Source: Mucilaginibacter ginsenosidivorans | GTDB lineage: Bacteria; Bacteroidota; Bacteroidia; Sphingobacteriales; Sphingobacteriaceae | Length of the DNA: 64,000 bases | Reading direction: 5' to 3' | Assembly: GCF_007971025.1 (NCBI RefSeq) | Contig: NZ_CP042436.1 | Coordinates: forward strand, 496,001 to 560,000 | Part shown: piece after piece, positions 1 through 64,000 of the stretch | Layout: every line of letters starts with the position of its first letter | How positions within the stretch are numbered: the stretch's first letter is position 1 | Made by a program: the position numbers and the translations under genes | Notes under the pieces: model-generated | Database searches by the model: none | Told to the model about the DNA's origin: nothing | What the model saw: the letters and a program-made list of their open reading frames with translations, nothing else

Positions 1-951
1 CGGAAGAGAGTAGCAATGGCGGTGGCGAGCCGCAGCGAAATTTTGAACGATAATAACAACACTTGCCGTTTGATCTTCAGCGAGGCGGATTACCTGCCGG
101 GGTTGATCGTAGATAAATACGCCGATTACCTGGCGGTGCAGGTACTTACGTCGGGCATGGAAAGGGAAATGCCCGTGATCATCGATGAACTGCAAAAGCT
201 GCTAAACCCGGTGGGAATTTTCGACAAAAGCGATGCAGCATCGCGGGTGCATGAAGGTTTGGGAACGATTAACCAGGTACTTGCCGGTCAACATCCTCCT
301 GGGATAGTTGAAGTGGTTGAAAATGGTATCCGTTACGGCATCAATATCGCCGAAGGGCAAAAATCAGGCTTCTATTGCGACCAGCGCGATAACCGCCGGA
401 TTGTAGCCGCACATGCTAAAGGGAAACGTGTGCTCGACTGCTTTTGCTATACCGGTGGTTTTACACTGAATGCGCTGAAAAGCGGCGCTTTATCGGTGAC
501 CAGCGTGGATAGCTCTGCCCTTGCTATCGAAACTTTGAAGACCAATATCGGGTTGAACAAACTTGATATATCCAAACACACCACCATCCAGTCCGATGTC
601 AACAAGCAACTGCGGGCACTGCGCGAGGATGGACAACAATTTGATATTGTTGTACTCGATCCGCCGAAGTATGCGCCATCGCGGTCTGCGCTTGATAAGG
701 CCATGCGCGCTTATAAGGATCTGAACCGGCTGGGCATGTTGCTGCTTGAAAGCGGTGGGTTACTGGCAACCTTTTCGTGTTCCGGTGCGATGGATATCGA
801 CACGTTTAAACAGGTACTGGCCTGGGCCGCGCTCGACGCGGGTAAAGAGGTACAATTCATTTACCAATTCTGCCAGCCTGAGGACCACCCGGTAAGGGCA
901 TCTTTCCCCGAAGGAGAATATCTGAAGGGGTTACTGTGCAGGGTTCTGTAG
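1..951 (+). CDS. Class I SAM-dependent rRNA methyltransferase, RlmI-like, 5'-truncated by the window
   Basis: The reading frame is open from base 1, so the true start and the N-terminal PUA domain lie upstream; about 316 residues of a family usually near 390 are visible. A SAM-binding motif (VLDCFCYTGGFTLNAL) near residue 150, the DPPK motif (VVLDPPKYAPS) near 225 and an FSCSG motif near 257 match the RlmI/YccW 23S rRNA m5C methyltransferases. The likely role is methylation of 23S rRNA in the cytoplasm. The stop TAG (949-951) is supplied by a 28-base palindrome. It converges on the gene at 988. The family call is firm; the exact target base is inferred. Confidence 0.88.
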   Translation, partial: RKRVAMAVASRSEILNDNNNTCRLIFSEADYLPGLIVDKYADYLAVQVLTSGMEREMPVIIDELQKLLNPVGIFDKSDAASRVHEGLGTINQVLAGQHPPGIVEVVENGIRYGINIAEGQKSGFYCDQRDNRRIVAAHAKGKRVLDCFCYTGGFTLNALKSGALSVTSVDSSALAIETLKTNIGLNKLDISKHTTIQSDVNKQLRALREDGQQFDIVVLDPPKYAPSRSALDKAMRAYKDLNRLGMLLLESGGLLATFSCSGAMDIDTFKQVLAWAALDAGKEVQFIYQFCQPEDHPVRASFPEGEYLKGLLCRVL

Positions 952-975
952 AGACGCAAGATTTTGCGTCTCTGT
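948..975. repeat. 28-base dispersed palindrome, copy 1
   Basis: Arms GTAGAGACGCA and TGCGTCTCTGT flank a short A/T centre. The same palindrome recurs at 13456-13483 and 18715-18742. Here it lies between two convergent genes and provides the stop codon of the upstream methyltransferase. It could fold as a bidirectional terminator hairpin, but no clear U-run follows. Confidence 0.8.
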
Positions 976-987
976 GAAATATTATTA

Positions 988-2250
988 TCAATCAAACCTC
1001 ACTCCGCCGTAGCTCGAGCTGATATTGATCATCTTGTCGCTACTGCCTTTGCCGATATGGCCCTTGAAATTTTTAGTAGGTTTCCAGCCTTTACTATCGT
1101 CAGACGGTGTTTTCTCCGTGATCTGAACCGGGGCATCGCCGTAGTTAAAGTCACCGTAACGCACGGTAATATCAAAGTTGGCATTGGTCGAATTATCGAT
1201 GCCGATCTTTAACCCTGAGTAGCTTGAACTGTACGAAAAGCTGCTGAAGTTTTTATCGAGGTTATCGATAGATATCTTACCTGCATAATGTGCATTGATA
1301 TTTCCCGAGCTCCTCAGCTTGCCAATTCTCACGTCGCCGGTGTATCTTAATTCACAATTTAACTTATCCACCGAACCAATATCCAGGCTGCCATAGCCGA
1401 CACTTACATCCGCAGACGAAAGTCCGTCGATCTCGGCGCTGCCATACCTCATTTTAATTTGGTTATCCGCATGCGGTAACGACTTTGCCGAAAAACTGCC
1501 GTATGCGCAGTCTATTTCAACCCGGCCGTCAAAATCAGGCAATTCGGTAGCGCCGTACCGGTTATTTATCGCCAAGGCATTTTTTGACGGCATGTATATT
1601 GTATAATTCACTTCGGCTTTATGATGATCATTCCGGTTATTGAACAGGTCCCATATCGAACCACCACTTCTGCTGCCGTAATTCGTGCTGAACGAAACCA
1701 CATCGCCGCTTTTGTCATCGGAAATACTGATGGCATCTATCATTTTCTGCGCAGTATTATCGTTATCGGCATAAGCCCTCATCTCCACATCCACTTTCAC
1801 TTCGTTCCTGTTCCAGGTATTCACCACAACCTTACCGAATTTATTATCGATCCTTAGCTTATCGTTGGCATCCAAAGCATAGGTTTTGGTATAATTTTTT
1901 ACCCGTTCGCTAACATTGCCGCTTTGATCCATCCCGACATCCATCGCCGCATTCACATCCACATTGATGCTGCTCACGGCGCTTGTTATCCCTGTGGCAA
2001 CAAGCGAGTGGATATCCATATTGAGTTTACCCAGGCTTTTATTTAACGTCTTATCCAGTTTCTCCATCGCCAGGTCCAGGTGCTTTAAATTGACGTCCAG
2101 GTTCAGGTCGATCAGTTTATCAGTCTTTTCGTCGTTGAATTCCCGGTCGCCTTTCCCGGCTGTTGCGGCGGTATCCTGTGCAAGTACCGGCGCAGCACAC
2201 GCAAGCAGGGCAATCAGTATAAGGGCAGGTTTATATGCTTTTATTTTCAT
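988..2250 (-). CDS. Secreted repeat-rich beta-strand protein, DUF4097/adhesin-like
   Basis: The 420-residue product begins with a signal peptide (hydrophobic segment near residues 9-22, ending VLAQ). Residues about 30-110 are charged and probably helical. From about 130 onward the chain is a series of short beta-strands marked by a recurring aromatic-Gly motif (RYGATEL, AYGSFSA, RYGSAEI, GYGSLDI, RYGDFNYG, SYGGVRF), as in DUF4097-type beta-helical proteins. It is the last gene of the sigma/anti-sigma operon and overlaps the anti-sigma gene by 20 bases, so it is probably the structural output or a partner of that signalling pair. The molecular function is unknown. Confidence 0.75.
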   Translation of the reverse strand: MKIKAYKPALILIALLACAAPVLAQDTAATAGKGDREFNDEKTDKLIDLNLDVNLKHLDLAMEKLDKTLNKSLGKLNMDIHSLVATGITSAVSSINVDVNAAMDVGMDQSGNVSERVKNYTKTYALDANDKLRIDNKFGKVVVNTWNRNEVKVDVEMRAYADNDNTAQKMIDAISISDDKSGDVVSFSTNYGSRSGGSIWDLFNNRNDHHKAEVNYTIYMPSKNALAINNRYGATELPDFDGRVEIDCAYGSFSAKSLPHADNQIKMRYGSAEIDGLSSADVSVGYGSLDIGSVDKLNCELRYTGDVRIGKLRSSGNINAHYAGKISIDNLDKNFSSFSYSSSYSGLKIGIDNSTNANFDITVRYGDFNYGDAPVQITEKTPSDDSKGWKPTKNFKGHIGKGSSDKMINISSSYGGVRFD

Positions 2251-2794
2251 TTTCTTGTTCTTTCTTCATCTGGTTATAGTGCTGTATCACATTAAGCTGC
2301 TGGTTAAGCACCTCGGTCTGTGCCTCCAGGTTCCGGATCATGGCTTGTAAAACCAGTTCGCGGTTTGGACTGTTGGCTAATTCAGCCTTAAGCTTTTTAT
2401 AGGTTGCATCCATTTTGGCTAGCTCCGCTGAAAATTCCTTATACATCTCCGGATCGTCCTGCGTTAGCGATCTCAGTTCCGAGCGCTTCGATTCAACCAG
2501 CGATGTATAGTGCATCTGCTGTTTGGCATAAGTGGGGTTGATGGATGCATAATCAAGCGGCTGCTTTTTCTCGTTGCGTACGTACACAAAAAATCCGACG
2601 CCCATCACGATAATGATAGATGCCGCTACTTTCAGCACGAATGCCAGCGAAAACGTTTTTGCTTCCCTTTTCTGCGGCGCCGTACCCTCGGCGGGCAAAT
2701 GTTTTTCTATCCTGCTCCACAGATCTGCCGACGGCTCGAGGTCATCAAACTCCTCCCTGTTAGCCTTCATAAAATCCTCCAATCGCTTGCTCAT
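2231..2794 (-). CDS. Membrane-anchored anti-sigma factor-like protein
   Basis: The 187-residue protein has an N-terminal soluble segment (about 1-48, with ADLWSRIEKHL), one transmembrane helix near 50-70 (VLKVAASIIIVMGVGFFVYV) and a C-terminal region predicted to be coiled coil (about 85-180). This single-span layout directly downstream of an ECF sigma gene, overlapping it by 4 bases (ATGA type), is the usual arrangement of an anti-sigma factor that holds its sigma at the inner membrane. No zinc HxxxCxxC motif is seen, so it is not a classical ZAS protein. The role is inferred from context and topology. Confidence 0.72.
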   Translation of the reverse strand: MSKRLEDFMKANREEFDDLEPSADLWSRIEKHLPAEGTAPQKREAKTFSLAFVLKVAASIIIVMGVGFFVYVRNEKKQPLDYASINPTYAKQQMHYTSLVESKRSELRSLTQDDPEMYKEFSAELAKMDATYKKLKAELANSPNRELVLQAMIRNLEAQTEVLNQQLNVIQHYNQMKKEQENENKSI

Positions 2795-3348
2795 GATATT
2801 CCTTTCTTAATTAATATTTCGTTCAGTTTCCGCTTCGCCCTCAAAAACTGCGTTCTCGAGGTGTTTTCGGATATATTTAATATCTGTCCTATCTCTTCGT
2901 GATCATATCCCTCCAGCAGGTAAAGTGACAGCACCAACCGGTAACCTTCCGGCAATTCCTTCATGGCTTCCTTCACCTGCGCCACCTTGTATTGTATCTC
3001 TTCGTCATCCCCGCTCTCCTCATCCGCTATATTATCCAGCTGGTCCTCGCCCAGCTCCACCATCTCCAGTTTGCGTTTGCGCAGCAGGTTAATGGCACGG
3101 TGCACCACGATCTGCTTCAGCCACAGCCCGAAGGTAGTTTCCTGCCGGAAGTCCCTTACACGGTTAAACGCATCAAGGAAAGCCTCCTGTAAAACATCTT
3201 CCGCCTCGTCGATACTACCTACAATCCTGAAAGCTACGTTTAGCATCGCTTTCGAATACAAACGGTAAAGTTCAAAACAGGCTTTTTTACTGCCCTGCTT
3301 GCACTCAACCACCAGGTGATAGTGTTTATCAACGTATACGGATTCCAA
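2791..3348 (-). CDS. ECF-type RNA polymerase sigma-70 factor
   Basis: The 185-residue protein carries sigma region 2 near residues 28-92 (AFRIVGSIDEAEDVLQEAF, then WLKQIVVHRAINLLRKRK) and region 4 near 128-180 (LPEGYRLVLSLYLLEGYDHEEI, then SENTSRTQFLRAKRKLNEIL), separated by an acidic linker. Length and order match extracytoplasmic-function sigma factors. It leads a three-gene operon with an anti-sigma-like membrane protein and a secreted beta-strand protein. It probably directs RNA polymerase to envelope-response promoters; the inducing signal cannot be read from the sequence. Confidence 0.93.
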   Translation of the reverse strand: MESVYVDKHYHLVVECKQGSKKACFELYRLYSKAMLNVAFRIVGSIDEAEDVLQEAFLDAFNRVRDFRQETTFGLWLKQIVVHRAINLLRKRKLEMVELGEDQLDNIADEESGDDEEIQYKVAQVKEAMKELPEGYRLVLSLYLLEGYDHEEIGQILNISENTSRTQFLRAKRKLNEILIKKGIS

Positions 3349-3706
3349 AATTTACAGCTTTCAGGTTATATGACGCAGGGTATTTTCGAACGTTGCATGA
3401 AACGTTAAATCTATATAAAGAATTTGTAGAAAGACAGTATTTTGAGAGCCAGGAAATATCCGCTGTAGCTTTGCGGCCGTCATTTGGTAAAAAAGCGATA
3501 ACGCCTGTAGTGCCGGCTGCAAGAAGCGAGTAAACGGACGCACTAAGGGCGTAGCCGGCCTGCACACCGGGCCAGCCTGATAGCCGGGGAGGAGCAAGAT
3601 ACGCCCGGTGGTTATTTTGGCATATGCCTTAGTCCTTTATTTTTCGATCAACCGTAAACGCTCTAAAAGGATTGTTAAATGGTAAACTTATACAACAAAC
3701 CGGGAT
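3349..3706. other. 358-base intergenic region with a GC-rich core
   Basis: No convincing gene is seen. A GC-rich segment near 3460-3610 contrasts with its AT-rich flanks and is open in two reverse frames, but neither gives a recognisable protein. It must hold the promoter of the reverse-strand sigma operon; I could not pick a clear TAnnTTTG element. Confidence 0.4.
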
Positions 3707-4153
3707 TTAGCCTTTTTCGACATAGGATTTCAGCCCGGCCATGAATTTTTTTATCCCTTTGTCCGATTGTTTGCGGATCATCAGGGTATCCAGCAACTTT
3801 CCAAATAACCCAAACTTAACCTGGTACTGCATTACCTGTTTTACCTTAACACGGCCATCGCTAATTTCAAAACTGTAACGGTGATTAAGCCGCTCTACCG
3901 GGAAAGAGCAGGCGGTCAGCTCGTAGGATAAGGCTTCATTCGGTTTGAAGATCGTCACTTTTTCTTCAAACCAGTTCTTACCATCCATCATCTCTACTCT
4001 TCGTTTGGCACCCGGCCCGCTTTTTTCACTGCCGATGGCAGTAGATTTCCTGACGGTAGGATCGTACAGTTCCAATGCTTCTACGTTGGTCAATGCCTTC
4101 CATATTTTTTCAATGGGCGCATGGATAGTGACTTCGTTGGTTAAGATTGTCAT
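3707..4153 (-). CDS. SRPBCC-fold protein (polyketide cyclase/START-like)
   Basis: This start gives 148 residues (MTILTNEVTIHAPIEKIWKAL), the typical opening of SRPBCC proteins: a first beta-strand followed by a PIEKIWKALTN helix. Central and C-terminal parts (YSFEISDGRVKVKQVMQY, then a C-terminal helix KGIKKFMAGLKSYVEKG) fit the helix-grip fold that binds hydrophobic ligands. A start 13 codons earlier is possible but would run through an operator-like repeat, so the inner ATG is preferred. It is divergent from the HxlR regulator at 4256, which probably controls it. The ligand is unknown. Confidence 0.82.
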   Translation of the reverse strand: MTILTNEVTIHAPIEKIWKALTNVEALELYDPTVRKSTAIGSEKSGPGAKRRVEMMDGKNWFEEKVTIFKPNEALSYELTACSFPVERLNHRYSFEISDGRVKVKQVMQYQVKFGLFGKLLDTLMIRKQSDKGIKKFMAGLKSYVEKG

Positions 4154-4177
4154 GTTAACTATTTCTAAGATATTACT

Positions 4178-4194
4178 ACTTGCGATTTGCAAGT
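4178..4194. promoter_or_regulatory. HxlR operator-like palindrome, site 1
   Basis: A perfect inverted repeat, ACTTGC-GATTT-GCAAGT, sits in the divergent promoter region between the SRPBCC and HxlR genes. The same 17-base frame recurs 34 bases away (about three helical turns), which is what a dimeric winged-helix regulator would need. Binding by the adjacent HxlR protein is inferred. Confidence 0.65.
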
Positions 4195-4211
4195 GTAAAA
4201 ATAAGTTGACG

Positions 4212-4228
4212 ACTTTTAAATTGCAAGT
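4212..4228. promoter_or_regulatory. HxlR operator-like palindrome, site 2
   Basis: ACTT-TTAAATT-GCAAGT matches site 1 in its outer bases and keeps the GCAAGT half-site exactly. It overlaps the TTG (4221-4223) that sits 21 bases before the TATTTTTG (4245-4252) of the hxlR promoter, so occupancy here would be expected to block the regulator's own transcription. Confidence 0.6.
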
Positions 4229-4252
4229 ACTTAAAAAAATATATTATTTTTG
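4221..4252 (+). promoter_or_regulatory. Bacteroidota-type promoter of the HxlR gene
   Basis: TTG at 4221-4223, a 21-base spacer and TATTTTTG at 4245-4252 match the TTG-N(17-23)-TAnnTTTG form. Only three bases separate it from the ATG at 4256, so the transcript would start at or next to the start codon. Confidence 0.65.
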
Positions 4253-4255
4253 CCT

Positions 4256-4675
4256 ATGGCAAAACAAAAAAGACGATCGGATTGCCCCATCAGCACGGCG
4301 CTGGATATTTTCGGAGACAAATGGACGCTGCTCATCATCCGCGACCTGATGTTTAAAGGCAAACAGCATTACGTCGAGTTCCTGCAATCGGAGGAAAAGA
4401 TCGCCACCAATATCCTGGCTGACCGTTTACATATACTGGAACAACATGGCATTATCAGTAAAAGTATCGACCCGGCCCACGGGTCCCGGTATCTTTACCA
4501 CCTGAGCGTGAAAGGGGTCGACCTTTTACCCATGCTGGTGGAAATGATCCTTTGGAGTGCCAGGTATGACCCTGCTACCGCCGCTGATGCGGAGTTTATC
4601 GCGGCGGCGCGACAGGATTTGGCGGGTCTGCTGAAAACTATCAAACTTGGATTAAAAGAAAAAATAGCTGTTTAA
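4256..4675 (+). CDS. HxlR-family winged-helix transcriptional regulator
   Basis: The 139-residue protein has the HxlR signature CPISTALDIFGDKWTLLIIRDL near residues 10-31, followed by the recognition wing (ILADRLHILEQHGIISK) and YHLSVKGVDLLPML. The conserved Cys near the N-terminus is often a redox or electrophile sensor in this family. The ATG at 4256 is chosen over a TTG two codons upstream because the promoter abuts it. It is divergent from an SRPBCC gene, with paired 17-base palindromes between them that are likely its operators. The inducer is unknown. Confidence 0.9.
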   Translation: MAKQKRRSDCPISTALDIFGDKWTLLIIRDLMFKGKQHYVEFLQSEEKIATNILADRLHILEQHGIISKSIDPAHGSRYLYHLSVKGVDLLPMLVEMILWSARYDPATAADAEFIAAARQDLAGLLKTIKLGLKEKIAV

Positions 4676-4741
4676 CCACATATGACATTAAGCGATTAAA
4701 AAAGATGTAAGACAAGTTTCATAATACAATAACCCTTTCGC

Positions 4742-5596
4742 ATGGTACTGGCTCATCAAAAATTTGATTTCAACGGTAAATGCCTGATAGAAAAAGTTGT
4801 AATCCAGGCACCTTTCCGATTTGCGGCAAACTTCCAGGACGAGGCATGCTTCATCTATTTTGCAGAAGGCAAAACAACTATCAACTCGGCGAGCGAACAA
4901 ACCACCATCACGCAACGCGAATCCGTTTTGCTGAAATGCGGAAGTTATTTTGCTGACCTGCTGAAGTACAGTGATGCCGACCGGTTTGAGATCCTGGTTT
5001 TTCACCTTTATCCCGACATTCTCCGAAGTATCTACAACGACGAAATCCCTGCTTTTTTAAAGACATCTTTAAAAAACACCTTCATTCAAAAAGTAGCGAC
5101 CGATATGATGGTTCAAAAATTTGTAGAGAGCTTATATTTCTATTTGGATCATCCATCATTGGTCAGTAACGATTTGCTGGAACTTAAAATAAAGGAGCTG
5201 ATATTACTTTTGGTACAAAGCAAAAACGCTGCGTCCATCGTCAGCCTATTTGCCGAATTGTTTACTCCCCGGATCTTAAGCATAAAGGAAATTATCGGTG
5301 CCCATTTATTCTCTGATTTAACTATAAGCGACCTGGCGGATTTATCCAACCTTAGTTTATCAACCTTCAACCGGACATTTAAAACGATGTTTGGCGATAC
5401 CCCGGCCAATTATATTAAAACAAAACGACTTGAACGGGCACATGAGCTACTTTCTATAAGTTCATTAACGGTCAGCGAAATTGCCTTTCAAACCTGCTTC
5501 CCCACCCTTGCGCATTTTTCAAGATCCTTCAAGGAGCGTTACCAATGTTCGCCGAGCGCATACCGGTTATCAATTGCGCCAGATGCTTTTAAGTAG
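4742..5596 (+). CDS. AraC-family transcriptional regulator
   Basis: The 284-residue protein has an N-terminal sensor part (about 1-165, cupin-like as in ExsA-type regulators) and a C-terminal double helix-turn-helix (about 185-280). Key segments are LTISDLADLSNLSLSTFNRTFK, then GDTPANYIKTKRLERAHELL, and the second HTH with the family-typical HFSRSFKERY and SPSAYR. It precedes the SDR gene at 5678 by about 80 bases in the same orientation and is the best candidate regulator of the 5.7-8.3 kb gene group. The effector is unknown. Confidence 0.9.
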   Translation: MVLAHQKFDFNGKCLIEKVVIQAPFRFAANFQDEACFIYFAEGKTTINSASEQTTITQRESVLLKCGSYFADLLKYSDADRFEILVFHLYPDILRSIYNDEIPAFLKTSLKNTFIQKVATDMMVQKFVESLYFYLDHPSLVSNDLLELKIKELILLLVQSKNAASIVSLFAELFTPRILSIKEIIGAHLFSDLTISDLADLSNLSLSTFNRTFKTMFGDTPANYIKTKRLERAHELLSISSLTVSEIAFQTCFPTLAHFSRSFKERYQCSPSAYRLSIAPDAFK

Positions 5597-5677
5597 GATA
5601 AATCAGACAACATTCTGACTTTTAAAGACAAATCCGGGATGAGGATCGCGTGCATCTTTGCTTTGTAAAAAAGCAAC

Positions 5678-6460
5678 GTGGATTTAAGCAATAATACAAT
5701 TTTAATTACCGGTGGTGGTTCGGGCATTGGGTTTACCTTAGCTAAAAAATTCATCCAATTAAATAACCGGGTGATCATTTGCGGAAGAAATTTAGAAAAA
5801 TTAAAAGCCGCCAAGCAAAAATATCCATCTATTGAGATAATTCAGTGCGATGTTTCTGATGAACATTCGGTAGAAACATTGGTGCAGGAAATTCTGGAAA
5901 CACATCCCAACCTTAATTTCCTGGTCAACAACGCCGGTATAATGAAAATGTGGAACATCCGGCGCGAAACCACAAATATCCGGGAACAGAAAAAAGAGAT
6001 CCTGACTAATTTTTTTGGAACTGTTCAGCTTACACAATCGCTGATCCCACATTTATTAGGGCAAAAAAATAGCGCTGTCCTGAATGTTTCATCGGGGCTG
6101 GCGTTCGTACCGATGTCGGCAGCGCCAATTTACAACGCTACCAAAGCAGCCATACATTCTTATTCCATATCAATTCGCCAGCAATTACAGAACACGGCTA
6201 TTAAAATATTTGAAGTATTACCTGCTGCCATCGAAACGCAAATGGCAACAGACATGGAAAAAATTATCGGTATTGAAAACAGCGGCCCGAAAATGTCCCC
6301 TGAAAAATTGGCAGAGTTAACCATAAAGGGAATAAAAAATGACACTTACGAAATACGTCCCGGTATGGCGAACATGCTTTATCACTTACATCGTTTCACT
6401 CCCTCGCTTGCCCAAAACATGATCAGAAAGCAATCGGAAAAAATATTACTCAAGCTCTGA
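5678..6460 (+). CDS. SDR-family NAD(P)-dependent oxidoreductase (DltE-like)
   Basis: This 260-residue classical short-chain dehydrogenase has the cofactor motif TGGGSGIG near residues 11-18, NNAG near 87-90, a catalytic Ser in NVSSGLAF and YNATK as the active-site Tyr/Lys. The GTG start is used because an in-frame stop lies just upstream and no ATG precedes the Rossmann fold. It lies downstream of an AraC regulator and upstream of a membrane protein, a second SDR gene and a DoxX protein, suggesting one transcription unit. The substrate is unknown. Confidence 0.88.
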   Translation: MDLSNNTILITGGGSGIGFTLAKKFIQLNNRVIICGRNLEKLKAAKQKYPSIEIIQCDVSDEHSVETLVQEILETHPNLNFLVNNAGIMKMWNIRRETTNIREQKKEILTNFFGTVQLTQSLIPHLLGQKNSAVLNVSSGLAFVPMSAAPIYNATKAAIHSYSISIRQQLQNTAIKIFEVLPAAIETQMATDMEKIIGIENSGPKMSPEKLAELTIKGIKNDTYEIRPGMANMLYHLHRFTPSLAQNMIRKQSEKILLKL

Positions 6461-6504
6461 TTATCGACAAATCATATCATACACAAATTGAAACAAGGAA
6501 TAAC

Positions 6505-7026
6505 ATGCGACAACTGACAAATACAAAAAGCCGGCTAAATATTGGTTGGAAACTCATGGTTGTGTTCGGGGCACATTGGTGCCTTCTTGCTGTTCTTATG
6601 CCTTTAACTTCCTATCTTTCTCTGCCCAATCAGCCAATGACCACCTTTGGTATAGCAGATGAAAAGCTTACCGGCCTTTCCTGGGGTCAAATCATTTCAG
6701 TTAGCCCCGATCTTGGGCTATGGATCGTACTTACAAAAATCAGTATGTCTGCCATGATGATGGGCCTGGGCATTCTCATTGCAACACTTTCATACAAGGT
6801 TTACCGCCAGGGAGATCGGTGGGCCTGGCGTGCGCTTCTTGCCTCAACGCTGATCCCAATATTTGTCTATTACGGCTTTATTTGCGCCATCCACATATCG
6901 CACAGAATACCCATCTGGACATTTCGGCCGGGAAGTTCAGGAGTTATGGCAGATTTAGTTAACGTCTTTGTGCTTACCTGGCTCTACTTCGGTCTCTGGT
7001 ATCCAAGAAAACATTTGAAAGATTGA
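6505..7026 (+). CDS. Integral membrane protein of unknown function
   Basis: The 173-residue protein has about four predicted transmembrane helices, near residues 16-38, 70-95, 107-130 and 147-165, and no signal peptide or recognised domain. It sits 44 bases after the first SDR gene and 25 bases before the second (frameshifted) SDR gene, so co-transcription is likely. I cannot assign a family. Confidence 0.72.
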   Translation: MRQLTNTKSRLNIGWKLMVVFGAHWCLLAVLMPLTSYLSLPNQPMTTFGIADEKLTGLSWGQIISVSPDLGLWIVLTKISMSAMMMGLGILIATLSYKVYRQGDRWAWRALLASTLIPIFVYYGFICAIHISHRIPIWTFRPGSSGVMADLVNVFVLTWLYFGLWYPRKHLKD

Positions 7027-7051
7027 AAAACAGTAATTATTAAAAACCAAA

Positions 7052-7848
7052 ATGAAAACCATAATCGACAAAAATAAATTTGGCCCTTGGGCAATTGTAA
7101 CCGGCGCATCGTCGGGTATCGGTAAAGGATTTGCTCAACAACTTGCGGCAGACGGGCTGAATTTAGTACTTGTTGCACGGCGGGTGTCTCTTTTAGAAGA
7201 ATTAGGCAGCGAGCTGGCAAAGGAATTTAAGATACAGTATCGAACAATTGAAGCCGATTTGTCAGAGGAAAGTGCGATCAAAAAAATTAGTGAAGCTACT
7301 GACGACCTTGAAGTAGGTATCTTAATTTCAAATGCAGGTACAGGAAATGTGGGCAAATTTTTCTCCGTTGAATTATCCGAGCACAGTTATATTTTGCAGC
7401 TTAACGCAATTTCGCACTTAAGCCTCATACACTATTTTGGTAAAAAAATGGCAAGCCGAGAAAGGGGGGCATTCTTTTGACAGGGGCAATGGGCGCCATA
7501 GAGGGTGTTCCCTATATGGCAAATGATGCCGGAACAAAAGGTTACATTCAAAGTTTGGGAAAAAGTTTACATAACGAACTTATGGAGTTTGGACTGCACG
7601 TTACAGTATTGGTAACAACCCCAACCGAAACGCCGGTGTTTTACAAACTCGGGTTTACCAAAAAAAATACGCCTGTTCAACCAATTTCAATACAACAATG
7701 TGTAACCGAAGCTCTTTCAGCTTTATCAAAAAATAAGGTCACTGTTTTGCCTGGTCTCAAATTCAGGATCATGGCTGCGCTTACACCAGGTTCGTTAGTA
7801 AGGAATATGAGCGGCAAAATGATAAAAAAGAATAACGGACTTATCTGA
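7052..7848 (+). pseudogene. SDR-family oxidoreductase interrupted by a -1 frameshift in a G run
   Basis: Two frames together make one SDR of about 265 residues. The first (7052-7480) holds TGASSGIGKGFAQQLA and SNAG and ends abruptly after MASRERGAFF. The second (7477-7848) continues with the expected LTGAMGA catalytic-serine strand, then NDAGTKGYIQSLGKSL, and runs to a normal C-terminus. The break is a run of six G residues at about 7464-7469; a seventh would read arginine-glycine-glycine-ILLTGAMGA and restore one frame. It may be a real pseudogene, a phase-variable tract or a sequencing error; all other gene features are intact. Confidence 0.8.
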
Positions 7849-7866
7849 CAAAATTGAAAAATAAAA

Positions 7867-8271
7867 ATGGATGCAAACACCAACATTCCGAAGATCCGGA
7901 AGATCGCCTTTTGGATAACAACAACGGTAATAGCCATTATGTATTTTGTAACCGGACTGGGAAACATTTTGCCTTTTACTCACATAGCACAGGACATGGC
8001 CCGGCTGGGGTACCCAACCTACTTTTTAAAGATAATTGGCACCTGGAAAATATTAGCAGCAACAGCCATCGTCATTCCCCGTTTTGACAGGGTAAAAGAA
8101 TGGGTTTATGCAGGTATGATGTTCGATTTGACGGGTGCCGCACTTTCCCGCTATTTTATTGGAGACCCCTTGCCGATGGTCATTATTCCGTTGTGCTTGT
8201 CCATTCTCGTAACAGTCAACTATGTGATCAGGCACGCTTTACATAATAAGGTGGCCGGCTCAACTTTATAG
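7867..8271 (+). CDS. DoxX-like integral membrane protein
   Basis: The 134-residue protein has four hydrophobic helices near residues 14-34, 55-70, 77-95 and 100-122. Motifs such as FVTGLGNILPF, RLGYPTYFLKIIGTWKILAA and KEWVYAGMMFDLTGA are typical of the DoxX-like family, small proteins tied in some cases to quinone or thiol redox chemistry. It closes the AraC-SDR-membrane-SDR gene group, 18 bases after the broken SDR gene. The family call is good; the function is open. Confidence 0.85.
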   Translation: MDANTNIPKIRKIAFWITTTVIAIMYFVTGLGNILPFTHIAQDMARLGYPTYFLKIIGTWKILAATAIVIPRFDRVKEWVYAGMMFDLTGAALSRYFIGDPLPMVIIPLCLSILVTVNYVIRHALHNKVAGSTL

Positions 8272-8511
8272 ATTGCAGAATAGTTCATACTAAAAACGGA
8301 AATTCACATAGCATTTAAACAGACAGCTTTACTTATATGCATGGTCAGCCTGGCAATTGGTGCCGGTGACTGAAAAGCTCGTTGAAGCGAATTATCGGAC
8401 AGGCTGACGTAGGAAAGGGAAGATTTATTATTTTATGATAAAGATTCAATGATCAATAATATTACTCTTATTAGATTTACCAGGTAATTTTCCGGGACAA
8501 ATAACCAATTG
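8272..8511. other. Intergenic region with a long-range inverted repeat
   Basis: GTCAGCCTG (8344-8352) pairs perfectly with CAGGCTGAC (8400-8408) around a 47-base loop that includes a smaller GGCA/TGCC hairpin at 8351-8364. No promoter, poly-T terminator or gene is evident, so this is either a structured RNA segment or a remnant. Confidence 0.4.
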
Positions 8512-9042
8512 ATGGCTGAACAAATAAAATACACTTTGGAAGAAGCGAATCAATATTTCGCGGTTGCTTTCAATAATAAAATCTGGAAACTTTTCGAAAA
8601 AAAAGAAAGTACAGAGGACGAACAGGAGGAAATAATAAACTTAGCCCACGCATCGCTACTGCATTGGAGTAATAGCCCTGGATGTAAGAAAGCGAACCTA
8701 CAGCGGGGCGAATATATGATTTCGATGGCCTATATTCATGCCGGAAGAAAAGAACAAGCCTTATATTACGCCAAAAGGTGTATAAAAATTACCGAGGATC
8801 GTGCGGAGGAAAACGAAGATTTCGACTTGGCCTATGCTTACCTGGTAATAGCTATGGCGTTGAATTTAAACAACCTGAAGGAAGAGGCGGCGCGGTACTT
8901 AGAGGACGCGAAGAAGCTTGGTGAAAATATAGCCGGTGAAAAGGACAAAAGGATTTTTATATCGGATTTAAAAGATGCCATTGAGGGAGTTTTGGCTTCC
9001 CTTCCGCCTTCAGACAAAGCTGTTATAGATGAAGCTCAATGA
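8512..9042 (+). CDS. TPR-like helical hypothetical protein
   Basis: The 176-residue soluble protein is all-helical by composition, with two TPR-like helix pairs near residues 65-90 (RGEYMISMAYIHAGRKEQALYYAKRC) and 105-135 (AYAYLVIAMALNLNNLKEEAARYLEDA). There is no signal peptide or catalytic motif. The ATG at 8512 is preferred to the TTG just before it. The codon usage is visibly A/T-rich. It probably mediates protein-protein contacts; partners are unknown. Confidence 0.75.
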   Translation: MAEQIKYTLEEANQYFAVAFNNKIWKLFEKKESTEDEQEEIINLAHASLLHWSNSPGCKKANLQRGEYMISMAYIHAGRKEQALYYAKRCIKITEDRAEENEDFDLAYAYLVIAMALNLNNLKEEAARYLEDAKKLGENIAGEKDKRIFISDLKDAIEGVLASLPPSDKAVIDEAQ

Positions 9043-9075
9043 GCGCATGACAATATCTAAACTATTTTTTTTAGA

Positions 9076-9357
9076 ATGAAAACTGAAAATGCGAATATAA
9101 TAGGGACATGGAAACTTATAAGTTTCGAATTAATTAACAAAACAGCGAATAAAACCTTTTATCCATATGGTAAAACGCCCATAGGAACTTTGATATTTAG
9201 TCCCGATCACTATATGTCAGTTGCTATCATGGCGGATAACAGAGAAAATTTCACCGTTGAAAGCATCCAAACGGGTACGGAACCAGAAAAAATCAAGGCC
9301 GCTCAGCCACTCATGTCTCTGAGATGTCAGGAATTCAGCGGCCCAACGTGCCGGTAA
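9076..9357 (+). pseudogene. Lipocalin-like domain protein, 3'-truncated
   Basis: The first 82 residues match the start of the lipocalin-like domain family (NIIGTWKLISFELINKT, YPYGKTPIGTLIFSPDHYMSV), which normally runs to about 140 residues. After AAQPLMSL the frame continues for only 11 codons that are antisense to the tail of the neighbouring DHFR-like gene. The second half of the barrel is therefore missing, and the joint near 9320 looks like a deletion or recombination junction. A folded product is unlikely. Confidence 0.75.
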
Positions 9358-9896
9358 GTGTTGATGAGCAAACCCGTGGGCGTGGTCTTCGATTCAACAA
9401 AAGCAAGCTCCCGGGCGCCAATATTGTCCGATAATAAGCGTTTGCCCCTACCCAGCAGAACCGGGTACGTGATGAGCACAACCTCGTCAGCCAGGCCCTG
9501 GTCAAGCAACACGGAAGTCAGTGTTGAACTTCCTACCACGATCAGGTCAGGACCGTCCGTTGATTTAAGATCGCGAATCGCCTTTATAACGTCCCCGTCC
9601 AGGTGCTGCACTGGTCCCCATTCCAGGCTTTCGGGCCTGTGGGTTGCAATGTATTTTGTTGCCGCATTTATGGCATTTGCCATAGGGAAATCTCCGGCAA
9701 CGGGCCAAAAAGCGCTGAATATATCGTAGGTATGGCGGGCAAGCAACAGGTCAAAGTCTGGCCCATACGCTTCAAGGAGGGCTGCCGCCCCGGCAGGGCT
9801 TCTATAAGGTGTTGTCCAGGCGCCATAGGTGTAGTCGCCGTCGTGTTCTATCACGCCATCCAGCGAAATATGTTCAAAAATTCTGATCTTTCTCAT
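9327..9896 (-). CDS. Dihydrofolate reductase-family protein (RibD C-terminal-like)
   Basis: The 189-residue product opens with the family-typical MRKIRIFEHISLDGVIE, followed by DLLLARHTYDIF, DLIVVGSSTLTSVLLDQGLADE and LLGRGKRL, and ends TGLLINTYRHVGP. These mark the RibD_C/DHFR-like NADPH-binding fold seen in many stand-alone bacterial reductases. It is not folA: key folate-site features of true DHFR are absent. Its 3' end overlaps the truncated lipocalin-like gene by 31 bases. The substrate is unknown. Confidence 0.87.
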   Translation of the reverse strand: MRKIRIFEHISLDGVIEHDGDYTYGAWTTPYRSPAGAAALLEAYGPDFDLLLARHTYDIFSAFWPVAGDFPMANAINAATKYIATHRPESLEWGPVQHLDGDVIKAIRDLKSTDGPDLIVVGSSTLTSVLLDQGLADEVVLITYPVLLGRGKRLLSDNIGARELAFVESKTTPTGLLINTYRHVGPLNS

Positions 9897-9945
9897 GTTG
9901 TTATTATTAGTTTATCAATGCTTTGGCAGCAGCAATTATGTTTAC

Positions 9946-10821
9946 TTACTTTAAAAAATCTTCCAGGTAACCTAATATTGTTTTTGTCTGCATCATCAGG
10001 CTGACATGGCTCTGCGACGGAACAACAGCCAAATGCGATTTTGGCATCGGTGCCATATCAGCAGCCACGCCACCTCCCAGTAATTGATACGTTTTCATTA
10101 ACTCTACCTTATCCAGGCCATCATTATCACCTGATATCAGCAATACGGGCGAAGTAATCTTCGCAATATTGGCATCACCCATGTCGAATGGTGTTTTGAT
10201 AAAAGCGATCATTTGCTCCAGGAACTTTGTCCAATTTGTTTTGTCGGGCGCTACAGCGTCATAAGCCGTTTTCAAAGGCGTATTCGTTAAAAATTCAGGT
10301 TTCATAGCTTTAAAGCCATTGGTTACCACAGGCAGCCAGCCAGCGCTTTTATAAGTAGAAGAAATGATCACTAATTTTTTAACCCGTTTTGGGTTTTGTA
10401 TCGTCAACTGGTAAGCAATGGAGCCCCCCATGCTGTATCCCACCACATCAGCATTGTCAACTTTTAAATAATTCAATACACCGTCCACATCGCTTGCCAT
10501 AGTAGCCAGGTCCAACTTCCTGTCCGCGAACGGGGTGTGTCCATGTCCCTGCATTTCAATGGCAATTACTTTCCTCGTTTTTGATAGTTCCGGTATCATT
10601 TGCCCCCAATTCATCTCAATGGTCATAAAAGCGCCGTGCAGCAAAACAAGGGGCTTGCCCTCACCATACACTTCGTAATAAACTTTAATGCCATTAACGG
10701 GAGCGTAGCCGCTTTCGGCCGGTTTAAGCTGTTGCCCGTTAGACCGTGATGCTGTGATGGATATGATCGCGATCAGCAGGATTGATTTAAAGAGACCAGG
10801 TGTTTTGATTAAATTTTTCAT
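9946..10821 (-). CDS. Secreted alpha/beta-fold hydrolase
   Basis: The 291-residue protein begins MKNLIKTPGLFKSILLIAIIS, a signal peptide; a longer frame to 10926 exists, but its first 35 residues look non-coding. It has an oxyanion motif (LVLLHGAFM), the nucleophile elbow GYSMGGS, a likely acid in LLISGDNDGLD and a catalytic His near SQSHVS. These complete an alpha/beta hydrolase triad. It probably acts on small esters or related substrates in the periplasm. The specificity is unknown. Confidence 0.87.
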   Translation of the reverse strand: MKNLIKTPGLFKSILLIAIISITASRSNGQQLKPAESGYAPVNGIKVYYEVYGEGKPLVLLHGAFMTIEMNWGQMIPELSKTRKVIAIEMQGHGHTPFADRKLDLATMASDVDGVLNYLKVDNADVVGYSMGGSIAYQLTIQNPKRVKKLVIISSTYKSAGWLPVVTNGFKAMKPEFLTNTPLKTAYDAVAPDKTNWTKFLEQMIAFIKTPFDMGDANIAKITSPVLLISGDNDGLDKVELMKTYQLLGGGVAADMAPMPKSHLAVVPSQSHVSLMMQTKTILGYLEDFLK

Positions 10822-11157
10822 GACGTTATGTGTTTGATTTATTTGACAATACGAAGATGCAGGGTATTTCAGGATTTTACACTGTGTGAAAACGACAATC
10901 CAAGGGGCGGATCGCGACACAGGCATTTGGAGACTAACATTGTAGTTCGTCAGTCTAAGGGCTGTATTTCAGAATTAAGATCTTATCTCAACAGTTCAAA
11001 AACCCGTCTATCGCCTTCACCGCTTCTTTTTGATTTCCGCAGCGTCTCCCAACGGGGATACCCTGCAACACCTTACAAATCAGATTTCCACATCAATAAG
11101 AGCATAAGAAAAGTACGAAGTATTCCCTATATTTGATCAAATCTTATAACAAATTAA
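10822..11157. other. 336-base intergenic region
   Basis: The reverse strand at about 10985-11065 is open in several frames (for example DPRWETLRKSKRS before a stop near 10984) and may be a decayed gene tail, but no family can be supported. TATATTTG at 11128-11135 is the likely -7 element for the gene at 11158. Confidence 0.4.
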
Positions 11158-11640
11158 GTGAATACGCCTGCTATACTACAACTTTATCACACCACTCAAA
11201 TCATTTCCGAGGAAATCATCGCATCTATTCAGAACGACAAAAACTTACGGATTGAAATGGTAAATTTTTTCGCCTATCAAGGCAAGGACAGAGAATTTGC
11301 CTATGCATTATTAGACAAATTTATCGCTATGAGGAAACAGGCAATTTTGGATATGATGCCTTTTGAAGATTTAATGTTTGCCTGTTATGTTTTAGGGTTA
11401 CATAAAGAGGTTGAAGACAGCGCCAAAATTTGGGAAGCAAAATATGTTGATTTTGATACATATTGCGGACTCGATGTACAATTGGTCGCATTTGCAGGTA
11501 AACAGAAAACGTTGGACTTTCTTAGATTAAATGGCTTTATAAAAGCGTATGACTGTCTAATCTATTGTATTACTGATGACGATTTTGACCCACGTTTGGA
11601 AGATTATTTTAACCTTCAACATTTGCCCTGGTATATCTAA
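11158..11640 (+). CDS. Hypothetical protein paired with a DUF4291 protein
   Basis: The 160-residue soluble protein starts at GTG, 22 bases after a TATATTTG element. It is acidic and helical, with FFAYQGKDREFAYALLDKFIAMRK near residues 37-60 and C-terminal YCITDDDFDPRLEDYFNLQHLPWY. I do not recognise the family. The stop overlaps the ATG of the DUF4291 gene (TAATG), so translation is probably coupled. The pair is A/T-rich compared with the flanks, in keeping with acquisition by transfer. Confidence 0.7.
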   Translation: MNTPAILQLYHTTQIISEEIIASIQNDKNLRIEMVNFFAYQGKDREFAYALLDKFIAMRKQAILDMMPFEDLMFACYVLGLHKEVEDSAKIWEAKYVDFDTYCGLDVQLVAFAGKQKTLDFLRLNGFIKAYDCLIYCITDDDFDPRLEDYFNLQHLPWYI

Positions 11641-12281
11641 TGACTATTACAACCGAATTATACAAAGAACATCTATTGCGCCAACCTAAAACAGGAAAAT
11701 ACATCTTGTGCCATCAAACCGATGACTTAATAGTGGTTTACCAGGCGTACAATAAAAATATTGCAGAATTTGCCCTAAAAAATCAATTCTTCGGCGGACC
11801 TGATTTTAGCTATAATCGGATGTCATGGATCAAACCCAATTTTCTCTGGATGATGTTTCGATGCGGTTGGGCTGAAAAAGAAAACCAGGAACGAGTACTT
11901 GCGCTTTGGCTCGAAAAACGAGATTTTGAAACCATACTTGGGCAAGCCGTTCCCTCAACCTTCGAAAATAGGAATTATAAGACTGCTGAACAATGGAAAA
12001 ACGATCTTACTTTGAAAAATGTCAGACTGCAATGGGATCCTGATCACGATCCATACGGCCGTAAAATTGAAAGGCGGGCAATACAACTTGGCTTAAAAGG
12101 AGCAGCGCTGGAGAATTTTGGACAGAAGCAGATAAAGAAAATTGAAGATATCACAGATTTCGTAAAAATTCAAAAGCAATTTATTGATAGTAATCGCCTC
12201 GATAGACTGGTAGTGCCGATAGAAACAGTTTTTCAACCAGCAAAGGAACATTTATATGAAAAAATTGATTTGGACAGATGA
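11640..12281 (+). CDS. DUF4291 domain-containing protein
   Basis: The 213-residue protein matches DUF4291 through most of its length: VYQAYNKNIAEFALKNQFFGGPDF near residues 30-53, then RMSWIKPNFLWMMFRCGWAEKENQE and LQWDPDHDPYGRKIERRAIQLGL. Family members are widespread, small and cytoplasmic, with no established function. It overlaps the upstream gene by one base and converges on the NadR-type kinase gene. Confidence 0.88.
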   Translation: MTITTELYKEHLLRQPKTGKYILCHQTDDLIVVYQAYNKNIAEFALKNQFFGGPDFSYNRMSWIKPNFLWMMFRCGWAEKENQERVLALWLEKRDFETILGQAVPSTFENRNYKTAEQWKNDLTLKNVRLQWDPDHDPYGRKIERRAIQLGLKGAALENFGQKQIKKIEDITDFVKIQKQFIDSNRLDRLVVPIETVFQPAKEHLYEKIDLDR

Positions 12282-12300
12282 TACCAACCACTTCTATAAA

Positions 12301-12831
12301 TCAACGCTTCAAAAATCCATCCACGACTTTCACCGCATTATCATATCTTTCAGGACCGGTGCCCGAGATAACTACATAACTGGCGTTAAGCTCCAGCAGT
12401 TCCTTATGCCATACCGACATAAAATGCTCGCGCATGTGGGGAAAATCGCGCAGCGGATCCTCCTCCCAGGGCAGGTCGATGCTGAGCAGCAGGTAAAGAT
12501 CATAGGGGTGTTTGGGTAATTCGTCCAGCACTTCCTGTGGCGAGCGGCCAAAGGTATAGTCGCTCCATATCTTAACCGTGATGAAGGTGGTATCGCAGAT
12601 CAGTAAGCTATTGGCTTTGGGCAGGTATTCTTCCTCTAAGGCTATCTGTCCGTAAAACATATTGATCTCGTCCTGCCAGGTGGGCGGGTCGGTCAATGCT
12701 GCACAGTAGTCACGGGCAAATTCAGGCACCCAAACCGTATGGTAATGCTCCGCCAAATAAGCCGACATGGTCGATTTGCCGGTAGATTCCGGCCCGACAA
12801 CAGCTATTTTTTTGATATCGGTTTTTTGCAT
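12301..12831 (-). CDS. NadR-type P-loop kinase (nicotinamide riboside kinase-like)
   Basis: The 176-residue protein has the P-loop GPESTGKST near residues 13-21, the NadR kinase-domain motif VPEFARDYC near 35-43, a second acidic strand (LLICDTTFITVKIW) and a lid region rich in charged residues. It lacks the HTH and NMNAT domains of enterobacterial NadR. Its start overlaps the pnuC stop by one base, so the two are translated together. It probably phosphorylates the vitamin brought in by that transporter. Nicotinamide riboside is the default guess, but thiamine cannot be excluded from sequence. Confidence 0.82.
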   Translation of the reverse strand: MQKTDIKKIAVVGPESTGKSTMSAYLAEHYHTVWVPEFARDYCAALTDPPTWQDEINMFYGQIALEEEYLPKANSLLICDTTFITVKIWSDYTFGRSPQEVLDELPKHPYDLYLLLSIDLPWEEDPLRDFPHMREHFMSVWHKELLELNASYVVISGTGPERYDNAVKVVDGFLKR

Positions 12832-13439
12832 TACTCCAGGCTGATTTGCTTTTTATAGTCCCTCTTCCAGTCGATATAACCCATCAATGCGATACCTACA
12901 TAAATAGCATACATGGCAGCCGTAAGGTCGAGATGTTTAAAAATATAAACACCCACGTAAATAATATCCACAAATATCCATATCAGCCAATTCTCCAGCA
13001 CCTTACGTGCTAAAAACACCTGCGCTACCAAACTGCATGCCGTACAAAAACTATCAATGTAAGGATAGGATGCCGGAGTGTATTTTAAAACTGAACCTAA
13101 AAAAACGGTGAATACGATAATTGCGATGACAGATAATATGATCTCTTTGGGGCTGATCCGCATCACAGGCGTTTTCTTTTCGGCAGCGGGTTTATGGCTC
13201 CAATAGTACCAGCCATAAATGTTCATCGCCATAAAATAAAATTGCAGTCCCATATCCGCATAAAGCCTGCTGTCGAAAAAAATAAAAATGTAAATGCCTA
13301 CGCTTACAATAGCTATCGGCCAGTTCCAGATATTGTTGCGGGCGGCCAGGTAAACACAAAGCAAGCCGGTAATTACACCAATAATTTCGAGCCATGTTTG
13401 GTGCTGCCACCAGTACTGCAGCGCGTGGATAATTTGCAT
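12831..13439 (-). CDS. pnuC: PnuC-family vitamin transporter
   Basis: The 202-residue protein has about seven transmembrane helices and PnuC features: WLEIIGVITGLLCVYLAARNNIWNWP near residues 15-40, LYADMGLQFYFMAMNIYGWYYW near 58-79 and a C-terminal YVGIALMGYIDWKR. The family facilitates uptake of nicotinamide riboside, with PnuT (thiamine) and PnuX (riboflavin) relatives. A TATATTTG (reverse strand, 13445-13452) lies five bases before the ATG, with the 28-base palindrome where a -33 box would be. The downstream kinase would trap the vitamin inside the cell. Confidence 0.87.
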   Translation of the reverse strand: MQIIHALQYWWQHQTWLEIIGVITGLLCVYLAARNNIWNWPIAIVSVGIYIFIFFDSRLYADMGLQFYFMAMNIYGWYYWSHKPAAEKKTPVMRISPKEIILSVIAIIVFTVFLGSVLKYTPASYPYIDSFCTACSLVAQVFLARKVLENWLIWIFVDIIYVGVYIFKHLDLTAAMYAIYVGIALMGYIDWKRDYKKQISLE

Positions 13440-13455
13440 CGCCGCAAATATAACC

Positions 13456-13483
13456 GTAGAGACGCATAATTACGCGTCTCTAC
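13456..13483. repeat. 28-base dispersed palindrome, copy 2
   Basis: GTAGAGACGCA and its complement flank a short A/T-rich centre. This copy lies between the M13 peptidase stop and the pnuC promoter (both on the reverse strand), so it would sit just upstream of the pnuC -7 element. Confidence 0.8.
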
Positions 13484-13490
13484 GGGCCGT

Positions 13491-15542
13491 TTACCATATC
13501 TTCACCCTTTTGTCCGGGTCTATCCACATTTTATCACCCTTTTTAATACCGAACGCATCATAAAATTCAGGCACATCGCTGAAAGGGCCGTTCACCCTTA
13601 GCGATGCCGGCGAATGCTCATTGGTTAGTATCTGGCTCGATTCGGCCTCTTTACGTACCGACACCAGCCAGCCCAGCGAATAACCCAAAAAGAACCGCTG
13701 CAATGGGGTAAGCCCGTTTATCAGTTTGCCTTCTTTGTATTGTGCCGTTTTCTTAAATGCATCCAGCCCGATCACGATACCACCCAGGTCGGCTATATTT
13801 TCGCCCTGCGTAGCCTTGCCGTTAATGTGTAATCCGTACATGGTGTACCCGTTAAACTGGTTAATAAGCATTTGCGCACGCTGACTGAATTTCACCGAAT
13901 CCTGCGGCGCCCACCATTCCTTCAGGTTGCCTTCGGCGTCAAACTGGCGGCCCTCGTCGTCAAACCCATGGGTCATTTCATGCCCTATGGTCGATGCCGC
14001 TGCATAGCCATAAACCACTGCATCATCGACGTCCTCGTCTTTCACGCCGGGTATCATGAACTGCGCCGCCGGCAGCACTATTTCGTTGTTCGACGGATTG
14101 TAGTATGCATTATAGGTTTGCGGCGTAATACCCCATTCGGTACGATCAACCGGCTTGCCCAATTTATCTGCGTAATACCTGAACCAGAAATTGTTTGCAT
14201 TCATCACATTCAGCACGTAGGGCTGACGACTGATATCCATGCTCGAAAAATCTTTCCATTTATCCGGGTAGCCAACTTTAGGCATTACTTTGGCCAGTTT
14301 GTCGTACGCCTTTTGCTTGGTGGCGTCGCTCATCCAGTCCAGTTTTTCTATGTGCTCTTTAAAACTGGTACGCATAGCCTCAACCAGTTTCACATAGCGA
14401 TCCTTCGTTTTTTCAGGGAAATATTCTTTCACAAACAACTGCCCTAATACTTCACCCATTAGGCTATTTTCTACATCGATCACCCTTTTCCACCTCGGCA
14501 GTTTTGATTTCACGCCATACAGTACTGTTCGCCCAAAACGAAAATCCTCATCCTCGAACGCTTTGCTTAAATAGGCGCTGTAATCCGATACCAGGTTCTT
14601 ACGCAGGTAGGTTTTCCAATCGTCAATGGAGTATGTCGCCAACGCCCTGTTCACTGCCCGGTAATATTCAGGCTGACCGACAATAACTGTATCCACATTT
14701 TTGAGGCCCTCCTGCTCGAAAAGGTTTTTCCAGTCGATGGCAGGTGCCAGTTTACCGAGGCCGGCCAGTGGCATTTTATTGTAGTTTTTATACGGATCGC
14801 GCAGGTCCTCCAATTTTCTTGAACTATCCGCAAAAAATTGTTCAAGGCCGTAAACCCTGTTCGCTGCATTTATCGCAGCTTTATCATCCAGACCCGACAG
14901 TTTGTAAACCGCTGGCAGGTGCTTTTGCCGGTAATCGGTACGTATGGTTACACTGTGTTCGTCTTTATTAAAATAATAATCGCGGTTTGGCAGGCCGATG
15001 CCGGCCTGGTAAAGCTGCAACATCATCTTTGAGCTATTTTTTGGATCCTGGCCCACATATGCGCCGATAGGAGTGCTTACACCTATGGTTGCCAGGTGCG
15101 CAAATTCATTCACCAGGCTTTTTACATCTTTTACCTGGTCTATCTTGTCCAGTTCAGCCCTCAGCGGCGACAGTCCCTGCTTTTCAATGTCCACCGTATC
15201 CATGCCGCTGCGGTACAGGTCGCCTATTTTTTGTGTGCTGCTGCCTTTTTCGGCATTTGCGTTCAACGCGTCCTCGTTTATCTTTTTCAGGCGATTGCGA
15301 ATATCCTCGTTCACTACATTGCCAATGCCCCACGACGCATAAGCGGCCGGGATAGGGTTCTTTTTTATCCAGGCACCATTGGCATACAGGAAAAAATCGG
15401 CCCCCGGCTTTACCGTCGAGTCGATGTTTTTAATAATCGGGTCGTTGGCCGCATAGTCGGGTTGATGGCTATTGCACGAGCAAAAAAGCAGAATTCCGGC
15501 AAACGCTGCCAAAACTGGATGGTTTTTGATATTTTTTGTCAT
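13491..15542 (-). CDS. M13-family metallopeptidase lipoprotein (neprilysin/PepO type)
   Basis: The 683-residue protein starts MTKNIKNHP with a lipoprotein signal peptide (GILLFCSC). The zinc site is HEMTH within TIGHEMTHGFDDEGRQFD near residue 530, with NAYYNPSNNEIVLPAA upstream and the third ligand region GENIADLGG downstream. The C-terminus carries VNGPFSDVPEFYDAFG, the usual M13 ending. It degrades peptides at the cell surface or in the periplasm. A start 11 codons upstream is less likely because it would bury the signal peptide. Confidence 0.93.
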   Translation of the reverse strand: MTKNIKNHPVLAAFAGILLFCSCNSHQPDYAANDPIIKNIDSTVKPGADFFLYANGAWIKKNPIPAAYASWGIGNVVNEDIRNRLKKINEDALNANAEKGSSTQKIGDLYRSGMDTVDIEKQGLSPLRAELDKIDQVKDVKSLVNEFAHLATIGVSTPIGAYVGQDPKNSSKMMLQLYQAGIGLPNRDYYFNKDEHSVTIRTDYRQKHLPAVYKLSGLDDKAAINAANRVYGLEQFFADSSRKLEDLRDPYKNYNKMPLAGLGKLAPAIDWKNLFEQEGLKNVDTVIVGQPEYYRAVNRALATYSIDDWKTYLRKNLVSDYSAYLSKAFEDEDFRFGRTVLYGVKSKLPRWKRVIDVENSLMGEVLGQLFVKEYFPEKTKDRYVKLVEAMRTSFKEHIEKLDWMSDATKQKAYDKLAKVMPKVGYPDKWKDFSSMDISRQPYVLNVMNANNFWFRYYADKLGKPVDRTEWGITPQTYNAYYNPSNNEIVLPAAQFMIPGVKDEDVDDAVVYGYAAASTIGHEMTHGFDDEGRQFDAEGNLKEWWAPQDSVKFSQRAQMLINQFNGYTMYGLHINGKATQGENIADLGGIVIGLDAFKKTAQYKEGKLINGLTPLQRFFLGYSLGWLVSVRKEAESSQILTNEHSPASLRVNGPFSDVPEFYDAFGIKKGDKMWIDPDKRVKIW

Positions 15543-15633
15543 AAAATAACAGATATTGTTCAGTTTAATAGACAATAATTGTAGTAAATAAAGGAATTAC
15601 AGCAATAATATATGTGCTTAAAAAAGGAATCAG

Positions 15634-15909
15634 CTAATAGATACCATGAAAAAAACCTGATAGGGATACATCAAAATAGTAACAAACCTTTCTTAACGTG
15701 TCCAGCCTGATGTCAACCTTGCCCGATTCGAGTCTTGCTATATTAATATTGGTTTCGCTGTAAAACTTTTCCTGGGTAACCTGGTTCTGCCTTCTCAGGT
15801 TCTTTATCTGCAGCGCGATCTTCTTTTTAAAGGCGTCTTCCGATTTGTTAAGATACTCAAAATCAGTCAGTAACATACTTATAATTCGGTTTATCAGGTT
15901 TATTGACAT
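15634..15909 (-). CDS. XRE-family helix-turn-helix regulator
   Basis: The 91-residue protein is almost entirely an HTH_3/Cro-C1 domain: LQIKNLRRQNQVTQEKF, then SETNINIARLESGKVDI and LDTLRKVCYYFDVSLSGFF. An internal ATG 11 codons in is also possible. It has no effector domain. Its start lies about 90 bases from a divergent promoter (15997-16027) that reads into a candidate small gene, so it may regulate that unit and itself. Confidence 0.85.
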   Translation of the reverse strand: MSINLINRIISMLLTDFEYLNKSEDAFKKKIALQIKNLRRQNQVTQEKFYSETNINIARLESGKVDIRLDTLRKVCYYFDVSLSGFFHGIY

Positions 15910-15996
15910 GCAATCTAATAAATATATCGAGAAAACTAATTTCTACGTTCGTAAAAATTTTAAAGCATTAATTTACAGATTCTGACGTATTCGTCA

Positions 15997-16027
15997 TTGC
16001 CTATAACTCAACATGGCTTTACATTTG
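15997..16027 (+). promoter_or_regulatory. Bacteroidota-type promoter of a small transcription unit
   Basis: TTG at 15997-15999, exactly 20 bases, then TACATTTG at 16020-16027. Transcription would begin near 16033 and end at the strong hairpin-T-tract terminator at 16181-16211, giving an RNA of about 180 bases. Confidence 0.6.
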
Positions 16028-16058
16028 TAATATTATCAACGGCTCTGCATACCAATCT

Positions 16059-16154
16059 GTGAAAAAATATAAGCTTTCATTTACCTATGAAAAACTTTAC
16101 TTGAATTCTCAGACGCCCAAGCTGAGTAAATTTTGTTCTTTGTTTTGGGTTTAA
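16059..16154 (+). CDS. Candidate 31-residue microprotein between an XRE regulator and an acyl-CoA dehydrogenase
   Basis: A GTG-started frame encodes a short basic-aromatic peptide beginning MKKYKLSFTYEKLYLN and ending SKFCSLFWV, with one Cys. It lies 26 bases after the predicted transcription start of a well-formed promoter and ends 27 bases before an intrinsic terminator, so the three parts form a complete small transcription unit. There is no signal peptide and no family I recognise. The RNA could instead be non-coding. The context (divergent XRE regulator) is suggestive only. Confidence 0.4.
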   Translation: MKKYKLSFTYEKLYLNSQTPKLSKFCSLFWV

Positions 16155-16180
16155 TCAATAGTTTAAATTAATTAGGGGAA

Positions 16181-16211
16181 AGAGAACTTTGCATAAAGGT
16201 TCTCTTTTTTT
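16181..16211 (+). terminator. Intrinsic terminator with no annotated upstream gene
   Basis: AGAGAAC (16181-16187) pairs with GTTCTCT (16199-16205), helped by TTT/AAA inside, and is followed directly by T residues to 16211. The only upstream forward-strand unit it can serve is the small one starting near 16033. Confidence 0.8.
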
Positions 16212-16244
16212 ATGTATTGATTTTTTACTATGCATGCATAGCAT

Positions 16245-16252
16245 TAAATTTG
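16245..16252 (+). promoter_or_regulatory. -7 promoter element of the acyl-CoA dehydrogenase gene
   Basis: TAAATTTG lies 23 bases before the ATG at 16276 and after the terminator at 16211, so the dehydrogenase is transcribed separately from the small unit upstream. It follows the palindromic ATGCATGCAT. Confidence 0.5.
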
Positions 16253-16275
16253 CCGGTACCAATTCCAAACACGAT

Positions 16276-17415
16276 ATGCATTTCGAATTTTCCGAAGAAC
16301 AGCTAATGATACGCCAGGCGGCGCGCGACTTTGCCCAAACCGAACTGAAACCGGGTGTGATAGAACGCGACGAGCACCAAAAATTCCCTGCCGAACAGGT
16401 AAAAAAAATGGGCGAGCTTGGTTTCCTGGGCATGATGGTGCCACCCGAGTATGGAGGCAGCGGCATGGACGCTATTTCCTACGTACTGGTAATGGAAGAG
16501 CTTTCAAAGATCGATGCCTCAGCCTCGGTGGTTGTTTCGGTGAACAATTCCCTGGTTTGTTACGGTTTGGAAAAATATGGTACAGAGGAGCAAAAAAGAA
16601 AATACCTGGTTGCCCTTGCCAGCGGCGAAAAGATAGGTGCGTTTTGCCTGTCTGAACCAGAGGCCGGCTCAGATGCCACATCTCAGCACACTACCGCAGT
16701 AGATATGGGTGACCATTACTTGCTTAACGGCACCAAAAACTGGATCACCAACGGCGGTACCGCATCCACCTACCTGGTAATAGCGCAAACCGATCCGTCA
16801 AAAAAACATCATGGTATCAATGCGCTGATCGTCGAAAAAGGAATGGAGGGCTTTACCGTCGGCCCCAAGGAAAACAAATTGGGCATACGGGGTTCCGATA
16901 CGCATTCGCTGATGTTTACCGACGTAAAGGTTCCCAAGGAAAACAGGATAGGCGAGGATGGCTTTGGCTTCAAATTCGCCATGAAAACCCTCGAAGGTGG
17001 CCGCATAGGTATTGCCGCGCAGGCGCTGGGTATAGCGTCGGGCGCATACGAACTGGCTCTTGAATATTCCAAACAGCGCAAAGCTTTCGGAAAAACCATT
17101 TCCGACCTGCAGGCAATTCAATTCAAACTGGCCGACATGGCTACGCAAATAGAAGCGGCGCGCTTGCTTTGTTTAAAAGCGGCCTGGCTTAAAGACCATG
17201 GGCAACCTTATGCACAAGCCAGCTCAATGGCCAAGTTGTATGCATCCGAAGTGGCTATGCGAACAACTATTGAAGCCGTGCAGATACATGGCGGCTACGG
17301 TTTTGTGAAGGAATACCACGTGGAGCGTTTAATGCGCGACGCCAAGATAACCCAGATATACGAGGGCACCTCCGAAATTCAACGGATTGTCATTTCGAGA
17401 GAGGTGTTGAAATAA
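16276..17415 (+). CDS. Acyl-CoA dehydrogenase
   Basis: The 379-residue flavoenzyme begins MHFEFSEEQLMIRQAARDFA, the usual start of short-chain acyl-CoA dehydrogenases; an upstream extension in frame overlaps the terminator and is rejected. It has the signatures GAFCLSEPEAGSDA and WITNGG (FAD/substrate), YSKQRKAFGK, and the C-terminal IHGGYGFVKEYHVERLMRDA with the catalytic Glu in YEGTSEIQ. It oxidises acyl-CoA to enoyl-CoA in fatty-acid or branched-chain amino-acid breakdown, passing electrons to ETF. The chain-length preference is not resolved. Confidence 0.93.
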   Translation: MHFEFSEEQLMIRQAARDFAQTELKPGVIERDEHQKFPAEQVKKMGELGFLGMMVPPEYGGSGMDAISYVLVMEELSKIDASASVVVSVNNSLVCYGLEKYGTEEQKRKYLVALASGEKIGAFCLSEPEAGSDATSQHTTAVDMGDHYLLNGTKNWITNGGTASTYLVIAQTDPSKKHHGINALIVEKGMEGFTVGPKENKLGIRGSDTHSLMFTDVKVPKENRIGEDGFGFKFAMKTLEGGRIGIAAQALGIASGAYELALEYSKQRKAFGKTISDLQAIQFKLADMATQIEAARLLCLKAAWLKDHGQPYAQASSMAKLYASEVAMRTTIEAVQIHGGYGFVKEYHVERLMRDAKITQIYEGTSEIQRIVISREVLK

Positions 17416-17471
17416 ATCGGATAGTTTTCGGTTACTTTGATAAAAGTATATCAATTTAATAGACTATCCTG

Positions 17472-18710
17472 ATGCGTATAAAACATTTGCTGTCGGTAAT
17501 ACCCCTCATCTGCCTTGTTCATTTAAGTTTTTCCCAAAGTCATTTAAAACCCGGTATCTGGCGCGGCCAGCTTAAAACCAAATCGGGCAACCTGCTGCCA
17601 TTCAACTTTGATGTAAAAGATGTTGCGGGTAAACAGCAACTATTTATTCATAACGGTTCCGAACGTTTTAAGGTGACCGACATTCGCCAAAAAGGTGATT
17701 CCGTTCTCATCCACATGCCTCTTTTCAATTCGGAGTTTAAACTGAAGCAGGATAAGAACGGTCTGAAAGGGCGCTGGATAAAGCATTACGCCGACCATGA
17801 TATGCTAATGGATTTTGACGCAGTGGCCGGCATTAACTGGCGTTTCGTTAACAACCCCGCTGTTCCGAAATTAAATATTGGCGGATTATGGACTGCCGTA
17901 TTTGTAACCGACAAGGGGAAACAGGATACTACAGTGGGCGAATTTTATCAAACCGGTTCAAAACTTACGGGTACTTTCCTGACCACTACCGGCGATTACC
18001 GTTACCTGGAAGGGATCGTCGACGGCAACAAACTGCATTTGTCAACCTTCGATGGCGGCCATGCCTTTTTATTTACCGCTGATATAAAGGACAACAAAAC
18101 CATCGTGAACGGGGTATATTATGACGGCTATGACGATGTAGAAAAATGGACCGCCTACCGCAACCCCAAAGCTGCATTGCCCGATGCGTACTCCTTAACC
18201 AAGCTAAAGCCCGGCTATAAAAAGATCGCATTTAGTTTCCCCGACCTTAACGGAAAAAAGGTATCCTTAACCGACCCTAAATACAAAAATAAAGTGGTCA
18301 TTATCCAGATGATGGGTTCCTGGTGCCCTAATTGTATGGATGAGACGAACTTCCTTGTGAACAGCTATTATAAGAAATATCATCCGAAGGGGGTTGAGAT
18401 CATTGGCCTGGCTTACGAGCGTACCACCGATTTCAACAAATCGAAAACTACTTTAACGCAACTGAAAAACAGGTTCAATATACCTTATACTTTACTCATA
18501 ACCGGGTACACCCCCGCCAAAGGCGACCCGGTAAAAAGCTTGCCTGCCCTTGAAAATTACCGTGGTTTTCCCACAACCATCATCATCGACAAAAAAGGCA
18601 ACGTAAGTAAGATACACACCGGCTTCAGCGGCCCAGGCACCGGCAAATATTATACGGAGTTTGTGGCAGAGTTTGAGAAGCTGACGGATAATTTGCTGGC
18701 GGAGAAATAA
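17472..18710 (+). CDS. Secreted TlpA-like thioredoxin-fold protein
   Basis: The 412-residue protein has a signal peptide (LLSVIPLICLVHLSFSQ), an N-terminal region of about 230 residues with beta-sheet character and no clear family, and a C-terminal thioredoxin/peroxiredoxin-like domain from about 245. The active site is GSWCPNC near residue 285, a CxxC pair, followed by HPKGVEIIGLAYE and FPTTIIIDKKG. It probably maintains disulfide or haem-protein redox state in the periplasm. Its stop lies just before palindrome copy 3 and it converges on pepT. Confidence 0.88.
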   Translation: MRIKHLLSVIPLICLVHLSFSQSHLKPGIWRGQLKTKSGNLLPFNFDVKDVAGKQQLFIHNGSERFKVTDIRQKGDSVLIHMPLFNSEFKLKQDKNGLKGRWIKHYADHDMLMDFDAVAGINWRFVNNPAVPKLNIGGLWTAVFVTDKGKQDTTVGEFYQTGSKLTGTFLTTTGDYRYLEGIVDGNKLHLSTFDGGHAFLFTADIKDNKTIVNGVYYDGYDDVEKWTAYRNPKAALPDAYSLTKLKPGYKKIAFSFPDLNGKKVSLTDPKYKNKVVIIQMMGSWCPNCMDETNFLVNSYYKKYHPKGVEIIGLAYERTTDFNKSKTTLTQLKNRFNIPYTLLITGYTPAKGDPVKSLPALENYRGFPTTIIIDKKGNVSKIHTGFSGPGTGKYYTEFVAEFEKLTDNLLAEK

Positions 18711-18714
18711 TTCT

Positions 18715-18742
18715 GTAGAGACGCATGATTATGCGTCTCTAC
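18715..18742. repeat. 28-base dispersed palindrome, copy 3
   Basis: GTAGAGACGCA / TGCGTCTCTAC arms as in copies 1 and 2, between convergent genes. On the reverse strand it encodes the last residues (RDA) and the TAA stop of peptidase T. Confidence 0.8.
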
Positions 18743-19994
18743 GCCCTCTCTCTTCCCAAATCATACACAAATGCAAAATGGTTTCCACCGCCTTTTGCAT
18801 ATCCTGTACCGATACCCATTCGTGTTTGCTGTGAAAAGCGTGCTCGCCCGCAAAAATATTAGGGCAGGGCAAACCCATAAAAGATAACCGCGAACCATCC
18901 GTACCGCCGCGTATGCTGCAAAGGCGAGCCTCTAAACCTGCCCGTTTCATCGCTTCCATGCCATATTCAACTATTTCCGGGTGCCGGTCGAGCACTTTTT
19001 TCATGTTGCGGTACTGTGGCTTCACCTGCAGATCGTAACTGCATCCGGGGAACCTTGCTAATACAGTATCAGCTGCCTCGCGAATAACTTCAGCATGTTG
19101 CGCCAGTTTCTCGTCCTCAAAATCGCGGATAATAAAATCTATTTCAGCCGTCTCGATATGCCCGCTAATGCTTACCGGGTGTACGAAGCCCTGTTTGCCT
19201 TCAGTTTGTTCAGGCGACAGATCGTGCGGCAGCGCGGCGACGATCTGTCCGGCAATTTTTATGGCGCTTTGCATTTTCCCTTTGGCAAAGCCCGGGTGCG
19301 AACTTATGCCATTGATAACCAATTTTGCACCGTCGGCCGAAAATGTTTCGTTCTCCATATTGCCGGCGCTTTCGCCGTCCATAGTGTAACCTGCGTAGGC
19401 GCCTAATTTTTTTATATCAACTTTATCCACCCCGCGACCTATTTCTTCATCCGGCGTAAATAATATCCTGATCGTTCCATGTTTGATTTCGGGATGGTTC
19501 ATCAACTGGTAGCAGGCATCCATAATTTCGGCGACGCCTGCCTTATTATCGGCCCCAAGCAGGGTTAGTCCGCTTGCGGTGATCACATCATTTCCTATTT
19601 GGGTTTTAAGTTCAGGATGATCGTGTAGCCTGATTACTTGCGAATGATCATCGGGTAAAATAATATCCTGCCTCTGGTAGTTTTTATGCACTATAGGCTT
19701 TACGCCCGTACCGCTGCAATCGGGCGCGGTATCCATGTGCGAGCAAAAGCAGATCACCGGGATATTGTCCTTTTCGCTGTTGGAGGGTATGGTAGCATAC
19801 ACGTAACCGTAGTCATCCAAATGCGCGTCATGTAACCCTATCTCAATTAATTCGTTTACAAGTGCTCGGCCCAGATCCTTTTGCTTTTCGGTTGACGGAA
19901 TGGTATCAGAATTTGGGTCGGATTGTGTATCGATAGTTACGTAGCGCAAAAAGCGCCCGGTGACTGTGAAATTTAACAGGGAATTTAGTTCCAT
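18729..19994 (-). CDS. pepT: Peptidase T (tripeptide aminopeptidase)
   Basis: The 421-residue M20B metallopeptidase has its dinuclear zinc motifs in order: FCSHMDTAPD near residues 84-93, LTLLGADNKAGVAEIM near 143-158, FTPDEEIGRG near 180, MDGESAG near 202 and EHAFHSKHEWVSV near 385-397. It removes the N-terminal residue of tripeptides in the cytoplasm. The length matches the family, but the last few residues and the stop come from the inserted palindrome, so the native C-terminus seems to have been replaced. Confidence 0.94.
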   Translation of the reverse strand: MELNSLLNFTVTGRFLRYVTIDTQSDPNSDTIPSTEKQKDLGRALVNELIEIGLHDAHLDDYGYVYATIPSNSEKDNIPVICFCSHMDTAPDCSGTGVKPIVHKNYQRQDIILPDDHSQVIRLHDHPELKTQIGNDVITASGLTLLGADNKAGVAEIMDACYQLMNHPEIKHGTIRILFTPDEEIGRGVDKVDIKKLGAYAGYTMDGESAGNMENETFSADGAKLVINGISSHPGFAKGKMQSAIKIAGQIVAALPHDLSPEQTEGKQGFVHPVSISGHIETAEIDFIIRDFEDEKLAQHAEVIREAADTVLARFPGCSYDLQVKPQYRNMKKVLDRHPEIVEYGMEAMKRAGLEARLCSIRGGTDGSRLSFMGLPCPNIFAGEHAFHSKHEWVSVQDMQKAVETILHLCMIWEERGRRDA

Positions 19995-20088
19995 TATATA
20001 GCGTTTATATCGGGATAAATTATATTTTTGACAAACTGTAATTGGGCCGTTTCAGAAACAATGGTACAATATTGAATAAAATTAAGCA

Positions 20089-20823
20089 TTGAAAAAACTC
20101 ATTTTACTTTTCGTTTTTTTGTTTTCTGTAGTGCTGGCAAAAGCACAAATGGGCTACAACTATAAAGAGTTTGGAATAGGGCTCGATGTTAGCTACGCGC
20201 GTGGCTACACCAACATTGCCCGGCAGGATGAGCACATTGTTGCCAACATAAACTTCATTTACAATTACAGCCCTTATATCCCTGTGACAGCGGAATTGCA
20301 GTTTGGTACTTTGTCCGGCGGTGGCCTTACCCAAAACCTCGACCGTTACGGGCGTATGTTTACCAATCATTTTGAAGCGTTCGTACTTCACGCCGATTTT
20401 CAGTTGGGCGAAGTGATCGACTATTCGCAAAATGATTTTCTCAATATTGTAAAAAACTTTTATTTCGGCAGCGGCGGCGGTATCGTATTTAATAGCAACA
20501 CTGTACAGCGCACCAATGTTATCCCCGAGAATGGTTCACTCGATTACGTATTTCCCGGTAAAGATGCCAGCATTAATCTTACGGTGCCTTTGAGGTTTGG
20601 TTACGAATTCAAAATTTATAATGAATATTCTGAACCTTATATGGCAATCGATCTCGGCTATGTACACAACCTTGTCTTTGGCGAGGGCCTTGATGGTTAC
20701 GACGACCCTTCGAACAAATTCAAAAACAACGCGACCAACCAATACAGGCAGATCGTTATCGGGGTTAAATTCAACTTCGGCAATATCACTTCGTACAATA
20801 AACTGATCAGGCGGTTCCCTTGA
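20089..20823 (+). CDS. Outer-membrane beta-barrel-like hypothetical protein
   Basis: The 244-residue protein has a signal peptide (LILLFVFLFSVVLAKAQ) and alternating aromatic/polar strands (GIGLDVSYARGYTN, YEFKIYNEYSEPYMAIDLGYVH) ending in VIGVKFNFGNITSYNKLIRRFP, consistent with a small outer-membrane beta-barrel. The start is TTG. Its stop overlaps the TTG start of the MmcQ/YjbR gene. The function is not recognised. Confidence 0.72.
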   Translation: MKKLILLFVFLFSVVLAKAQMGYNYKEFGIGLDVSYARGYTNIARQDEHIVANINFIYNYSPYIPVTAELQFGTLSGGGLTQNLDRYGRMFTNHFEAFVLHADFQLGEVIDYSQNDFLNIVKNFYFGSGGGIVFNSNTVQRTNVIPENGSLDYVFPGKDASINLTVPLRFGYEFKIYNEYSEPYMAIDLGYVHNLVFGEGLDGYDDPSNKFKNNATNQYRQIVIGVKFNFGNITSYNKLIRRFP

Positions 20824-21167
20824 ACATAGAAGACCTTCGCGATTATTGCCTGGCCAGGCCCGGCGTAACCGAGGGATTGCCCTTCGGCGAAGATACGCTG
20901 GTGTTTAAAGTAGGCGAAAAGCTATTCCTGCTTACCAGCATTTCCGACCCCACGCATTTTAACGTTAAATGCGACCCAGAGCTGGCCATGGAACTGCGCG
21001 AACGCTACCCCGAAGTACGGCCCGGTTACCACATGAACAAAAAGCACTGGAACACCGTTCGCTCCGACGGCAGCCTGACCCGCAAACAGCTTTGCGATAT
21101 GATCGATCATTCCTATGAACTCGTATTGAAAAGCCTGCCGAAGAAAGTGCAGGAGGAGATACAATAG
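20820..21167 (+). CDS. MmcQ/YjbR family protein
   Basis: The 115-residue protein matches the MmcQ/YjbR family: MNIEDLRDYCLARPGVTEGLPFGEDTLVFKV at the start, then HFNVKCDPE, RPGYHMNKKHWNTV and LCDMIDHSYELV. Family members have a CyaY-like fold with a possible DNA-binding role. It starts at TTG overlapping the previous stop (TTGA), so translation is coupled. The biological role is unknown. Confidence 0.88.
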   Translation: MNIEDLRDYCLARPGVTEGLPFGEDTLVFKVGEKLFLLTSISDPTHFNVKCDPELAMELRERYPEVRPGYHMNKKHWNTVRSDGSLTRKQLCDMIDHSYELVLKSLPKKVQEEIQ

Positions 21168-21584
21168 CACCAGAAGAAGACTGGTTCGGTTTAACAGAAA
21201 AAAGATTTACCAACGATAAATTCTAAATGAATCAAATAAAGTTCAGCTGTTGTAAACAAGGCAATCGCGGAAACTAAATAGTACCGTCGTAGAATCACCT
21301 CTACGTTGTTGCACTTATCGACGCTCTTACGCTTCGCGTAACGAGGTTTGGTTTATTGCTCCTCCCCATTGATTCCGTCTTTATCTGCATTATAAAACGT
21401 GATCTTACAATAAAAAGAAAGCAAAATAGCCCTCTCTACTGCAAGCAGTAAACAGGGCGGTCGAGCGAAGCAATGACCAGCTGAGTCAAATAGCAAAGCA
21501 GCATTAAGGCATTCGTCTGTATAATTTACCTTACAAACTTCTTTAATTCGCCTTCAAAGTTATATTTGTCAAAACTCATTCTCA
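21168..21584. other. 417-base intergenic region
   Basis: No gene, tRNA or repeat was recognised. TATATTTG at 21561-21568 is a plausible -7 element, 16 bases before the M14 peptidase start. A weak palindromic patch near 21333-21345 (TTACGC/GCGTAA) is present. Confidence 0.4.
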
Positions 21585-23327
21585 ATGAAACGACTTCTGC
21601 CGGTTTTGCTGGCCGGTTTTGCATTTTTCCAGGCAAAGGCCCAGCTAACCCCTTTCGAAAAAAGCGCCGATAAAAACTATACCGCTACCTACGCCGAGAT
21701 AACCACTTATTACCAGCAGTTGACTAAGCTTCATCCGCAAATGAAGCTGATCAATTACGGCATTACGGATGTGGGCAAACCGCTGACGCTTGTTGTGCTG
21801 TCGCGAGATAAAGTGTTCGATCCGGCGCTTATCAAAAAGCAAAACAAAAGGGTGATACTCATCAACAATGGCATCCACCCCGGCGAACCGGAAGGCATCG
21901 ACGCTACGATGATGCTGACACGCGACCTGCTTAAAAATAACAAACTACCTAAGGACCTTGTACTGTGTTTTATCGAGGTTTATAATATCGGCGGCTGCCT
22001 GAACCGCGGCATTTCACGCATTAACCAGAACGGGCCGCGGGCGTATGGCTTCCGCGGAAATTATAAAAATCTCGACCTGAACCGCGATTTCATCAAGGCC
22101 GATAGCAAAAACGCCCTCGCGTTTGAAAAGATACTGAACACCTGGCAGCCCGAGGTTTTCCTGGATAATCATACCAGCGACGGAGCTGATTACCAGTATG
22201 TGATGACGCTGATAGAAACGCAAAAGGACAAGCAAAATCCCATACTCGCCGAATACACCTCCAAAACACTATCGCCCGAGCTATACAGGCGCATGGCCAA
22301 AAGCGGTTACGAGATGACGCCTTATGTGGAAGAGATAAAAGGCACGCCCGACTCGGGCATCGTGGCGTTCCTCGAAACACCCCGTTTTGGCACAGGTTAT
22401 ACGGCACAGCACAATATCATCAGCTACATTACCGAAACGCACATGCTGAAGCCTTTTGACAAGCGTGTGTATTCCACCTACGATTTTATGCAGCACCTTA
22501 TCGATATTTGCGAACGCGACCACAAGCTGATAGGTGAGTTGAAACACAAAGCCGATGAGCAGGTGAAAAATCAAACCACCTTCGCGCTAAACTGGGAACT
22601 GGACGAACAGCATTGGGATACACTTACTTTTAAAGGTTACGAGGCCGGCCATAAACCGAGCGAAGTAAGCGGTTTGCCGCGTTTGTATTACGACCGCAGC
22701 AAACCTTTTACCAAAACCATAAAATATTACGATAACTATAAAGCCTCGGTATTTGCTGATAAGCCGGTGGCCTATGTGATACCGCAGGCATGGGGAAAAG
22801 TGATCGACCTGTTCAAGCTCAACAATATCGCCATGCGTAAACTGGCGCACGACACCACACTCGACCTACAGATGTATTATATAGCCGATTATAAAACACC
22901 GGAGCGCCCTTACGAAGGGCACTACCTGCACAGCAATGTGAAGCTGACACCCACCGGCATGAAAGTGAAATTTTATGCCGGCGATTACGTGGTTTATACC
23001 AACCAGGCGCTAAACCGTTATATTGTCGAAACGCTCGAGCCCCAGGGCGTCGATTCATTTTTTGCCTGGAATTTCTTCGATTCCGTGTTGGGAGAAAAGG
23101 AAGGCTATTCGGATTACGTATTTGAAGATGATGCCGCCGCCCTGCTGAAAAAAGACCCGGAACTGCGTAAAAAACTGGATGATGAGAAGGCAAAAAACCC
23201 ACAATTAGCCAACAGCGCACGGGCGCAACTAAACTTTGTTTACCGTAACTCGCCTTATTTCGAAAAAACCTATCTTCGGTACCCGGTTGGCCGGCTGCTG
23301 ACCGGCACAAAACTCGACTTACAATAA
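21585..23327 (+). CDS. M14-family zinc carboxypeptidase, secreted
   Basis: The 580-residue protein has a signal peptide (LLPVLLAGFAFFQAKAQ) and an N-terminal M14 catalytic domain. The zinc motif is HPGEPEG near residue 98, then NLDLNRDF near 165 and a third ligand in DNHTSDG near 190; a candidate catalytic Glu lies in AFLETPRFG. The C-terminal third is specific to the Bacteroidota form. It releases C-terminal residues from peptides outside the cytoplasm and supports peptide feeding. The rhomboid gene follows with no gap. Confidence 0.9.
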   Translation: MKRLLPVLLAGFAFFQAKAQLTPFEKSADKNYTATYAEITTYYQQLTKLHPQMKLINYGITDVGKPLTLVVLSRDKVFDPALIKKQNKRVILINNGIHPGEPEGIDATMMLTRDLLKNNKLPKDLVLCFIEVYNIGGCLNRGISRINQNGPRAYGFRGNYKNLDLNRDFIKADSKNALAFEKILNTWQPEVFLDNHTSDGADYQYVMTLIETQKDKQNPILAEYTSKTLSPELYRRMAKSGYEMTPYVEEIKGTPDSGIVAFLETPRFGTGYTAQHNIISYITETHMLKPFDKRVYSTYDFMQHLIDICERDHKLIGELKHKADEQVKNQTTFALNWELDEQHWDTLTFKGYEAGHKPSEVSGLPRLYYDRSKPFTKTIKYYDNYKASVFADKPVAYVIPQAWGKVIDLFKLNNIAMRKLAHDTTLDLQMYYIADYKTPERPYEGHYLHSNVKLTPTGMKVKFYAGDYVVYTNQALNRYIVETLEPQGVDSFFAWNFFDSVLGEKEGYSDYVFEDDAAALLKKDPELRKKLDDEKAKNPQLANSARAQLNFVYRNSPYFEKTYLRYPVGRLLTGTKLDLQ

Positions 23328-23969
23328 ATGGATCCAACCCAGTTACTACATATAGCACCGGTGGCGTGCGTTATATTTGCTGTTACCGTAGCCGTTAGCT
23401 TTATTGCCTTTTCCAGCGATTGGGTGTATGAGAATTTTATCCTGCACCCGGCCTCGGTGTATCATGGCAAAAACCTGCATACGCTCATCACCAGCGGCTT
23501 TATCCATGCCGACCTGATGCACCTGTTCTTCAACATGTTCAGCTTTTACTTTTTTGCTTTTACGCTTGAAGGAATTTTGGGGCATTGGCAATTCGGCCTA
23601 TTATACGGGCTTAGCCTGGTGTTAAGCGACCTGCCTACGGTAGTGCGTTATAAAGACAGTTACAATTACCGCAGCCTGGGCGCTTCAGGCGCTATCAGCG
23701 CTGTGATATTCAGCTATATTTTGTTCGACCCACTGGCCGGAATGGGTTTTGTGTTTCTCCCCGGTATTGATATCCCGGCGGTAATATTCGGCGCACTATA
23801 CCTGTATTACTGTTCGTATGCTTCCAAACGTCAATTGGGCAACATCAATCACGACGCACACCTTTTCGGGGCGATCAGTGGCATTATGATAACCATTGTA
23901 ATGAGGCCACATGTAGCCGTTGATTTTGTACATCAAATCACCTTGAAAGTTCAATCGCTGTTGCACTGA
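23328..23969 (+). CDS. Rhomboid-family intramembrane serine protease
   Basis: The 213-residue protein has six predicted transmembrane helices. The catalytic Ser is in GASGAISAV near residue 118 and the His in NHDAHLFGAISG near 172; HADLMHLFFNMFSFYFF near 60-75 is the helix-2 motif of rhomboids. It cuts transmembrane helices of membrane protein substrates. The ATG follows the M14 peptidase TAA immediately. Its 3' end overlaps the convergent gene by 32 bases. Confidence 0.93.
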   Translation: MDPTQLLHIAPVACVIFAVTVAVSFIAFSSDWVYENFILHPASVYHGKNLHTLITSGFIHADLMHLFFNMFSFYFFAFTLEGILGHWQFGLLYGLSLVLSDLPTVVRYKDSYNYRSLGASGAISAVIFSYILFDPLAGMGFVFLPGIDIPAVIFGALYLYYCSYASKRQLGNINHDAHLFGAISGIMITIVMRPHVAVDFVHQITLKVQSLLH

Positions 23970-24927
23970 TAAAATTGCCGTCGGCATCCAGCAAAAAGCT
24001 CATGGGGCTTTCCGGGTTTTTAATGATCTCGAACAGCAGGAAACCCCACTTTTTCCAGAAATTTTCAAGCACCTGCCCGTAAACCTTATTCTGCCAAAAA
24101 TCGAAAGTAGGCTTGCTGCTCATGCTGCGCAGGGGCATGGCTTCAATATAAGTCTCATCGCCCACAGGCAAAATATTATATTCAGGCAGGCGGTTGAACA
24201 GGTAGGCCGAATAAAAAACCCGGGCGTTAAATTCTTCGAACTGGATAGGATGAAGTGTTTGCCCGTTTATTTTCTCTAAAATCTCCCGGTGATAATTCCG
24301 GTTGGCGTCATTATCCTGCAGGCAAATGATTAGCCCGAAATCCTTCATCCGCATCGAAAAGGTAAGTGTGTTTATCTCGTCGCGATACACGAATTCATTG
24401 CTTTCATTGTTCACCTTAAAAAGGAACAGGCTGAAAGGCTTAAAATCCTCAAAAACTATCGGCAGATAAATGCTTTGCAGCATCAGGTGCAGGTTGCTGA
24501 ATTTATGAATGAGCGATTGCGAAATGTTAAATTCCTGCCCGCTGGCGTGTTGTTGTTTGATACCGGCCTGTATTTCATTAAACACAATGCCATAAAGTAT
24601 CTTACCCGCCCATTGAAAAAGTTTCAGCTCAGCCAGGCTCTTCATACCCTCATAACCCAACGCTGCTGCCGCCGCAACTTCTGTCTCCAGCGGGTCCAGG
24701 TATTGCTCGTTGATCATTGCTGAACAAGGTAATTTCAGGTCCTTATAGGTCGAAATGCTCTCATCCAGCATCTTGAAAGATTGGTCGGCCAGGTTATGGC
24801 TACTCATCAGCCAGGCAGGGAACACCTGTATCTTTTCTTCTTCCGAACTCAAAGGTTTCCCACTAAGGAAACAGTTTCGATTACTGAAGTTGAAATTTTG
24901 AAACGGGTGGTATATCTCTACAGGCAT
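23938..24927 (-). CDS. Hypothetical protein with a degenerate HNH-like N-terminus
   Basis: The 329-residue cytoplasmic protein is not assigned to a family. Near residue 15 it has NCFLSGKPLSSEEEKIQVFPAWL, which resembles the CxxCG...HIFPKWL start of some HNH nucleases, but the second Cys is Ser and the His is absent. The rest is mixed alpha/beta with no catalytic motif I can name. The start is set by TATCTTTG (reverse strand, 24933-24940) five bases upstream; a frame extending 20 codons further would run through that promoter. It overlaps the rhomboid gene end to end. Confidence 0.72.
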   Translation of the reverse strand: MPVEIYHPFQNFNFSNRNCFLSGKPLSSEEEKIQVFPAWLMSSHNLADQSFKMLDESISTYKDLKLPCSAMINEQYLDPLETEVAAAAALGYEGMKSLAELKLFQWAGKILYGIVFNEIQAGIKQQHASGQEFNISQSLIHKFSNLHLMLQSIYLPIVFEDFKPFSLFLFKVNNESNEFVYRDEINTLTFSMRMKDFGLIICLQDNDANRNYHREILEKINGQTLHPIQFEEFNARVFYSAYLFNRLPEYNILPVGDETYIEAMPLRSMSSKPTFDFWQNKVYGQVLENFWKKWGFLLFEIIKNPESPMSFLLDADGNFISATAIELSR

Positions 24928-25047
24928 GGTGGCAAAGATAAGCAGGAAATTTAACTGCGGTGTCGGCCTGGGTTGATGTAGGGTCATTTTGTTGGCTCAA
25001 TCGGTATCACTTTGAACCAGGTTGAGCCAACTAAACGACAAGTTCTT

Positions 25048-27438
25048 CTAAAACTTCACATTCAGCGATACCAAAAAATTCGCCGGCGCCTGCGGGAAGT
25101 AATAATTATAATTAACCACTGTGCCGCCCTCTATATCCGGGTACGTCGCGCCGTCCGACTGGTATTTTTTGCTGAAAATGTTATTCACCAGCAAGCCTGC
25201 TCCTATCTCTTTTATACCTCTTATCCGGAAGGTATAATTAAGCCGAAGATCGTTCACCAGGTAAGCATCCAGCGACCGGCTTAAAGTCGACGTATTGTCC
25301 AAATACTGGCGTCCCACGTACTTGGTTACAAAAGCGATCTCCGCATTTTTAATGGGATGATAACTGATCGTGCTTGACCCGGTAAAGCCCGGTGAGTAAG
25401 CAATGTTGGTTTTTTGGTAGTCGGTTTCGTCCACGCCACCGGTGTCATAGTTCTGCAAAAACTGTTTGAAATTCTTCAGCTTGTTCGTGCTTAATGTAGC
25501 AGTAGCATACCAGCTCAAAGGTTCGGCAATTTTTACGCGCGCGCTTACCTCCACGCCCGTACGGTAGCTGTCCTTAATATTGGTTCGTATCGCCTCACCC
25601 ACGTCGTCAAGCGCACCGGTTAGCACTAGCTGGTTTTTGTACAGCATATAAAACCCGTTCACATTAACGCTGAAACCCGGCTGACCGAAACGGTAGCCAA
25701 GTTCAAGATCTTTCAGGTTTTCCGGCTTTGGCCTGCTTTGCGGCGATGAATTGACAAAATCGCTACGGTTCGGCTCGTGGTTACCCACGGCTATGGATGC
25801 ATACACGTTGCTATGGTCGTTAAGGTTATATGTTATGCCCGCTTTCGGGTTGAAAAAATTCAATTCCACTGCCTGCTGCACATTGTTAAGGTTTTGATCG
25901 AACCCTAAAAATGAGTAATAGATATGGCGGTATTGCAGATCGCCGTACAATAATACATCGCCGAGCTTATATTCCGCCCGGGCAAAAGTGTTAAAGTCTG
26001 TTTTCCTTGCGTTATTACGCGAATATTCGTAATCCGGCAGAATATTAGTACTTTCCTGCGTCCACTCGATATTGTTGTAGTGCCTGCCCTTGTATTCGTT
26101 GTAAGCGCCGCCGAGCGTTAAACCAAGGTTGTTGCTTGCCCTGTAGTTGAAGTTATACGTAAGGCCGTAAAAATCATTATCCAGCCAAAGGCGCCGCACC
26201 AGGTCAGTTTCATCAACAGTGGTGCCACCAATAATAACCGGCGTGATACCGTAATCGGTTAACGACTGTTCATTTTTATATTCCTCGTAGTAGCCCGAGC
26301 CTTTGGTATAATGCAGGGCCCCGCTGAAGGACAATTTGGTGCTGATCTGCTGATCGTAAAGCAGTTGGTAATAGTTCTGCGTGTAGTTATCGGTCTGGTT
26401 TTTATAGTAGCTATTGCTCGAATTGATGTAGCCCAGTTCATTATATCGCCGGTTACCGCTTTTCACGCTGTCCTCGGGCACGCCGTCCCAGGCCTGGTAA
26501 GTTTGCTCGTAACCCGAAAACACATTCAAGCGCAGCACGCTGCTTTTACCATAATACGCACCGCTTAAAAAGAACGATTTCAAATGCGAAAATGCCCTGT
26601 CGATATAACCGTCAGAGTTCATCCTAGACAAACGCCCGTCAACGCTAAAGTGACCGCCAAGCAGGCCCGTACCCAGGTTAACCGTATTTTTTATGGTACC
26701 GTATGATCCTACAGAATTGTTCAGTTCGGCATAAGCGGTATCGCGCCTGGTGGTGGTTTGGATATTGATGCTGGCGCCAAAAGCCCCGGCTCCATTGGTT
26801 GACGTGCCCACGCCGCGCTGCAGCTGTATATTATCCACAGATGAAGCCAGGTCGGGCAGGTCGACAAAGTACACACCCTGGTCCTCGGCATCGTTCAGCG
26901 GTATACCGTTCACGGTTACATTGGTGCGTGTTGCGTCCGAACCCCGGATGCGGATGCTGGTGTAACCCACACCGGCCCCTGCGTTCGATGTTACTACAGT
27001 CGATGGCGTTTGTTCCAGCAAATATTCAAAGCCCCGGCCCGAATTATTTTTGTCGATGTCTTTCTTTGTCAGATTGGTAAAAGCTGTTGGCGAGTTGTTG
27101 AAAGCACGGGTGGCGCTCACGGTAACCTCCTCGGTCATAATGCTGGCCGGGACCAATTGGAAATTAATGGTCGTGTCACTCTTCAATAAAACACTTCTTT
27201 CGATGGATTGATAGCCGAGATAGCTGACCTTAAACTGATAGGCACTGCCTTTGGAAACGCTGAGCCGGTAATTACCATCAGCATCGGTAACCGCGTTAAT
27301 GCTTGGATTGATGGTGATGTTCGCTCCCGGCAAAGCTGCGCCGGTTTGCTGATCGGTAACTTTCCCTGAAACGGAAAGCTGGGCCGCTGCCAGGACAGGC
27401 AACAGCAGGGCGATGAATGCCGCAAATAAATTTTTCAA
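25048..27438 (-). CDS. TonB-dependent outer-membrane receptor under TPP riboswitch control
   Basis: The 796-residue protein has a signal peptide, an N-terminal carboxypeptidase-regulatory-like domain (SVSGKVTDQQTGAALPGANI near 22-41), a plug domain (IRIRGSDATRTNVTVNGIPL near 165) and a beta-barrel ending in NFLVSLNVKF with a terminal Phe. The TPP riboswitch at 27505-27692 lies about 70 bases upstream, which points to uptake of thiamine or a thiamine precursor, as in the ThiOMP-type receptors of Bacteroidota. No SusD partner follows. Confidence 0.92.
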   Translation of the reverse strand: MKNLFAAFIALLLPVLAAAQLSVSGKVTDQQTGAALPGANITINPSINAVTDADGNYRLSVSKGSAYQFKVSYLGYQSIERSVLLKSDTTINFQLVPASIMTEEVTVSATRAFNNSPTAFTNLTKKDIDKNNSGRGFEYLLEQTPSTVVTSNAGAGVGYTSIRIRGSDATRTNVTVNGIPLNDAEDQGVYFVDLPDLASSVDNIQLQRGVGTSTNGAGAFGASINIQTTTRRDTAYAELNNSVGSYGTIKNTVNLGTGLLGGHFSVDGRLSRMNSDGYIDRAFSHLKSFFLSGAYYGKSSVLRLNVFSGYEQTYQAWDGVPEDSVKSGNRRYNELGYINSSNSYYKNQTDNYTQNYYQLLYDQQISTKLSFSGALHYTKGSGYYEEYKNEQSLTDYGITPVIIGGTTVDETDLVRRLWLDNDFYGLTYNFNYRASNNLGLTLGGAYNEYKGRHYNNIEWTQESTNILPDYEYSRNNARKTDFNTFARAEYKLGDVLLYGDLQYRHIYYSFLGFDQNLNNVQQAVELNFFNPKAGITYNLNDHSNVYASIAVGNHEPNRSDFVNSSPQSRPKPENLKDLELGYRFGQPGFSVNVNGFYMLYKNQLVLTGALDDVGEAIRTNIKDSYRTGVEVSARVKIAEPLSWYATATLSTNKLKNFKQFLQNYDTGGVDETDYQKTNIAYSPGFTGSSTISYHPIKNAEIAFVTKYVGRQYLDNTSTLSRSLDAYLVNDLRLNYTFRIRGIKEIGAGLLVNNIFSKKYQSDGATYPDIEGGTVVNYNYYFPQAPANFLVSLNVKF

Positions 27439-27504
27439 AATGTGAATTAATAAAATTTGTTAAACCATCTGCACACCAGGGTTGAATGCGCAGTACACTT
27501 AACT

Positions 27505-27692
27505 TTTTACCTCTCCCTACGCCGGCATTACCCGGATCAGGTGTCTGTTGAAGTCATTGGTCAGTGGTCATTAGTCATCAGTCCTTAATTAGGACTATAA
27601 GACTTTCGACTCAAGACTTTGTACTTAAACAATGGGTTTGATCTCAGCCTGTCTTTCAGTTTGATCGCTCAAAGCAAGGCACCCCTTGAGAA
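27505..27692 (-). promoter_or_regulatory. TPP (thiamine pyrophosphate) riboswitch with a long linker insertion
   Basis: Reading the reverse strand, conserved parts appear in order: GGGGTGCC (about 27679-27686), a P3/P3a-like hairpin, GGCTGAGA (about 27643-27650), ACCC, and then CCTGATC and TAATGCCGGCGTAGGGAG ending near 27512. Between ACCC and CCTGATC, normally only a few bases apart, lie about 85 extra bases (27545-27629) with a CCTAATTAAGG palindrome and degenerate TGAC/TGACC repeats. It controls the TonB-dependent receptor downstream. No terminator is clear, so control may be translational. Confidence 0.88.
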
Positions 27693-27794
27693 TTATGGAG
27701 CAAATATAGGATTTAAGTCCGAATTCCGATAGCTATCGAGACGAGTAAGTCCAATACACCGGGGAACTGGTGGTCTTGCGGGGAGATCACTTTA

Positions 27795-27925
27795 AAACAG
27801 GCGGCTCCTATGGAGCCACAAAAAACTATTTTTTATTCTATAAACAGGTTGTTCCTACGGAACTTATTGTCGTTCCAATCACTGACTCCAACGGAGTCGC
27901 CTGTTTATAGCATAAAATAAAAGAG
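27795..27925. repeat. Multi-hairpin intergenic repeat, copy A
   Basis: Outer arms AAACAGGCGGCTCC (27795-27808) and GGAGTCGCCTGTTT (27893-27906) enclose small hairpins GGCTCC-TAT-GGAGCC, GTTCC-TAC-GGAAC and GACTCC-AAC-GGAGTC, joined by the shared string CTATAAACAGGT. A related copy is at 35246-35370. No reading frame is supported inside. Confidence 0.75.
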
Positions 27926-27988
27926 GACAGTGGCTCCGGAGGTGCCTCCTGATGGCCTAAATTTTTAAATAAATAAAATCACAGAATA

Positions 27989-28558
27989 TCAGTTCGCCTG
28001 GGCCTGGAAAATATCGTTTTGCCTTAGCAGGCGTACCACTTTCACAAAACGGCGTTTATAGGTACCCTCCATTGCAGTAATGGTAACGCCGTTCTCCTTG
28101 CCCGAAGTTGAATGGATAAAGGTAAGCTTGCCGCCTTCATTGCTGTACACTATCGCCACATGCCCTATGGAGTGCGGATGATAGCTTTTTGTTCCTTTAA
28201 AAAGGATGATATCGCCCTGGCGTGCGTCTTCGATACTGATCTCCCGGCCTATGTTTGCATAATCGCCCGAAGAACGCGGCACATCGGCGTTAAAGCTTTT
28301 GAACACATAACTCACAAAGCCCGAACAATCGAAACCCCGTAACGGATCGGAGGAAGCCTCACGATAAGGTATCCCGATTAACGACTGCGCGAAGTACATA
28401 AGATCATAAGATGATATGGTATCTGTAGCGCCATTGAGGTGGAATACAGGTGGCTTTACCCTAACCTTGTATGAATGCCGCATTTTACGTGAATGGGCCG
28501 TAGCGGCAAAAGCCACACATAAAAACAAAAGGACTGTCAGGGTCAGATATCTTTTCAT
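27989..28558 (-). CDS. NlpC/P60 (C40) family cell-wall hydrolase
   Basis: The 189-residue protein has a signal peptide and an NlpC/P60 domain from about residue 50. The catalytic Cys is in GFDCSGFVSYVF near 86, the His in SIGHVAIVYS near 135 and the third residue in FIHSTSG near 150. Such enzymes cut peptide cross-links of peptidoglycan. It is transcribed away from aspS and preceded by low-complexity repeats. The single-domain form suggests a housekeeping endopeptidase. Confidence 0.92.
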   Translation of the reverse strand: MKRYLTLTVLLFLCVAFAATAHSRKMRHSYKVRVKPPVFHLNGATDTISSYDLMYFAQSLIGIPYREASSDPLRGFDCSGFVSYVFKSFNADVPRSSGDYANIGREISIEDARQGDIILFKGTKSYHPHSIGHVAIVYSNEGGKLTFIHSTSGKENGVTITAMEGTYKRRFVKVVRLLRQNDIFQAQAN

Positions 28559-28639
28559 TCGGCGACCTAATATAGTATTACATTTCGAATTTCAAATGTT
28601 CAATTTCGAATTTAATCTTTAACGGCTCAATCTTTCGCC

Positions 28640-28659
28640 CCTGCCTGCCGGCAGGCAGG
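28640..28659. repeat. 20-base perfect palindrome
   Basis: CCTGCCTGCC joined directly to its own complement GGCAGGCAGG gives a 20-base palindrome in the leader region between the NlpC/P60 gene and aspS, next to degenerate ATTTCGAATTT repeats. The form suggests a dispersed repeat rather than an operator. Confidence 0.7.
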
Positions 28660-28713
28660 TTTATCCTTTTTCCTTTCCCCGTAAAATACCTTTCACCTTT
28701 CCCCTCAAAACAG

Positions 28714-28721
28714 TACTTTTG
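28714..28721 (+). promoter_or_regulatory. -7 promoter element of aspS
   Basis: TACTTTTG lies 22 bases before the aspS ATG and matches the TAnnTTTG form. No TTG is seen at the usual upstream distance. Confidence 0.5.
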
Positions 28722-28743
28722 CAAACTTTTATACCATATAGCT

Positions 28744-30501
28744 ATGTTACAAACACATTCACGGACACATACCTGCGGCGAATTAAATATCAGCCATTTA
28801 GGTAAATACGTTACTTTATGCGGATGGGTGCAAAAATCGCGCGACCTGGGCGGGATGACCTTCATTGACGTGCGCGACCGCTATGGTTTAACCCAACTGG
28901 TGTTCAATACCGATTCGGACGCAACCTTACGTGAGAAAAGCCGCGAACTGGGTCGTGAATTTGTGATAAAAGTAAGTGGTACCGTAATAGAACGTACCAG
29001 CAAAAACAACAGGATACCAACGGGCGAGATCGAGATCGCTGTCGATTCGCTGGAGATATTAAATACCGCCAAAACCCCGCCGTTCCAGATAGAGGATGAG
29101 ACCGATGGCGGCGAGGAACTGCGCGCCAAATACCGTTATTTAGATTTGCGCCGTAACCCGATACGCAACAACCTTGTCCTCCGTCACAAAATGGCGCAGG
29201 AAGTGCGCAAATATTTGGATGGGCTCGGCTTTATCGAGGTGGAAACCCCGGTGCTGATCAAGTCGACCCCGGAAGGCGCACGCGATTTCGTGGTGCCAAG
29301 CCGGATGAACCCGGGCGAGTTTTACGCCCTGCCGCAGTCGCCGCAAACCTTTAAGCAATTGCTGATGGTAAGCGGTTTCGACCGTTACTTCCAGATAGTG
29401 AAATGTTTTCGCGATGAGGACCTGCGCGCCGACCGCCAGCCTGAGTTTACGCAGATAGACTGCGAGATGGCCTTCATCACCCAGGAGGATATCCTGCATA
29501 TTTTCGAGGGGTTAACGCGTCACTTGTTCAAAACCGTTAAGGGTATCGAATTTGAGAAATTCCCCCGTATGCAATATGCCGACGCGATGCGTTTGTATGG
29601 TTCCGACAAACCAGATATCCGTTTCGGGATGGAGTTTGTTGAACTGAACGATGTGGTACAGGGCAAAGGTTTCGGCTTGTTCGATAATGCCGAACTGGTT
29701 GTCGGTATCAACGCCAAAGGCTGCGCTGAATACACCCGCAAACAAATTGACGAACTGACCGACTGGCTTAAACGCCCACAAATTGGCGCCGGCGGCATGA
29801 TCTATTGCCGTTACAATACCGACGGCACCTTAAAATCGTCAGTCGATAAATTTTATAATGAGGATGAACTGACCAACTGGGCGGCTGCCTTCAACGCTGA
29901 ACCCGGCGACCTGATGCTGGTATTAGCCGGCCCGGCCGATAAGGTTCGCAAGCAACTGAATGAACTTCGACTGGAAATGGGCGGTCGCTTAGGTTTGCGC
30001 AATAAAGATACCTTCGCACCGCTTTGGGTGCTCGATTTTCCTTTGCTGGAGTGGGAAGAAGAATCTGGCCGTTACCACGCCATGCACCACCCGTTTACGT
30101 CGCCAAAACCGGAAGATATTGCTCTGCTGGACAGCGCCCCGGGCAATGTCCGCGCCAATGCGTACGATTTGGTGATCAACGGCACCGAAATAGGCGGCGG
30201 CTCCATCCGTATCCACGACCGAGACCTGCAGGCTTTGATGTTCAAACATCTTGGTTTTAGCAAGGAAGAGGCCCAGAAACAATTCGGCTTTTTGATGGAT
30301 GCATTCGAGTTCGGCGCACCGCCGCATGGTGGCATCGCTTTCGGGTTCGACCGCCTGTGTTCCATCTTCGCCGGGCTGGATTCGATCCGCGATGTTATCG
30401 CCTTCCCGAAAAACAACTCGGGCCGCGATGTGATGATCGATACGCCGTCAACCATCCACGAGGACCAGATGAAAGAGCTGAAAATTAAGACGACCCTGTA
30501 A
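28744..30501 (+). CDS. aspS: Aspartyl-tRNA synthetase
   Basis: The 585-residue class II synthetase has an N-terminal OB-fold anticodon-binding domain (about 1-110), motif 2 ([16 protein letters not shown] near 220), an inserted GAD domain in the middle and motif 3 ([10 protein letters not shown] near 530). It charges tRNA(Asp) in the cytoplasm. The last residues (KELKIKTTL) are echoed by a second, diverged copy of the 3' end at 30987-31023, beyond a toxin-antitoxin pair, suggesting that the module inserted at this gene end. Confidence 0.97.
30465..30501 (+). repeat. Direct repeat at the aspS 3' end, left copy
   Basis: The last 37 bases of aspS, from CCAG to the TAA, share TGAAAATTAAG exactly and the in-frame ending TGTAA with 30987-31023. 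The last 23 bases match at 19 positions. Confidence 0.55.
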
Positions 30502-30509
30502 ATTGTTAC

Positions 30510-30517
30510 TATCTTTG
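30510..30517 (+). promoter_or_regulatory. -7 promoter element of the toxin-antitoxin pair
   Basis: TATCTTTG lies four bases before the antitoxin ATG, so the module carries its own promoter and the message would be leaderless or nearly so. Confidence 0.5.
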
Positions 30518-30521
30518 TAAT

Positions 30522-30716
30522 ATGGAATCTGCGATCATATCTGGAAAATCGAAAAAAGATATTCAGCTTTTAATTACTATAGCTGAAAAGATGGGTATAA
30601 ATGCCAAATTTTTAACCAAAGATGACTTGGAGGACTTCGGAATGGCCAAAGCAATAAAAGAAGGTGAAACCGGAGAATTGATTAATGCAGCTGATTTTTT
30701 GAAATCAATAAAATGA
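30522..30716 (+). CDS. Type II antitoxin (RelE/ParE-associated)
   Basis: The 64-residue protein is small, with a charged helical middle (KKDIQLLITIAEKMGINAKFL) and an acidic C-terminal tail (EGETGELINAADFLKSIK), as in short antitoxins that wrap a RelE-type toxin. No ribbon-helix-helix or HTH motif is clear. Its stop overlaps the toxin ATG by four bases (ATGA), the usual coupling. The A/T-rich composition contrasts with aspS. It would neutralise the toxin and probably repress the pair. Confidence 0.8.
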   Translation: MESAIISGKSKKDIQLLITIAEKMGINAKFLTKDDLEDFGMAKAIKEGETGELINAADFLKSIK

Positions 30717-30982
30717 TCGTCAAGATCGACAAAAGCTTTCAAAAGGATGTCAGTAAGATCAATGACGTAAAAATCAAAACTGCAATTGTCGAAACTATAA
30801 ATCTTATTCAGGAATCAGAAATCCTCTCTTCTATAAATAATCTAAAAAAACTATCAGGATATAAAGACCTATATAGAATCAGATCAGGTAATTATCGGAT
30901 CGGATTAAGGTTTACTTCGGAACAAGAGTTGATCTTTATTAGATTTCTCCACAGAAAAGAAGTCTATCAGCGATGGCCCTAA
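30713..30982 (+). CDS. RelE/ParE-superfamily toxin
   Basis: The 89-residue protein has the RelE-fold pattern: an N-terminal strand VKIDKSFQKDV, a helical hairpin with LKKLSGYKDLYRIRSGNYRIGLRF near residues 43-67, and a closing strand LIFIRFLHRKEVYQRWP. The RIRSGNYRI and FLHRKEVY segments are the typical signatures. Most such toxins cut mRNA on the ribosome; ParE relatives poison gyrase. It pairs with the overlapping upstream antitoxin. The target is not decidable here. Confidence 0.87.
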   Translation: MIVKIDKSFQKDVSKINDVKIKTAIVETINLIQESEILSSINNLKKLSGYKDLYRIRSGNYRIGLRFTSEQELIFIRFLHRKEVYQRWP

Positions 30983-30986
30983 GTTT

Positions 30987-31023
30987 CCAGGTCATCAAAT
31001 TGAAAATTAAGGCAACGGTGTAA
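30987..31023 (+). repeat. Direct repeat resembling the aspS 3' end, right copy
   Basis: In frame this segment reads QVIKLKIKATV followed by TAA, against [11 protein letters not shown] and TAA at the real aspS end. It is not part of any gene now. It lies just after the toxin stop, 522 bases from the first copy. Confidence 0.55.
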
Positions 31024-31128
31024 TTATCTGCCCGTTTTAACCGTAATCAGAAAGAAGAAACATTGAGCGCATTATTCGTATATAATTTTCTACTGAAAAT
31101 CGAGTTATAAATTCACAAAAAACATCCA

Positions 31129-31593
31129 ATGAAGAAATTAATACCCGTATTCTGTTTACTTATTCTAACTTTCTCGGCCTGTAAAAAAAGCGACAGCTTT
31201 GATCCTGCCAAACAAGCTATTGCCGACGATGGCGAGATACAGGCGTACCTGACAACTAACAACATTACAGGCGCAACTAAAGATGCCTCAGGACTTTATT
31301 ACAAAGTCATCACTCCGGGCACAGGCAATTACCCCACACTTAGCTCAACCATTACGGTCAACTCAACGGGTAAGCTCCTCAACGGTACCGTTGTTGATAC
31401 CGAAAACGCCCTGGTTACACCCCTAACAAACGTTATAAGAGGCTGGCAGATCGGTGTGCCGCACATCAATACCGGTGGCAGGTTGTTGCTGATCGTTCCC
31501 TCGGCATTAGGTTATGGTAATGCCACTGCTGGCGCTATCCCGAAAAATTCGGTGCTGGTATTTACTATCGACCTGCTGGGTTACAATAACTGA
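31129..31593 (+). CDS. FKBP-type peptidyl-prolyl isomerase lipoprotein
   Basis: The 154-residue protein has a lipoprotein signal (LILTFSACKKS, lipid-modified Cys at 18) and a C-terminal FKBP domain: DASGLYYKVITPGTG, then VIRGWQIGVPHINTGGRLLLIVPSALGYG and VLVFTIDLLGY. It probably assists folding of secreted proteins at the inner face of the outer membrane. An intrinsic terminator follows, 26 bases after the stop. Confidence 0.92.
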   Translation: MKKLIPVFCLLILTFSACKKSDSFDPAKQAIADDGEIQAYLTTNNITGATKDASGLYYKVITPGTGNYPTLSSTITVNSTGKLLNGTVVDTENALVTPLTNVIRGWQIGVPHINTGGRLLLIVPSALGYGNATAGAIPKNSVLVFTIDLLGYNN

Positions 31594-31619
31594 TAACATA
31601 AAGAAAATTGAATATTACA

Positions 31620-31654
31620 AAAGGGCGATCCATATGATCGCCCTTTATTTTTTT
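31620..31654 (+). terminator. Intrinsic terminator after the FKBP gene
   Basis: AAAGGGCGATC and GATCGCCCTTT form an 11-base perfect stem with a CATAT loop, followed by ATTTTTTTT. The M20 amidohydrolase start at 31679 lies just downstream and needs its own promoter. Confidence 0.92.
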
Positions 31655-31678
31655 ATATTCGGTGAAAAATCGCTCCGG

Positions 31679-32983
31679 ATGAAAAAACTTTGCGTTCTTA
31701 TAGTTTCGATCGTGGCTCTGCAGGCATCAGCCCAAACTAATGACCTGGAAGCCATTGCCGCCAAAAAAGCCGATTCGCTTTTTAAGCAAACCGTAGCCTG
31801 GCGGCGCGACTTTCACGAGCATCCTGAATTAGGCAACCAGGAAGTACGCACTTCTGGTATTATCGCAAAATATTTGCAGTCGCTGGGGCTCGAGGTAAAA
31901 ACAGGCATTGCAAAAACTGGGGTTGTCGGTATACTTAGGGGCGGTAAACCCGGACCGGTAATTGCCCTGCGTGCCGATATGGATGCTTTGCCGGTAACCG
32001 AACGTACACCTGTCCCTTTCGCATCAAAAGTAAGGTCGACCTATAACGGCCAGGAAGTTGGCGTAATGCACGCCTGCGGGCACGACTCACATATGGCTAT
32101 GCTGATGACTGTCGCCGAAATATTAACCTCCATGAAGAGCCAGTTGCACGGCACGGTAAAATTTATTTTTCAGCCGGCTGAAGAAGGTGTGCCGGCAGGG
32201 GAAACCGGCGGCGGCGAAGAAATGGTGAAGGAAGGGGTATTGGAAAACCCGAAAGTCGATGTCATTTTTGGTCTTCATATATTTTCTTACATTCCCGTTG
32301 GCACACTTACTTACCGCCCGGGCGGCGTAATGGCCAGCGTGAATGACATGAAGATCATCGTGAAGGGTAAATCGGCTCATGGCGCTTATCCCTGGTTCAG
32401 CACAGACCCCATCGTAGTTTCGGCACAGATCATCAATAACCTGCAAACTATCGTCAGCCGGAATGTCAATATTACGGAGAACCCTGCCGTAGTTACCATT
32501 GGCGCTATCAACGGCGGCACACGCCACAATATTATCCCCGAAAAAGTGGAAATGGTGGGTACGCTACGCGCGCTTAGCACGGCCGACGAAAAGCTTTTGA
32601 TAGAACGTGTAAAACAAATTGCTACCAAAACAGCTGAAGCCAATGGCGCGGTAGCCGACGTTGCGATACCTTTTAGCGTACACTACCCGGTAACCTATAA
32701 CGACCCGGCGCTGACCGCTAAAATGCTGCCAACCCTACAGCGTACCGCAGGGCCATCAAATGCTGTGGCGGGACCGGCGGTTACAGGCGGCGAGGACTTT
32801 AGCTTTTACCAGGAAAAAGTGCCGGGATTGTTTGTGTTCCTGGGTGGCATGCCCAAAGGCGCCGACCCAAAAACTGTGGCGCCAAACCATACGCCTGATT
32901 TTTTTATAGATGAAAGCGCTTTTCCGCTGGGAGTGAAAACTTTGTGCAACCTGACGTTGGATTACATGGATATGAAAAATTAA
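31679..32983 (+). CDS. M20D-family amidohydrolase, secreted
   Basis: The 434-residue protein begins with a signal peptide (LCVLIVSIVALQASAQ). Metal-site motifs are IALRADMDALPV near residue 100, MHACGHDSHMAML near 130-142, FQPAEEG near 162, and a C-terminal GGEDFSFYQEKVPG. This is the HipO/N-acyl-L-amino-acid amidohydrolase type, which removes acyl groups from amino acids. The frame extends upstream through the terminator, so the inner ATG is chosen. Periplasmic location is inferred from the signal peptide. Confidence 0.92.
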   Translation: MKKLCVLIVSIVALQASAQTNDLEAIAAKKADSLFKQTVAWRRDFHEHPELGNQEVRTSGIIAKYLQSLGLEVKTGIAKTGVVGILRGGKPGPVIALRADMDALPVTERTPVPFASKVRSTYNGQEVGVMHACGHDSHMAMLMTVAEILTSMKSQLHGTVKFIFQPAEEGVPAGETGGGEEMVKEGVLENPKVDVIFGLHIFSYIPVGTLTYRPGGVMASVNDMKIIVKGKSAHGAYPWFSTDPIVVSAQIINNLQTIVSRNVNITENPAVVTIGAINGGTRHNIIPEKVEMVGTLRALSTADEKLLIERVKQIATKTAEANGAVADVAIPFSVHYPVTYNDPALTAKMLPTLQRTAGPSNAVAGPAVTGGEDFSFYQEKVPGLFVFLGGMPKGADPKTVAPNHTPDFFIDESAFPLGVKTLCNLTLDYMDMKN

Positions 32984-33013
32984 AAAATTAGTTATATTTA
33001 TCCCGCTGCTGGC

Positions 33014-33529
33014 ATGAAACGTTTTCTGACTGTTTTATTCTCTGTTCCGTTCGCTGCGCTGGTTTTTTCACAAGCGGGGTATGCCGGTATTAAAACAACT
33101 GCGGCTCATAACGCTGTAGATTCGGCCGCAACCCGGAAAATCGTTATCGGCATCATCAATACGGTTATCAATGCGTCGGGCACATTCGATGTAAAAGCTA
33201 TTTCCGATTTTTATACCCCCAATGCCCTTGTGGCCGATGAGGAGCCGCCGTTCTCATGGAACGGTCCTACTGCAGGCGTGCAATGGGTAAATACCGTTGA
33301 AAAAACCTGCAAAGATCTTAGGATCAAAAAGCTGAAAGGCCGCATGGGCCGCATCAGCGTTTACCTGCAATCGGAAGAAAGCGTGTATGTGATCGTGCCT
33401 GTCAGCTATGTTGGCGAGATCAAGGACCAGTCCTTCGAGGAAGACGGCGCATTCACCTTTGTCTTCAGGCTGGTGAACGATAAATGGCTAATTAAAAGCC
33501 AGGTGTGGGTGTCGAGGAAGGGAATGTAA
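33014..33529 (+). CDS. Secreted NTF2/SnoaL-like hypothetical protein
   Basis: The 171-residue protein has a signal peptide (FLTVLFSVPFAALVFSQAGYA). The mature part fits the NTF2-like cone fold: a helix (IIGIINTVINASGTFDV type), FYTPNALVADEEPPFSWNGP, and final strands GAFTFVFRLVNDKWLIKSQVWV. Such proteins can be small-molecule-binding or enzymatic; no catalytic pair is clear. It follows the amidohydrolase by 30 bases. Confidence 0.75.
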   Translation: MKRFLTVLFSVPFAALVFSQAGYAGIKTTAAHNAVDSAATRKIVIGIINTVINASGTFDVKAISDFYTPNALVADEEPPFSWNGPTAGVQWVNTVEKTCKDLRIKKLKGRMGRISVYLQSEESVYVIVPVSYVGEIKDQSFEEDGAFTFVFRLVNDKWLIKSQVWVSRKGM

Positions 33530-33604
33530 TTTTTCAGTTGTAAGCCATAAAACTTATCTTTACTTGTAGAGATCAGCTTCGTTTCTTTCACTCTTCGCAC
33601 AGCA

Positions 33605-34468
33605 ATGAAAAAAATTATTTTATCGCTATTCGCAATACTTTCATTATTGGGTGCATTTGGACAGGAGAAGGACCTTGGGAAAATTGCAGATAGTATAAAA
33701 AGCGAGGGCGTAGCCCTTTACAAATCCGAATGGGCGTCCTGGTACGGAACTGATATTTTTACAGAAAAATGCCAGGCAAGAAGAGCAATTGCCGGCGGAT
33801 ATATTTCATACGATACGGGCGAAGCTTTGGTTAACGTCTTCTTTTCAAAAGGGCCCGAGCCAAAAATTTTATCGACGATCACATTCGGCTATGGCTTTGA
33901 TCCAAAGGAGTATAAATTAGACACGGCGAACAGGGATTTTTCAAATCCCGAAAAGGAACTATACACGATCAGGCAAAACGCGATAGCCAGGATCAACAAG
34001 GACACACTTTTTAAAACGTATAGCAACACCGAGCTGAACCCCGTTCCGCTTATCCGAAACGGCGTAAAAAAAGTATATGTTCTGACCGGAACCGACGCGA
34101 CCGGCGTAGTGCTTTTTGGGAATGATTACCGGGTCGATTTTGATGACAACAACAATGTAACTTCAGTCAAAAAATTACACAAGGGATTGATCCCTGCCAG
34201 GTTCAGCAACGATACGTCAAAACAAACGCAGATCCAACTGGCTTCGATGCATACGCACCTGCCAAAATATGATCAATTTATCACATCAACCGACATTTGC
34301 ACGCTGATGTTATATGAAAAATTCACAACCTGGAATCAATGTGTCGTCATGTCAAAAAATTACACGTCCATTTGGGATTGTAAAAGAAATCAATTGATCA
34401 TTTTGACAACCGAAGCATGGAAAAAAATGAATCCGTTGAAAAATGCTCTTGAAAATAATTCACATTAA
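33605..34468 (+). CDS. Secreted hypothetical protein
   Basis: The 287-residue protein has a signal peptide (IILSLFAILSLLGAFGQ). The mature region contains SEWASWYGTDIF near 38-49, IAGGYISYDTGEALVNVFFS near 62-81 and a C-terminal segment with MSKNYTSIWDCKRNQLIILT. It contains a few Cys residues that could pair. No family is recognised. It ends nine bases before the phosphatase-like gene. Confidence 0.72.
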   Translation: MKKIILSLFAILSLLGAFGQEKDLGKIADSIKSEGVALYKSEWASWYGTDIFTEKCQARRAIAGGYISYDTGEALVNVFFSKGPEPKILSTITFGYGFDPKEYKLDTANRDFSNPEKELYTIRQNAIARINKDTLFKTYSNTELNPVPLIRNGVKKVYVLTGTDATGVVLFGNDYRVDFDDNNNVTSVKKLHKGLIPARFSNDTSKQTQIQLASMHTHLPKYDQFITSTDICTLMLYEKFTTWNQCVVMSKNYTSIWDCKRNQLIILTTEAWKKMNPLKNALENNSH

Positions 34469-34477
34469 TATTTCCCT

Positions 34478-34792
34478 TTGCCCAATCTCCTCTTTATCTG
34501 CAGCAAAAACCAATGGCGCAGCCCGACGGCCGAACTTTTGTTTAAAAACCATCCTGTTCATAAAGCACGTTCCGCCGGAACAAGCGATAAGGCGCGTATC
34601 CGTGTCAGCCAGAAATTGATTGATTGGGCCGATGTGATATTTTTCATGGAGCGCCGGCATAAGGAAATGGTCGCAGAACGTTTTGGCTTGGCCGGCAAAA
34701 AAATCATCGTTTTGGACATTGAAGATGATTACCCGTTTAACGACCCGGAGCTTATCGGCATCCTGAAATCGGCCCTGATCGACTATCTGTAG
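34478..34792 (+). CDS. Low-molecular-weight protein-tyrosine-phosphatase-like protein
   Basis: The 104-residue protein starts at TTG and reads LLFICSKNQWRSPTAE, giving the Cys-x5-Arg phosphate loop (CSKNQWR) of LMW phosphatases. A likely general acid sits in the C-terminal DIEDDYPFNDPEL. It is shorter than typical LMW-PTPs (about 150), as in a compact bacterial subfamily. It probably dephosphorylates a protein or small phosphate ester in the cytoplasm. The substrate is unknown. Confidence 0.83.
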   Translation: MPNLLFICSKNQWRSPTAELLFKNHPVHKARSAGTSDKARIRVSQKLIDWADVIFFMERRHKEMVAERFGLAGKKIIVLDIEDDYPFNDPELIGILKSALIDYL

Positions 34793-34812
34793 ACTTTTCT
34801 TACTTTTGCGAC

Positions 34813-35034
34813 ATGGAACAAACAGAGCAAAAACAACAATTGAAACAGGTACAATTTATTTTCTGGCTAAACCTGGCCTTGGCGCTGTTTTCGTTTTCGA
34901 TATTTATCAAATCTCTCAACAGCGATATCTCGTGGAAAATGATCTGTTCAGGCGCCGGCTTTGTGCTGTTGCTTGGGCTGACAACGGCTCTTTTTTTCAG
35001 GATGATGAAGCTCCGTAAGACGGTGAAGGACTGA
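34813..35034 (+). CDS. Small two-helix membrane protein
   Basis: The 73-residue protein has two predicted transmembrane helices near residues 13-33 and 43-63 and a basic C-terminus (MMKLRKTVKD). TACTTTTG (34801-34808) lies four bases before the ATG, so it has its own promoter with a near-leaderless start. No family is recognised. An intrinsic terminator follows at 35166. Confidence 0.65.
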   Translation: MEQTEQKQQLKQVQFIFWLNLALALFSFSIFIKSLNSDISWKMICSGAGFVLLLGLTTALFFRMMKLRKTVKD

Positions 35035-35165
35035 ATCCACGCACAAATATCACTGGATGTTAATATGTTAATAGATTTATATTGAATAAAACTTAAACTG
35101 CCAGTAAATTTATATTGTCAGTTAAAGTTACTTCTATTGTTTGTTTGGATTGGTTAAATTTCAGG

Positions 35166-35200
35166 TCAGCCGGAGCTAAAAACTCCGGCTGATTTTTTTT
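35166..35200 (+). terminator. Intrinsic terminator
   Basis: TCAGCCGGAG and CTCCGGCTGA form a 10-base stem around a CTAAAAA loop, followed by eight T residues. It lies 131 bases beyond the small membrane protein gene; the stretch between is A/T-rich with no gene. Confidence 0.9.
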
Positions 35201-35245
35201 ATCCCCTGTCTAACTTTGCCGTTCACTGACAGGGAAATCGCTTTC

Positions 35246-35370
35246 AAAGCAGGAGGCTCCTATGGAGCCTATAAATGTTTTATTTTTGTGCTATAAACAG
35301 GTAGTCCCTCCGGAACTATTTGGCTGTTATGACACAACTCCATTGGAGCCGCCTGTTTATAGTATAAATA
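35246..35370. repeat. Multi-hairpin intergenic repeat, copy B
   Basis: It repeats copy A (27795): GGCTCC-TAT-GGAGCC, then CTATAAACAGGTAGTCCC with CCGGAACTA, then CTCCATTGGAG and GCCTGTTTATAG. The left outer arm has drifted (AAAGCAGGAGGCTCC). No gene lies inside. Confidence 0.72.
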
Positions 35371-35458
35371 AGTTCGATACGAGCCTCCTGATAATCGCTA
35401 TAAATATTAAAAGTGATTTCCTTGTATTCACTACTCACTATTCACCATTCACAATTCG

Positions 35459-35466
35459 TAATTTTG
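35459..35466 (+). promoter_or_regulatory. -7 promoter element before the zinc-ribbon gene
   Basis: TAATTTTG lies four bases before the ATG at 35471. Degenerate CACTATTCACCATTCAC repeats lie directly upstream, where a -33 box would be. Confidence 0.5.
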
Positions 35467-35470
35467 CCGT

Positions 35471-35785
35471 ATGAGCCAGGTAAGCGAGATCAGGTGTCCG
35501 CATTGCGGGGAATGGACCATGTGGCAGGGTCATATCGACGACCGCTGCATCAGTTGCGGCGAGTTCCTGGAGACGCGCCGTTTCTCGCTGGAAGTTGAGA
35601 AAAGGATCACCCGCGAACTGAAAAAGGACGATGATTATTTTGCCCCAAAACCTACCGACAGCCCCGAAAAAAGATGGTTCAAATCCATGTTCAATTCATT
35701 TCGCTGGGGAGTTTATTATGTGCAGCTGGCATTGTTTACCTTTATTACCATCGTTTTACTCATCATAAGCTTGCTGGCAGGCTAA
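35471..35785 (+). CDS. Zinc-ribbon membrane protein, paralogue 1
   Basis: The 104-residue protein has an N-terminal zinc ribbon (CPHCGEW, then CISCGEFLE, two CxxC pairs about 15 residues apart), a charged middle (EKRITRELKKDDDYFAPKP) and one C-terminal transmembrane helix near 78-102. The gene at 35872 encodes a clear paralogue of the same length. No known function. It has a near-leaderless promoter of its own. Confidence 0.78.
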   Translation: MSQVSEIRCPHCGEWTMWQGHIDDRCISCGEFLETRRFSLEVEKRITRELKKDDDYFAPKPTDSPEKRWFKSMFNSFRWGVYYVQLALFTFITIVLLIISLLAG

Positions 35786-35871
35786 ACCTTTCTGAAAAAA
35801 AATGCCCTGTATTTTTTGAACTTATCAGGTTTTTTTATCGTAAATTTGATATACACCAATTATTTATTTTT

Positions 35872-36186
35872 ATGAGCGGGGTTAGCGAAATCAAGTGCCC
35901 GCATTGCGGGGAATGGACCACCAGTCATGGTCGTCATGATGATAAGTGTGCGGGCTGCGGAGGATACCTTGAACCTCATCGTTTCTCGCGTGAGGCCGAA
36001 GTCAGGATAAAAAAAGAAAATCCGCGTAAAGCAGACTACTTTGCCATTAAGCCTTCCGACGGTCCTTTTATGCGCGAAGTAAAGGGCTTCCTGAATGCTT
36101 TTGGCTGGATCGTGTTTTATTCGGAGATAGCTTTTTATGCTTGTGTAACCGGGGTTATCCTGATACTTGGCATTATTGCCGGTTAA
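35872..36186 (+). CDS. Zinc-ribbon membrane protein, paralogue 2
   Basis: The 104-residue protein shares CPHCGEWTT, CAGCGGYLEPHRFSREAE and the DYFAIKPSDGP segment with paralogue 1, and has the same C-terminal membrane helix. The inner ATG is chosen because it gives the paralogue's exact length; the frame upstream runs through the end of the first copy. The TAA is followed at once by the ATG of the next membrane gene. Tandem duplication is evident; function is unknown. Confidence 0.8.
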   Translation: MSGVSEIKCPHCGEWTTSHGRHDDKCAGCGGYLEPHRFSREAEVRIKKENPRKADYFAIKPSDGPFMREVKGFLNAFGWIVFYSEIAFYACVTGVILILGIIAG

Positions 36187-36561
36187 ATGAGGACACTGCT
36201 TAATCCGTGGTTCGTTGCAGGTTGTGTTATTTGGGTTATCGTATATTCATTCCGCAGGCTGGCTCATCCTGTTCCGTGGATAAACGGCTATGTCGATGAT
36301 TTTTTCGCCGTACCCGTTATTGCCAATCTGAGCCTGTGGTTCATGCGCGGTGCGGTTATACGCAGTAACTACTACGTCCTTTCCGCCTGGAAGGTCACAT
36401 TCATCGTCATTTATGTTAGCCTGGTATTTGAAGTATTGCTTCCTGCATTCTCCAAAACTTATACCGGGGATTGGGTGGACGCATTGCTATATGCTATCGG
36501 CGGCGTTTTTTTTTATTTTGTGATGAACAAACCTGCTTTGAGCAAAAAGCCGAAAGCATAA
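36187..36561 (+). CDS. Small integral membrane protein (VanZ-like topology)
   Basis: The 124-residue protein has three to four hydrophobic helices near residues 8-22, 38-52, 70-90 and 97-113, with ADWVDALLYAIGG-like end motif (GDWVDALLYAIGGVFFYFV). It starts directly after paralogue 2. A VanZ-like fold is suggested by the conserved Asp-Tyr-Gly pattern but not proven. A long inverted repeat follows the stop. Confidence 0.65.
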   Translation: MRTLLNPWFVAGCVIWVIVYSFRRLAHPVPWINGYVDDFFAVPVIANLSLWFMRGAVIRSNYYVLSAWKVTFIVIYVSLVFEVLLPAFSKTYTGDWVDALLYAIGGVFFYFVMNKPALSKKPKA

Positions 36562-36621
36562 AGCTGAAAGCAATGCCATGTTTCAGAGCTTTCTGCTTTA
36601 GTCTTTATGCTTTTAGCTTTT
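36545..36621. terminator. Imperfect inverted repeat between convergent genes
   Basis: AAAAGCCGAAAGCATAAAG on the left pairs with CTTTATGCTTTTAGCTTTT on the right around a central AGC/GCT stem. It lies between convergent genes and can act as a bidirectional terminator. The left arm overlaps the last codons of the gene ending at 36561. Confidence 0.65.
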
Positions 36622-36622
36622 C

Positions 36623-38155
36623 CTATTGCACTTTCTTAAAATCATACGGGTCGTACTCTACGAAATCAGCCACTTTAACCCGCACGCTGGCAACTTTACC
36701 ATTTTCGACCGTGAACGGGAACACTGCCTTGCCCAATACCGGGTCGGAAAAGGTGACATAAAAGCGGTTGCCGCCAAGCGGCTGTAGTTTAGCGTACATT
36801 TTAGGGTGATGTTCAAAACGCATCTCCAGGTCGTTGTTGGCGCCTTGGGTCACGGTCATACTGCCGTACAGGTCGTTCTCATATTTCCCGGTGTATTGTA
36901 CGGCGGGCAGTTGAGGCAGCCTGTTCATCAGTACCGTATCGCGCAACATTTTATCCTTCTTCTGTTCATCAGCCTGCTGTGCCTTGAAATAAGACAGGTA
37001 CTTGCTGCTGTAATCGCTGAAGGGCTTATTTAGGTAAGCATCCATAATGTCCCATTTCAGCGCCTCAAAAAATTCGTTCTGATCGGTATTCGTCAATATC
37101 ACAATTCCCAGCTGATCATTAGGTAATAGCGTAACAGAGGTAAGATACCCATTTACGCCGCCGGTATGCATTACCACTTTATGGTTGTTGTAGTACTGCA
37201 GCGCCCAACCCAGTCCATACAGCAGGTAGCTTGAGCTACCGTCGGGATTGGTTGTGGTACCTACCACGTCCTGCGGCTGGCGCGTCGCCTCTATCGCTGC
37301 GGCGGGTATCACCTGGCGCGGCCCAACCTTGCCGTTGTTCAGCAGCGCCATTACCCATTTGCTCATATCGTTTACTGACGAACTGATGGCACCCGCCGGT
37401 GCCAGGCCATCTATCTGCGCATAGGATATTGCCTTTAACTGCCCGTTAACCAGCGTATGCGGTACCGTGCGGTTTATCGATCGCATGATATCGGCGCTGA
37501 GCGCAACCGTATTGCCCATGCCCAGCGGCGCGAATATGTTTTCCCTTAAATAAGTTTCCCAGGGTTTACCAGTAACCACGGGTATGATCTGGCCGGCAGT
37601 TAAAAAAGCCGAATTGGTATACCCCCAGGTTGTGCGGAAGGGATAAATAGCTTTCACATGGCTCATTTTTTCCATCACCTGCTCGCGTGTAAGGTCGGTG
37701 TTGTAAAATGTAAAATCACCCTGGAAAGTGCGAAAGCCTATGCGGTGGCACAGCAGGTCGCGGATGACGGCCTCCTGGCTTGCAAACTGGTTATCCAGTT
37801 TCCACTGCGGCAGGTATTTATTCACCTTATCATCCAGCGAAAGTTTTCCCTGTACTTGTAGCATGGCCAGGGCAGTTGCTGTAAACGCCTTGGTATTGCT
37901 GCCGATCATGAACAGCGTATTTTCGTCCACCCTGTTGTTCAGGCCAAGCTCCTTAATGCCATAGCCCTTCATTTTTATCACTTTGCCGTCTTTAACTATG
38001 CAAATAGCCGCACCTGGTATCCGCCAGTTGGTAAGCGCTTTGTTGATATAAGTATCCAGGCTATCGCTGATGAACTTACTGCGGTCGGCATGCTGTGCAC
38101 TGGCGGCTGATGTAACGATAATAATACCTGCGAGCAGGATCCATAGTTTTTTCAT
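36623..38155 (-). CDS. Class C beta-lactamase-like serine hydrolase
   Basis: The 510-residue protein has a signal peptide (LWILLAGIIIVTSAASAQ) and a beta-lactamase/PBP-like domain: the SxxK motif SNTK near residue 86, YxN as YTN near 178 and HTGG near 340. The C-terminal 120 residues form a DUF3471-like lipocalin-type domain. Such enzymes act as esterases or D-amino-acid peptidases rather than true beta-lactamases. It converges on the VanZ-like gene. Confidence 0.92.
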   Translation of the reverse strand: MKKLWILLAGIIIVTSAASAQHADRSKFISDSLDTYINKALTNWRIPGAAICIVKDGKVIKMKGYGIKELGLNNRVDENTLFMIGSNTKAFTATALAMLQVQGKLSLDDKVNKYLPQWKLDNQFASQEAVIRDLLCHRIGFRTFQGDFTFYNTDLTREQVMEKMSHVKAIYPFRTTWGYTNSAFLTAGQIIPVVTGKPWETYLRENIFAPLGMGNTVALSADIMRSINRTVPHTLVNGQLKAISYAQIDGLAPAGAISSSVNDMSKWVMALLNNGKVGPRQVIPAAAIEATRQPQDVVGTTTNPDGSSSYLLYGLGWALQYYNNHKVVMHTGGVNGYLTSVTLLPNDQLGIVILTNTDQNEFFEALKWDIMDAYLNKPFSDYSSKYLSYFKAQQADEQKKDKMLRDTVLMNRLPQLPAVQYTGKYENDLYGSMTVTQGANNDLEMRFEHHPKMYAKLQPLGGNRFYVTFSDPVLGKAVFPFTVENGKVASVRVKVADFVEYDPYDFKKVQ

Positions 38156-38241
38156 AACAGATGATTAATTTGCGGCGTGTTAAATTACTAATTTAACCGA
38201 AAAATTATTCTCAAATTAACTGAACTATTAAATCAAATTAA

Positions 38242-40440
38242 ATGAAAACCAGGTTTTATTATCCCGGAGCGGCTTTCGTGGCGCTTGCCATGTTGCTGTT
38301 TTTTGGCGGCGAAGCAAGAGCCCAGCGGGGCGGCATCAACTGGGCCAAAGACGGTTACCAGTATTATCGGGCCGGCCGCGACGGCGGCATCGATGAGTTT
38401 GATACCCGCGATTCGGCCAAAAAAACGACAGTCATTACCAAAGAGATGCTTACCCCGGCAGGGAAGCCGGCACTTACCGTAAGCGGCTTTAGTTTTACCG
38501 ACGACGGCAGCAAAGTATTGATCTTCACCAACACTAAACGGGTATGGCGCTATAATACCCGCGGCGATTATTGGGTGTACGACATCAACGCCAAAACACT
38601 GAAACAGTTAGGCATCGGCAAGCCCGAATCATCATTGATGTTTGCCAAAATTTCGCCCGATGGCAGCAAAGCTGCCTATGTAAGCGAGCATAATCTTTAC
38701 GTCGAGGATCTCGCATCAGGCAGTATTAAACCCCTGACTACCGACGGCACATCGCGGTTGATCAACGGCACATTCGACTGGGCCTACGAGGAAGAATTTG
38801 ATTGCCGCGACGGCTTTCGCTGGTCGCCCGACAGCAGGCTGATAGCCTACTGGCAGATAGATGCCCGTAAGATCAAAAATTACCTGATGCTGAACACAAC
38901 AGATTCTATCTATCCCTTCACCGTACCGGTTGAATACCCGGTGGCGGGCGAGGACCCAAGTTCGGCTAAGGTGGGTGTGGTGGATATCAGCTCCGCATCA
39001 ACCAAATGGATCGATGTTCCGGGCGACAATGTGCAGCATTACATCCCGCGTATGGAATGGACCACCAATTCCAACGAGATCATCCTGGAGCAGCTGAACC
39101 GCGCGCAGAATGAAAGCCGGATCTTCGTTGGAAACGTTTCGAACGGCACTACGCATCTGATACATACAGAAACCGATAAAGCCTGGATAGACGGGAAATC
39201 ACGCTGGAACGGGGGCAACCCCGTTGGCTGGGATTGGCTGAAAGACGGAAAATCGTTTATCTGGGTTAGTGAAAAAGACGGCTGGCGTCATATCTACCGC
39301 ATTACCACTGAGGGTAAGGAAAGCCTGATCACCAAAGGCGACTATGATATGATCAGCCTGAACTGTGTTGACGAAAAGGACGGTTTTGTGTATTTCACTG
39401 CTTCGCCCGAAAATGCCACCCAGGCCTATCTTTACAGGGTAAAGCTGAACGGTTCGAGCAAAAAACCCGAAATGGTTACCCCTGCCGGGTTGCCGGGTAC
39501 GCATAGCTATACCATATCGCCAAACGGTAAGATAGCGATGCATATTTTCTCTAACAGCTATACCCCATACCAAAACGAGGTGGTTAGCCTGCCGGATAAC
39601 AAACACATTAGCGGCACTGTACCTCATTTGAACACCGACGCCAAAAACAAACCGGTATTCTTTAAAGTAAAAACTGAGGACGGGATCGAAATGGACGGCT
39701 GGATGGTAAAACCGACCAACTTCGATTCGACCAAAAAATACCCGGTAGTATTCACGGTTTACGCAGAACCTGCCGGGCAAACGGTTGTCGACCGCTACGG
39801 TGTTGGCCGTAACGGCTTGTACGTTGGCAATATGACCGATGACGGGTATATTTACATGGCCATTGAAGGCCGTGGTGCCCCGGCCCCTAAAGGCGCTGCC
39901 TGGCGCAAGGCGATCTATAAAAATATTGGCATCATCAACATTCGCGACCAGGCCATGGGCGCAAAGGAAATATTAAAATGGCCATTTGTTGATTCTTCCC
40001 GGATTGCGGTACATGGCTGGAGCGGCGGCGGCTCAACGACCCTTAACCTGCTTTTCCAATACCCGGATATTTATAAAACCGGTATTGCCGTGGCAGCGGT
40101 GGGTTGGCAATTATCATACGACAACATTTACCAGGAACGTTATATGGGCGTGCCGACAGACGAAGCGGGCCGCGAACCATTTATCAAAGGCTCCCCGGTA
40201 ACCTACGCCAAAAACCTGCGCGGGAATTTGCTATACATCCACGGAACGGGAGACGATAATGTGCATTATCGTAACGCGGAGTTACTGATCAACGAACTGG
40301 TAAAATACAACCGGCAATTCCAGCTGATGTCGTACCCTAACCGCACGCACGGGATATTTGAAGGGCCGGGTACAACCCTGCACCTGCACACACTGTTTAC
40401 GCAATACCTGAAGGAGCATTGCCCCCCGGGAGGAAGATAA
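38242..40440 (+). CDS. S9-family prolyl oligopeptidase (dipeptidyl peptidase IV type)
   Basis: The 732-residue protein has a signal peptide (FVALAMLLFFGGEARAQ), an N-terminal DPPIV beta-propeller (WAYEEEFDCRDGFRWSPD is the usual Glu motif, near 180) and a C-terminal alpha/beta hydrolase domain. The catalytic Ser is in HGWSGGGS near 595, Asp in GTGDDNVHY near 675 and His in NRTHGI near 705. It removes X-Pro dipeptides from peptides outside the cytoplasm. A bidirectional terminator follows, separating it from ssb. Confidence 0.95.
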   Translation: MKTRFYYPGAAFVALAMLLFFGGEARAQRGGINWAKDGYQYYRAGRDGGIDEFDTRDSAKKTTVITKEMLTPAGKPALTVSGFSFTDDGSKVLIFTNTKRVWRYNTRGDYWVYDINAKTLKQLGIGKPESSLMFAKISPDGSKAAYVSEHNLYVEDLASGSIKPLTTDGTSRLINGTFDWAYEEEFDCRDGFRWSPDSRLIAYWQIDARKIKNYLMLNTTDSIYPFTVPVEYPVAGEDPSSAKVGVVDISSASTKWIDVPGDNVQHYIPRMEWTTNSNEIILEQLNRAQNESRIFVGNVSNGTTHLIHTETDKAWIDGKSRWNGGNPVGWDWLKDGKSFIWVSEKDGWRHIYRITTEGKESLITKGDYDMISLNCVDEKDGFVYFTASPENATQAYLYRVKLNGSSKKPEMVTPAGLPGTHSYTISPNGKIAMHIFSNSYTPYQNEVVSLPDNKHISGTVPHLNTDAKNKPVFFKVKTEDGIEMDGWMVKPTNFDSTKKYPVVFTVYAEPAGQTVVDRYGVGRNGLYVGNMTDDGYIYMAIEGRGAPAPKGAAWRKAIYKNIGIINIRDQAMGAKEILKWPFVDSSRIAVHGWSGGGSTTLNLLFQYPDIYKTGIAVAAVGWQLSYDNIYQERYMGVPTDEAGREPFIKGSPVTYAKNLRGNLLYIHGTGDDNVHYRNAELLINELVKYNRQFQLMSYPNRTHGIFEGPGTTLHLHTLFTQYLKEHCPPGGR

Positions 40441-40467
40441 GTTGACGAAATATCGAATAATGTATAG

Positions 40468-40491
40468 AAAAGGCCCCGGAAGGGGCTTTTT
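40468..40491. terminator. Bidirectional intrinsic terminator between an S9 peptidase gene and ssb
   Basis: AAAAGGCCCC-GGAA-GGGGCTTTTT folds with one G.T pair, giving a T-run on each strand. It suits both convergent genes. Confidence 0.9.
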
Positions 40492-40516
40492 CATTGGATA
40501 TGGTTTGGGTTCCCTT

Positions 40517-40945
40517 TTAAAAAGGAAGATCATCTGCCGAAGCAATGGAGCCGCTGACATCTTTATCAGGCTGGCTTTTCCCGGCTTGGCGCGGTGGCCC
40601 TTCCTGCTCAAAATCGCTTTTACGTCCAAGCATGGTAAAGTTCTCGGCCACAACTTCGGTTGTATATTTTTTAACGCCTTCTTTGTCTTCGAACGAACGT
40701 GTCCTAAGCTTTCCTTCAATATACACCAATTTACCCTTTTGGAGGTATTTGGTGGCCAGCTCGGCAAGGCCGCGCCACATCACAATGTTATGCCATTCGG
40801 TTTGTTCAACCTTCTGGCCGTCTTTGTTAAATGTTTCTGAAGTTGCTAATGGGAAACTGGTTACTGATACGCCGCCTTCTAAATATCTCAGTTCAGGGTC
40901 TTTTCCTAAGTGACCGATCAGGATCACCTTGTTTATTCCGGACAT
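40517..40945 (-). CDS. ssb: Single-stranded DNA-binding protein
   Basis: The 142-residue protein has the OB fold start SGINKVILIGHLGKDPELRY, central TEWHNIVMWRGLAELATKYLQKG and the ending ADDLPF, the acidic tip that recruits partner proteins. It coats ssDNA during replication and repair. It lies downstream of mutY on the same strand, about 25 bases apart, so the two may be co-transcribed as in other Bacteroidota. Confidence 0.95.
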   Translation of the reverse strand: MSGINKVILIGHLGKDPELRYLEGGVSVTSFPLATSETFNKDGQKVEQTEWHNIVMWRGLAELATKYLQKGKLVYIEGKLRTRSFEDKEGVKKYTTEVVAENFTMLGRKSDFEQEGPPRQAGKSQPDKDVSGSIASADDLPF

Positions 40946-40970
40946 GTTGTAAATTAATATAAAAATTAAT

Positions 40971-42023
40971 TTACAAATTAAAAAAATTATTTAGAAATAA
41001 AAAAATGATTTTTGGCATAGCCATGTTTTTTAAGTTTTTTATTCCGGTACGGAGCCACCCCGACTGATATTTTATTTCTCCCCCTGCGGGTTCTATTTGA
41101 ATAAACTGGGCATGAATATGCTGATGGGTCAGTATGTGTTTCTTCGGTCTGGACGCACCGACCATAACAATATTTTTACCAAAAGCCGCTGCCGTTGCCG
41201 GCATATTCATAATTTCCTGCGGTGTCAGATAACCGGCGGTCTCTATCAGCGGCAGGTCGTACATGTTTGCCCAAATGTCTTCCTCGCCCCGCTTGTTCAT
41301 CAGTAAAGTATCGCCGTCGGTTATTAAAAAATAATTGAAGAAACGCTCGCGTATTTTCACTGTCTTCAATTTTTGAGGCAGGATCGACACTTTATTATGC
41401 TGCAAGGCATAACATCCATTTCGCAGCGGACAAACGGCGCAATCCGGGTTTTTCGGCTTGCAAAGCATCGCCCCAAACTCCATTACGGCCTGGTTATGCA
41501 AACCGGCATGGTCTTTATCCAAAACTTCGTCGGCCACCTGCTGGAAAAGCTTCTTTCCCTTGTTCGAGTTGATGGGTTCCTCAATGCCAAAGTATCGCGC
41601 CAGTACGCGGTAAACGTTACCGTCTACAACGGCCCTCGGCTCGTCCGAGGAAAAGGAGGATATAGCGGCGGCGGTATAACCGCCTATACCTTTTAGTTTG
41701 ATCAGCTCGGTATAGGCCACCGGGAATTCACCTCCATACTGCCCAACAACCTGCCGGGCTGTTTTGAGCATATTCCTCCCCCGCGAATAGTAGCCGAGCC
41801 CCTGCCATAGCTTTAGTATCTCATCTTCGTGTGCCGCTGCGAAAGATATTACATCCGGATATTTTTCCAGGAAACGATAAAAATAGGGCATGCCCTGCTC
41901 CACGCGGGTCTGTTGTAAAATAATTTCGGAAAGCCATATCACATAGGCGTTTGCAGTATCGCGCCAGGGTAAAGCGCGTTTATTTTTTTGGTACCATTGA
42001 ACCAGTTCGGCAGAAAAATCCAT
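40971..42023 (-). CDS. mutY: A/G-specific adenine glycosylase
   Basis: The 350-residue protein has the MutY catalytic Glu in WLSEIILQQTRVEQ near residue 37, a helix-hairpin-helix (LKGIGGYTAAAISSF near 110) with the Asp in VVDGNVYRVLA near 135, and a 4Fe-4S cluster loop CKPKNPDCAVCPLRNGC near 190-206 with the exact C-x6-C-x2-C-x5-C spacing. A C-terminal NUDIX-like 8-oxoG-recognition domain follows. It removes A opposite 8-oxoG. TACATTTG (reverse strand, 42028-42035) lies four bases before the ATG with TTG 22 bases further up. Confidence 0.96.
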   Translation of the reverse strand: MDFSAELVQWYQKNKRALPWRDTANAYVIWLSEIILQQTRVEQGMPYFYRFLEKYPDVISFAAAHEDEILKLWQGLGYYSRGRNMLKTARQVVGQYGGEFPVAYTELIKLKGIGGYTAAAISSFSSDEPRAVVDGNVYRVLARYFGIEEPINSNKGKKLFQQVADEVLDKDHAGLHNQAVMEFGAMLCKPKNPDCAVCPLRNGCYALQHNKVSILPQKLKTVKIRERFFNYFLITDGDTLLMNKRGEEDIWANMYDLPLIETAGYLTPQEIMNMPATAAAFGKNIVMVGASRPKKHILTHQHIHAQFIQIEPAGGEIKYQSGWLRTGIKNLKNMAMPKIIFLFLNNFFNL

Positions 42024-42138
42024 CCCTCAAATGTAATTGGATGGCAGCGAATTGTACCAAAAATGTAACGTTTACGTTTAAAATGCGGTCAGGGCAAAAA
42101 AAATCCGTTAATTATTTCAATCTTTGGTTATAAACCAA

Positions 42139-42146
42139 TACTTTTG
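42139..42146 (+). promoter_or_regulatory. -7 promoter element of the HU gene
   Basis: TACTTTTG matches TAnnTTTG, 50 bases before the HU ATG, and leads an operon that probably includes the TPR gene. Confidence 0.45.
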
Positions 42147-42196
42147 CAACCCCAAAACAGTTAAGTATTTACAAAAATTAATAAAGAAAATCTGAT

Positions 42197-42493
42197 ATGA
42201 CTAAGGCAGAAATTATAGCTGAGATCTCATCGAAAACAGGTATCGAGAAAGTTGACGTTCAAGAAACTGTAGAGGCATTCTTCAAAGTTGTTAAATCGTC
42301 GATGGTAAGTGGCGAGAATGTGTACGTTAGGGGCTTCGGCAGCTTCGTAGTAAAAAAGAGGGCAAAAAAGACCGCCCGCAATATTTCAAAAAATACGGCT
42401 ATAATTATTCCTGAACATTTCGTTCCAAGCTTTAAGCCTGCAAAAACCTTTGTTGACAAGGTAAAATCAGGTAACAAAAAAGCTGCAAAGTAA
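42197..42493 (+). CDS. HU-family DNA-binding protein
   Basis: The 98-residue protein matches HU/IHF: MTKAEIIAEISSKTG, then VKSSMVSGENVYVRGFGSFVVKKR and a C-terminal FKPAKTFVDKVK. It bends and compacts DNA. It is divergent from mutY, a common Bacteroidota neighbourhood, and 10 bases upstream of a TPR gene with which it is probably co-transcribed. Confidence 0.95.
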   Translation: MTKAEIIAEISSKTGIEKVDVQETVEAFFKVVKSSMVSGENVYVRGFGSFVVKKRAKKTARNISKNTAIIIPEHFVPSFKPAKTFVDKVKSGNKKAAK

Positions 42494-42503
42494 TCATTAA
42501 AGC

Positions 42504-43388
42504 ATGAACCTGAAGCAAATAGTCGTTATAGTAGCAGTTGTTATTATCACGGCTTATTTGTATTTGCAGCCCGTAAAAGGGTTGATAAAACACGACGCTG
42601 CCAAACCTGAGCGGGGTGTGGCGGCCGGTTCACGCCCTCCGGTACCAAAAGTAACGGTTGAACAGGTATCAGAGCAGGGAAAAGCGGCTATCGGGGCCGC
42701 CCTGGCTGCAACGATAAACGACCTGGAAGGGCAACTGAAAAACGCTTCGTCAGACGCCGATAAGCTAGACCTTCAGAAAAAATTGGCTAAACAATGGGAT
42801 GATGACAATCAGCCCGCCCCTTCGGCCTTTTATTACCTGGAGGTAGCAAGGAGCGAGAATAAATTTGACGATTGGGTAAACGCAGGCAACCGCTTTAACG
42901 ATGCCAGCAAACTAACCCAGGATACCACGGTGCAGCCTGCTTTTATAGCAAATGCCATTGAAGCGTTTGAAAATGCTACAAAGATGAGACCGGATAACCT
43001 GGACGCCGAGACCGGCCTTGGTGTAGCGTATGCCAACCAGGCCCTGGCAGGAATGATGGACGCAACAGGTGGTCCGCCAAAGGGTATCATGATACTGCTT
43101 GATGTGGTAAAAAAGGACCCTGGTAATTATAAGGCCAATTTAAACCTTGGCCAGTTTGCGGTACAGTCGCGGCAGTTTGACAAGGCTGTAACCCGGTTTA
43201 AAACAGCGATAGCGAATGCATCGCCAAAAGACAACATAGTGGAACCTTACTTTTTCCTTGCGGAAAGCTACAAGCAGCTTGGGATGAAAAAGGAAGCCAT
43301 TGAAGCTTATGAAAAATGTAAGCAAATGATCCCCGACCCGGTTATTGGTCAAAAGATCGAACAGTATATAAAGGAACTAAAAAATTAA
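42504..43388 (+). CDS. Membrane-anchored TPR protein
   Basis: The 294-residue protein has an N-terminal hydrophobic anchor (IVVIVAVVIITAYLYL) and TPR units from about residue 140: ENATKMRPDNLDAETGLGVAYANQAL, then YKANLNLGQFAVQSRQFDKAVTRF and EPYFFLAESYKQLGMKKEAIEAYEK. It faces the periplasm by topology and probably scaffolds a protein complex. It lies between HU and the bS22-like gene, a conserved Bacteroidota order. Confidence 0.85.
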   Translation: MNLKQIVVIVAVVIITAYLYLQPVKGLIKHDAAKPERGVAAGSRPPVPKVTVEQVSEQGKAAIGAALAATINDLEGQLKNASSDADKLDLQKKLAKQWDDDNQPAPSAFYYLEVARSENKFDDWVNAGNRFNDASKLTQDTTVQPAFIANAIEAFENATKMRPDNLDAETGLGVAYANQALAGMMDATGGPPKGIMILLDVVKKDPGNYKANLNLGQFAVQSRQFDKAVTRFKTAIANASPKDNIVEPYFFLAESYKQLGMKKEAIEAYEKCKQMIPDPVIGQKIEQYIKELKN

Positions 43389-43413
43389 AATTCACATTTA
43401 AAAAATTATTACT

Positions 43414-43503
43414 ATGCCAAGCGGTAAAAAACGTAAAAGACACAAAATGGCTACTCATAAACGTAAAAAACGTTTAAGAAAAAACAGGCACAAGAAGAAA
43501 TAA
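43414..43503 (+). CDS. bS22-like ribosomal microprotein (AURKAIP1/COX24 domain)
   Basis: This 29-residue, extremely basic protein (MPSGKKRKRHKMATHKRKKR then LRKNRHKKK) matches the mS38/AURKAIP1/COX24 family, which as bS22 sits near the decoding region of the small ribosomal subunit in some bacteria. It is below normal gene-calling length. It begins 25 bases after the TPR gene and precedes a hairpin and RNase E/G. Ribosomal placement is inferred from the family. Confidence 0.82.
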   Translation: MPSGKKRKRHKMATHKRKKRLRKNRHKKK

Positions 43504-43517
43504 GTTGCCCGGGTAAC

Positions 43518-43541
43518 CTTTTACTGCTAAGGCAGTAAAAG
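43518..43541 (+). terminator. Stem-loop after the bS22-like gene
   Basis: CTTTTACTGC-TAAG-GCAGTAAAAG is a perfect 10-base stem but lacks a long T-run, so it may be a 3' stabiliser or a weak terminator. A second hairpin, AAGCGGC/GCCGCTT, lies at 43568-43589. Confidence 0.6.
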
Positions 43542-43606
43542 TACCTTGTATTGTTTTACCACTTAATAAGCGGCTGATTTTGGCCGCTTTAGAAATGGAG
43601 TAGCAG

Positions 43607-45157
43607 TTGATAAAAGAATTAATTATCGATTCGACCCCGAACGGGGCTACCATTGCGTTATTACAGGACAAACAACTTGTAGAGCTTCACAAAGAACAGG
43701 TAACTAATAATTACACTGTTGGCGATATTTACCTCGGCCGGATCAAAAAGATCATGCCAGGGTTAAATGCGGCCTTTGTGGATGTCGGCTACGAGAAGGA
43801 TGCCTTTTTGCACTATCTTGATCTGGGCCCGCAGGTACAAAGCCTGTTAAAGCTGACCAAGCAGGTGCGCAGTGGCGGTTATCAGTCCAAACTGCTCGAT
43901 AACTTTAAGCTGGAACAGGACATCAGTAAATCGGGGAAAATATCCGAGGTGTTCACCAAAGGCCAGCTTGTTCCGGTACAGATAGCCAAGGAGCCGATCT
44001 CGACCAAAGGACCGCGTTTAAGTTCCGATCTTTCCATAGCCGGGCGCTACGTGGTGCTTGTGCCGTTTTCGGAAACCATATCCATCTCTAAAAAGATAAA
44101 AAGCAATACGGAGCGTACCCGCCTTCGCAAGATAGTCGAAAGCATCAAGCCGAAGCATTTCGGGGTTATCATCCGCACCGTTTCTGAAGGCAAGGGCGTA
44201 TCCGAAATGCAGTCAGATCTGCTGGACTTGATCTCGAAATGGGAAACTTTCATTACCCGCCTGCCTTCCATCGAGCCTGCAAAAAAAGCTTTGGGCGAGA
44301 TAGACCGTACTTCGACATTACTGCGCGACATCCTTAACCCCGATTTTCAGCATATTTATGTGAACGACAATGCCATTTACGAGGAAATACGCTCGTATGT
44401 GCACCAAATATCACCTGATTTGGAAAATATAGTACGCCTGCATAAGCATAAGGAGCCCATTTTTGAGCACTACGGTGTAGATAAACAGATCAAGGGAGCT
44501 TTCGGAAAAACGGTTAACCTGGCCGGTGGCGCTTACCTGGTTATCGAACATACCGAGGCTCTGCACGTTATCGACGTAAATAGCGGCAACCGTACCGCCA
44601 ATAAGGAGAACCAGGAAGAAAATGCCTTCCAGGTAAATAAAGAGGCTGCTAAAGAAATAGCCCGCCAACTAAGACTGCGCGATATGGGCGGTATCGTGGT
44701 GATCGACTTTATCGACATGCACAAACCGACCAACCGTAAGGACCTGTTCGATTTCCTGCGCACCGAAATGTCGCACGACAGGGCCAAACACACCATTCTG
44801 CCGCCAAGTAAATTCGGTTTGGTGCAAATAACCCGCCAGCGTGTTCGTCCTGAGATGAATATCGTCACCAGCGAAGTTTGCCCAACCTGTAACGGAACCG
44901 GTTCAATTCGCCCTACCATCTTGTTGCTTGACGATATCGAGAACAACTTCAACTATATCCTGGTTGAACAGAACGAAAAAAGCATTACGCTTTGCGTGCA
45001 CCCGTACATTGAGGCATATATCAAACAGGGTCTGTTCAACCGTCAGTGGAAATGGTATTTCAAGTACGGCCAGTGGATCAAGGTAAAAAGCAATCCCGCC
45101 TACCAGATAACCGAGTTCCATTTCTTCTCGAGTAAGGACGAAGAGATCAAGCTGTAA
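43607..45157 (+). CDS. RNase E/G family endoribonuclease
   Basis: The 516-residue protein starts at TTG (IKELIIDSTPNGATIALL), carries an S1 domain near residues 38-125 (GDIYLGRIKKIMPGLNAAFVDVGYEKDAFL), the metal-binding Asp motifs HVIDVNSGNRT near 322 and IVVIDFIDMHK near 364, and the zinc-link CPTCNGTG near 425. It processes rRNA and mRNA. The length suits RNase G rather than long RNase E. It follows the bS22-like gene. Confidence 0.94.
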   Translation: MIKELIIDSTPNGATIALLQDKQLVELHKEQVTNNYTVGDIYLGRIKKIMPGLNAAFVDVGYEKDAFLHYLDLGPQVQSLLKLTKQVRSGGYQSKLLDNFKLEQDISKSGKISEVFTKGQLVPVQIAKEPISTKGPRLSSDLSIAGRYVVLVPFSETISISKKIKSNTERTRLRKIVESIKPKHFGVIIRTVSEGKGVSEMQSDLLDLISKWETFITRLPSIEPAKKALGEIDRTSTLLRDILNPDFQHIYVNDNAIYEEIRSYVHQISPDLENIVRLHKHKEPIFEHYGVDKQIKGAFGKTVNLAGGAYLVIEHTEALHVIDVNSGNRTANKENQEENAFQVNKEAAKEIARQLRLRDMGGIVVIDFIDMHKPTNRKDLFDFLRTEMSHDRAKHTILPPSKFGLVQITRQRVRPEMNIVTSEVCPTCNGTGSIRPTILLLDDIENNFNYILVEQNEKSITLCVHPYIEAYIKQGLFNRQWKWYFKYGQWIKVKSNPAYQITEFHFFSSKDEEIKL

Positions 45158-45235
45158 ATTTCGAATGTGCAGATTTCAGATTTGCATATGCTCGGGAGGG
45201 TATCTGCACATCTGTTTTTAAACACATTTTGGATT

Positions 45236-45379
45236 CGCCATCTGCACCATCGGTGCAAAATGCCGGTAGAAAATTATACCAGATTCAATAGCATGCCGTA
45301 GGTATGCAGCTCTCGTTTCGTACCTACGGCACGAATTATTTCAATTTTATATTTCTACCGGCGTTTAACCCTGATGGCG
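45236..45379. repeat. Nested inverted-repeat element
   Basis: Three nested stems are visible: outer CGCCATC (45236-45242) with GATGGCG (45373-45379), middle GCCGGTAGAAA (45262-) with TTTCTACCGGC (-45362), and inner TGCCGTAGGTA (45294-45304) with TACCTACGGCA (45321-45331). It is a single copy here, but its form suggests a dispersed Bacteroidota repeat. Confidence 0.75.
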
Positions 45380-45401
45380 TTTAGCCTAAGTTAGTAAAAC
45401 A

Positions 45402-45596
45402 TTATTTCACCTTCAGCAACAAGCTTAACTGGTCCGGATTCATCTTTCTTACCAGATTGTCATTTACAACAACCGTTAATGCTTCGTCCCGATATTCGTA
45501 GTTTACCAGGTTTTCTATCGTGTTGATTTGATTCAGTATATCACATAATACGGAATCAAACTCTAATCTTTTGACTGCGTTTATTTTAAATTCCAT
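45402..45596 (-). CDS. Small hypothetical protein
   Basis: The 64-residue product (start MEFKINAVKRLEFDSVLCDI) ends VRKMNPDQLSLLLKVK and looks like a genuine small globular protein with a beta-alpha pattern. An ATG nine codons upstream is possible but runs into a different composition. It lies divergent from radA. No family is recognised and no promoter box is clear. Confidence 0.5.
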   Translation of the reverse strand: MEFKINAVKRLEFDSVLCDILNQINTIENLVNYEYRDEALTVVVNDNLVRKMNPDQLSLLLKVK

Positions 45597-45709
45597 TTTT
45601 TTTATGATTGAACGACCAAACAATATTACTAAAAATATTAGTAAATATTAATCGCTATTTTAAAATTAATCTGCACATTTGCATATCTGCACATTTACGC
45701 ATTAGAACA

Positions 45710-47176
45710 TTGGCCAAAACTAAAGTTGCTTATTTCTGCCAGAGCTGTGGCTTCGAATCGCCTAAATGGCTGGGTAAATGCCCGTCGTGCCAGCACTGGA
45801 ACACCTTTGCCGAAGAAATAATTGAGAAGGAAAACAAATCCATCCCCAATTGGAAAACACCTTCCACTTCCATGCAGCGTGCCAATAAACCCATACAGGT
45901 ATCCGATATCAGTTTTGACGAAGATCAGCGGATACTCACGCCCGACAACGAGTTTAACCGCGTACTGGGTGGCGGTATTGTAGCCGGTTCGTTGGTATTG
46001 ATAGGCGGCGAACCGGGCATCGGTAAATCGACCCTGATGCTGCAACTGGCGCTGAATATGCCATCCATGAAAGTGCTTTATGTGTCGGGCGAAGAAAGTG
46101 AGCGGCAGATCAAAATGCGGGCGGAACGATTGGTGCAGTCAGAAGTCAGAAGTCGGAAGTCAGAAGTCGATAACGTCAAATCCGAAATTGAAAATTCGAA
46201 ATTCGAAATAGGATCAGAATGTTATATATTAACCGAAACATCTACCCAAAATATATTCAAGCAGATAGAACAACTGGAACCTGATATGGTGGTTATCGAT
46301 TCGATACAGACGCTGTATTCTTCCCATATCGAATCGACACCCGGGAGCGTGTCGCAGGTACGGGAATGTACCGCCGAATTGCTTCGTTTTGCCAAAGAAT
46401 CGGGCACGCCGGTATTCCTGATCGGGCACATCACGAAGGACGGCATGATAGCCGGACCAAAAATACTGGAGCACATGGTAGATACCGTTCTGCAATTCGA
46501 GGGCGACAGGCACCATGTTTACCGTATCCTGCGCGCTGTGAAAAACCGTTTCGGTTCGGCATCCGAACTGGGTATTTATGAAATGCTGGGCGAAGGCCTG
46601 CGCGAAGTATCCAACCCATCAGAGATATTGCTCTCGCAGCGCGACGAGCCATTGAGCGGCATCACCATTTCGGCTACGCTGGAAGGAATGCGGCCGATGC
46701 TGATAGAAACGCAGGCATTGGTTAGTACGTCAGCCTATGGCACCCCTCAGCGTACCGCTACGGGCTTTGATACCAAGCGCATGAACATGTTGCTAGCTGT
46801 GCTCGAAAAGCGTTGCGGCTTCAAATTGGGGGGTAAGGACGTCTTTTTGAATATCACAGGCGGTATCAGTGTGGAGGACCCTGCCATCGACCTCGGCCTG
46901 GCCGCGGCTATCATCTCGTCGCACGAGGATATCCCTATCCCCTTCAAAACTTGCTTTGCGGGCGAGATCGGCTTATCGGGCGAGGTACGAGCGGTGAACC
47001 GTATCGAACAGCGTATTGCCGAGGCCCAAAAGCTTGGCTTCGAGCAGATATTTATTTCGAAATACAACCTGGAATCGGGCGGACAAAATAAAAAGCGCAT
47101 CGATTTGACGCGCTACAATATTGCCGTTAAAACTGTAGGCAGTATTGAGGAGGTCTTCAGCGCATTATTTGGCTGA
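45710..47176 (+). CDS. radA: DNA repair protein RadA
   Basis: The 488-residue protein has the zinc finger CQSCGFESPKWLGKCPSC near residues 9-26, Walker A GGEPGIGKST near 100, the RadA motif KNRFGSASELG near 280 and a Lon-like C-terminal domain. It is a branch-migration helicase for recombination intermediates. It starts at TTG. About 27 residues near 143-170 (46136-46218) are not part of the family and resemble intergenic repeat DNA read in frame; they sit between Walker A and Walker B. Confidence 0.95.
   Translation: MAKTKVAYFCQSCGFESPKWLGKCPSCQHWNTFAEEIIEKENKSIPNWKTPSTSMQRANKPIQVSDISFDEDQRILTPDNEFNRVLGGGIVAGSLVLIGGEPGIGKSTLMLQLALNMPSMKVLYVSGEESERQIKMRAERLVQSEVRSRKSEVDNVKSEIENSKFEIGSECYILTETSTQNIFKQIEQLEPDMVVIDSIQTLYSSHIESTPGSVSQVRECTAELLRFAKESGTPVFLIGHITKDGMIAGPKILEHMVDTVLQFEGDRHHVYRILRAVKNRFGSASELGIYEMLGEGLREVSNPSEILLSQRDEPLSGITISATLEGMRPMLIETQALVSTSAYGTPQRTATGFDTKRMNMLLAVLEKRCGFKLGGKDVFLNITGGISVEDPAIDLGLAAAIISSHEDIPIPFKTCFAGEIGLSGEVRAVNRIEQRIAEAQKLGFEQIFISKYNLESGGQNKKRIDLTRYNIAVKTVGSIEEVFSALFG
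46136..46218. repeat. Repeat-derived in-frame insertion inside radA
   Basis: Four spaced copies of AGTC(A/G)GAAGTC-type units followed by AAATTCGAAATTCGAAATA are low-complexity strings of the sort seen between genes elsewhere in this window (28570-28610). Here they encode charged residues and leave the radA frame open. Confidence 0.7.
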
Positions 47177-47192
47177 CCGGACTCTTTTATCC

Positions 47193-48587
47193 TTAATCGC
47201 TTACAACAATTACCACCTTACGTATCCGGTTATTATTCTGATCGGCCACATAAATGTCGCCTGCGGTATTTACGGCAATTCCCCGCGGCGCATTGAACTT
47301 CGCATCGGTTCCCGATCCATCGGCATAACCAAACACCGCCGAGGCACCTGCAAGGTAATACAGCGTCCGCGCCGCTGTCAGTTCGATAATGCGGCCAGCA
47401 GCGTCCGAGATAAATAAATTCCCGGCACCGTCGATACATAGCGCCGCAGCATCGCCTATCAATGCCGATTGGCCCGGGCCACCGGCTATGGTAGTTATAA
47501 CTCCCGCCGGCGTTATCTGCCTAATGGCGCTGTTACCGCCGTCGGCAACGTAGATATTACCCTGGGCATCAAGAACAACCCCTACAGGCTTTTTGAACGC
47601 ACCATAAACGCTGTTAGAAACATCAACCGTTGTATTAACATAGCCCGCGGTAGTGATACCCGCAACGCGGCTCACTACCCCAGCAGCTGTTATCTTGCGT
47701 ATCATATTATTATTGCGGTCGGCAACATACAGGTTTCCCTGCCCGTCAAGCGCCACGCCGCTCGGTCCGCTAAATGCCGCTACATTAATAGCCGCGCCAT
47801 CCACATACGCGGCAGTGCCGTTGCCTGCATAAGTGCTTACCGCCCCGTCAGCGGTTATTTTGCGTATCACATTGTTGCCGTAGTCGGCCACATAAATATT
47901 GCCCTGCCCGTCCACGGTTAAACCAGCCGGGGCGTAAAACTCGGCGCTGGCTCCATCGGCACTGTCAACATACCCGGCGGTCCCGTTGCCTGCAATGGTG
48001 GTAACCGTTCCATCGGCGGCAATTTTGCGGATACGGTTATTGAAAGAATCCGATATATAAATATTACCCGCGGCGTCCATAGCAAGCCCCTGCGGGTTGC
48101 TGAATTCGGCCCCGGTGCCGTTTCCGTCCAGGTAACCCCCTGTTCCATCGCCGGCGAAAGTTGTTACGGTACCCGATACAGCCGATATGGTAGTACTGGT
48201 GGTAAAACTTACTACCGCGCCGTAGGCTGTACCATACAAATTTGTTGCATATGCGCGTACGTAGTAGGTGGTGCCGGGTGTAAGGCCGGTAAGGTTGCTT
48301 GTAAATGAATAACTGGTGTATATTAAAGCCTCGCTGGTTTTGGTATCTGCAATAGTTGGAGTATGGTTCGTGGAACTGTAGCAAACGCCGTTGGCGCTAA
48401 GTGCCGCCCCGCCGATAGACGAAATGGTACCGCCGCTTTGTGCCGAGGTTGCCGTGACATCCAGTATAACATCCTGGGTGGTCAATGTAGGCGCACTGGT
48501 ATCCGTAGTTGATTTTTTCTTACATCCGCTGCTCAAGAATGCCGCGAAGGAGATAAAAAGTATAAGCGATAGTAGGGGTTTTTTCAT
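47193..48587 (-). CDS. NHL-repeat lipoprotein with a fibronectin-like domain
   Basis: The 464-residue protein has a lipoprotein signal (FLSSGCKKKS), a fibronectin III-like domain near 35-130 (TTYYVRAYATNLYGTAYG), and five to six NHL repeats from about 145, each with GNIYVAD-x-NNNRIRKI-like cores. These make a beta-propeller on the cell surface. The role is probably binding; no catalytic site is visible. It converges on radA. Confidence 0.9.
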   Translation of the reverse strand: MKKPLLSLILFISFAAFLSSGCKKKSTTDTSAPTLTTQDVILDVTATSAQSGGTISSIGGAALSANGVCYSSTNHTPTIADTKTSEALIYTSYSFTSNLTGLTPGTTYYVRAYATNLYGTAYGAVVSFTTSTTISAVSGTVTTFAGDGTGGYLDGNGTGAEFSNPQGLAMDAAGNIYISDSFNNRIRKIAADGTVTTIAGNGTAGYVDSADGASAEFYAPAGLTVDGQGNIYVADYGNNVIRKITADGAVSTYAGNGTAAYVDGAAINVAAFSGPSGVALDGQGNLYVADRNNNMIRKITAAGVVSRVAGITTAGYVNTTVDVSNSVYGAFKKPVGVVLDAQGNIYVADGGNSAIRQITPAGVITTIAGGPGQSALIGDAAALCIDGAGNLFISDAAGRIIELTAARTLYYLAGASAVFGYADGSGTDAKFNAPRGIAVNTAGDIYVADQNNNRIRKVVIVVSD

Positions 48588-48806
48588 TTAATAAATTTTC
48601 TTTTGTAATGCACTGCGCTTAAGCCTGATTGCTTTGGCGACCTTCGCGAATTTCCCGCAAACTTAACCAAAACGGCCTAATTATTAACAGATTTCAATAG
48701 TAGTTTAAAAAAGTTACTTAATAAACCCATTTAACAAATATTAACAATAAGCCAATTAAGGTAAAACCATAAAAAATATCCGTTGTTGTTTACAGATAAC
48801 TATACG

Positions 48807-49259
48807 ATGAAAACATTCAGTTTATTACTTGCTTTACTATTTTCTGTTTCTGCATTCGCCCAGGATCATAAAGCGCCTGCACATGGCACCATTTACGGCG
48901 CCAAACCCGATACTACGGGTGTGGTACCCGCAAGCAGGGTGGAGGGCTTTATGGCTCAAAAGACACGTATCAGCGTGGCCGTGCGCGGCAAGGTGCTGGC
49001 TGTTAAAAACGGGAAATTTATTATAGATGGCGGAAAGGGGAAAACCATAGTCTCTCATTTTTCCACCGCCGGCGTAAAAATACCGGCTTCACTTGCCGGT
49101 AAAACCGTGGTAATGGACGTTATAGCTCAAAAACTATTTATAGCTGACGACCTGCAACACTTTGCCGGCGATACGGTAAAGGGCAAAAAACAGCACGACG
49201 TAAAAACCGCCCCGAAACGCCGGCTCACCTTTGAAGTTAAGGGAATGATGGTGGATTAA
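48807..49259 (+). CDS. DUF4920-like secreted protein
   Basis: The 150-residue protein has a signal peptide (FSLLLALLFSVSAFAQ) and an OB-like segment: RISVAVRGKVLAVKNGKFIID, then TIVSHFSTAGVKIPASLAGKTVVMDVIAQK. This fits DUF4920, often linked to small secreted metal or cofactor proteins. A Cys-containing turn common in that family is missing. The C-terminal LTFEVKGMMVD strand closes the fold. Function is unknown. Confidence 0.72.
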   Translation: MKTFSLLLALLFSVSAFAQDHKAPAHGTIYGAKPDTTGVVPASRVEGFMAQKTRISVAVRGKVLAVKNGKFIIDGGKGKTIVSHFSTAGVKIPASLAGKTVVMDVIAQKLFIADDLQHFAGDTVKGKKQHDVKTAPKRRLTFEVKGMMVD

Positions 49260-49273
49260 TTCCTGATTGAGAA

Positions 49274-49924
49274 TTAATGCCTTTGCAGAACGACCGGTTG
49301 AAGCCGAAGGTCTTTTTCTAAAAGCTCGCGTACTTTCTGCTCAACTTCATTTTTATTTATCGTACATGCGTGGCGGCTTTCCCGGCATATCTTGTTTGCC
49401 ATATCGCCTACGGTTTTCAGGTGAATTTCTTTCCCAAATTTCCCCGCCAGTTTTAACCCTGCAAGCGATGCCAGAATTCCTGCTGCAGCTATCTGCCAGT
49501 TATAAAATAGCCCGGCGACGGATGCCAGTAACAAGAGCGAGAACAGCGTTATCACCCATTGTTTTGGCTTTAGTATTTTGGTGTCGAAACCCAGGTCCTG
49601 CTCTATCTCAGCGATCACCTGCAAACGGGTTTCGCGTGGGAATAACTTTGACAACCTGGTATGAGGCGTTATGCTGCACTTATCTATATGAGTTATAGCT
49701 GAGATCGAATTCCGCAATTGGTAAAACGAGTGCTGTGTTGTGCAATTATCAGCATGACCCTGGTTGATTTTGCTGACTATCAAATCGCAAAGGCCGCCGA
49801 ATGTCTTCACATTCTTCAAACCTTCGTTATCAAACTCAATATTAAATGATCTTTGGATCTTCAATAGAACGCCTTCAAGATACTCGGGGTCGGCGTTTTT
49901 AAAATTAAAAAATTCCTTATCCAT
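49274..49924 (-). CDS. Hypothetical protein with a central hydrophobic hairpin
   Basis: The 216-residue protein has a soluble N-terminal region (about 1-118, helical), two adjacent hydrophobic helices near 123-140 and 145-160 (VITLFSLLLLASVAGLFY, then AAAGILASLAGLKLAG) and a C-terminal charged helical tail (VEQKVRELLEKDLRLQ). No family is recognised. It lies convergent with the DUF4920-like gene and follows carB on the same strand. Confidence 0.7.
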   Translation of the reverse strand: MDKEFFNFKNADPEYLEGVLLKIQRSFNIEFDNEGLKNVKTFGGLCDLIVSKINQGHADNCTTQHSFYQLRNSISAITHIDKCSITPHTRLSKLFPRETRLQVIAEIEQDLGFDTKILKPKQWVITLFSLLLLASVAGLFYNWQIAAAGILASLAGLKLAGKFGKEIHLKTVGDMANKICRESRHACTINKNEVEQKVRELLEKDLRLQPVVLQRH

Positions 49925-49972
49925 GCTACACTTAGTGCCTGTAATACGACACTTTCTATGCCAATGTTTAAA

Positions 49973-52789
49973 TTATTTACTCAGGTACATTGATTTCTCT
50001 TTATACAGGTGCCTGAAGTAAGGGTCCTCCAGGTCTGGTATAAAGCGGATAGCTTCGCCCGTCGATTTCATTTCGGGGCCCAGCTCCTTATTTACTTCGG
50101 GGAACTTATCGAACGAGAATACCGGTTCTTTGATGGCAAAGCCCTTTAATTTCCGTTCTATGGTAAAGTCTTTCAATTTATTCACACCCAGCATAATCTT
50201 CGCCGCTATATTGATATAAGGCACATCGTAAGCTTTTGCGATGAAGGGCACCGTGCGTGATGCGCGCGGGTTAGCCTCTATCACATATACCTTTTCATCC
50301 TTAATGGCAAACTGAATATTCAGCAGGCCACGTACATTTAACGCACGTGCGATCTTTTCAGTATGCTGTTCCATCTGGCGGATAACATTTTCTGATAAGT
50401 TGAACGGCGGCAACACCGCGCTCGAGTCGCCCGAATGTATACCTGCAGGCTCAATGTGTTCCATCAGGCCAATGATATGCACATCCTCGCCATCGTGGAT
50501 GGAATCCGATTCCGCTTCTTCTGCGCGATCGAGGAAGTGGTCGATCAGCACACGGTTGCCCGGCAAATTCTTCAACAGCCCGACTACCGCTTTTTCCAGG
50601 TCCTCGTCGTTTATTACGATGCTCATTCCCTGGCCGCCCAGTACGTAACTTGGCCGCACCAGTACCGGGTAGCCCACTTTGTGCGCCACTTCTATTGCTT
50701 CTTCTGCATTTTCGGCTACGCCATATTTGGGGTAAGGGATATCCAGGTCCTTTAACAGGTCGGAGAAACGCCCCCTGTCCTCGGCAATATCCATATTGTC
50801 GAAAGATGTGCCGATGATCTTAATACCGTGCTCGTGTAGTTTCTCGGCCATTTTCAAAGCCGTTTGGCCACCCAACTGAACGATAACGCCTTCGGGCTTT
50901 TCCATCTCGATGATCTCGCGCACATGCTCCCAGAAAACAGGCTCGAAGTATAGCTTATCGGCCATGTTAAAATCTGTTGACACTGTCTCTGGGTTACAGT
51001 TGATCATGATGGCTTCGTAGCCCGATTCTTTGGCGGCCAGCAAACCATGCACGCAGCTATAATCGAATTCGATACCCTGCCCGATACGGTTGGGGCCCGA
51101 TCCCAATACAATTATTTTCTTTTTGTCCGATACTTTGGATTCGTTCTCGCCTTCGTAGGTGGAGTAATAATATGGCGTTTTAGCAGGGAACTCGGCAGCA
51201 CAGGTATCCACCATCTTATAAACCCGGCGAATGCCCAGGCCCACACGACGCTGGTAAACTTCTTCTTCGGTTACATTGGTTAAGATATGTGCTATCTGCG
51301 CATCCGAAAATCCTTTTTGTTTCAGGGTGAAGAAGAACTCGGTTGGTATATTGATTAAGGAGTAGCGTCTTAATTCTATTTCGAGGTTGACGATCTCCTG
51401 CACCTGGTTCAAAAACCAGCGGTCAATCTTGGTTGCCTTCCGTACCGATTCTATCGGCACGCCCAGGCTCAGGGCATCATAAATATGGAAGAGCCTGTCC
51501 CAGCTCGGGTTCTCCAGGCTGTGCATGATCTCCTCCAGGTTGCGGCTCTGGCGTCCGTCGGCGCCTAAACCGGCGCGCCCTATCTCCAGGCTCTGGCAGG
51601 CTTTCTGCAAAGCTTCAATAAAGCTGCGGCCTATGCCCATTACCTCTCCTACCGATTTCATCTGCAGGCCAAGGTATTTATTGGCGCCTTTGAATTTGTC
51701 AAAATTCCACCGCGGTATCTTTACTATCACATAGTCCAAAGTCGGTTCAAAATAAGCCGAGGTGGTTTTGGTGATCTGGTTTTCTATTTCATCAAGGTTA
51801 TAACCTATAGCAAGTTTAGCAGCAATTTTAGCAATTGGGTATCCAGTAGCTTTTGACGCCAGGGCAGATGACCGCGACACACGCGGGTTGATCTCGATTG
51901 CAATTATAGCCTCATCAGCAGGGTTAACGGCAAACTGAACATTACACCCGCCGGCAAAATTGCCTATAGCGCGCATCATTTTAATGGCCTGGTTGCGCAT
52001 ATCCTGGTAGCATCGGTCGCTCAGGGTCATTGGCGGGGCCACGGTTATCGAGTCGCCGGTGTGGATACCCATCGGGTCAAAGTTTTCGATGGCACAAATA
52101 ATGATCACATTATCCCTGCTGTCGCGCAGCAATTCAAGCTCAAATTCTTTCCAGCCTATTACCGCCTGCTCCACTAACACTTCGTGTGTTGGCGATGCCT
52201 GCAGGCCGCGGCTCAACGCAGCGTCAAATTCTTCTTTCTTATGCACAAAACCGCCGCCGGTACCGCCCAGTGTATAGCTCGGCCTGATTACCAGGGGGAA
52301 GCCTATTTCCTGCGCGGCTTCTTTGCCTTCCAAAAACGAGTTGGCGATCTTTGAGCTGGCCACACCTATGCCTATATCCACCATTAATTGGCGGAACGCC
52401 TCCCGGTTCTCTGTCTTTTCTATCGCAGCAGTGTCGACTCCGACAACTTTTACATTGTATTTTTCCCAAATACCGCGTTCCTCCGCCTCTTTGCAAAGGT
52501 TCAGAGCTGTTTGGCCGCCCATTGTTGGCAATACCGCGTCAATGTGTCGTACCTGCAGTATTTTCTCGATACTATCACAGTTTAACGGCCACAGGTACAC
52601 ATGGTCGGCAATAACTTTATCCGTCATAATAGTAGCAGGGTTGCTGTTGATGATGGATACTTCGATACCTTCCTCTTTTAGCGAAAGGGCCGCCTGCGAA
52701 CCTGAATAATCGAACTCACATGCCTGGCCAATAATAATGGGACCAGAACCAATAATTAAAACGGATTTGATGGAGGTGTCTTTGGGCAT
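49973..52789 (-). CDS. carB: Carbamoyl-phosphate synthase large subunit, short form
   Basis: The 938-residue protein has two homologous halves, each with an ATP-grasp domain (first ending near residue 390, second near 930), with motifs IIGSGPIIIGQACEFDYSG and VLGSGPNRIGQGIEFDYS. It makes carbamoyl phosphate for pyrimidine and arginine synthesis. The C-terminal MGS-like allosteric domain of about 130 residues present in E. coli CarB is absent; this short form is usual in Bacteroidota. A hairpin lies at the predicted start of its transcript. Confidence 0.95.
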   Translation of the reverse strand: MPKDTSIKSVLIIGSGPIIIGQACEFDYSGSQAALSLKEEGIEVSIINSNPATIMTDKVIADHVYLWPLNCDSIEKILQVRHIDAVLPTMGGQTALNLCKEAEERGIWEKYNVKVVGVDTAAIEKTENREAFRQLMVDIGIGVASSKIANSFLEGKEAAQEIGFPLVIRPSYTLGGTGGGFVHKKEEFDAALSRGLQASPTHEVLVEQAVIGWKEFELELLRDSRDNVIIICAIENFDPMGIHTGDSITVAPPMTLSDRCYQDMRNQAIKMMRAIGNFAGGCNVQFAVNPADEAIIAIEINPRVSRSSALASKATGYPIAKIAAKLAIGYNLDEIENQITKTTSAYFEPTLDYVIVKIPRWNFDKFKGANKYLGLQMKSVGEVMGIGRSFIEALQKACQSLEIGRAGLGADGRQSRNLEEIMHSLENPSWDRLFHIYDALSLGVPIESVRKATKIDRWFLNQVQEIVNLEIELRRYSLINIPTEFFFTLKQKGFSDAQIAHILTNVTEEEVYQRRVGLGIRRVYKMVDTCAAEFPAKTPYYYSTYEGENESKVSDKKKIIVLGSGPNRIGQGIEFDYSCVHGLLAAKESGYEAIMINCNPETVSTDFNMADKLYFEPVFWEHVREIIEMEKPEGVIVQLGGQTALKMAEKLHEHGIKIIGTSFDNMDIAEDRGRFSDLLKDLDIPYPKYGVAENAEEAIEVAHKVGYPVLVRPSYVLGGQGMSIVINDEDLEKAVVGLLKNLPGNRVLIDHFLDRAEEAESDSIHDGEDVHIIGLMEHIEPAGIHSGDSSAVLPPFNLSENVIRQMEQHTEKIARALNVRGLLNIQFAIKDEKVYVIEANPRASRTVPFIAKAYDVPYINIAAKIMLGVNKLKDFTIERKLKGFAIKEPVFSFDKFPEVNKELGPEMKSTGEAIRFIPDLEDPYFRHLYKEKSMYLSK

Positions 52790-52897
52790 AGTCTTTTTTG
52801 AAGCTTATGGTTCATGGTTGATGATTCATGGTATACCCGGGTGGGTTATGCGCTATGATCCATTAACTATGAACGATTTATCTATGCGCTGAAAGCG

Positions 52898-52931
52898 AAA
52901 AACCCGACTTCAGCGTCGGGATGCAAAGATA
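52898..52931 (-). promoter_or_regulatory. carB promoter -7 element and 5'-terminal hairpin
   Basis: On the reverse strand TATCTTTG (52924-52931) is followed within four bases by CCCGAC-GCTGAA-GTCGGG (52903-52920) and then five T residues. The carB message would begin at or in this terminator-like hairpin. Confidence 0.6.
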
Positions 52932-53061
52932 GGATTTATGAAGCACTTAGGGATGGATTTTTTTAAAATTTAATTCCTGCCATTTGTGAGTTAAATCATA
53001 GCAATGTAAATACAGATTTTTTATATTTACCATACTGCTTAAGGGCAGTTTAATACCCGGA

Positions 53062-53598
53062 ATGATGAGAAGATATTTAATACCAGTTGTTTCCCTTGCA
53101 ATTTTGGTTGGCGGATGCGCCATGTACCAATCCATTATCAAATCGTCTTTTCCCTATACCAGCTCGCTTACAGTAGTATCATCCGCACAACCGGGCAACG
53201 AATATTCAGCTGTCAATATTGCCAACAGTTTCGACCAGAATTTCAGCAAAAGCGGTAACAATGCCGACAGGATAACCCTGGTACGCGTGATATCGGCCAA
53301 ACTACGGTCAGACGACCCTACTGATTACAACATAGGTAATCTTTCGATGGTAAAAATATTCTTGTCGAAGGATGACGGCACTGACGAAATGCAGGTGGCT
53401 CAGCGTAAGGATATCACGGCTAACGCAGGGAACGAGATCACGCTTGATATAGACAATTCGAAATTCCTTGATCAGCTTGTTCGCGAACCTAATATAAAGG
53501 TACGGATGGTTTATACAGTTCGTAAAGCTTTCAACAGGGACGTGAGCCTGCACGTGATACTGGACCTTAGCGCTTATCCAAACCCTAAAACGAATTGA
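53062..53598 (+). CDS. Lipoprotein of unknown function
   Basis: The 178-residue protein has a lipoprotein signal (LAILVGGCAMYQS). The mature part is a beta-rich domain with SSLTVVSSAQPGNEYSAVNIA near 34-55 and a closing KAFNRDVSLHVILDLSAYP. No family is recognised. It is divergent from carB and ends five bases before the convergent TonB_C gene. Confidence 0.7.
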   Translation: MMRRYLIPVVSLAILVGGCAMYQSIIKSSFPYTSSLTVVSSAQPGNEYSAVNIANSFDQNFSKSGNNADRITLVRVISAKLRSDDPTDYNIGNLSMVKIFLSKDDGTDEMQVAQRKDITANAGNEITLDIDNSKFLDQLVREPNIKVRMVYTVRKAFNRDVSLHVILDLSAYPNPKTN

Positions 53599-53603
53599 CT
53601 TAA

Positions 53604-54575
53604 TTAGTCCGACAGGGAAAAACCAATTGGAATTTGATAACGAACCCGGACAGGTCTGCCATATCGGATTCCAGGCACCCACGGCGGGGACGCTTTCATC
53701 ACCCTGAGCGCCTCGGCGTCTATGTTGGGGCTGACCGTGTTTATTAATTTGATCCCGGTTACTTTGCCGTCTTTTTCTACCGTAAACGACATCAGGATAG
53801 TCCCCTGGACATTATGCTCACGCTCGTAATCGGGATAGCGTATCTTTTTTGAAAGATATTTGTAAAAAACGTTTAACCCTCCGGGGTATGCCGGGGCTAT
53901 CGATCTTGCTATTGTATAAGTATTCACCTCACCTTTTTCATTGCTGAAAGTCCCGCTTATCAGCATGCCATTCTCATACTTTTCTTCAAAATGGGATTTC
54001 CCTTTGTCATCCACCCCGGTACAGACACCATCCCGTCTCCCATTCTTTAACGAACCCGTTTCAATTACTGTTTTAAAAGCAGTATCGTCGTACAGTTTAA
54101 AAGTACCGCTGCCATCGGTTGCCAACGCCACTCCGGTCGAATCGTAGCAGGCTTCAATCAGGTAATCCTCAAATGCGCGCGATTCCCTGTCTGATGTCGC
54201 CTGGTGCTTCAATACCAGGTAGGGTTTGCCGCTCGGAAAAAATTGAAATTCGTCGTCAACGACAGTCATGTTCCTATAATTCAAAACCCTCTTTTTTATA
54301 CCCGATTTGAAAAATTCCAACTTCAGGCCCTCGAAATGAGGCGGATCAATTGTTGATGATTTGCCAAGCGCTTTCCTTTTGTTGTTAAGATAAAATTCCG
54401 CAACATTGTAAAGTGTCGATCCCGAATCGGGTTCAGTTACCGCACGAATATAATCGGCACTGTCCCTGGTCGACACATAGCGCCCGTCATTTTTCAGGAA
54501 ATACACATTCATCTTCACCTGGGCCGAACAAAACCCGGTGATCATTATCAGGAATGCGATAAGGATTATTCTCAT
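53604..54575 (-). CDS. Secreted TonB C-terminal-domain protein with MORN-like repeats
   Basis: The 323-residue protein has a cleavable signal peptide (ILIAFLIMITGFCSAQ) rather than the uncleaved anchor of true TonB. MORN-like units lie near 170-215 (GSLKNGRRDGVCTG, YENGMLISGTF) and the C-terminal domain is TonB_C-like (HNVQGTILMSFTVEKDGKV, then SPNIDAEALRVMKASPPWVPG). The usual ending with an aromatic residue is lost (IGFSLSD). It may be a periplasmic partner or decoy of the TonB system. Confidence 0.83.
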   Translation of the reverse strand: MRIILIAFLIMITGFCSAQVKMNVYFLKNDGRYVSTRDSADYIRAVTEPDSGSTLYNVAEFYLNNKRKALGKSSTIDPPHFEGLKLEFFKSGIKKRVLNYRNMTVVDDEFQFFPSGKPYLVLKHQATSDRESRAFEDYLIEACYDSTGVALATDGSGTFKLYDDTAFKTVIETGSLKNGRRDGVCTGVDDKGKSHFEEKYENGMLISGTFSNEKGEVNTYTIARSIAPAYPGGLNVFYKYLSKKIRYPDYEREHNVQGTILMSFTVEKDGKVTGIKLINTVSPNIDAEALRVMKASPPWVPGIRYGRPVRVRYQIPIGFSLSD

Positions 54576-54607
54576 TGTAGTAAACCAGTGCCTTTAAGCG
54601 CACTAAT

Positions 54608-54958
54608 TTACTTAATTAGTTTATTATCAGAATCAGGAAATACCAGCAAGGGTTTGTAATTGCGAGCCTCTTCCATCTCCATATGCGCGTACGACATAAT
54701 AATAACGATATCGCCAACCTGCGCCAGGCGGGCCGTGGCCCCGTTCAGGCATACAGTACCGCTGCCGCGTTCGCCCCTTATCACGTAGGTCTCAAACCGT
54801 GCGCCGTTGTTGTTATTTACGATCTGGACCTTCTCGTTGGGGATGATATTCGCAGCCTCAATCAAATCCTCGTCTATCGTAATGCTGCCCACATAGTTCA
54901 GCTCGGCCTGGGTAACCCTGGCCCGATGTATCTTGGATTTCAATACCTCTATAATCAT
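54608..54958 (-). CDS. panD: Aspartate 1-decarboxylase
   Basis: The 116-residue proenzyme has the self-cleavage site Gly24-Ser25 in NYVGSITID, giving the pyruvoyl group, and the family motifs [22 protein letters not shown] and [11 protein letters not shown]. It makes beta-alanine for pantothenate. TACCTTTG (reverse strand, 54963-54970) is four bases before the ATG, a near-leaderless start. panC lies 120 bases upstream. Confidence 0.96.
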
Positions 54959-55078
54959 GATGCAAAGGTAGTAATTTAGTTAATCAGTGATTAGTGATCG
55001 GAGATTAGTTGCATTGGCGTGACAGCAGATCGTTGGCGACCTGTGGCATAAATGGCCTGACCACCAATCGCAAGCCGA

Positions 55079-55918
55079 CTAATCACTAACAATTATATTG
55101 TCTATCAGCCTCGTCGCGCCAACTTTAGCGGCTACTAATGCCACTACGGGGTGGCTATCAGCAGTTGCCGGGTGCAGGCTTTTACCATCAACTATCTCAA
55201 GATATTCCAGATTTATACCGGGTTCAGCACTTATCATAGCAGCGCCTTCTTTTTGTAAAGCGTCAATGCCTCCAGGGTTAAAGCTTTCCTTCAGCCATTT
55301 TAACGTTTTGGAAAGTATCAGCGCTTGCTGCCGGTCTTCGGCTGATAAATGGATGTTCCGCGAGCTCATAGCAAGCCCATCCGGTTCGCGTAATATAGGG
55401 CACATCACCAGCTTGACGGGCAGGCTCAGCATATCCACCATTTTTTGTATAACCAGGAACTGCTGGTAGTCCTTCTGGCCAAAAAATGCCAGATGGGGCT
55501 TCAAAATATCAAATAGCTTATACACCACCTGCGTAACCCCCTGGTAGTGCCCCGGTCTGAACTTACCTTCCAGTAAATGCTCCAGTTCGCCCAGGTCCAA
55601 ATGCCATTGCTCATTCCCGGCATACATTTCATTTACCTCCGGGTTGAACAAAATATCACACCCCGCCTGCTCCAGTTTTTCTATATCCGACTGTATAGGG
55701 CGGGGATATTTCTCCAGGTCTTTGGGATCGTTAAACTGTGTGGGGTTTACAAAAATACTGCAAACAACCACGTCGCAAAGCTGTTGTGCAATAGCAATCA
55801 GCGAAAGGTGCCCCTGGTGCAAAGCGCCCATTGTGGGCACAAAACCAATGGTTTTATTGCCGCCGCGCAACCCGCCGAGGTATTCGCTAAGGCCTTTCCT
55901 GCTTGTGTATGTGTTCAA
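55079..55918 (-). CDS. panC: Pantoate--beta-alanine ligase
   Basis: The 279-residue protein starts at TTG and has the HIGH-like motif PTMGALHQGHLSLI near residues 29-42, FVNPTQFNDPKDLEKYPR near 58-75, FGQKDYQQFLVIQKM and a KMS-like region near SSRNIHLS. It joins pantoate and beta-alanine. It shares its intergenic region with the divergent glycogen synthase gene. Confidence 0.96.
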   Translation of the reverse strand: MNTYTSRKGLSEYLGGLRGGNKTIGFVPTMGALHQGHLSLIAIAQQLCDVVVCSIFVNPTQFNDPKDLEKYPRPIQSDIEKLEQAGCDILFNPEVNEMYAGNEQWHLDLGELEHLLEGKFRPGHYQGVTQVVYKLFDILKPHLAFFGQKDYQQFLVIQKMVDMLSLPVKLVMCPILREPDGLAMSSRNIHLSAEDRQQALILSKTLKWLKESFNPGGIDALQKEGAAMISAEPGINLEYLEIVDGKSLHPATADSHPVVALVAAKVGATRLIDNIIVSD

Positions 55919-55994
55919 CTACGTAAAAAGTTATAAAAATGGGGCAAAGTTGTGTAATTGATTAAATATAACCAAAACTAACTTGCATAATACG

Positions 55995-56025
55995 TTGGTA
56001 ATTCATAAGATAATGCTTATATTTG
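55995..56025 (+). promoter_or_regulatory. Promoter of the glycogen synthase gene
   Basis: TTG (55995-55997), 20 bases, then TATATTTG (56018-56025) match the Bacteroidota form exactly. The start at 56076 is about 50 bases downstream. Confidence 0.65.
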
Positions 56026-56075
56026 CAGACTCAATTTTTTTGACTTCTTTACATAATTTTAATAACTGACTAGAG

Positions 56076-56900
56076 ATGGGTAAATCTAAGCTTCTGTTCA
56101 TTACACACGAAATGTCCCCTTTCCTCGAACTCACAAAAATTTCTGAAATCACGCGCCAATTGCCCCAGGCAATGCAGGACAAAGGTTACGAGATCCGTAT
56201 ACTGATGCCGCGTTTCGGAAACATCAATGAGCGCAGGAACAGGTTACATGAAGTGATCCGTTTATCGGGTATGAACATCATCATTAATGATAATGACAAT
56301 CCTTTGATCATTAAGGTAGCCTCGATCCCGGCCGCGCGCATGCAGGTTTATTTCCTCGACAACGAGGAATACTTTCAGCGCAAGCATGTGTTTAATGATA
56401 AGGACGGGAAATTTTATGCTGACAATGATGAAAGGATGATCTTCTTCTGCAAGGGTGCATTAGAAACTGTTAAAAAATTGGGCTGGGCCCCTGATGTGAT
56501 CCACTGCCACGGCTGGATGAGCTCGCTGGTACCGGCTTATCTGAAAACTACTTATAAGGACGATCCTACCTTCAAAAACTCAAAAGTTGTCTATTCGGTG
56601 TACGACAATGATTTTGCCGGTAAGCTAAATCCTGATTTTGCTAACAAGGCGGTTATGACCGATATGACCGAAACGCACACCGAAGTTTATAAACCAGGCA
56701 CGGCTTCAGCGCTTCATGCTGGCGCTATCCACTATTCCGACGGAATAGTTTTGGGCAGCGAAAACATTGACGATGAAGTGTTAAATAATGTTAAAAACAG
56801 CCATAAATCGGTTTTAGAGTTTGATTCCACTTCTGATTTCGAAAATTATTACAATTTTTACGACGAAATTACCAACGAAGAATTGGTACATGTTGCATAA
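56076..56900 (+). CDS. GT5-like glycogen/starch synthase, N-terminal domain only
   Basis: The 274-residue protein matches only the N-terminal Rossmann half of GT5 glycogen synthase: LLFITHEMSPFLELTKISEI near residues 5-25, VIHCHGWMSSLVPAYLKT near 145-165 and SDGIVLGSENIDDEVL near 228-243. The KxGGL glucosyl-site motif is replaced (TKISEI) and the C-terminal catalytic half is absent. This truncated form beside panC is regular in Bacteroidota, so it is probably a real gene with a non-enzymatic or altered role. Confidence 0.88.
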   Translation: MGKSKLLFITHEMSPFLELTKISEITRQLPQAMQDKGYEIRILMPRFGNINERRNRLHEVIRLSGMNIIINDNDNPLIIKVASIPAARMQVYFLDNEEYFQRKHVFNDKDGKFYADNDERMIFFCKGALETVKKLGWAPDVIHCHGWMSSLVPAYLKTTYKDDPTFKNSKVVYSVYDNDFAGKLNPDFANKAVMTDMTETHTEVYKPGTASALHAGAIHYSDGIVLGSENIDDEVLNNVKNSHKSVLEFDSTSDFENYYNFYDEITNEELVHVA

Positions 56901-56915
56901 GTATTGAGATCGGAT

Positions 56916-58301
56916 ATGAAATTTCTTAGATTAGACTTATTGACCTTGTTAATAAGTCTTTTTATTTTAAATAGCTGCAGGAACGAGAGTACTATAGGCC
57001 TTGGGGTGACATCTTCGACCCAGTTGAACAGTACAATGATCGACACTGCGACAATTGTGGTGAACACGGTGCCCGAGGATTCTGTGGTTACATCTGGTTT
57101 GACCAAAAGCGCCCTGGGCTATTTCCAAGACCCGGTGCTTGGCACTTCCGAGGCAAACATTGCCGTAGCGCTTAATCTCCCGAATCAGAACGCTTATTCG
57201 CTACCTACAGGCACTGTAACGGTTGATTCGGCTGTCCTTGTTCTAAAATATGCCGATGGGTTTTATGGTGACTCGCTTACATCAAAGTATAAGGTCAATG
57301 TGTATCAGTTAGCTGAGCGGCCGCTTATTCAAACATATTTTAACACAAAAAGCTGGAATTACAATAACACAATTATTGGAACCCGTAGCTTTTACGCCCG
57401 TACACACGATAGCATTAAGATATATGATATTATAACCGGCGCGCCGGATACGCTGAAACGCGTGGCTCCGCAGTTAAGGATACCTATTGACAGGAATTTT
57501 ATCAACACCATCCTGTTTAACGCTAGCAGCGCCCAGCTTAGTTCTAACACTGTTTTCCTTAACAATGTTAAGGGTCTCTATCTTACGCTCGATAAATCGG
57601 GTACCACCGGCCCCGGCGGAACATTTATGTTTGGCCTCAGGGATTCGCTTAATGTATACTACCGCGCCAACAACGGCACAACAGTTGACACAGCAACTGT
57701 GTCGTTGCCGCTATCGTCCGTTCATGCCGTACAGATAAAAAGGACGCCTTCCGCGGCGGTAACTACCGAGCTTGCAAATACAACCGGCGGGTCAAGGGAT
57801 GTGATCTATTTCCAGGGGCTGGCAGGTTTGAAAGCCAAGATAAGTTTTCCCTATTTGAAGAGCATTATTAGAACTGTTGGGGCCAGGATAGTTATCAATA
57901 AAGCCGAACTGGTTATTACGCCGGTACCGGGCAGCAATATACCTTATAATGCGCAGCCTAAACTGACCATGTACAGGTATGACATAGCCCACACCCTGGC
58001 CGAATTGCCTGACGCCAGCCCGAATGATGCTCGCTCAGCTGGCGCAGCGGTTTTTGGAGGATATTATAGTCCATCATTAAAAAACTACCATTTTACCGTT
58101 ACAGCCTACATACAGGACCTGATGGATGGTAAAACTGTTGATTACGGTACTTATATCGCTCCGGTTGATACCACCAATACGCAAACTGTGGATATAGCCC
58201 CGGCACCACAAACCGGCGGCCGCACTGTAGCCGTCGGCACAGATAAGAATTCTCCTTACCGGATAAAACTCAACATTACTTACACCAAAATAAATAACTG
58301 A
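56916..58301 (+). CDS. DUF4270-family lipoprotein
   Basis: The 461-residue protein has a lipoprotein signal (LISLFILNSCRNE) and matches the Bacteroidota-specific DUF4270: STIGLGVTSSTQL near the start, AVLVLKYADGFYGDS and the conserved C-terminal YLKSIIRTVGARIVINKAEL. It is beta-rich and surface-exposed by inference. ATG at 56916 is chosen over a TTG four codons earlier. It lies between the GT5 gene and glmS. Function is unknown. Confidence 0.9.
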   Translation: MKFLRLDLLTLLISLFILNSCRNESTIGLGVTSSTQLNSTMIDTATIVVNTVPEDSVVTSGLTKSALGYFQDPVLGTSEANIAVALNLPNQNAYSLPTGTVTVDSAVLVLKYADGFYGDSLTSKYKVNVYQLAERPLIQTYFNTKSWNYNNTIIGTRSFYARTHDSIKIYDIITGAPDTLKRVAPQLRIPIDRNFINTILFNASSAQLSSNTVFLNNVKGLYLTLDKSGTTGPGGTFMFGLRDSLNVYYRANNGTTVDTATVSLPLSSVHAVQIKRTPSAAVTTELANTTGGSRDVIYFQGLAGLKAKISFPYLKSIIRTVGARIVINKAELVITPVPGSNIPYNAQPKLTMYRYDIAHTLAELPDASPNDARSAGAAVFGGYYSPSLKNYHFTVTAYIQDLMDGKTVDYGTYIAPVDTTNTQTVDIAPAPQTGGRTVAVGTDKNSPYRIKLNITYTKINN

Positions 58302-58302
58302 T

Positions 58303-58327
58303 AAACGGCCCTGAGACAGGGCCGTTT
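58303..58327 (+). terminator. Hairpin after the DUF4270 gene
   Basis: AAACGGCCCT-GAGAC-AGGGCCGTTT is a perfect 10-base stem; the following TCTGTTTATTT is only moderately T-rich. Confidence 0.75.
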
Positions 58328-58359
58328 CTGTTTATTTGGATTATAATTTGCCGCTCCTA

Positions 58360-58389
58360 TTGCTTTTACGGGGCAGGCGGTTATTTTTG
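58360..58389 (+). promoter_or_regulatory. Promoter of glmS
   Basis: TTG (58360-58362), 19 bases, then TATTTTTG (58382-58389) match the Bacteroidota consensus; the ATG is 28 bases further on. Confidence 0.65.
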
Positions 58390-58417
58390 TACTTTTTAAA
58401 TTTAAAAACTTCTATTT

Positions 58418-60253
58418 ATGTGCGGCATTGTAGGTTATATTGGTTACAGGGATGCTTATCCTATAGTTATCAAGGGTTTACATCGTTTAGAATATCGGGG
58501 ATACGACAGCGCAGGCGTGGCGCTTATTGATAAAGATCTTAAAGTTTATAAAAAGGCCGGGAAAGTGAGCGACCTGGAGCACTTTACCGATGGCTTGAAC
58601 ACAAAAGGCTCCATCGGTATGGGCCATACGCGCTGGGCCACGCACGGCGCCCCCAGCGACCGCAATTCGCACCCGCATTCATCTGGCAACCGCAGGCTCA
58701 CCATTATCCATAACGGCATTATCGAAAATTATGCGGTGATCAAGGAAACTTTACTTGCAAAGGGCCATGTTTTCCTGAGCGATACCGATACTGAAGTTCT
58801 GATACACCTGGTGGAAGATATTCAAAAGGAAACCGGTCTTGACCTGCGTGAGGCCGTGCGGATAGCCCTGAATAAAGTGATCGGTGCATACGCGATCGTT
58901 ATCATGAGCGCCGATGAGCCGGATCAGCTGATAGCCGCCCGCAAGGGTAGCCCGATGGTGATCGGAGTAGGCGAAGGGGAATATTTCATCGCTTCGGATG
59001 CTACGCCGATCGTGGAGTATACCAAGAATGTGATCTACCTGAATGATAACGAGATCGCCTACATACGTCGCGAGGACCTGCTGATCAAGAATATTGATAA
59101 TACAGTACAAACACCCTATGTACATGAACTGGACCTGAAGCTGGAGATGCTTGAAAAAGGCGGCTACGATCATTTTATGCTGAAGGAGATATATGAACAG
59201 CCCCGCTCCGTCCGCGACTGCATGCGCGGGAGGATATATCCGCAGCAGGGCCTCGTACAATTAGGCGGCATAAAGGAATATACTGAAAAGCTCAAAAATA
59301 TCGACCGCATTATCATAGTGGCCTGCGGAACCTCGTGGCACGCGGGGCTGGTTGGCGAATATTTGATAGAGGAGTATGCCCGCGTATCGGTTGAGGTGGA
59401 ATACGCTTCTGAATTCAGATACCGCAACCCGATAATTACTGAAAAGGACTTGGTTATAGCCATTTCCCAATCAGGCGAAACCGCCGATACCATGGCAGCT
59501 ATAGAATTGGCAAAAGAAAAAGGCGCAACCATATTCGGCATTTGCAACGTAGTTGGGGCCTCTATCCCGCGTACAACCCATGCGGGTGTCTATACGCACG
59601 CCGGACCTGAAATTGGCGTCGCCTCCACCAAGGCTTTCACCGCCCAGGTCACTGTGCTTACCCTGATGGCCTTCTATATTGCGCAGCAACGGGGTACCAT
59701 CACCCAAAGCAAACTGGTTGAATACCTTACCGAGCTTAACGAAATACCTAACCTGGTTGAGATCGCGCTTAAATCCAACGATCATGTTAAAAAGATCGCC
59801 GCCCGATTTAAGGACTCGACCAACTGCCTGTTCCTGGGCCGTGGAAGCTCGTTCCCCGTGGCGCTGGAAGGCGCATTAAAACTGAAGGAAATATCCTACA
59901 TACATGCGGAAGGTTACCCGGCCGCCGAAATGAAACACGGGCCCATCGCACTGATCGATGACGAGATGCCTGTTGTATTTATCGCTACCAAACATTCGTC
60001 GTACGAGAAGGTGATCAGCAACATCCAGGAAGTTAAGGCACGCAAAGGGCACGTGATCGCTATCGTTACCGAAGGCGATACCGACGTAAGGGCGATGGCA
60101 GACTATGTCATCGAAATACCGCAAACAGCCGAAGCATTCGTGCCATTACTGGCCACCATACCATTACAGTTACTGGCCTATCACATCGCTGTAATGCGGG
60201 GATGTAATGTCGATCAACCCCGGAACCTGGCTAAATCGGTGACGGTGGAATAG
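58418..60253 (+). CDS. glmS: Glutamine--fructose-6-phosphate aminotransferase
   Basis: The 611-residue protein begins MCGIVGYIG with the catalytic Cys exposed at position 2 after Met removal. The glutaminase domain covers about 1-240 (GHTRWATHGAPSDRNSHPH) and two SIS sugar-isomerase domains follow (CGTSWHAG near 303, SQSGETADT near 349, RGSSFPVALEGALKLKE near 475). It makes glucosamine-6-phosphate for cell-wall and LPS precursors. The length matches the family. No glmS ribozyme is seen upstream. Confidence 0.97.
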   Translation: MCGIVGYIGYRDAYPIVIKGLHRLEYRGYDSAGVALIDKDLKVYKKAGKVSDLEHFTDGLNTKGSIGMGHTRWATHGAPSDRNSHPHSSGNRRLTIIHNGIIENYAVIKETLLAKGHVFLSDTDTEVLIHLVEDIQKETGLDLREAVRIALNKVIGAYAIVIMSADEPDQLIAARKGSPMVIGVGEGEYFIASDATPIVEYTKNVIYLNDNEIAYIRREDLLIKNIDNTVQTPYVHELDLKLEMLEKGGYDHFMLKEIYEQPRSVRDCMRGRIYPQQGLVQLGGIKEYTEKLKNIDRIIIVACGTSWHAGLVGEYLIEEYARVSVEVEYASEFRYRNPIITEKDLVIAISQSGETADTMAAIELAKEKGATIFGICNVVGASIPRTTHAGVYTHAGPEIGVASTKAFTAQVTVLTLMAFYIAQQRGTITQSKLVEYLTELNEIPNLVEIALKSNDHVKKIAARFKDSTNCLFLGRGSSFPVALEGALKLKEISYIHAEGYPAAEMKHGPIALIDDEMPVVFIATKHSSYEKVISNIQEVKARKGHVIAIVTEGDTDVRAMADYVIEIPQTAEAFVPLLATIPLQLLAYHIAVMRGCNVDQPRNLAKSVTVE

Positions 60254-60259
60254 TGAGTG

Positions 60260-60376
60260 GTGAATAGTCAATAGTGAATGGTCAATAAATAGCCTGTTTT
60301 CCGTAATAACAAAAGACCCCGATAGTTTGATACTATTGGGGTCTTTTGTTATTACTACTCACCATTGACTATTCAC
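60260..60376. terminator. Nested inverted repeat and terminator after glmS
   Basis: The core GTAATAACAAAAGACCCC (60303-60320) pairs with GGGGTCTTTTGTTATTAC (60338-60355). Outside it GTGAATAGTCAATAGTGA (60260-60277) pairs with TCACCATTGACTATTCAC (60359-60376) at 17 of 18 positions. The core alone is a strong bidirectional terminator. Confidence 0.82.
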
Positions 60377-60444
60377 AAAACCGGTGCGATTTATCACATA
60401 GAAAAAATCGATAATTAATTAGATTTTAATTAGATTTGCTCTAT

Positions 60445-61380
60445 ATGACCATTACCCAGCTTGAATATATTGTCGCCGTTGATACCTACCGAAGCTTTGT
60501 TATGGCTGCCGAAAAGTGTTTTGTTACACAACCTACACTTAGCATGCAGGTGCAAAAGCTGGAGGATACCCTTGGCGTAAAGATATTCGACCGCAGCAAG
60601 CAGCCTGTCACGCCTACCGAAATTGGCATCGAGATCATCGACCAGGCCAGGATCATGCTCGCCGAAAGTGAAAAGATCAAAGAGATCATTACCGACAGGC
60701 AGAAAGAGCTATCCGGCGAGCTAAAAGTGGGCATCATACCCACAGTATCACCCTATATTTTACCAAAGATCATTTCGAGCTTCATTCAAAAGTATCCCCA
60801 GGTAAAGCTTATTGTATGGGAGCAGACAACCGAAGAGATCATACAGCAATTGAAGCTGGGCACACTGGATTGCGGCATCCTTTCGACACCGCTGCATGAA
60901 AGTACGCTTACCGAAATACCTGTTTTTTATGAAAACTTCGTTGCTTACGTATCCAAACACAGCAAGCTTTCCAAAAAGAAAAGTATAGTGCCGGAAGATA
61001 TTGATATGGAGGAAATTTGGGTATTGAACGAGGGTCATTGCATGCGCGAACAGGTGCTGAACATATGCCAGCGCCGGCGATCGACCAAGAGTTTTCTTCA
61101 TTTTGAATACAATACCGGAAGTGTTGAAACACTCAAACGGATGGTAGACCAGAACAACGGCGCGACAATACTGCCCGAACTTGCGCTGGCCGAATTGACC
61201 GAAAAACAACTGGATAAGGTACGCTATTTTAAAACACCTGAGCCTGCCCGCGAGGTAAGCATTGTGATACAAAAGAACTTTCTGAAGCGCCGCATGATAG
61301 AGGCTTTGAAAACAGAGATACTCGAGTTTGTACCCAAAAGGATGAAAAGCAGGAAGAAAAAGGAAGTGATGGAGATATAA
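60445..61380 (+). CDS. oxyR: OxyR-type LysR regulator
   Basis: With the ATG at 60445 the product is 311 residues, and the peroxide-sensing cysteines fall at 199 and 208 (EGHCMREQVLNIC), the same numbers as in E. coli OxyR, which supports this start. The N-terminal HTH reads FVMAAEKCFVTQPTLSMQVQKLE. On oxidation it would form the 199-208 disulfide and activate peroxide defence. TAGATTTG (60431-60438) lies six bases before the ATG. The neighbouring reductase genes and sod fit an oxidative-stress role. Confidence 0.92.
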   Translation: MTITQLEYIVAVDTYRSFVMAAEKCFVTQPTLSMQVQKLEDTLGVKIFDRSKQPVTPTEIGIEIIDQARIMLAESEKIKEIITDRQKELSGELKVGIIPTVSPYILPKIISSFIQKYPQVKLIVWEQTTEEIIQQLKLGTLDCGILSTPLHESTLTEIPVFYENFVAYVSKHSKLSKKKSIVPEDIDMEEIWVLNEGHCMREQVLNICQRRRSTKSFLHFEYNTGSVETLKRMVDQNNGATILPELALAELTEKQLDKVRYFKTPEPAREVSIVIQKNFLKRRMIEALKTEILEFVPKRMKSRKKKEVMEI

Positions 61381-61384
61381 CGTT

Positions 61385-62413
61385 TTAACAGGTTTCTGGC
61401 GGCCCGGTATAGACTATCACCACATCATCGCCTACCGGGTGGCCGGTACAGGTCAACACCCAGCCCCTTGCTATATCCTCGTCTGTCAGCACCTCATTAG
61501 CCGACATCAGCACCTTACCGCTTTTACAGATGGCCGAACATGCCGAGCAGGCGCCCACACGGCAGCTATATGGAATGGCTAGTTTGTTCTGAAGTGCCGC
61601 CTGTAATATCGATTGATTTTCGCCCACGGCTATATCATGAATTTCGCCTTTGAAATGTATTTTAACATTGCCCGGCGGGTAATTAACCAAGTTGCCGGCA
61701 ACAGGCACCGTTTCGATCACAAAGTTCTCCTTGCGGATACTGTTCGGATCGATGCCGGTATACAGTAACGTCAGCCGTACCATACGCATAAAGGTGAAGG
61801 GGCCGCAGATATAAAACTCTGCCTTATCAATATTGAAATAGCTGTTTTGCTTTACTAATTGTTCAACCAGTAAATTGTTTAGCCTTTTGCCTTTGCTGCT
61901 GATAAAATAATGGATTTGTAACCTTTCCGGATGATCTTCGGCAAGATGATCCAATTCATCCTTAAATAAAACCGAGCCGGTTGCACTGCTGTAAACGAGT
62001 ATAAGCTTACTGTTGCCCGGATGCCGCATGATGTGTTTGATCTGCGAGAAAACCGGCGTGATACCGCTTCCTCCTGCAAAAAAGAAGATGTCTTTTTCAG
62101 ACCGGTAGTCATTTACGGTAAAACGTCCCGCAGGTTCAACTGCATTCAAAATGTTGCCAACCTTCAGTTTAGTCAGCATAAACCGAGATATCTCGCCGTT
62201 GGTTTGACGCTTCACCGTGATGGCAAGCAGAGTATCTTCAGGAGACGAGCTTAGTGAATACGACCGCCGTATCTCCACATCCCGATGGGTAAACACCAGG
62301 GTTAAAAACTGGCCCGCCTGGTATGTAACTCTCTTACCGGAAGTCTCCTTTAAAAAGAATGTCGCAGCATCGGGTAATTCCCATTTAATAGCCTCAATTC
62401 GCAGCTGAAGCAT
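61385..62413 (-). CDS. Ferredoxin-type NAD(P)H oxidoreductase with a 2Fe-2S domain
   Basis: The 342-residue protein has an FAD-binding domain (IRRSYSLSSSP near 50), an NAD-binding domain (FAGGSGITPVFSQIKH near 113 and EFYICGPFTFM near 205) and a C-terminal plant-type 2Fe-2S ferredoxin domain (CRVGACSACSAIC near 290-302, last Cys in TCTGHP). It is related to phenylacetate and HCP/flavohaemoglobin-type reductases. Its ATG overlaps the stop of the upstream MDR gene (TGATG). The electron acceptor is unknown. Confidence 0.9.
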   Translation of the reverse strand: MLQLRIEAIKWELPDAATFFLKETSGKRVTYQAGQFLTLVFTHRDVEIRRSYSLSSSPEDTLLAITVKRQTNGEISRFMLTKLKVGNILNAVEPAGRFTVNDYRSEKDIFFFAGGSGITPVFSQIKHIMRHPGNSKLILVYSSATGSVLFKDELDHLAEDHPERLQIHYFISSKGKRLNNLLVEQLVKQNSYFNIDKAEFYICGPFTFMRMVRLTLLYTGIDPNSIRKENFVIETVPVAGNLVNYPPGNVKIHFKGEIHDIAVGENQSILQAALQNKLAIPYSCRVGACSACSAICKSGKVLMSANEVLTDEDIARGWVLTCTGHPVGDDVVIVYTGPPETC

Positions 62414-63414
62414 CACGACCAGGTTTTAAGCACGATCTTGCCGAACTGGGTCGAGTGCTCCATTTTCCGGACTGCCTTATCAGCATCGGCCAATAGGAAC
62501 ACCTCATCCACGACCGGGACTATTTGATGTTCGTTCACAAAATCTACCATCGCCTTAAAATCATCCGGCGAACCCATGGTAGTCCCCAATATCTGTAGTT
62601 GCTTCCAGAATATCTTGCGCCCGTTCAACGGAGGGATGTTCCCGGCCGTTCCACCAAAGAAAACGATACGGCAGCCGGGGTTGGCCAGATCGAGCAATTT
62701 ATCGAAACCATCGCCCAGCGCGCTGTCTATGATCACGTCAAACCCACCCGCCATCAGCTTTAATTGTTCGGCCCAATCCTGCGCTTTGTAATTTACGCCT
62801 GCAGAAGCACCCATTTGCTTCGCCATTTCAATTTTATCACCCGAGCCGGATGTTACAAACACCCGGCACCCGGCCGCAACAGCCCATTGCAGCGTGAATG
62901 TACCGGTACCGCCACCTACCCCGGTTATAAGTACCTTATCGCCCTTTTTTGCTTTACCTTTCGTAAATAAAGCGCGGAACGTCGTCAAGCCGGCAAGGGG
63001 TAGTGCCGCAGCCTGTTCCCAGCTCAGGTGCGCCGGTTTCAGGTAAAGGTATTCGGCTTTAACTTTTACATATTCGGCCAGGGTGCCATTTTCCGGCAAA
63101 CCCAATATGCTAAAATCCCGGTTCTGGTATCCGGCATTGGGGCCCCAGTTATGGCAAGGATTAATGATCACTTCTTTATTAAGCCATTGCTTATTGGCAT
63201 TGTCCCCAACTTCTGATACGATACCTGCCCCGTCCGAGCCTAATATCGACGGATACTTTATTCCAGCGTATTTACCTATAGTTATCCAGTAATCCCGCCG
63301 GTTAAGCGCCGCGGCTTTGATCTGCACCAAAACTTCATCAGCGCCCATGGCAGGCTTTTCAACTTCTTTTAATACCAGCGGCTTATCTGCGGCTTCTAAT
63401 ACGATGGCTTTCAT
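62413..63414 (-). CDS. MDR-family quinone oxidoreductase / zinc-less alcohol dehydrogenase
   Basis: The 333-residue protein has the MDR start MKAIVLEAADKPLVLKEVEKP, a catalytic-domain segment NRRDYWITIGKYAGIKYPSILGSDGAGIV and the NADPH motif VLITGVGGGTGTFTLQWA near residue 155. The zinc-binding Cys set is incomplete, so it is probably a quinone or enone reductase. It is translationally coupled to the ferredoxin-type reductase downstream. The substrate is unknown. Confidence 0.88.
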   Translation of the reverse strand: MKAIVLEAADKPLVLKEVEKPAMGADEVLVQIKAAALNRRDYWITIGKYAGIKYPSILGSDGAGIVSEVGDNANKQWLNKEVIINPCHNWGPNAGYQNRDFSILGLPENGTLAEYVKVKAEYLYLKPAHLSWEQAAALPLAGLTTFRALFTKGKAKKGDKVLITGVGGGTGTFTLQWAVAAGCRVFVTSGSGDKIEMAKQMGASAGVNYKAQDWAEQLKLMAGGFDVIIDSALGDGFDKLLDLANPGCRIVFFGGTAGNIPPLNGRKIFWKQLQILGTTMGSPDDFKAMVDFVNEHQIVPVVDEVFLLADADKAVRKMEHSTQFGKIVLKTWS

Positions 63415-63434
63415 GCAAGAACATTTTTCAAAAT

Positions 63435-63529
63435 TGTCGTTCTGAGCGTAGCGAAGAATCTAATAATGGGCTTATTTTTCGGACACAAAATACTTCCTTA
63501 ACAGATGCTTCACTGCGTTCAGCATAACA
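63435..63529. repeat. Inverted-repeat element between an MDR gene and sod
   Basis: TGTCGTTCTGAGCGTAGCGA (63435-) and its diverged complement AGATGCTTCACTGCGTTCAG (63503-) form arms of 27 bases with about 20 matches, around a 41-base centre. No gene lies inside. Confidence 0.65.
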
Positions 63530-63548
63530 AAAGGGATATATCTTAAAC

Positions 63549-63574
63549 AAAAAACGGCGAGATACCCCGCCGTT
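63549..63574 (-). terminator. Intrinsic terminator of the superoxide dismutase gene
   Basis: On the reverse strand AACGGCG...CGCCGTT is followed by TTTTT. It lies 20 bases beyond the sod stop. Confidence 0.88.
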
Positions 63575-63594
63575 CAAATCTTCTATTTTACTTA

Positions 63595-64000
63595 TTAAGC
63601 TGTTGCTTTTGCATATAGCTCGGCAACATGGTTCCAGTTGATCACGTTCCAGATAGCGGCCAGGTAATCCGGGCGGCGGTTCTGGTATTTCAGGTAGTAA
63701 GCATGTTCCCACACGTCGATACCTAAAATAGGCGTACCTTTTACTTCGGCAATATCCATCAAAGGGTTGTCCTGGTTAGGGGTCGAAGTAACCGCTAATT
63801 TTTTATCAGCAGTAACGATCAGCCATGCCCAGCCGGATCCGAAACGGGTTGCGCCTGCTTCAGACATCTTTGTTTTAAAGTCGGCAAATGAACCGAAAGT
63901 ACCGGTTATTGCTTCAGCAAGTTTGCCGGATGGCTCTCCGCCGCCGCTTGGCGAAAGCAGGGTCCAGAACATGGTGTGGTTATAGTGTCCGCCGCCATTA
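63595..64000 (-). CDS. Superoxide dismutase (Fe/Mn family), N-terminus cut by the window
   Basis: The visible 134 residues run from [12 protein letters not shown], the second half of the conserved metal-binding helix, through GSGWAWLIV to the metal-ligand motif [18 protein letters not shown] and a normal C-terminus. It converts superoxide to peroxide. The start lies beyond base 64000. It is downstream of the OxyR-reductase group, consistent with an oxidative-stress locus. Confidence 0.95.

Follow-up and report, generated by a model that had tools for sequence, protein, structure and literature searches.

Genus-wide conservation of a predicted small RNA

Within the window, which denotes the whole stretch of 64,000 nucleotides analyzed here (positions 496001-560000 of a 5.35-Mb single-contig Mucilaginibacter genome), we identified a conserved unit on the forward strand that is predicted to produce a non-coding RNA of approximately 180 nt (16033-16211), apparently a bacterial regulatory small RNA belonging to an undescribed RNA family. 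After the search with Rfam release 15, no match was obtained at the gathering score, and none of this kind was found at E<=10 in the region. When the segment 15910-16275 was searched against relatives, strong matches were detected in nearly every member of the genus and in no genome outside it. The 20-mer core is present in 77 of the 81 Mucilaginibacter genomes (62 of the 63 of good quality). A 32-mer search of 201 genomes of the family, tolerating up to 3 mismatches, had hits in 35 genomes; each of these is a Mucilaginibacter genome with an exact copy at the main locus, and none of the 24 other genera covered gave a match. The covariance model gave E-values between 1e-27 and 1e-35 within the genus and 0.03 at best outside. 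An exact 30-mer was detected in 114 stretches of a collection of 84,980 species, the matches listed being all titled either Mucilaginibacter or metagenome-assembled genome of Bacteroidetes or Sphingobacteriaceae. The main RNA is usually present in one copy per genome.

The conservation profile, computed from 111 sequences with less than 95% similarity to one another, shows hardly any change across some 40 nt (16135-16181); since these sequences were chosen by the exact core, the unbiased evidence for invariance is the 20-mer census together with the 32-mer mismatch search. As a reference, the 47-nt RNA block is 89-100% identical between species pairs for which identity at four-fold degenerate positions in the neighbouring acyl-CoA dehydrogenase gene is only 34-43%. 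As judged from this comparison, the RNA core has hardly changed over a span in which neutral sites became saturated.

Candidate homologues in other genera were rejected: the covariance model gave matches of 25-39 bits there, and the best cases inspected resembled AT-rich DNA plus a terminator. A phage origin was likewise discarded after the exact core was not found in viral contigs. One element of another genus of the family (L250, 1986-2105) carries GATTAAGCAATAGTTTAAAGTAA followed by a terminator, just past the end of an oppositely oriented acyl-CoA dehydrogenase gene; it is possibly a remote trace of the linker described below, and we do not accept it as a homologue.

Promoter, terminator and coding capacity

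The earlier note had proposed a promoter, a GTG-started frame and a terminator at this locus, and our sequence check located all three in that order. The promoter consists of the -33 element TTG (15997-15999), as read from the sequence, and, after a spacing of 20 nt, the -7 element TACATTTG (16020-16027), in agreement with the published consensus for Bacteroidetes, TTTG/TAnnTTTG (PMC6847099). The -7 column fits TAnnTTTG in 41 of the 111 non-redundant homologues, and its final TTG is kept in 99 of the 111. The transcript is predicted to start 5 nt past the -7 element and to end at an intrinsic terminator (16179-16211), an inverted repeat followed by a T run. Because the -7 column is kept, the T run is nearly invariant and the terminator stem carries compensatory changes, promoter and terminator as read from the alignments exceed chance. 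The proposal that an RNA is made thus gains backing, by comparison, from the conservation of promoter, body and terminator.

The frame of 31 codons between GTG and TAA (16059-16154, forward strand) is open, with a start at plausible spacing, and a few relatives retain an open frame ending in FCSLFWV, as would be expected of a small protein gene. The same stop is reached after at least 25 open codons in just 24 of the 129 homologues, however, and the peptides read from the aligned start scatter between 2 and 33 residues; stops and indels of 1-2 nt within the conserved region disrupt the frame in most relatives. The stretch encoding FCSLFWV is conserved as nucleotides, and synonymous changes are absent from it. 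The proposed translation thus finds no support, because stops and indels destroy the frame in relatives while the nucleotides persist; by all comparative indications the frame is a chance occurrence and the RNA is not translated. We consider a small protein gene hardly credible, and for the genus as a whole it can be dismissed. The other reading offered in the earlier note, a regulatory RNA, is the correct one.

Independence of the RNA from neighbouring genes

The RNA is flanked by genes for an M13 peptidase and an 80-residue XRE-type protein, both on the reverse strand, and by the acyl-CoA dehydrogenase gene on the forward strand (ATG at 16276). The terminator lies about 65 nt upstream of this ATG on the same strand, the dehydrogenase gene follows the RNA in most species, and a pseudoknot with a terminator recalls riboswitch anatomy, so that the RNA could be read as a cis-acting leader, an attenuator or riboswitch with the terminator as its switch. 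Against this reading, a conserved palindrome CTATGCATGCATAG and then TAAATTTG intervene between the terminator and the gene (16227-16252). Moreover, although M13-(XRE)-RNA-dehydrogenase is the usual order, the RNA persists in loci that lack either XRE or the dehydrogenase, or both, and the next gene is convergent in L065, L073 and L081 as well as at the five dinB-linked copies described below. Attenuation or ligand control of the dehydrogenase was rejected on these differing or convergent downstream genes in several species and paralogues, and we regard a cis-acting leader as very improbable. Since the RNA is retained at loci without the downstream gene or with a convergent gene in its place, comparison of the loci identifies it as an independent unit with a predicted promoter and terminator of its own, not the leader of a neighbouring gene.

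The palindrome and TAAATTTG directly upstream of the dehydrogenase gene are kept genus-wide where this gene is present, and are lost or altered in the inspected loci without it. They probably represent the operator and promoter of the dehydrogenase gene.

The XRE-type regulator and its putative operator

The divergent gene (15634-15876, reverse strand) encodes an XRE-type regulator of 80 residues with similarity to HTH_19 (E=8e-6), although its Pfam HTH matches fall just under the curated cut-offs. The start, MLLTDFEYL, is conserved, and most homologues with a comparable start begin at the ATG at 15876 and not at 15909. The distance of about 90 bases given in the earlier note has to be revised accordingly, as the start at 15876 gives 121 bases to the -33 TTG instead of 88.

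Directly upstream of this TTG, we found the dyad TGACGTATTCGTCA (15983-15996), of the pattern TGACG-N4-CGTCA, which is proposed as the XRE operator and for which the exact copy is unique in the genome. With up to 3 mismatches the dyad, usually immediately 5' of the -33 element, is present in 30 of the 53 loci carrying XRE and in 1 of the 66 loci without it (Fisher 1e-12, loci taken as independent of phylogeny), the sole exception being a dinB-linked copy. Among the 40 loci listed, 37 could be scored, and in every one of these the dyad and the -7 element are separated by exactly 22 nt; the distance from dyad to core, in contrast, varies (sd 6). Between 12 and 14 XRE-carrying loci are devoid of a clear dyad despite similar XRE proteins; there is a clade in which XRE is present and the dyad is degenerate. 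A wide XRE regulon is not indicated in this genome, since dyad copies with up to 2 mismatches (45) hardly exceed the control (34).

The regulation of the RNA by the XRE protein, as put forward in the earlier note, thus receives comparative backing: because the dyad is nearly absent where XRE is missing and its spacing to the -7 element is fixed, it is well supported that XRE acts, as an activator or repressor, on the predicted RNA promoter through the dyad in XRE-carrying species. The dyad might instead serve XRE autoregulation only, leaving the RNA outside XRE control, and a divergent, adjacent regulator gene is the arrangement typical of autoregulation. This explanation is rather unlikely in view of the constant spacing to the -7 element of the RNA, the contact of the dyad with the -33 element, and the dyad-like sites located upstream of the dinB-linked RNAs, far from XRE.

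Structure of the RNA

Upstream of the invariant block, the RNA carries a 5'-domain block CATTTACCTATGAAAAA (16078-16094; consensus CATCTACCTATGAAAAA), recognized in the conservation profile and confined to the main-locus RNA. This is followed by stem 1, formed by CUCAG (16108-16112) and CUGAG (16122-16126). The stem-1 loop GCCCAAG (16115-16121) can pair with UUUUGGGU at about 16144-16150, the nearly invariant 3' arm UUUGGGU, so as to generate an H-type pseudoknot with a loop 1 of 2 nt and a loop 3 of about 17 nt. Between the two arms of this stem 2 lies the invariant loop motif GUUCUUU (16135-16141), which the conservation profile reveals and the dinB-linked paralogues retain. The pseudoknot leads into the invariant linker UUAAUCAAUAGUUUAAAUUAAUUAGGGGAAA (16151-16181), the proposed antisense region, which is exact in the main-locus copies of all 35 genomes detected by the 32-mer search.

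In the copies at the main locus, pairing of the helices is preserved in 98-99% of cells, and that of stem 2 in 99.5%; position 16115 shows only pair-preserving G/A changes among the 111 sequences. Once the five paralogues were added, two-sided compensatory changes were observed in 4 of the 5 stem-1 pairs and in 4 terminator pairs (8 in total), a covariation score reached by none of the 500 shuffles. In the alignment including paralogues, 5 of the 23 sequences are without one stem-2 pair, and the few changes are mostly pair-preserving. Comparison thus demonstrates a covarying stem 1 (16108-16126) in the predicted RNA. The near-invariance of stem 2 is compatible with the pseudoknot GCCCAAG/UUUUGGGU without proving it, and we consider this pseudoknot probable.

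Paralogues and related elements

In five Mucilaginibacter genomes (L253, L254, L255, L257 and L260), the gene dinB for DNA polymerase IV is immediately followed by a second RNA, in each case facing a convergent gene. These RNAs share the stem, the loop, GUUCUUU, the linker and the terminator with the main RNA and are without the 5' domain. Dyad-like sites precede them, with promoters less clear than at the main locus, and all five genomes also carry XRE at the main locus. Three weak sub-threshold matches of L20_leader to the dinB-linked copies were judged to be due to chance, as they scored 27-31 bits (E 0.03-0.36) where the gathering score is 58.7.

In the genome under study, three further places share only the end of the linker and the terminator. 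Two of them flank a katG-like catalase-peroxidase gene on both sides, each ending in AGTTTAAATTAATTAGGGGAAA plus terminator and devoid of the pseudoknot (L251 4989 and 2233, about 3.075 and 3.072 Mb in the genome, the second with small differences). At L252 3264 (genome position 2793762), GATTTAAATTAATTAGGGG plus terminator adjoins a gene for a chemotaxis-type (CheB/CheR-like) protein of 976 residues.

Search for antisense targets

In 16 genomes of the genus, we identified 52 places outside the RNA family with up to 3 mismatches to the linker pattern AGTTTAAATTAATTAGGGG. At translation starts these near-matches are antisense in 19 cases and sense in 4 (p=0.003, a value overstated by kinship between species), while the reversed pattern used as control gave 5 antisense and 11 sense cases. 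The difference between real and control patterns gave p=0.016 for ATG plus GTG starts and p=0.12 for ATG starts only, both overstated because the species are not independent. Antisense near-matches just upstream of start codons were also included among the weak matches of the search in relatives. The strongest site, in L492, shows complementarity at 28 out of 32 positions and lies 10 nt before the ATG of an adhesin-like gene (-39 kcal/mol). These near-matches suggest, tentatively, that the RNA acts in trans as an antisense sRNA.

For the own genome, where the tests covered the window and a set of stretches totalling about 1.6 Mb, neither the bulk duplex-energy test nor the seed-word test on 1434 translation starts gave an antisense excess over controls. 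The site at target L472/L473, followed through the genus, is kept only in two close relatives. In view of the negative bulk tests and this non-conserved target, the antisense step is to be taken as a lead. Hfq was not found in 13 genomes including the present one, in a search for which the control worked.

Model of action and its alternatives

The reading we favour, to which we give about even confidence, is a stand-alone genus-core sRNA of about 180 nt under XRE control, with a linker that pairs with mRNA starts and a pseudoknot as its cap. XRE would act on the RNA promoter through the dyad beside the -33 element, and the single-stranded linker would pair with sites just upstream of the start codons of a few mRNAs that vary between species, such as those for surface proteins and two-component regulators. 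Bacteroidota translate independently of Shine-Dalgarno sequences (PMC6847099), which makes the region before AUG the natural place for blocking, and it is the Shine-Dalgarno-independent initiation that the pairing would block. The pseudoknot may cap the linker on its 5' side, by stabilizing it or by binding a protein.

The unbroken invariance of 30-40 nt exceeds the length of a typical seed, and this feature argues against the pairing model. A structured RNA that binds a protein or ligand, such as a sponge, a 6S-like RNA acting on polymerase or ribosome, or a scaffold, would account for it, as contact with a protein or rRNA would keep the linker invariant and the antisense sites would be coincidental. 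The conservation of about 40 nt, more than pairing with changing mRNAs requires, the single copy and near-universal presence in the genus, and the negative bulk antisense tests all fit this explanation; the antisense excess at translation starts and the absence of any Rfam match, 6S included, speak against it. We consider it a serious possibility of lower standing than the antisense sRNA. A more speculative proposal, which we hold to be unlikely, is a new RNA class in which the pseudoknot and the linker of about 40 nt would form a single functional unit directed at a conserved cellular partner, be it the ribosome, RNA polymerase or an RRM protein, with an XRE switch tied to DNA damage through the dinB-linked paralogue.

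To our knowledge, few sRNAs of environmental Bacteroidota have been described, and no sRNA paper on Mucilaginibacter was found in a literature search conducted largely outside subscription journals. The present locus offers a near-universal RNA of a large genus, accompanied by what may be its own dedicated regulator and operator; its hosts, with no Hfq detected and with Shine-Dalgarno-independent translation, provide a tractable case for sRNA action under such conditions.

Comparison with known RNAs

As an intergenic RNA of Bacteroidetes the present RNA resembles 6S-Flavo (RF01685), but the Rfam models of 6S RNA and 6S-Flavo gave no match at the gathering score, nor at E<=10 in the region. Pedo-repair RNA (RF01715; PMC2864571) of Pedobacter is likewise a candidate structured RNA of the same bacterial family, and its name suggests repair genes, while one Mucilaginibacter paralogue sits behind dinB; the RF01715 model, however, matched neither the region (E<=10) nor the paralogue loci (E<=1). 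With the H-type pseudoknot riboswitches of preQ1-I type the RNA shares a short stem 1, a pseudoknot formed via its loop and a terminator on the 3' side, and differs in that it regulates no gene in cis and that an invariant linker parts the pseudoknot from the terminator.

A precedent for the proposed mode of action is provided by GibS and FopS of Bacteroides thetaiotaomicron, sRNAs that exert repression through contacts close to the start codon (PMC11697453). Like the present RNA, they are intergenic RNAs of Bacteroidota that have a promoter of the phylum type, end in an intrinsic terminator, contain a conserved stretch that is single-stranded, and have paralogues; binding close to start codons would be a further common trait, putative in Mucilaginibacter. 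FopS is said to be deposited in Rfam (PMC11697453) and may be among the models of release 15 used here, which gave no match. It consists of a 5' single-stranded stretch plus terminator and is present in 14 copies (PMC11697453). This layout, a 5' seed directly followed by the terminator with no other structure, is not that of the Mucilaginibacter RNA, in which a 5' domain and the covarying stem 1 with its probable pseudoknot precede an internal linker, and which is usually present in one copy and equipped with a putative dedicated XRE operator.

Follow-up and report, generated by a model that had tools for sequence, protein, structure and literature searches.

THI elements were reportedly the subject of a study by Rodionov et al. 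in 2002. In the TPP aptamer, the P4/P5 arm constitutes the pyrophosphate-sensing half. The two sensor arms of TPP riboswitches are oriented by a three-way k-junction that makes no contact with the ligand (PMC10573300), and J2-4 has been reported to lack order in the ligand-free state and to become ordered when TPP is present (PMC11751092). Riboswitches can carry variable stem-loop insertions, which cause low-scoring matches (Barrick and Breaker 2007, PMC2258182), among them an optional P3a stem-loop. In Bacteroides thetaiotaomicron, a TPP riboswitch precedes the gene for OMthi (BT2390), a TonB-dependent outer-membrane thiamine transporter (PMC5613172).

Here we describe a locus in a 64-kb stretch of the Mucilaginibacter ginsenosidivorans genome (hereafter, the window) that shares with the RF00059/THI element the P1-P5 core, the UGAGA, ACCC, and CUGAUC-GG-UAAU-CC-GCG-AGGGA motifs, and a position upstream of a gene with a putative thiamine-type transport role. 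The Mucilaginibacter form differs in having a 39-121-nt hairpin in J2-4, RCAC in place of GAAC, and a score below the Rfam gathering score. Its position before a TonB receptor gene is, by description, that of the OMthi riboswitch, but the accessible portions of that report mention no extra arm (PMC5613172). While the k-junction described in the available text of PMC10573300 is three-way, the Mucilaginibacter arm is set in the same junction, where a fourth helix is predicted. The P3a stem-loop lies in the P3 arm, whereas the Mucilaginibacter arm lies in J2-4, and the portions of PMC2258182 at hand describe neither a J2-4 arm nor its exchange for genome repeats. In the literature searched (mostly titles and abstracts, with thin coverage of older work, so that an earlier mention is possible), we found no J2-4 arm or repeat exchange within it. 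Variable riboswitch insertions and a TPP riboswitch before a TonB receptor are thus already known, but the repeat-exchanged J2-4 arm is apparently new.

Results

A TPP riboswitch with a predicted fourth helix precedes a TonB-dependent receptor gene

Reading of the sequence placed a TPP aptamer at 27691-27510 on the minus strand, with its core motifs intact. On this strand the leader consists of TCTC-AAGGGGTGCC...GGCTGAGATCAAACCC, 93 nt, CTGATCCGGGTAATGCCGGCGTAGGGA, and then the 3' strand of P1, with the P2/P3 half reading GGGGTGCC...GGCTGAGATCAAACCC. The consensus for the Bacteroidota -7 box is TAnnTTTG, and a transcription start can be presumed from the promoter-like box TATATTTG. The features of the locus, with the basis for each, are as follows.

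27701-27708, minus strand: promoter-like -7 box of the Bacteroidota type, TATATTTG (sequence)
27688-27691, minus strand: 5' strand of P1, TCTC, with partner GAGA (unconstrained minimum free energy [MFE] fold of 27704-27500)
27638-27684, minus strand: 5' strand of P2, GGGT, and the P3 arm, with the conserved UGAGA at 27646-27642 (sequence and MFE fold)
27634-27637, minus strand: 3' strand of P2, ACCC (pair probabilities 0.72-0.74)
27541-27633, minus strand: J2-4 linker of 93 nt, the predicted extra arm or fourth helix (paired part 27631-27546)
27514-27540, minus strand: P4/P5 arm, CTGATCCGGGTAATGCCGGCGTAGGGA (pair probabilities 0.95-1.0)
27459-27504, minus strand: conserved expression platform hairpin, AGTTAAGTGTACTGC ... 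GCAGATGGTTTAAC (alignment of 94 leaders)
25048-27438, minus strand: TonB-dependent receptor with a CarboxypepD_reg-like N-terminal domain (Pfam PF00593, PF07715, and PF13715)

The unconstrained MFE fold of 27704-27500 is a four-way junction of P1, P2/P3, the extra arm, and P4/P5, with helices P1, P2, P3, P4, and P5 in the correct order, consistent with the claim of a preliminary description that the conserved TPP parts are intact and in order. The same description had counted about 85 extra bases; the linker is indeed long, but ACCC to CCTGATC measures 92 nt. It had also reported a palindrome in the linker, and the linker on its own folded to -24.8 kcal/mol; compared with 100 dinucleotide shuffles this corresponds to z = -4.3, indicating a palindrome beyond chance. 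The linker ends with (R)CAC just before P4. Palindromes of another kind (GGCTCCTATGGAGCC, TGTTCCTACGGAAC, and GACTCCAACGGAGTC) were observed at 27795-27951, between the riboswitch promoter and an NlpC/P60 gene at 27989-28558.

The expression platform occupies ~75 nt between the 3' strand of P1 and the receptor gene. An NCBIfam search of the window receptor returned no match, but the presence of the riboswitch, together with the example of B. thetaiotaomicron OMthi as described in the accessible part of PMC5613172, points to a role in thiamine uptake, and we infer that this is a putative OMthi-like thiamine receptor. An orthologous receptor lies directly downstream in 92 of the 94 loci from the genus, and the other two stop at a contig end; the genus receptors are 58-82% identical to that of the window and begin 76-122 nt after the core start. 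The alternative pairings of the platform were almost invariant in an RNAalifold analysis of the 94 leaders and showed no covariation. The CCC in the loop of the platform hairpin could base-pair with the GGG in the 3' strand of P1/P4, a plausible switch. Within the platform, the 3' strand of the hairpin (27459-27470, minus strand) holds a AGATGGTTTAAC that is strongly conserved across the 94 aligned leaders and reads as a two-codon frame, AUG-GUU-UAA.

The arm conceals the riboswitch from a standard RNA-family search

At Rfam's own cut-offs, no entry is listed for the window. The preliminary description had proposed scoring the element with RF00059 in forms with and without the insert; for the form with it, a match was obtained at a loose cut-off, but its 38.5 bits fall short of the gathering score of 54.3 bits, which is a database cut-off and not a biological feature. 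The alignment at this loose cut-off wrongly takes the arm's palindrome for P2/P3, in place of the true P2/P3. This element is the sole TPP match in the single-contig 5.35-Mb genome. When RF00059 was applied to 100 Mucilaginibacter genomes, 94 had a match and 39 had one above the cut-off, leaving 55 of the 94 matched genomes with no TPP match above it. None of 95 arm-bearing loci, comprising the window and 94 other sub-cut-off matches from 93 genomes (one genome, G038, has two; all were fetched), reached the gathering score.

The effect of the arm was gauged by a fold comparison with an armless leader and by using short-armed relatives as natural controls. Fourteen of 20 sub-cut-off loci fetched from other genomes of the family could be parsed (six could not), and these had hairpin linkers of 21-45 nt at the same site. 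Their RF00059 scores were 45.0-53.2 bits, compared to 66.7-82.3 bits for parsed armless canonical forms, indicating that the shortfall goes with the insertion. It is the arm that conceals the riboswitch from a standard RNA-family search.

The arm is universal at the receptor locus in the genus sample

The linker is 39-117 nt, mostly 85-100 nt, in all 94 of the other loci, and unrelated body types share a concentration of lengths at 88-100 nt; the shortest arms are 39, 40, and 46 nt, and those of 39 and 46 nt have sisters with 92-95 nt. The core pattern is free of errors in 94 of the 95 loci and has a single error in one, and both GCTGAGA and TCA(A/T)ACCC are present in 95/95. The P2/P3 half was observed in two lengths, ~43-45 and 60-72 nt (shorter lengths are due to contig ends), indicating a P3a-like extra stretch of P3 in part of the genus.

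A set of loci independent of any RNA model was assembled by using the receptor protein as bait in genome records. This set comprised 80 loci, nearly all labelled Mucilaginibacter, of which 75 had enough upstream sequence, the other five being cut by contig ends; it overlaps the RNA-anchored set of 95. A riboswitch with a 40-121-nt linker was present in 75/75, with a single spanning arm in 74, and none had a short linker. By comparison, the linker is 6-7 nt in 30/30 of the canonical TPP aptamers of Mucilaginibacter taken as the 30 best matches (5 of 60 loci were unparsed, and earlier rules parsed 11, 27, and 35 of the 60), indicating that the arm belongs to the receptor locus. In the genus sample, no copy of this locus lacks the arm. 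The preliminary description had suggested an insertion peculiar to this locus, and had named as a refutation relatives in which such a linker is ordinary for the group. The 94 other loci and the 75 receptor-anchored loci bear out that refutation, a long linker being the usual form for the genus.

The linker forms a covarying helix

Folded alone, every linker (95/95) formed a single arm with the outermost pair spanning it. The z-scores against dinucleotide shuffles had a median of -4.1 and were below -2 in 88 and below -3 in 71 of the 95 arms. Foot pair 3:L-5 is a standard pair in 95/95 arms (UA in 55, GC in 32, AU in 7, and CG in 1), while the highest count in 2000 shuffles was 60. Across the four foot pairs, standard pairing was found in 360 of 380 cells in register, compared to 149-232 with the partner slid. 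All 95 arm sequences are distinct. The junction residues, in turn, are A or G after ACCC and, before CTGATC, RCAC in 92 of the 95 and GAAC in three. These comparative data demonstrate a covarying helix, predicted to be the fourth, at the P1/P2/P4 junction, and the suggestion of the preliminary description that the aptamer has gained a variant arm is upheld by the base pairing of the linker and the covariation of its foot.

Arm bodies resemble repeats dispersed in the same genomes

Three types of arm body were distinguished: type A, to which the window arm belongs, consists of AGTC/GACT heptamers, type B of CCCCCTnAAGGGGGAG..., and type C of GAGACnCAAnATnTTGnGTCTC. Rule-based sorting of the 95 arms assigned 28 to A, 22 to A2 (a looser heptamer), 22 to B, 4 to C, and 19 to other, so that under strict rules 41 arms (A2 and other) are outside A, B, and C. 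The corresponding repeat patterns are dispersed among the 100 Mucilaginibacter genomes, with A found in 87, B in 85, and C in 40, at up to 382, 58, and 66 copies per genome, respectively; reversed-pattern controls gave 0 for B and C and low counts for A in most genomes, reaching 46 in a single genome. Dispersal in many copies is a feature of mobile palindromic repeats of the REP/MITE kind. Copies of a pattern are more numerous in genomes whose arm is of that type than in the others, with medians of 54.5 vs 11 for A, 24 vs 11 for B, and 25 vs 0 for C, the arm itself adding at most 4 to the count (Mann-Whitney p = 5.7e-6, 6.3e-5, and 1.1e-3, respectively, with kinship ignored).

A BLAST search of eight genomes with the type-B arm of genome G041 returned 1-29 matches per genome. 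Many of these begin at arm position 1-3, and full-length matches elsewhere stop at position 73-74 of the 78, immediately ahead of the conserved GCAC. The proximity of match ends to arm ends implies that repeat and arm share about the same limits. In G041 itself, BLAST found no near-identical second full-length copy of the arm, with a best identity of 78%. Collectively, these data strongly suggest that arm bodies correspond to dispersed genome repeats.

In the window, AGTCNNNAGTC has 8 matches compared to 0.62 expected, and AGTCNNNAGTCNNNAGTC has 61 matches in the whole genome. The likeness of the linker to intergenic repeats of the window, as put forward in the preliminary description, thus stands with respect to the enrichment of the AGTC-heptamer, but not with respect to its intergenic setting, as the sole other cluster is inside the radA coding sequence. 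That cluster, at 46137-46168 on the plus strand, lies in frame within radA (ORF 45608-47176; TIGR00416, 585 bits) and encodes QSEVRSRKSEVDNVKSEIENSKFEIGSE between RadA blocks, a dispersed repeat turned coding. The genome has five C-type palindromes, of which one, GAGACGCAAGATTTTGCGTCTC, lies at 951-972 of the window. A search for the parent repeat of the window arm in its own genome returned only 30-nt partial matches, the best at 87% (E 0.004), and no parent was assigned.

Arms are replaced between sister species

The leaders of closely related species were subsequently compared. For G022 and G081, the receptors are 96.6% identical, the P2/P3 halves 100%, and the P4/P5 arm plus platform 95.3%, while the arms are 50.5% identical (shuffled mean 51.6). 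The same pattern, with arms at the shuffled level, was observed for G068/G027, G057/G082, and G090/G089; across these sister pairs with replaced arms, receptors are 93-97% and P4/P5 plus platform 95-99% identical. One pair, G084/G060, is borderline, its arm identity of 59.2% equalling the shuffled maximum (59.2), and in the control pairs G013/G031 and G026/G098 the arms are 97-98% identical. The incomplete loci of G005 and G038 depress some P2/P3 identities, and those rows were not used for P2/P3. As judged from these alignments, the arm changes wholesale between sister species. The link between the linker and genomic repeats, raised for the window in the preliminary description, is accordingly supported for the genus as a whole by copy numbers, sister pairs, and BLAST.

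On a FastTree phylogeny of 92 receptors, at least 18 changes among arm types A, B, and C are required for the 74 labelled rows, with G052 and G039 assigned to B by eye and A2 merged with A, and at least 15 for the 52 rows with strict labels. Shuffled labels gave a mean of 23.1 changes (17-26), indicating some inheritance of arm type along with much turnover. The 18 changes are not a count of new insertions, since whole arm alleles could recombine between species.

Arms outside the genus

An exact pattern for a 70-100-nt linker matched 106 of 301 genomes in 9 of 25 genera in a sample of the family (0 for the reversed pattern) and 151 of 400 genomes in a sample of the order that overlaps the family sample. 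One other large genus in this family, g14, has arm types of its own (AAGGTAAAAGGTAGAAGGT... and CAATTTCCAAACGTTTGAAAATTG), indicating that repeat-filled arms extend beyond Mucilaginibacter. In a class sample of 345 genomes, a 41-101-nt form was found in 9 of 13 genomes of the same family and in 0 of 332 from other families, although exact-letter patterns undercount and miss many TPP riboswitches. A 2-32-nt form gave 44 matches in 43 of the 345 genomes; 21 of these have 5-7 nt, while 23 have 19-32 nt and form a small hairpin when folded, indicating that the J2-4 linker is not invariably short across the class. These small hairpins imply that J2-4 is an optional hairpin site across the class and that the long repeat-filled arm was elaborated in one family.

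Discussion

Based on the data presented above, it is probable that the window element is the TPP riboswitch of a TonB receptor with a repeat-exchangeable J2-4 hairpin and a four-way junction, a form present in Mucilaginibacter and several related genera. The riboswitch would control a TonB-dependent, probably thiamine, receptor, and the long hairpin between P2 and P4 would turn the three-way junction into a four-way one. Of its parts, the core, the platform, and the residues facing the junction (A/G after ACCC, RCAC before CTGATC) would stay constant, while the arm body would be free to be replaced because the arm needs only to be a closed hairpin. The body would have been swapped many times for palindromic repeats dispersed in the same genomes, whether by repeat copying, by repair at hairpins, or by allele exchange between species. 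Conservation across the loci demonstrates constraint on the core, junction residues, and platform, and an arm that, by the same comparison, must close but is free in sequence. The RNA presumably retains TPP binding and shuts off the receptor, and the arm is likely to point away from the binding site and to be tolerated rather than needed. A fourth helix at J2-4 could alter folding or kinetics.

It is possible, if somewhat unlikely, that the arm is instead a selected structure-only domain, such as a rigid spacer, a transcription-pause hairpin or timer, or a protein-binding duplex, with length and pairing kept as the sequence drifts or is swapped. Such a domain would be consistent with the arm never being lost in the 95- and 75-locus sets while canonical paralogues do without it, with the concentration of lengths at 88-100 nt across unrelated bodies, and with short arms at the same site across the class. 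However, the body has no conserved sequence, arms of 39, 40, and 46 nt exist, those of 39 and 46 nt beside 92-95-nt sisters, and the repeats themselves may fix arm length.

We also considered whether the arm changes between sister species are mainly the result of whole leader alleles recombining, as opposed to new repeat copying. The recurrence of arm types on the receptor tree and the near-identical arm starts in distant genomes (G029 with G026/G098) are in line with this explanation, but P2/P3, platform, and receptor are not co-exchanged with the arm in sister pairs, bodies correlate with the repeat content of their own genome, and the composite-looking arms of G090 and G077 combine an older foot with an inner C-type palindrome, so that we regard it as unlikely. 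A more speculative and likewise unlikely proposal is that the arm is a domesticated docking site, that is, a needed fourth helix serving as a folding timer or rigid spacer that recruits any palindromic repeat; if true, selfish repeats would be interchangeable structural parts of a metabolite sensor.

Decay of the riboswitch with loss of TPP binding is very improbable. While the RF00059 score is under the cut-off and the GAAC before CTGATC is altered to RCAC in 92 of the 95 loci, the core is kept in all 95 (one with a single error) even though receptors diverge to 58% identity, 55 of the 94 matched genomes have no other TPP match above the cut-off, and RCAC is likewise seen in short-armed forms from other genera. 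Finally, a recent repeat insertion at the window locus only, disrupting or tolerated by an ordinary riboswitch, might be suggested by the AGTC-heptamer type of the window arm, with 61 pattern matches in its own genome, and by the failure to reach the Rfam cut-off, but can be dismissed almost entirely, since the arm is at the same place in all relatives examined, the core is intact, the foot covaries, and a one-off event is refuted by the 75 of 75 receptor-anchored loci with an arm.

A TPP riboswitch with a J2-4 hairpin exchangeable for genome repeats, which we favor, has several implications. It corrects the annotation of the genus, in that the thiamine switch goes unlisted in 55 of the 94 matched Mucilaginibacter genomes, where no TPP match passes the Rfam cut-off. 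With forms that have no arm, a short hairpin, or a long arm at one site, nature offers a series in an aptamer of solved structure by which the tolerance of the TPP junction can be tested directly. Moreover, it would illustrate with unusual clarity how dispersed repeats can serve as interchangeable modules in a conserved regulatory RNA, with the pairing of the foot kept.
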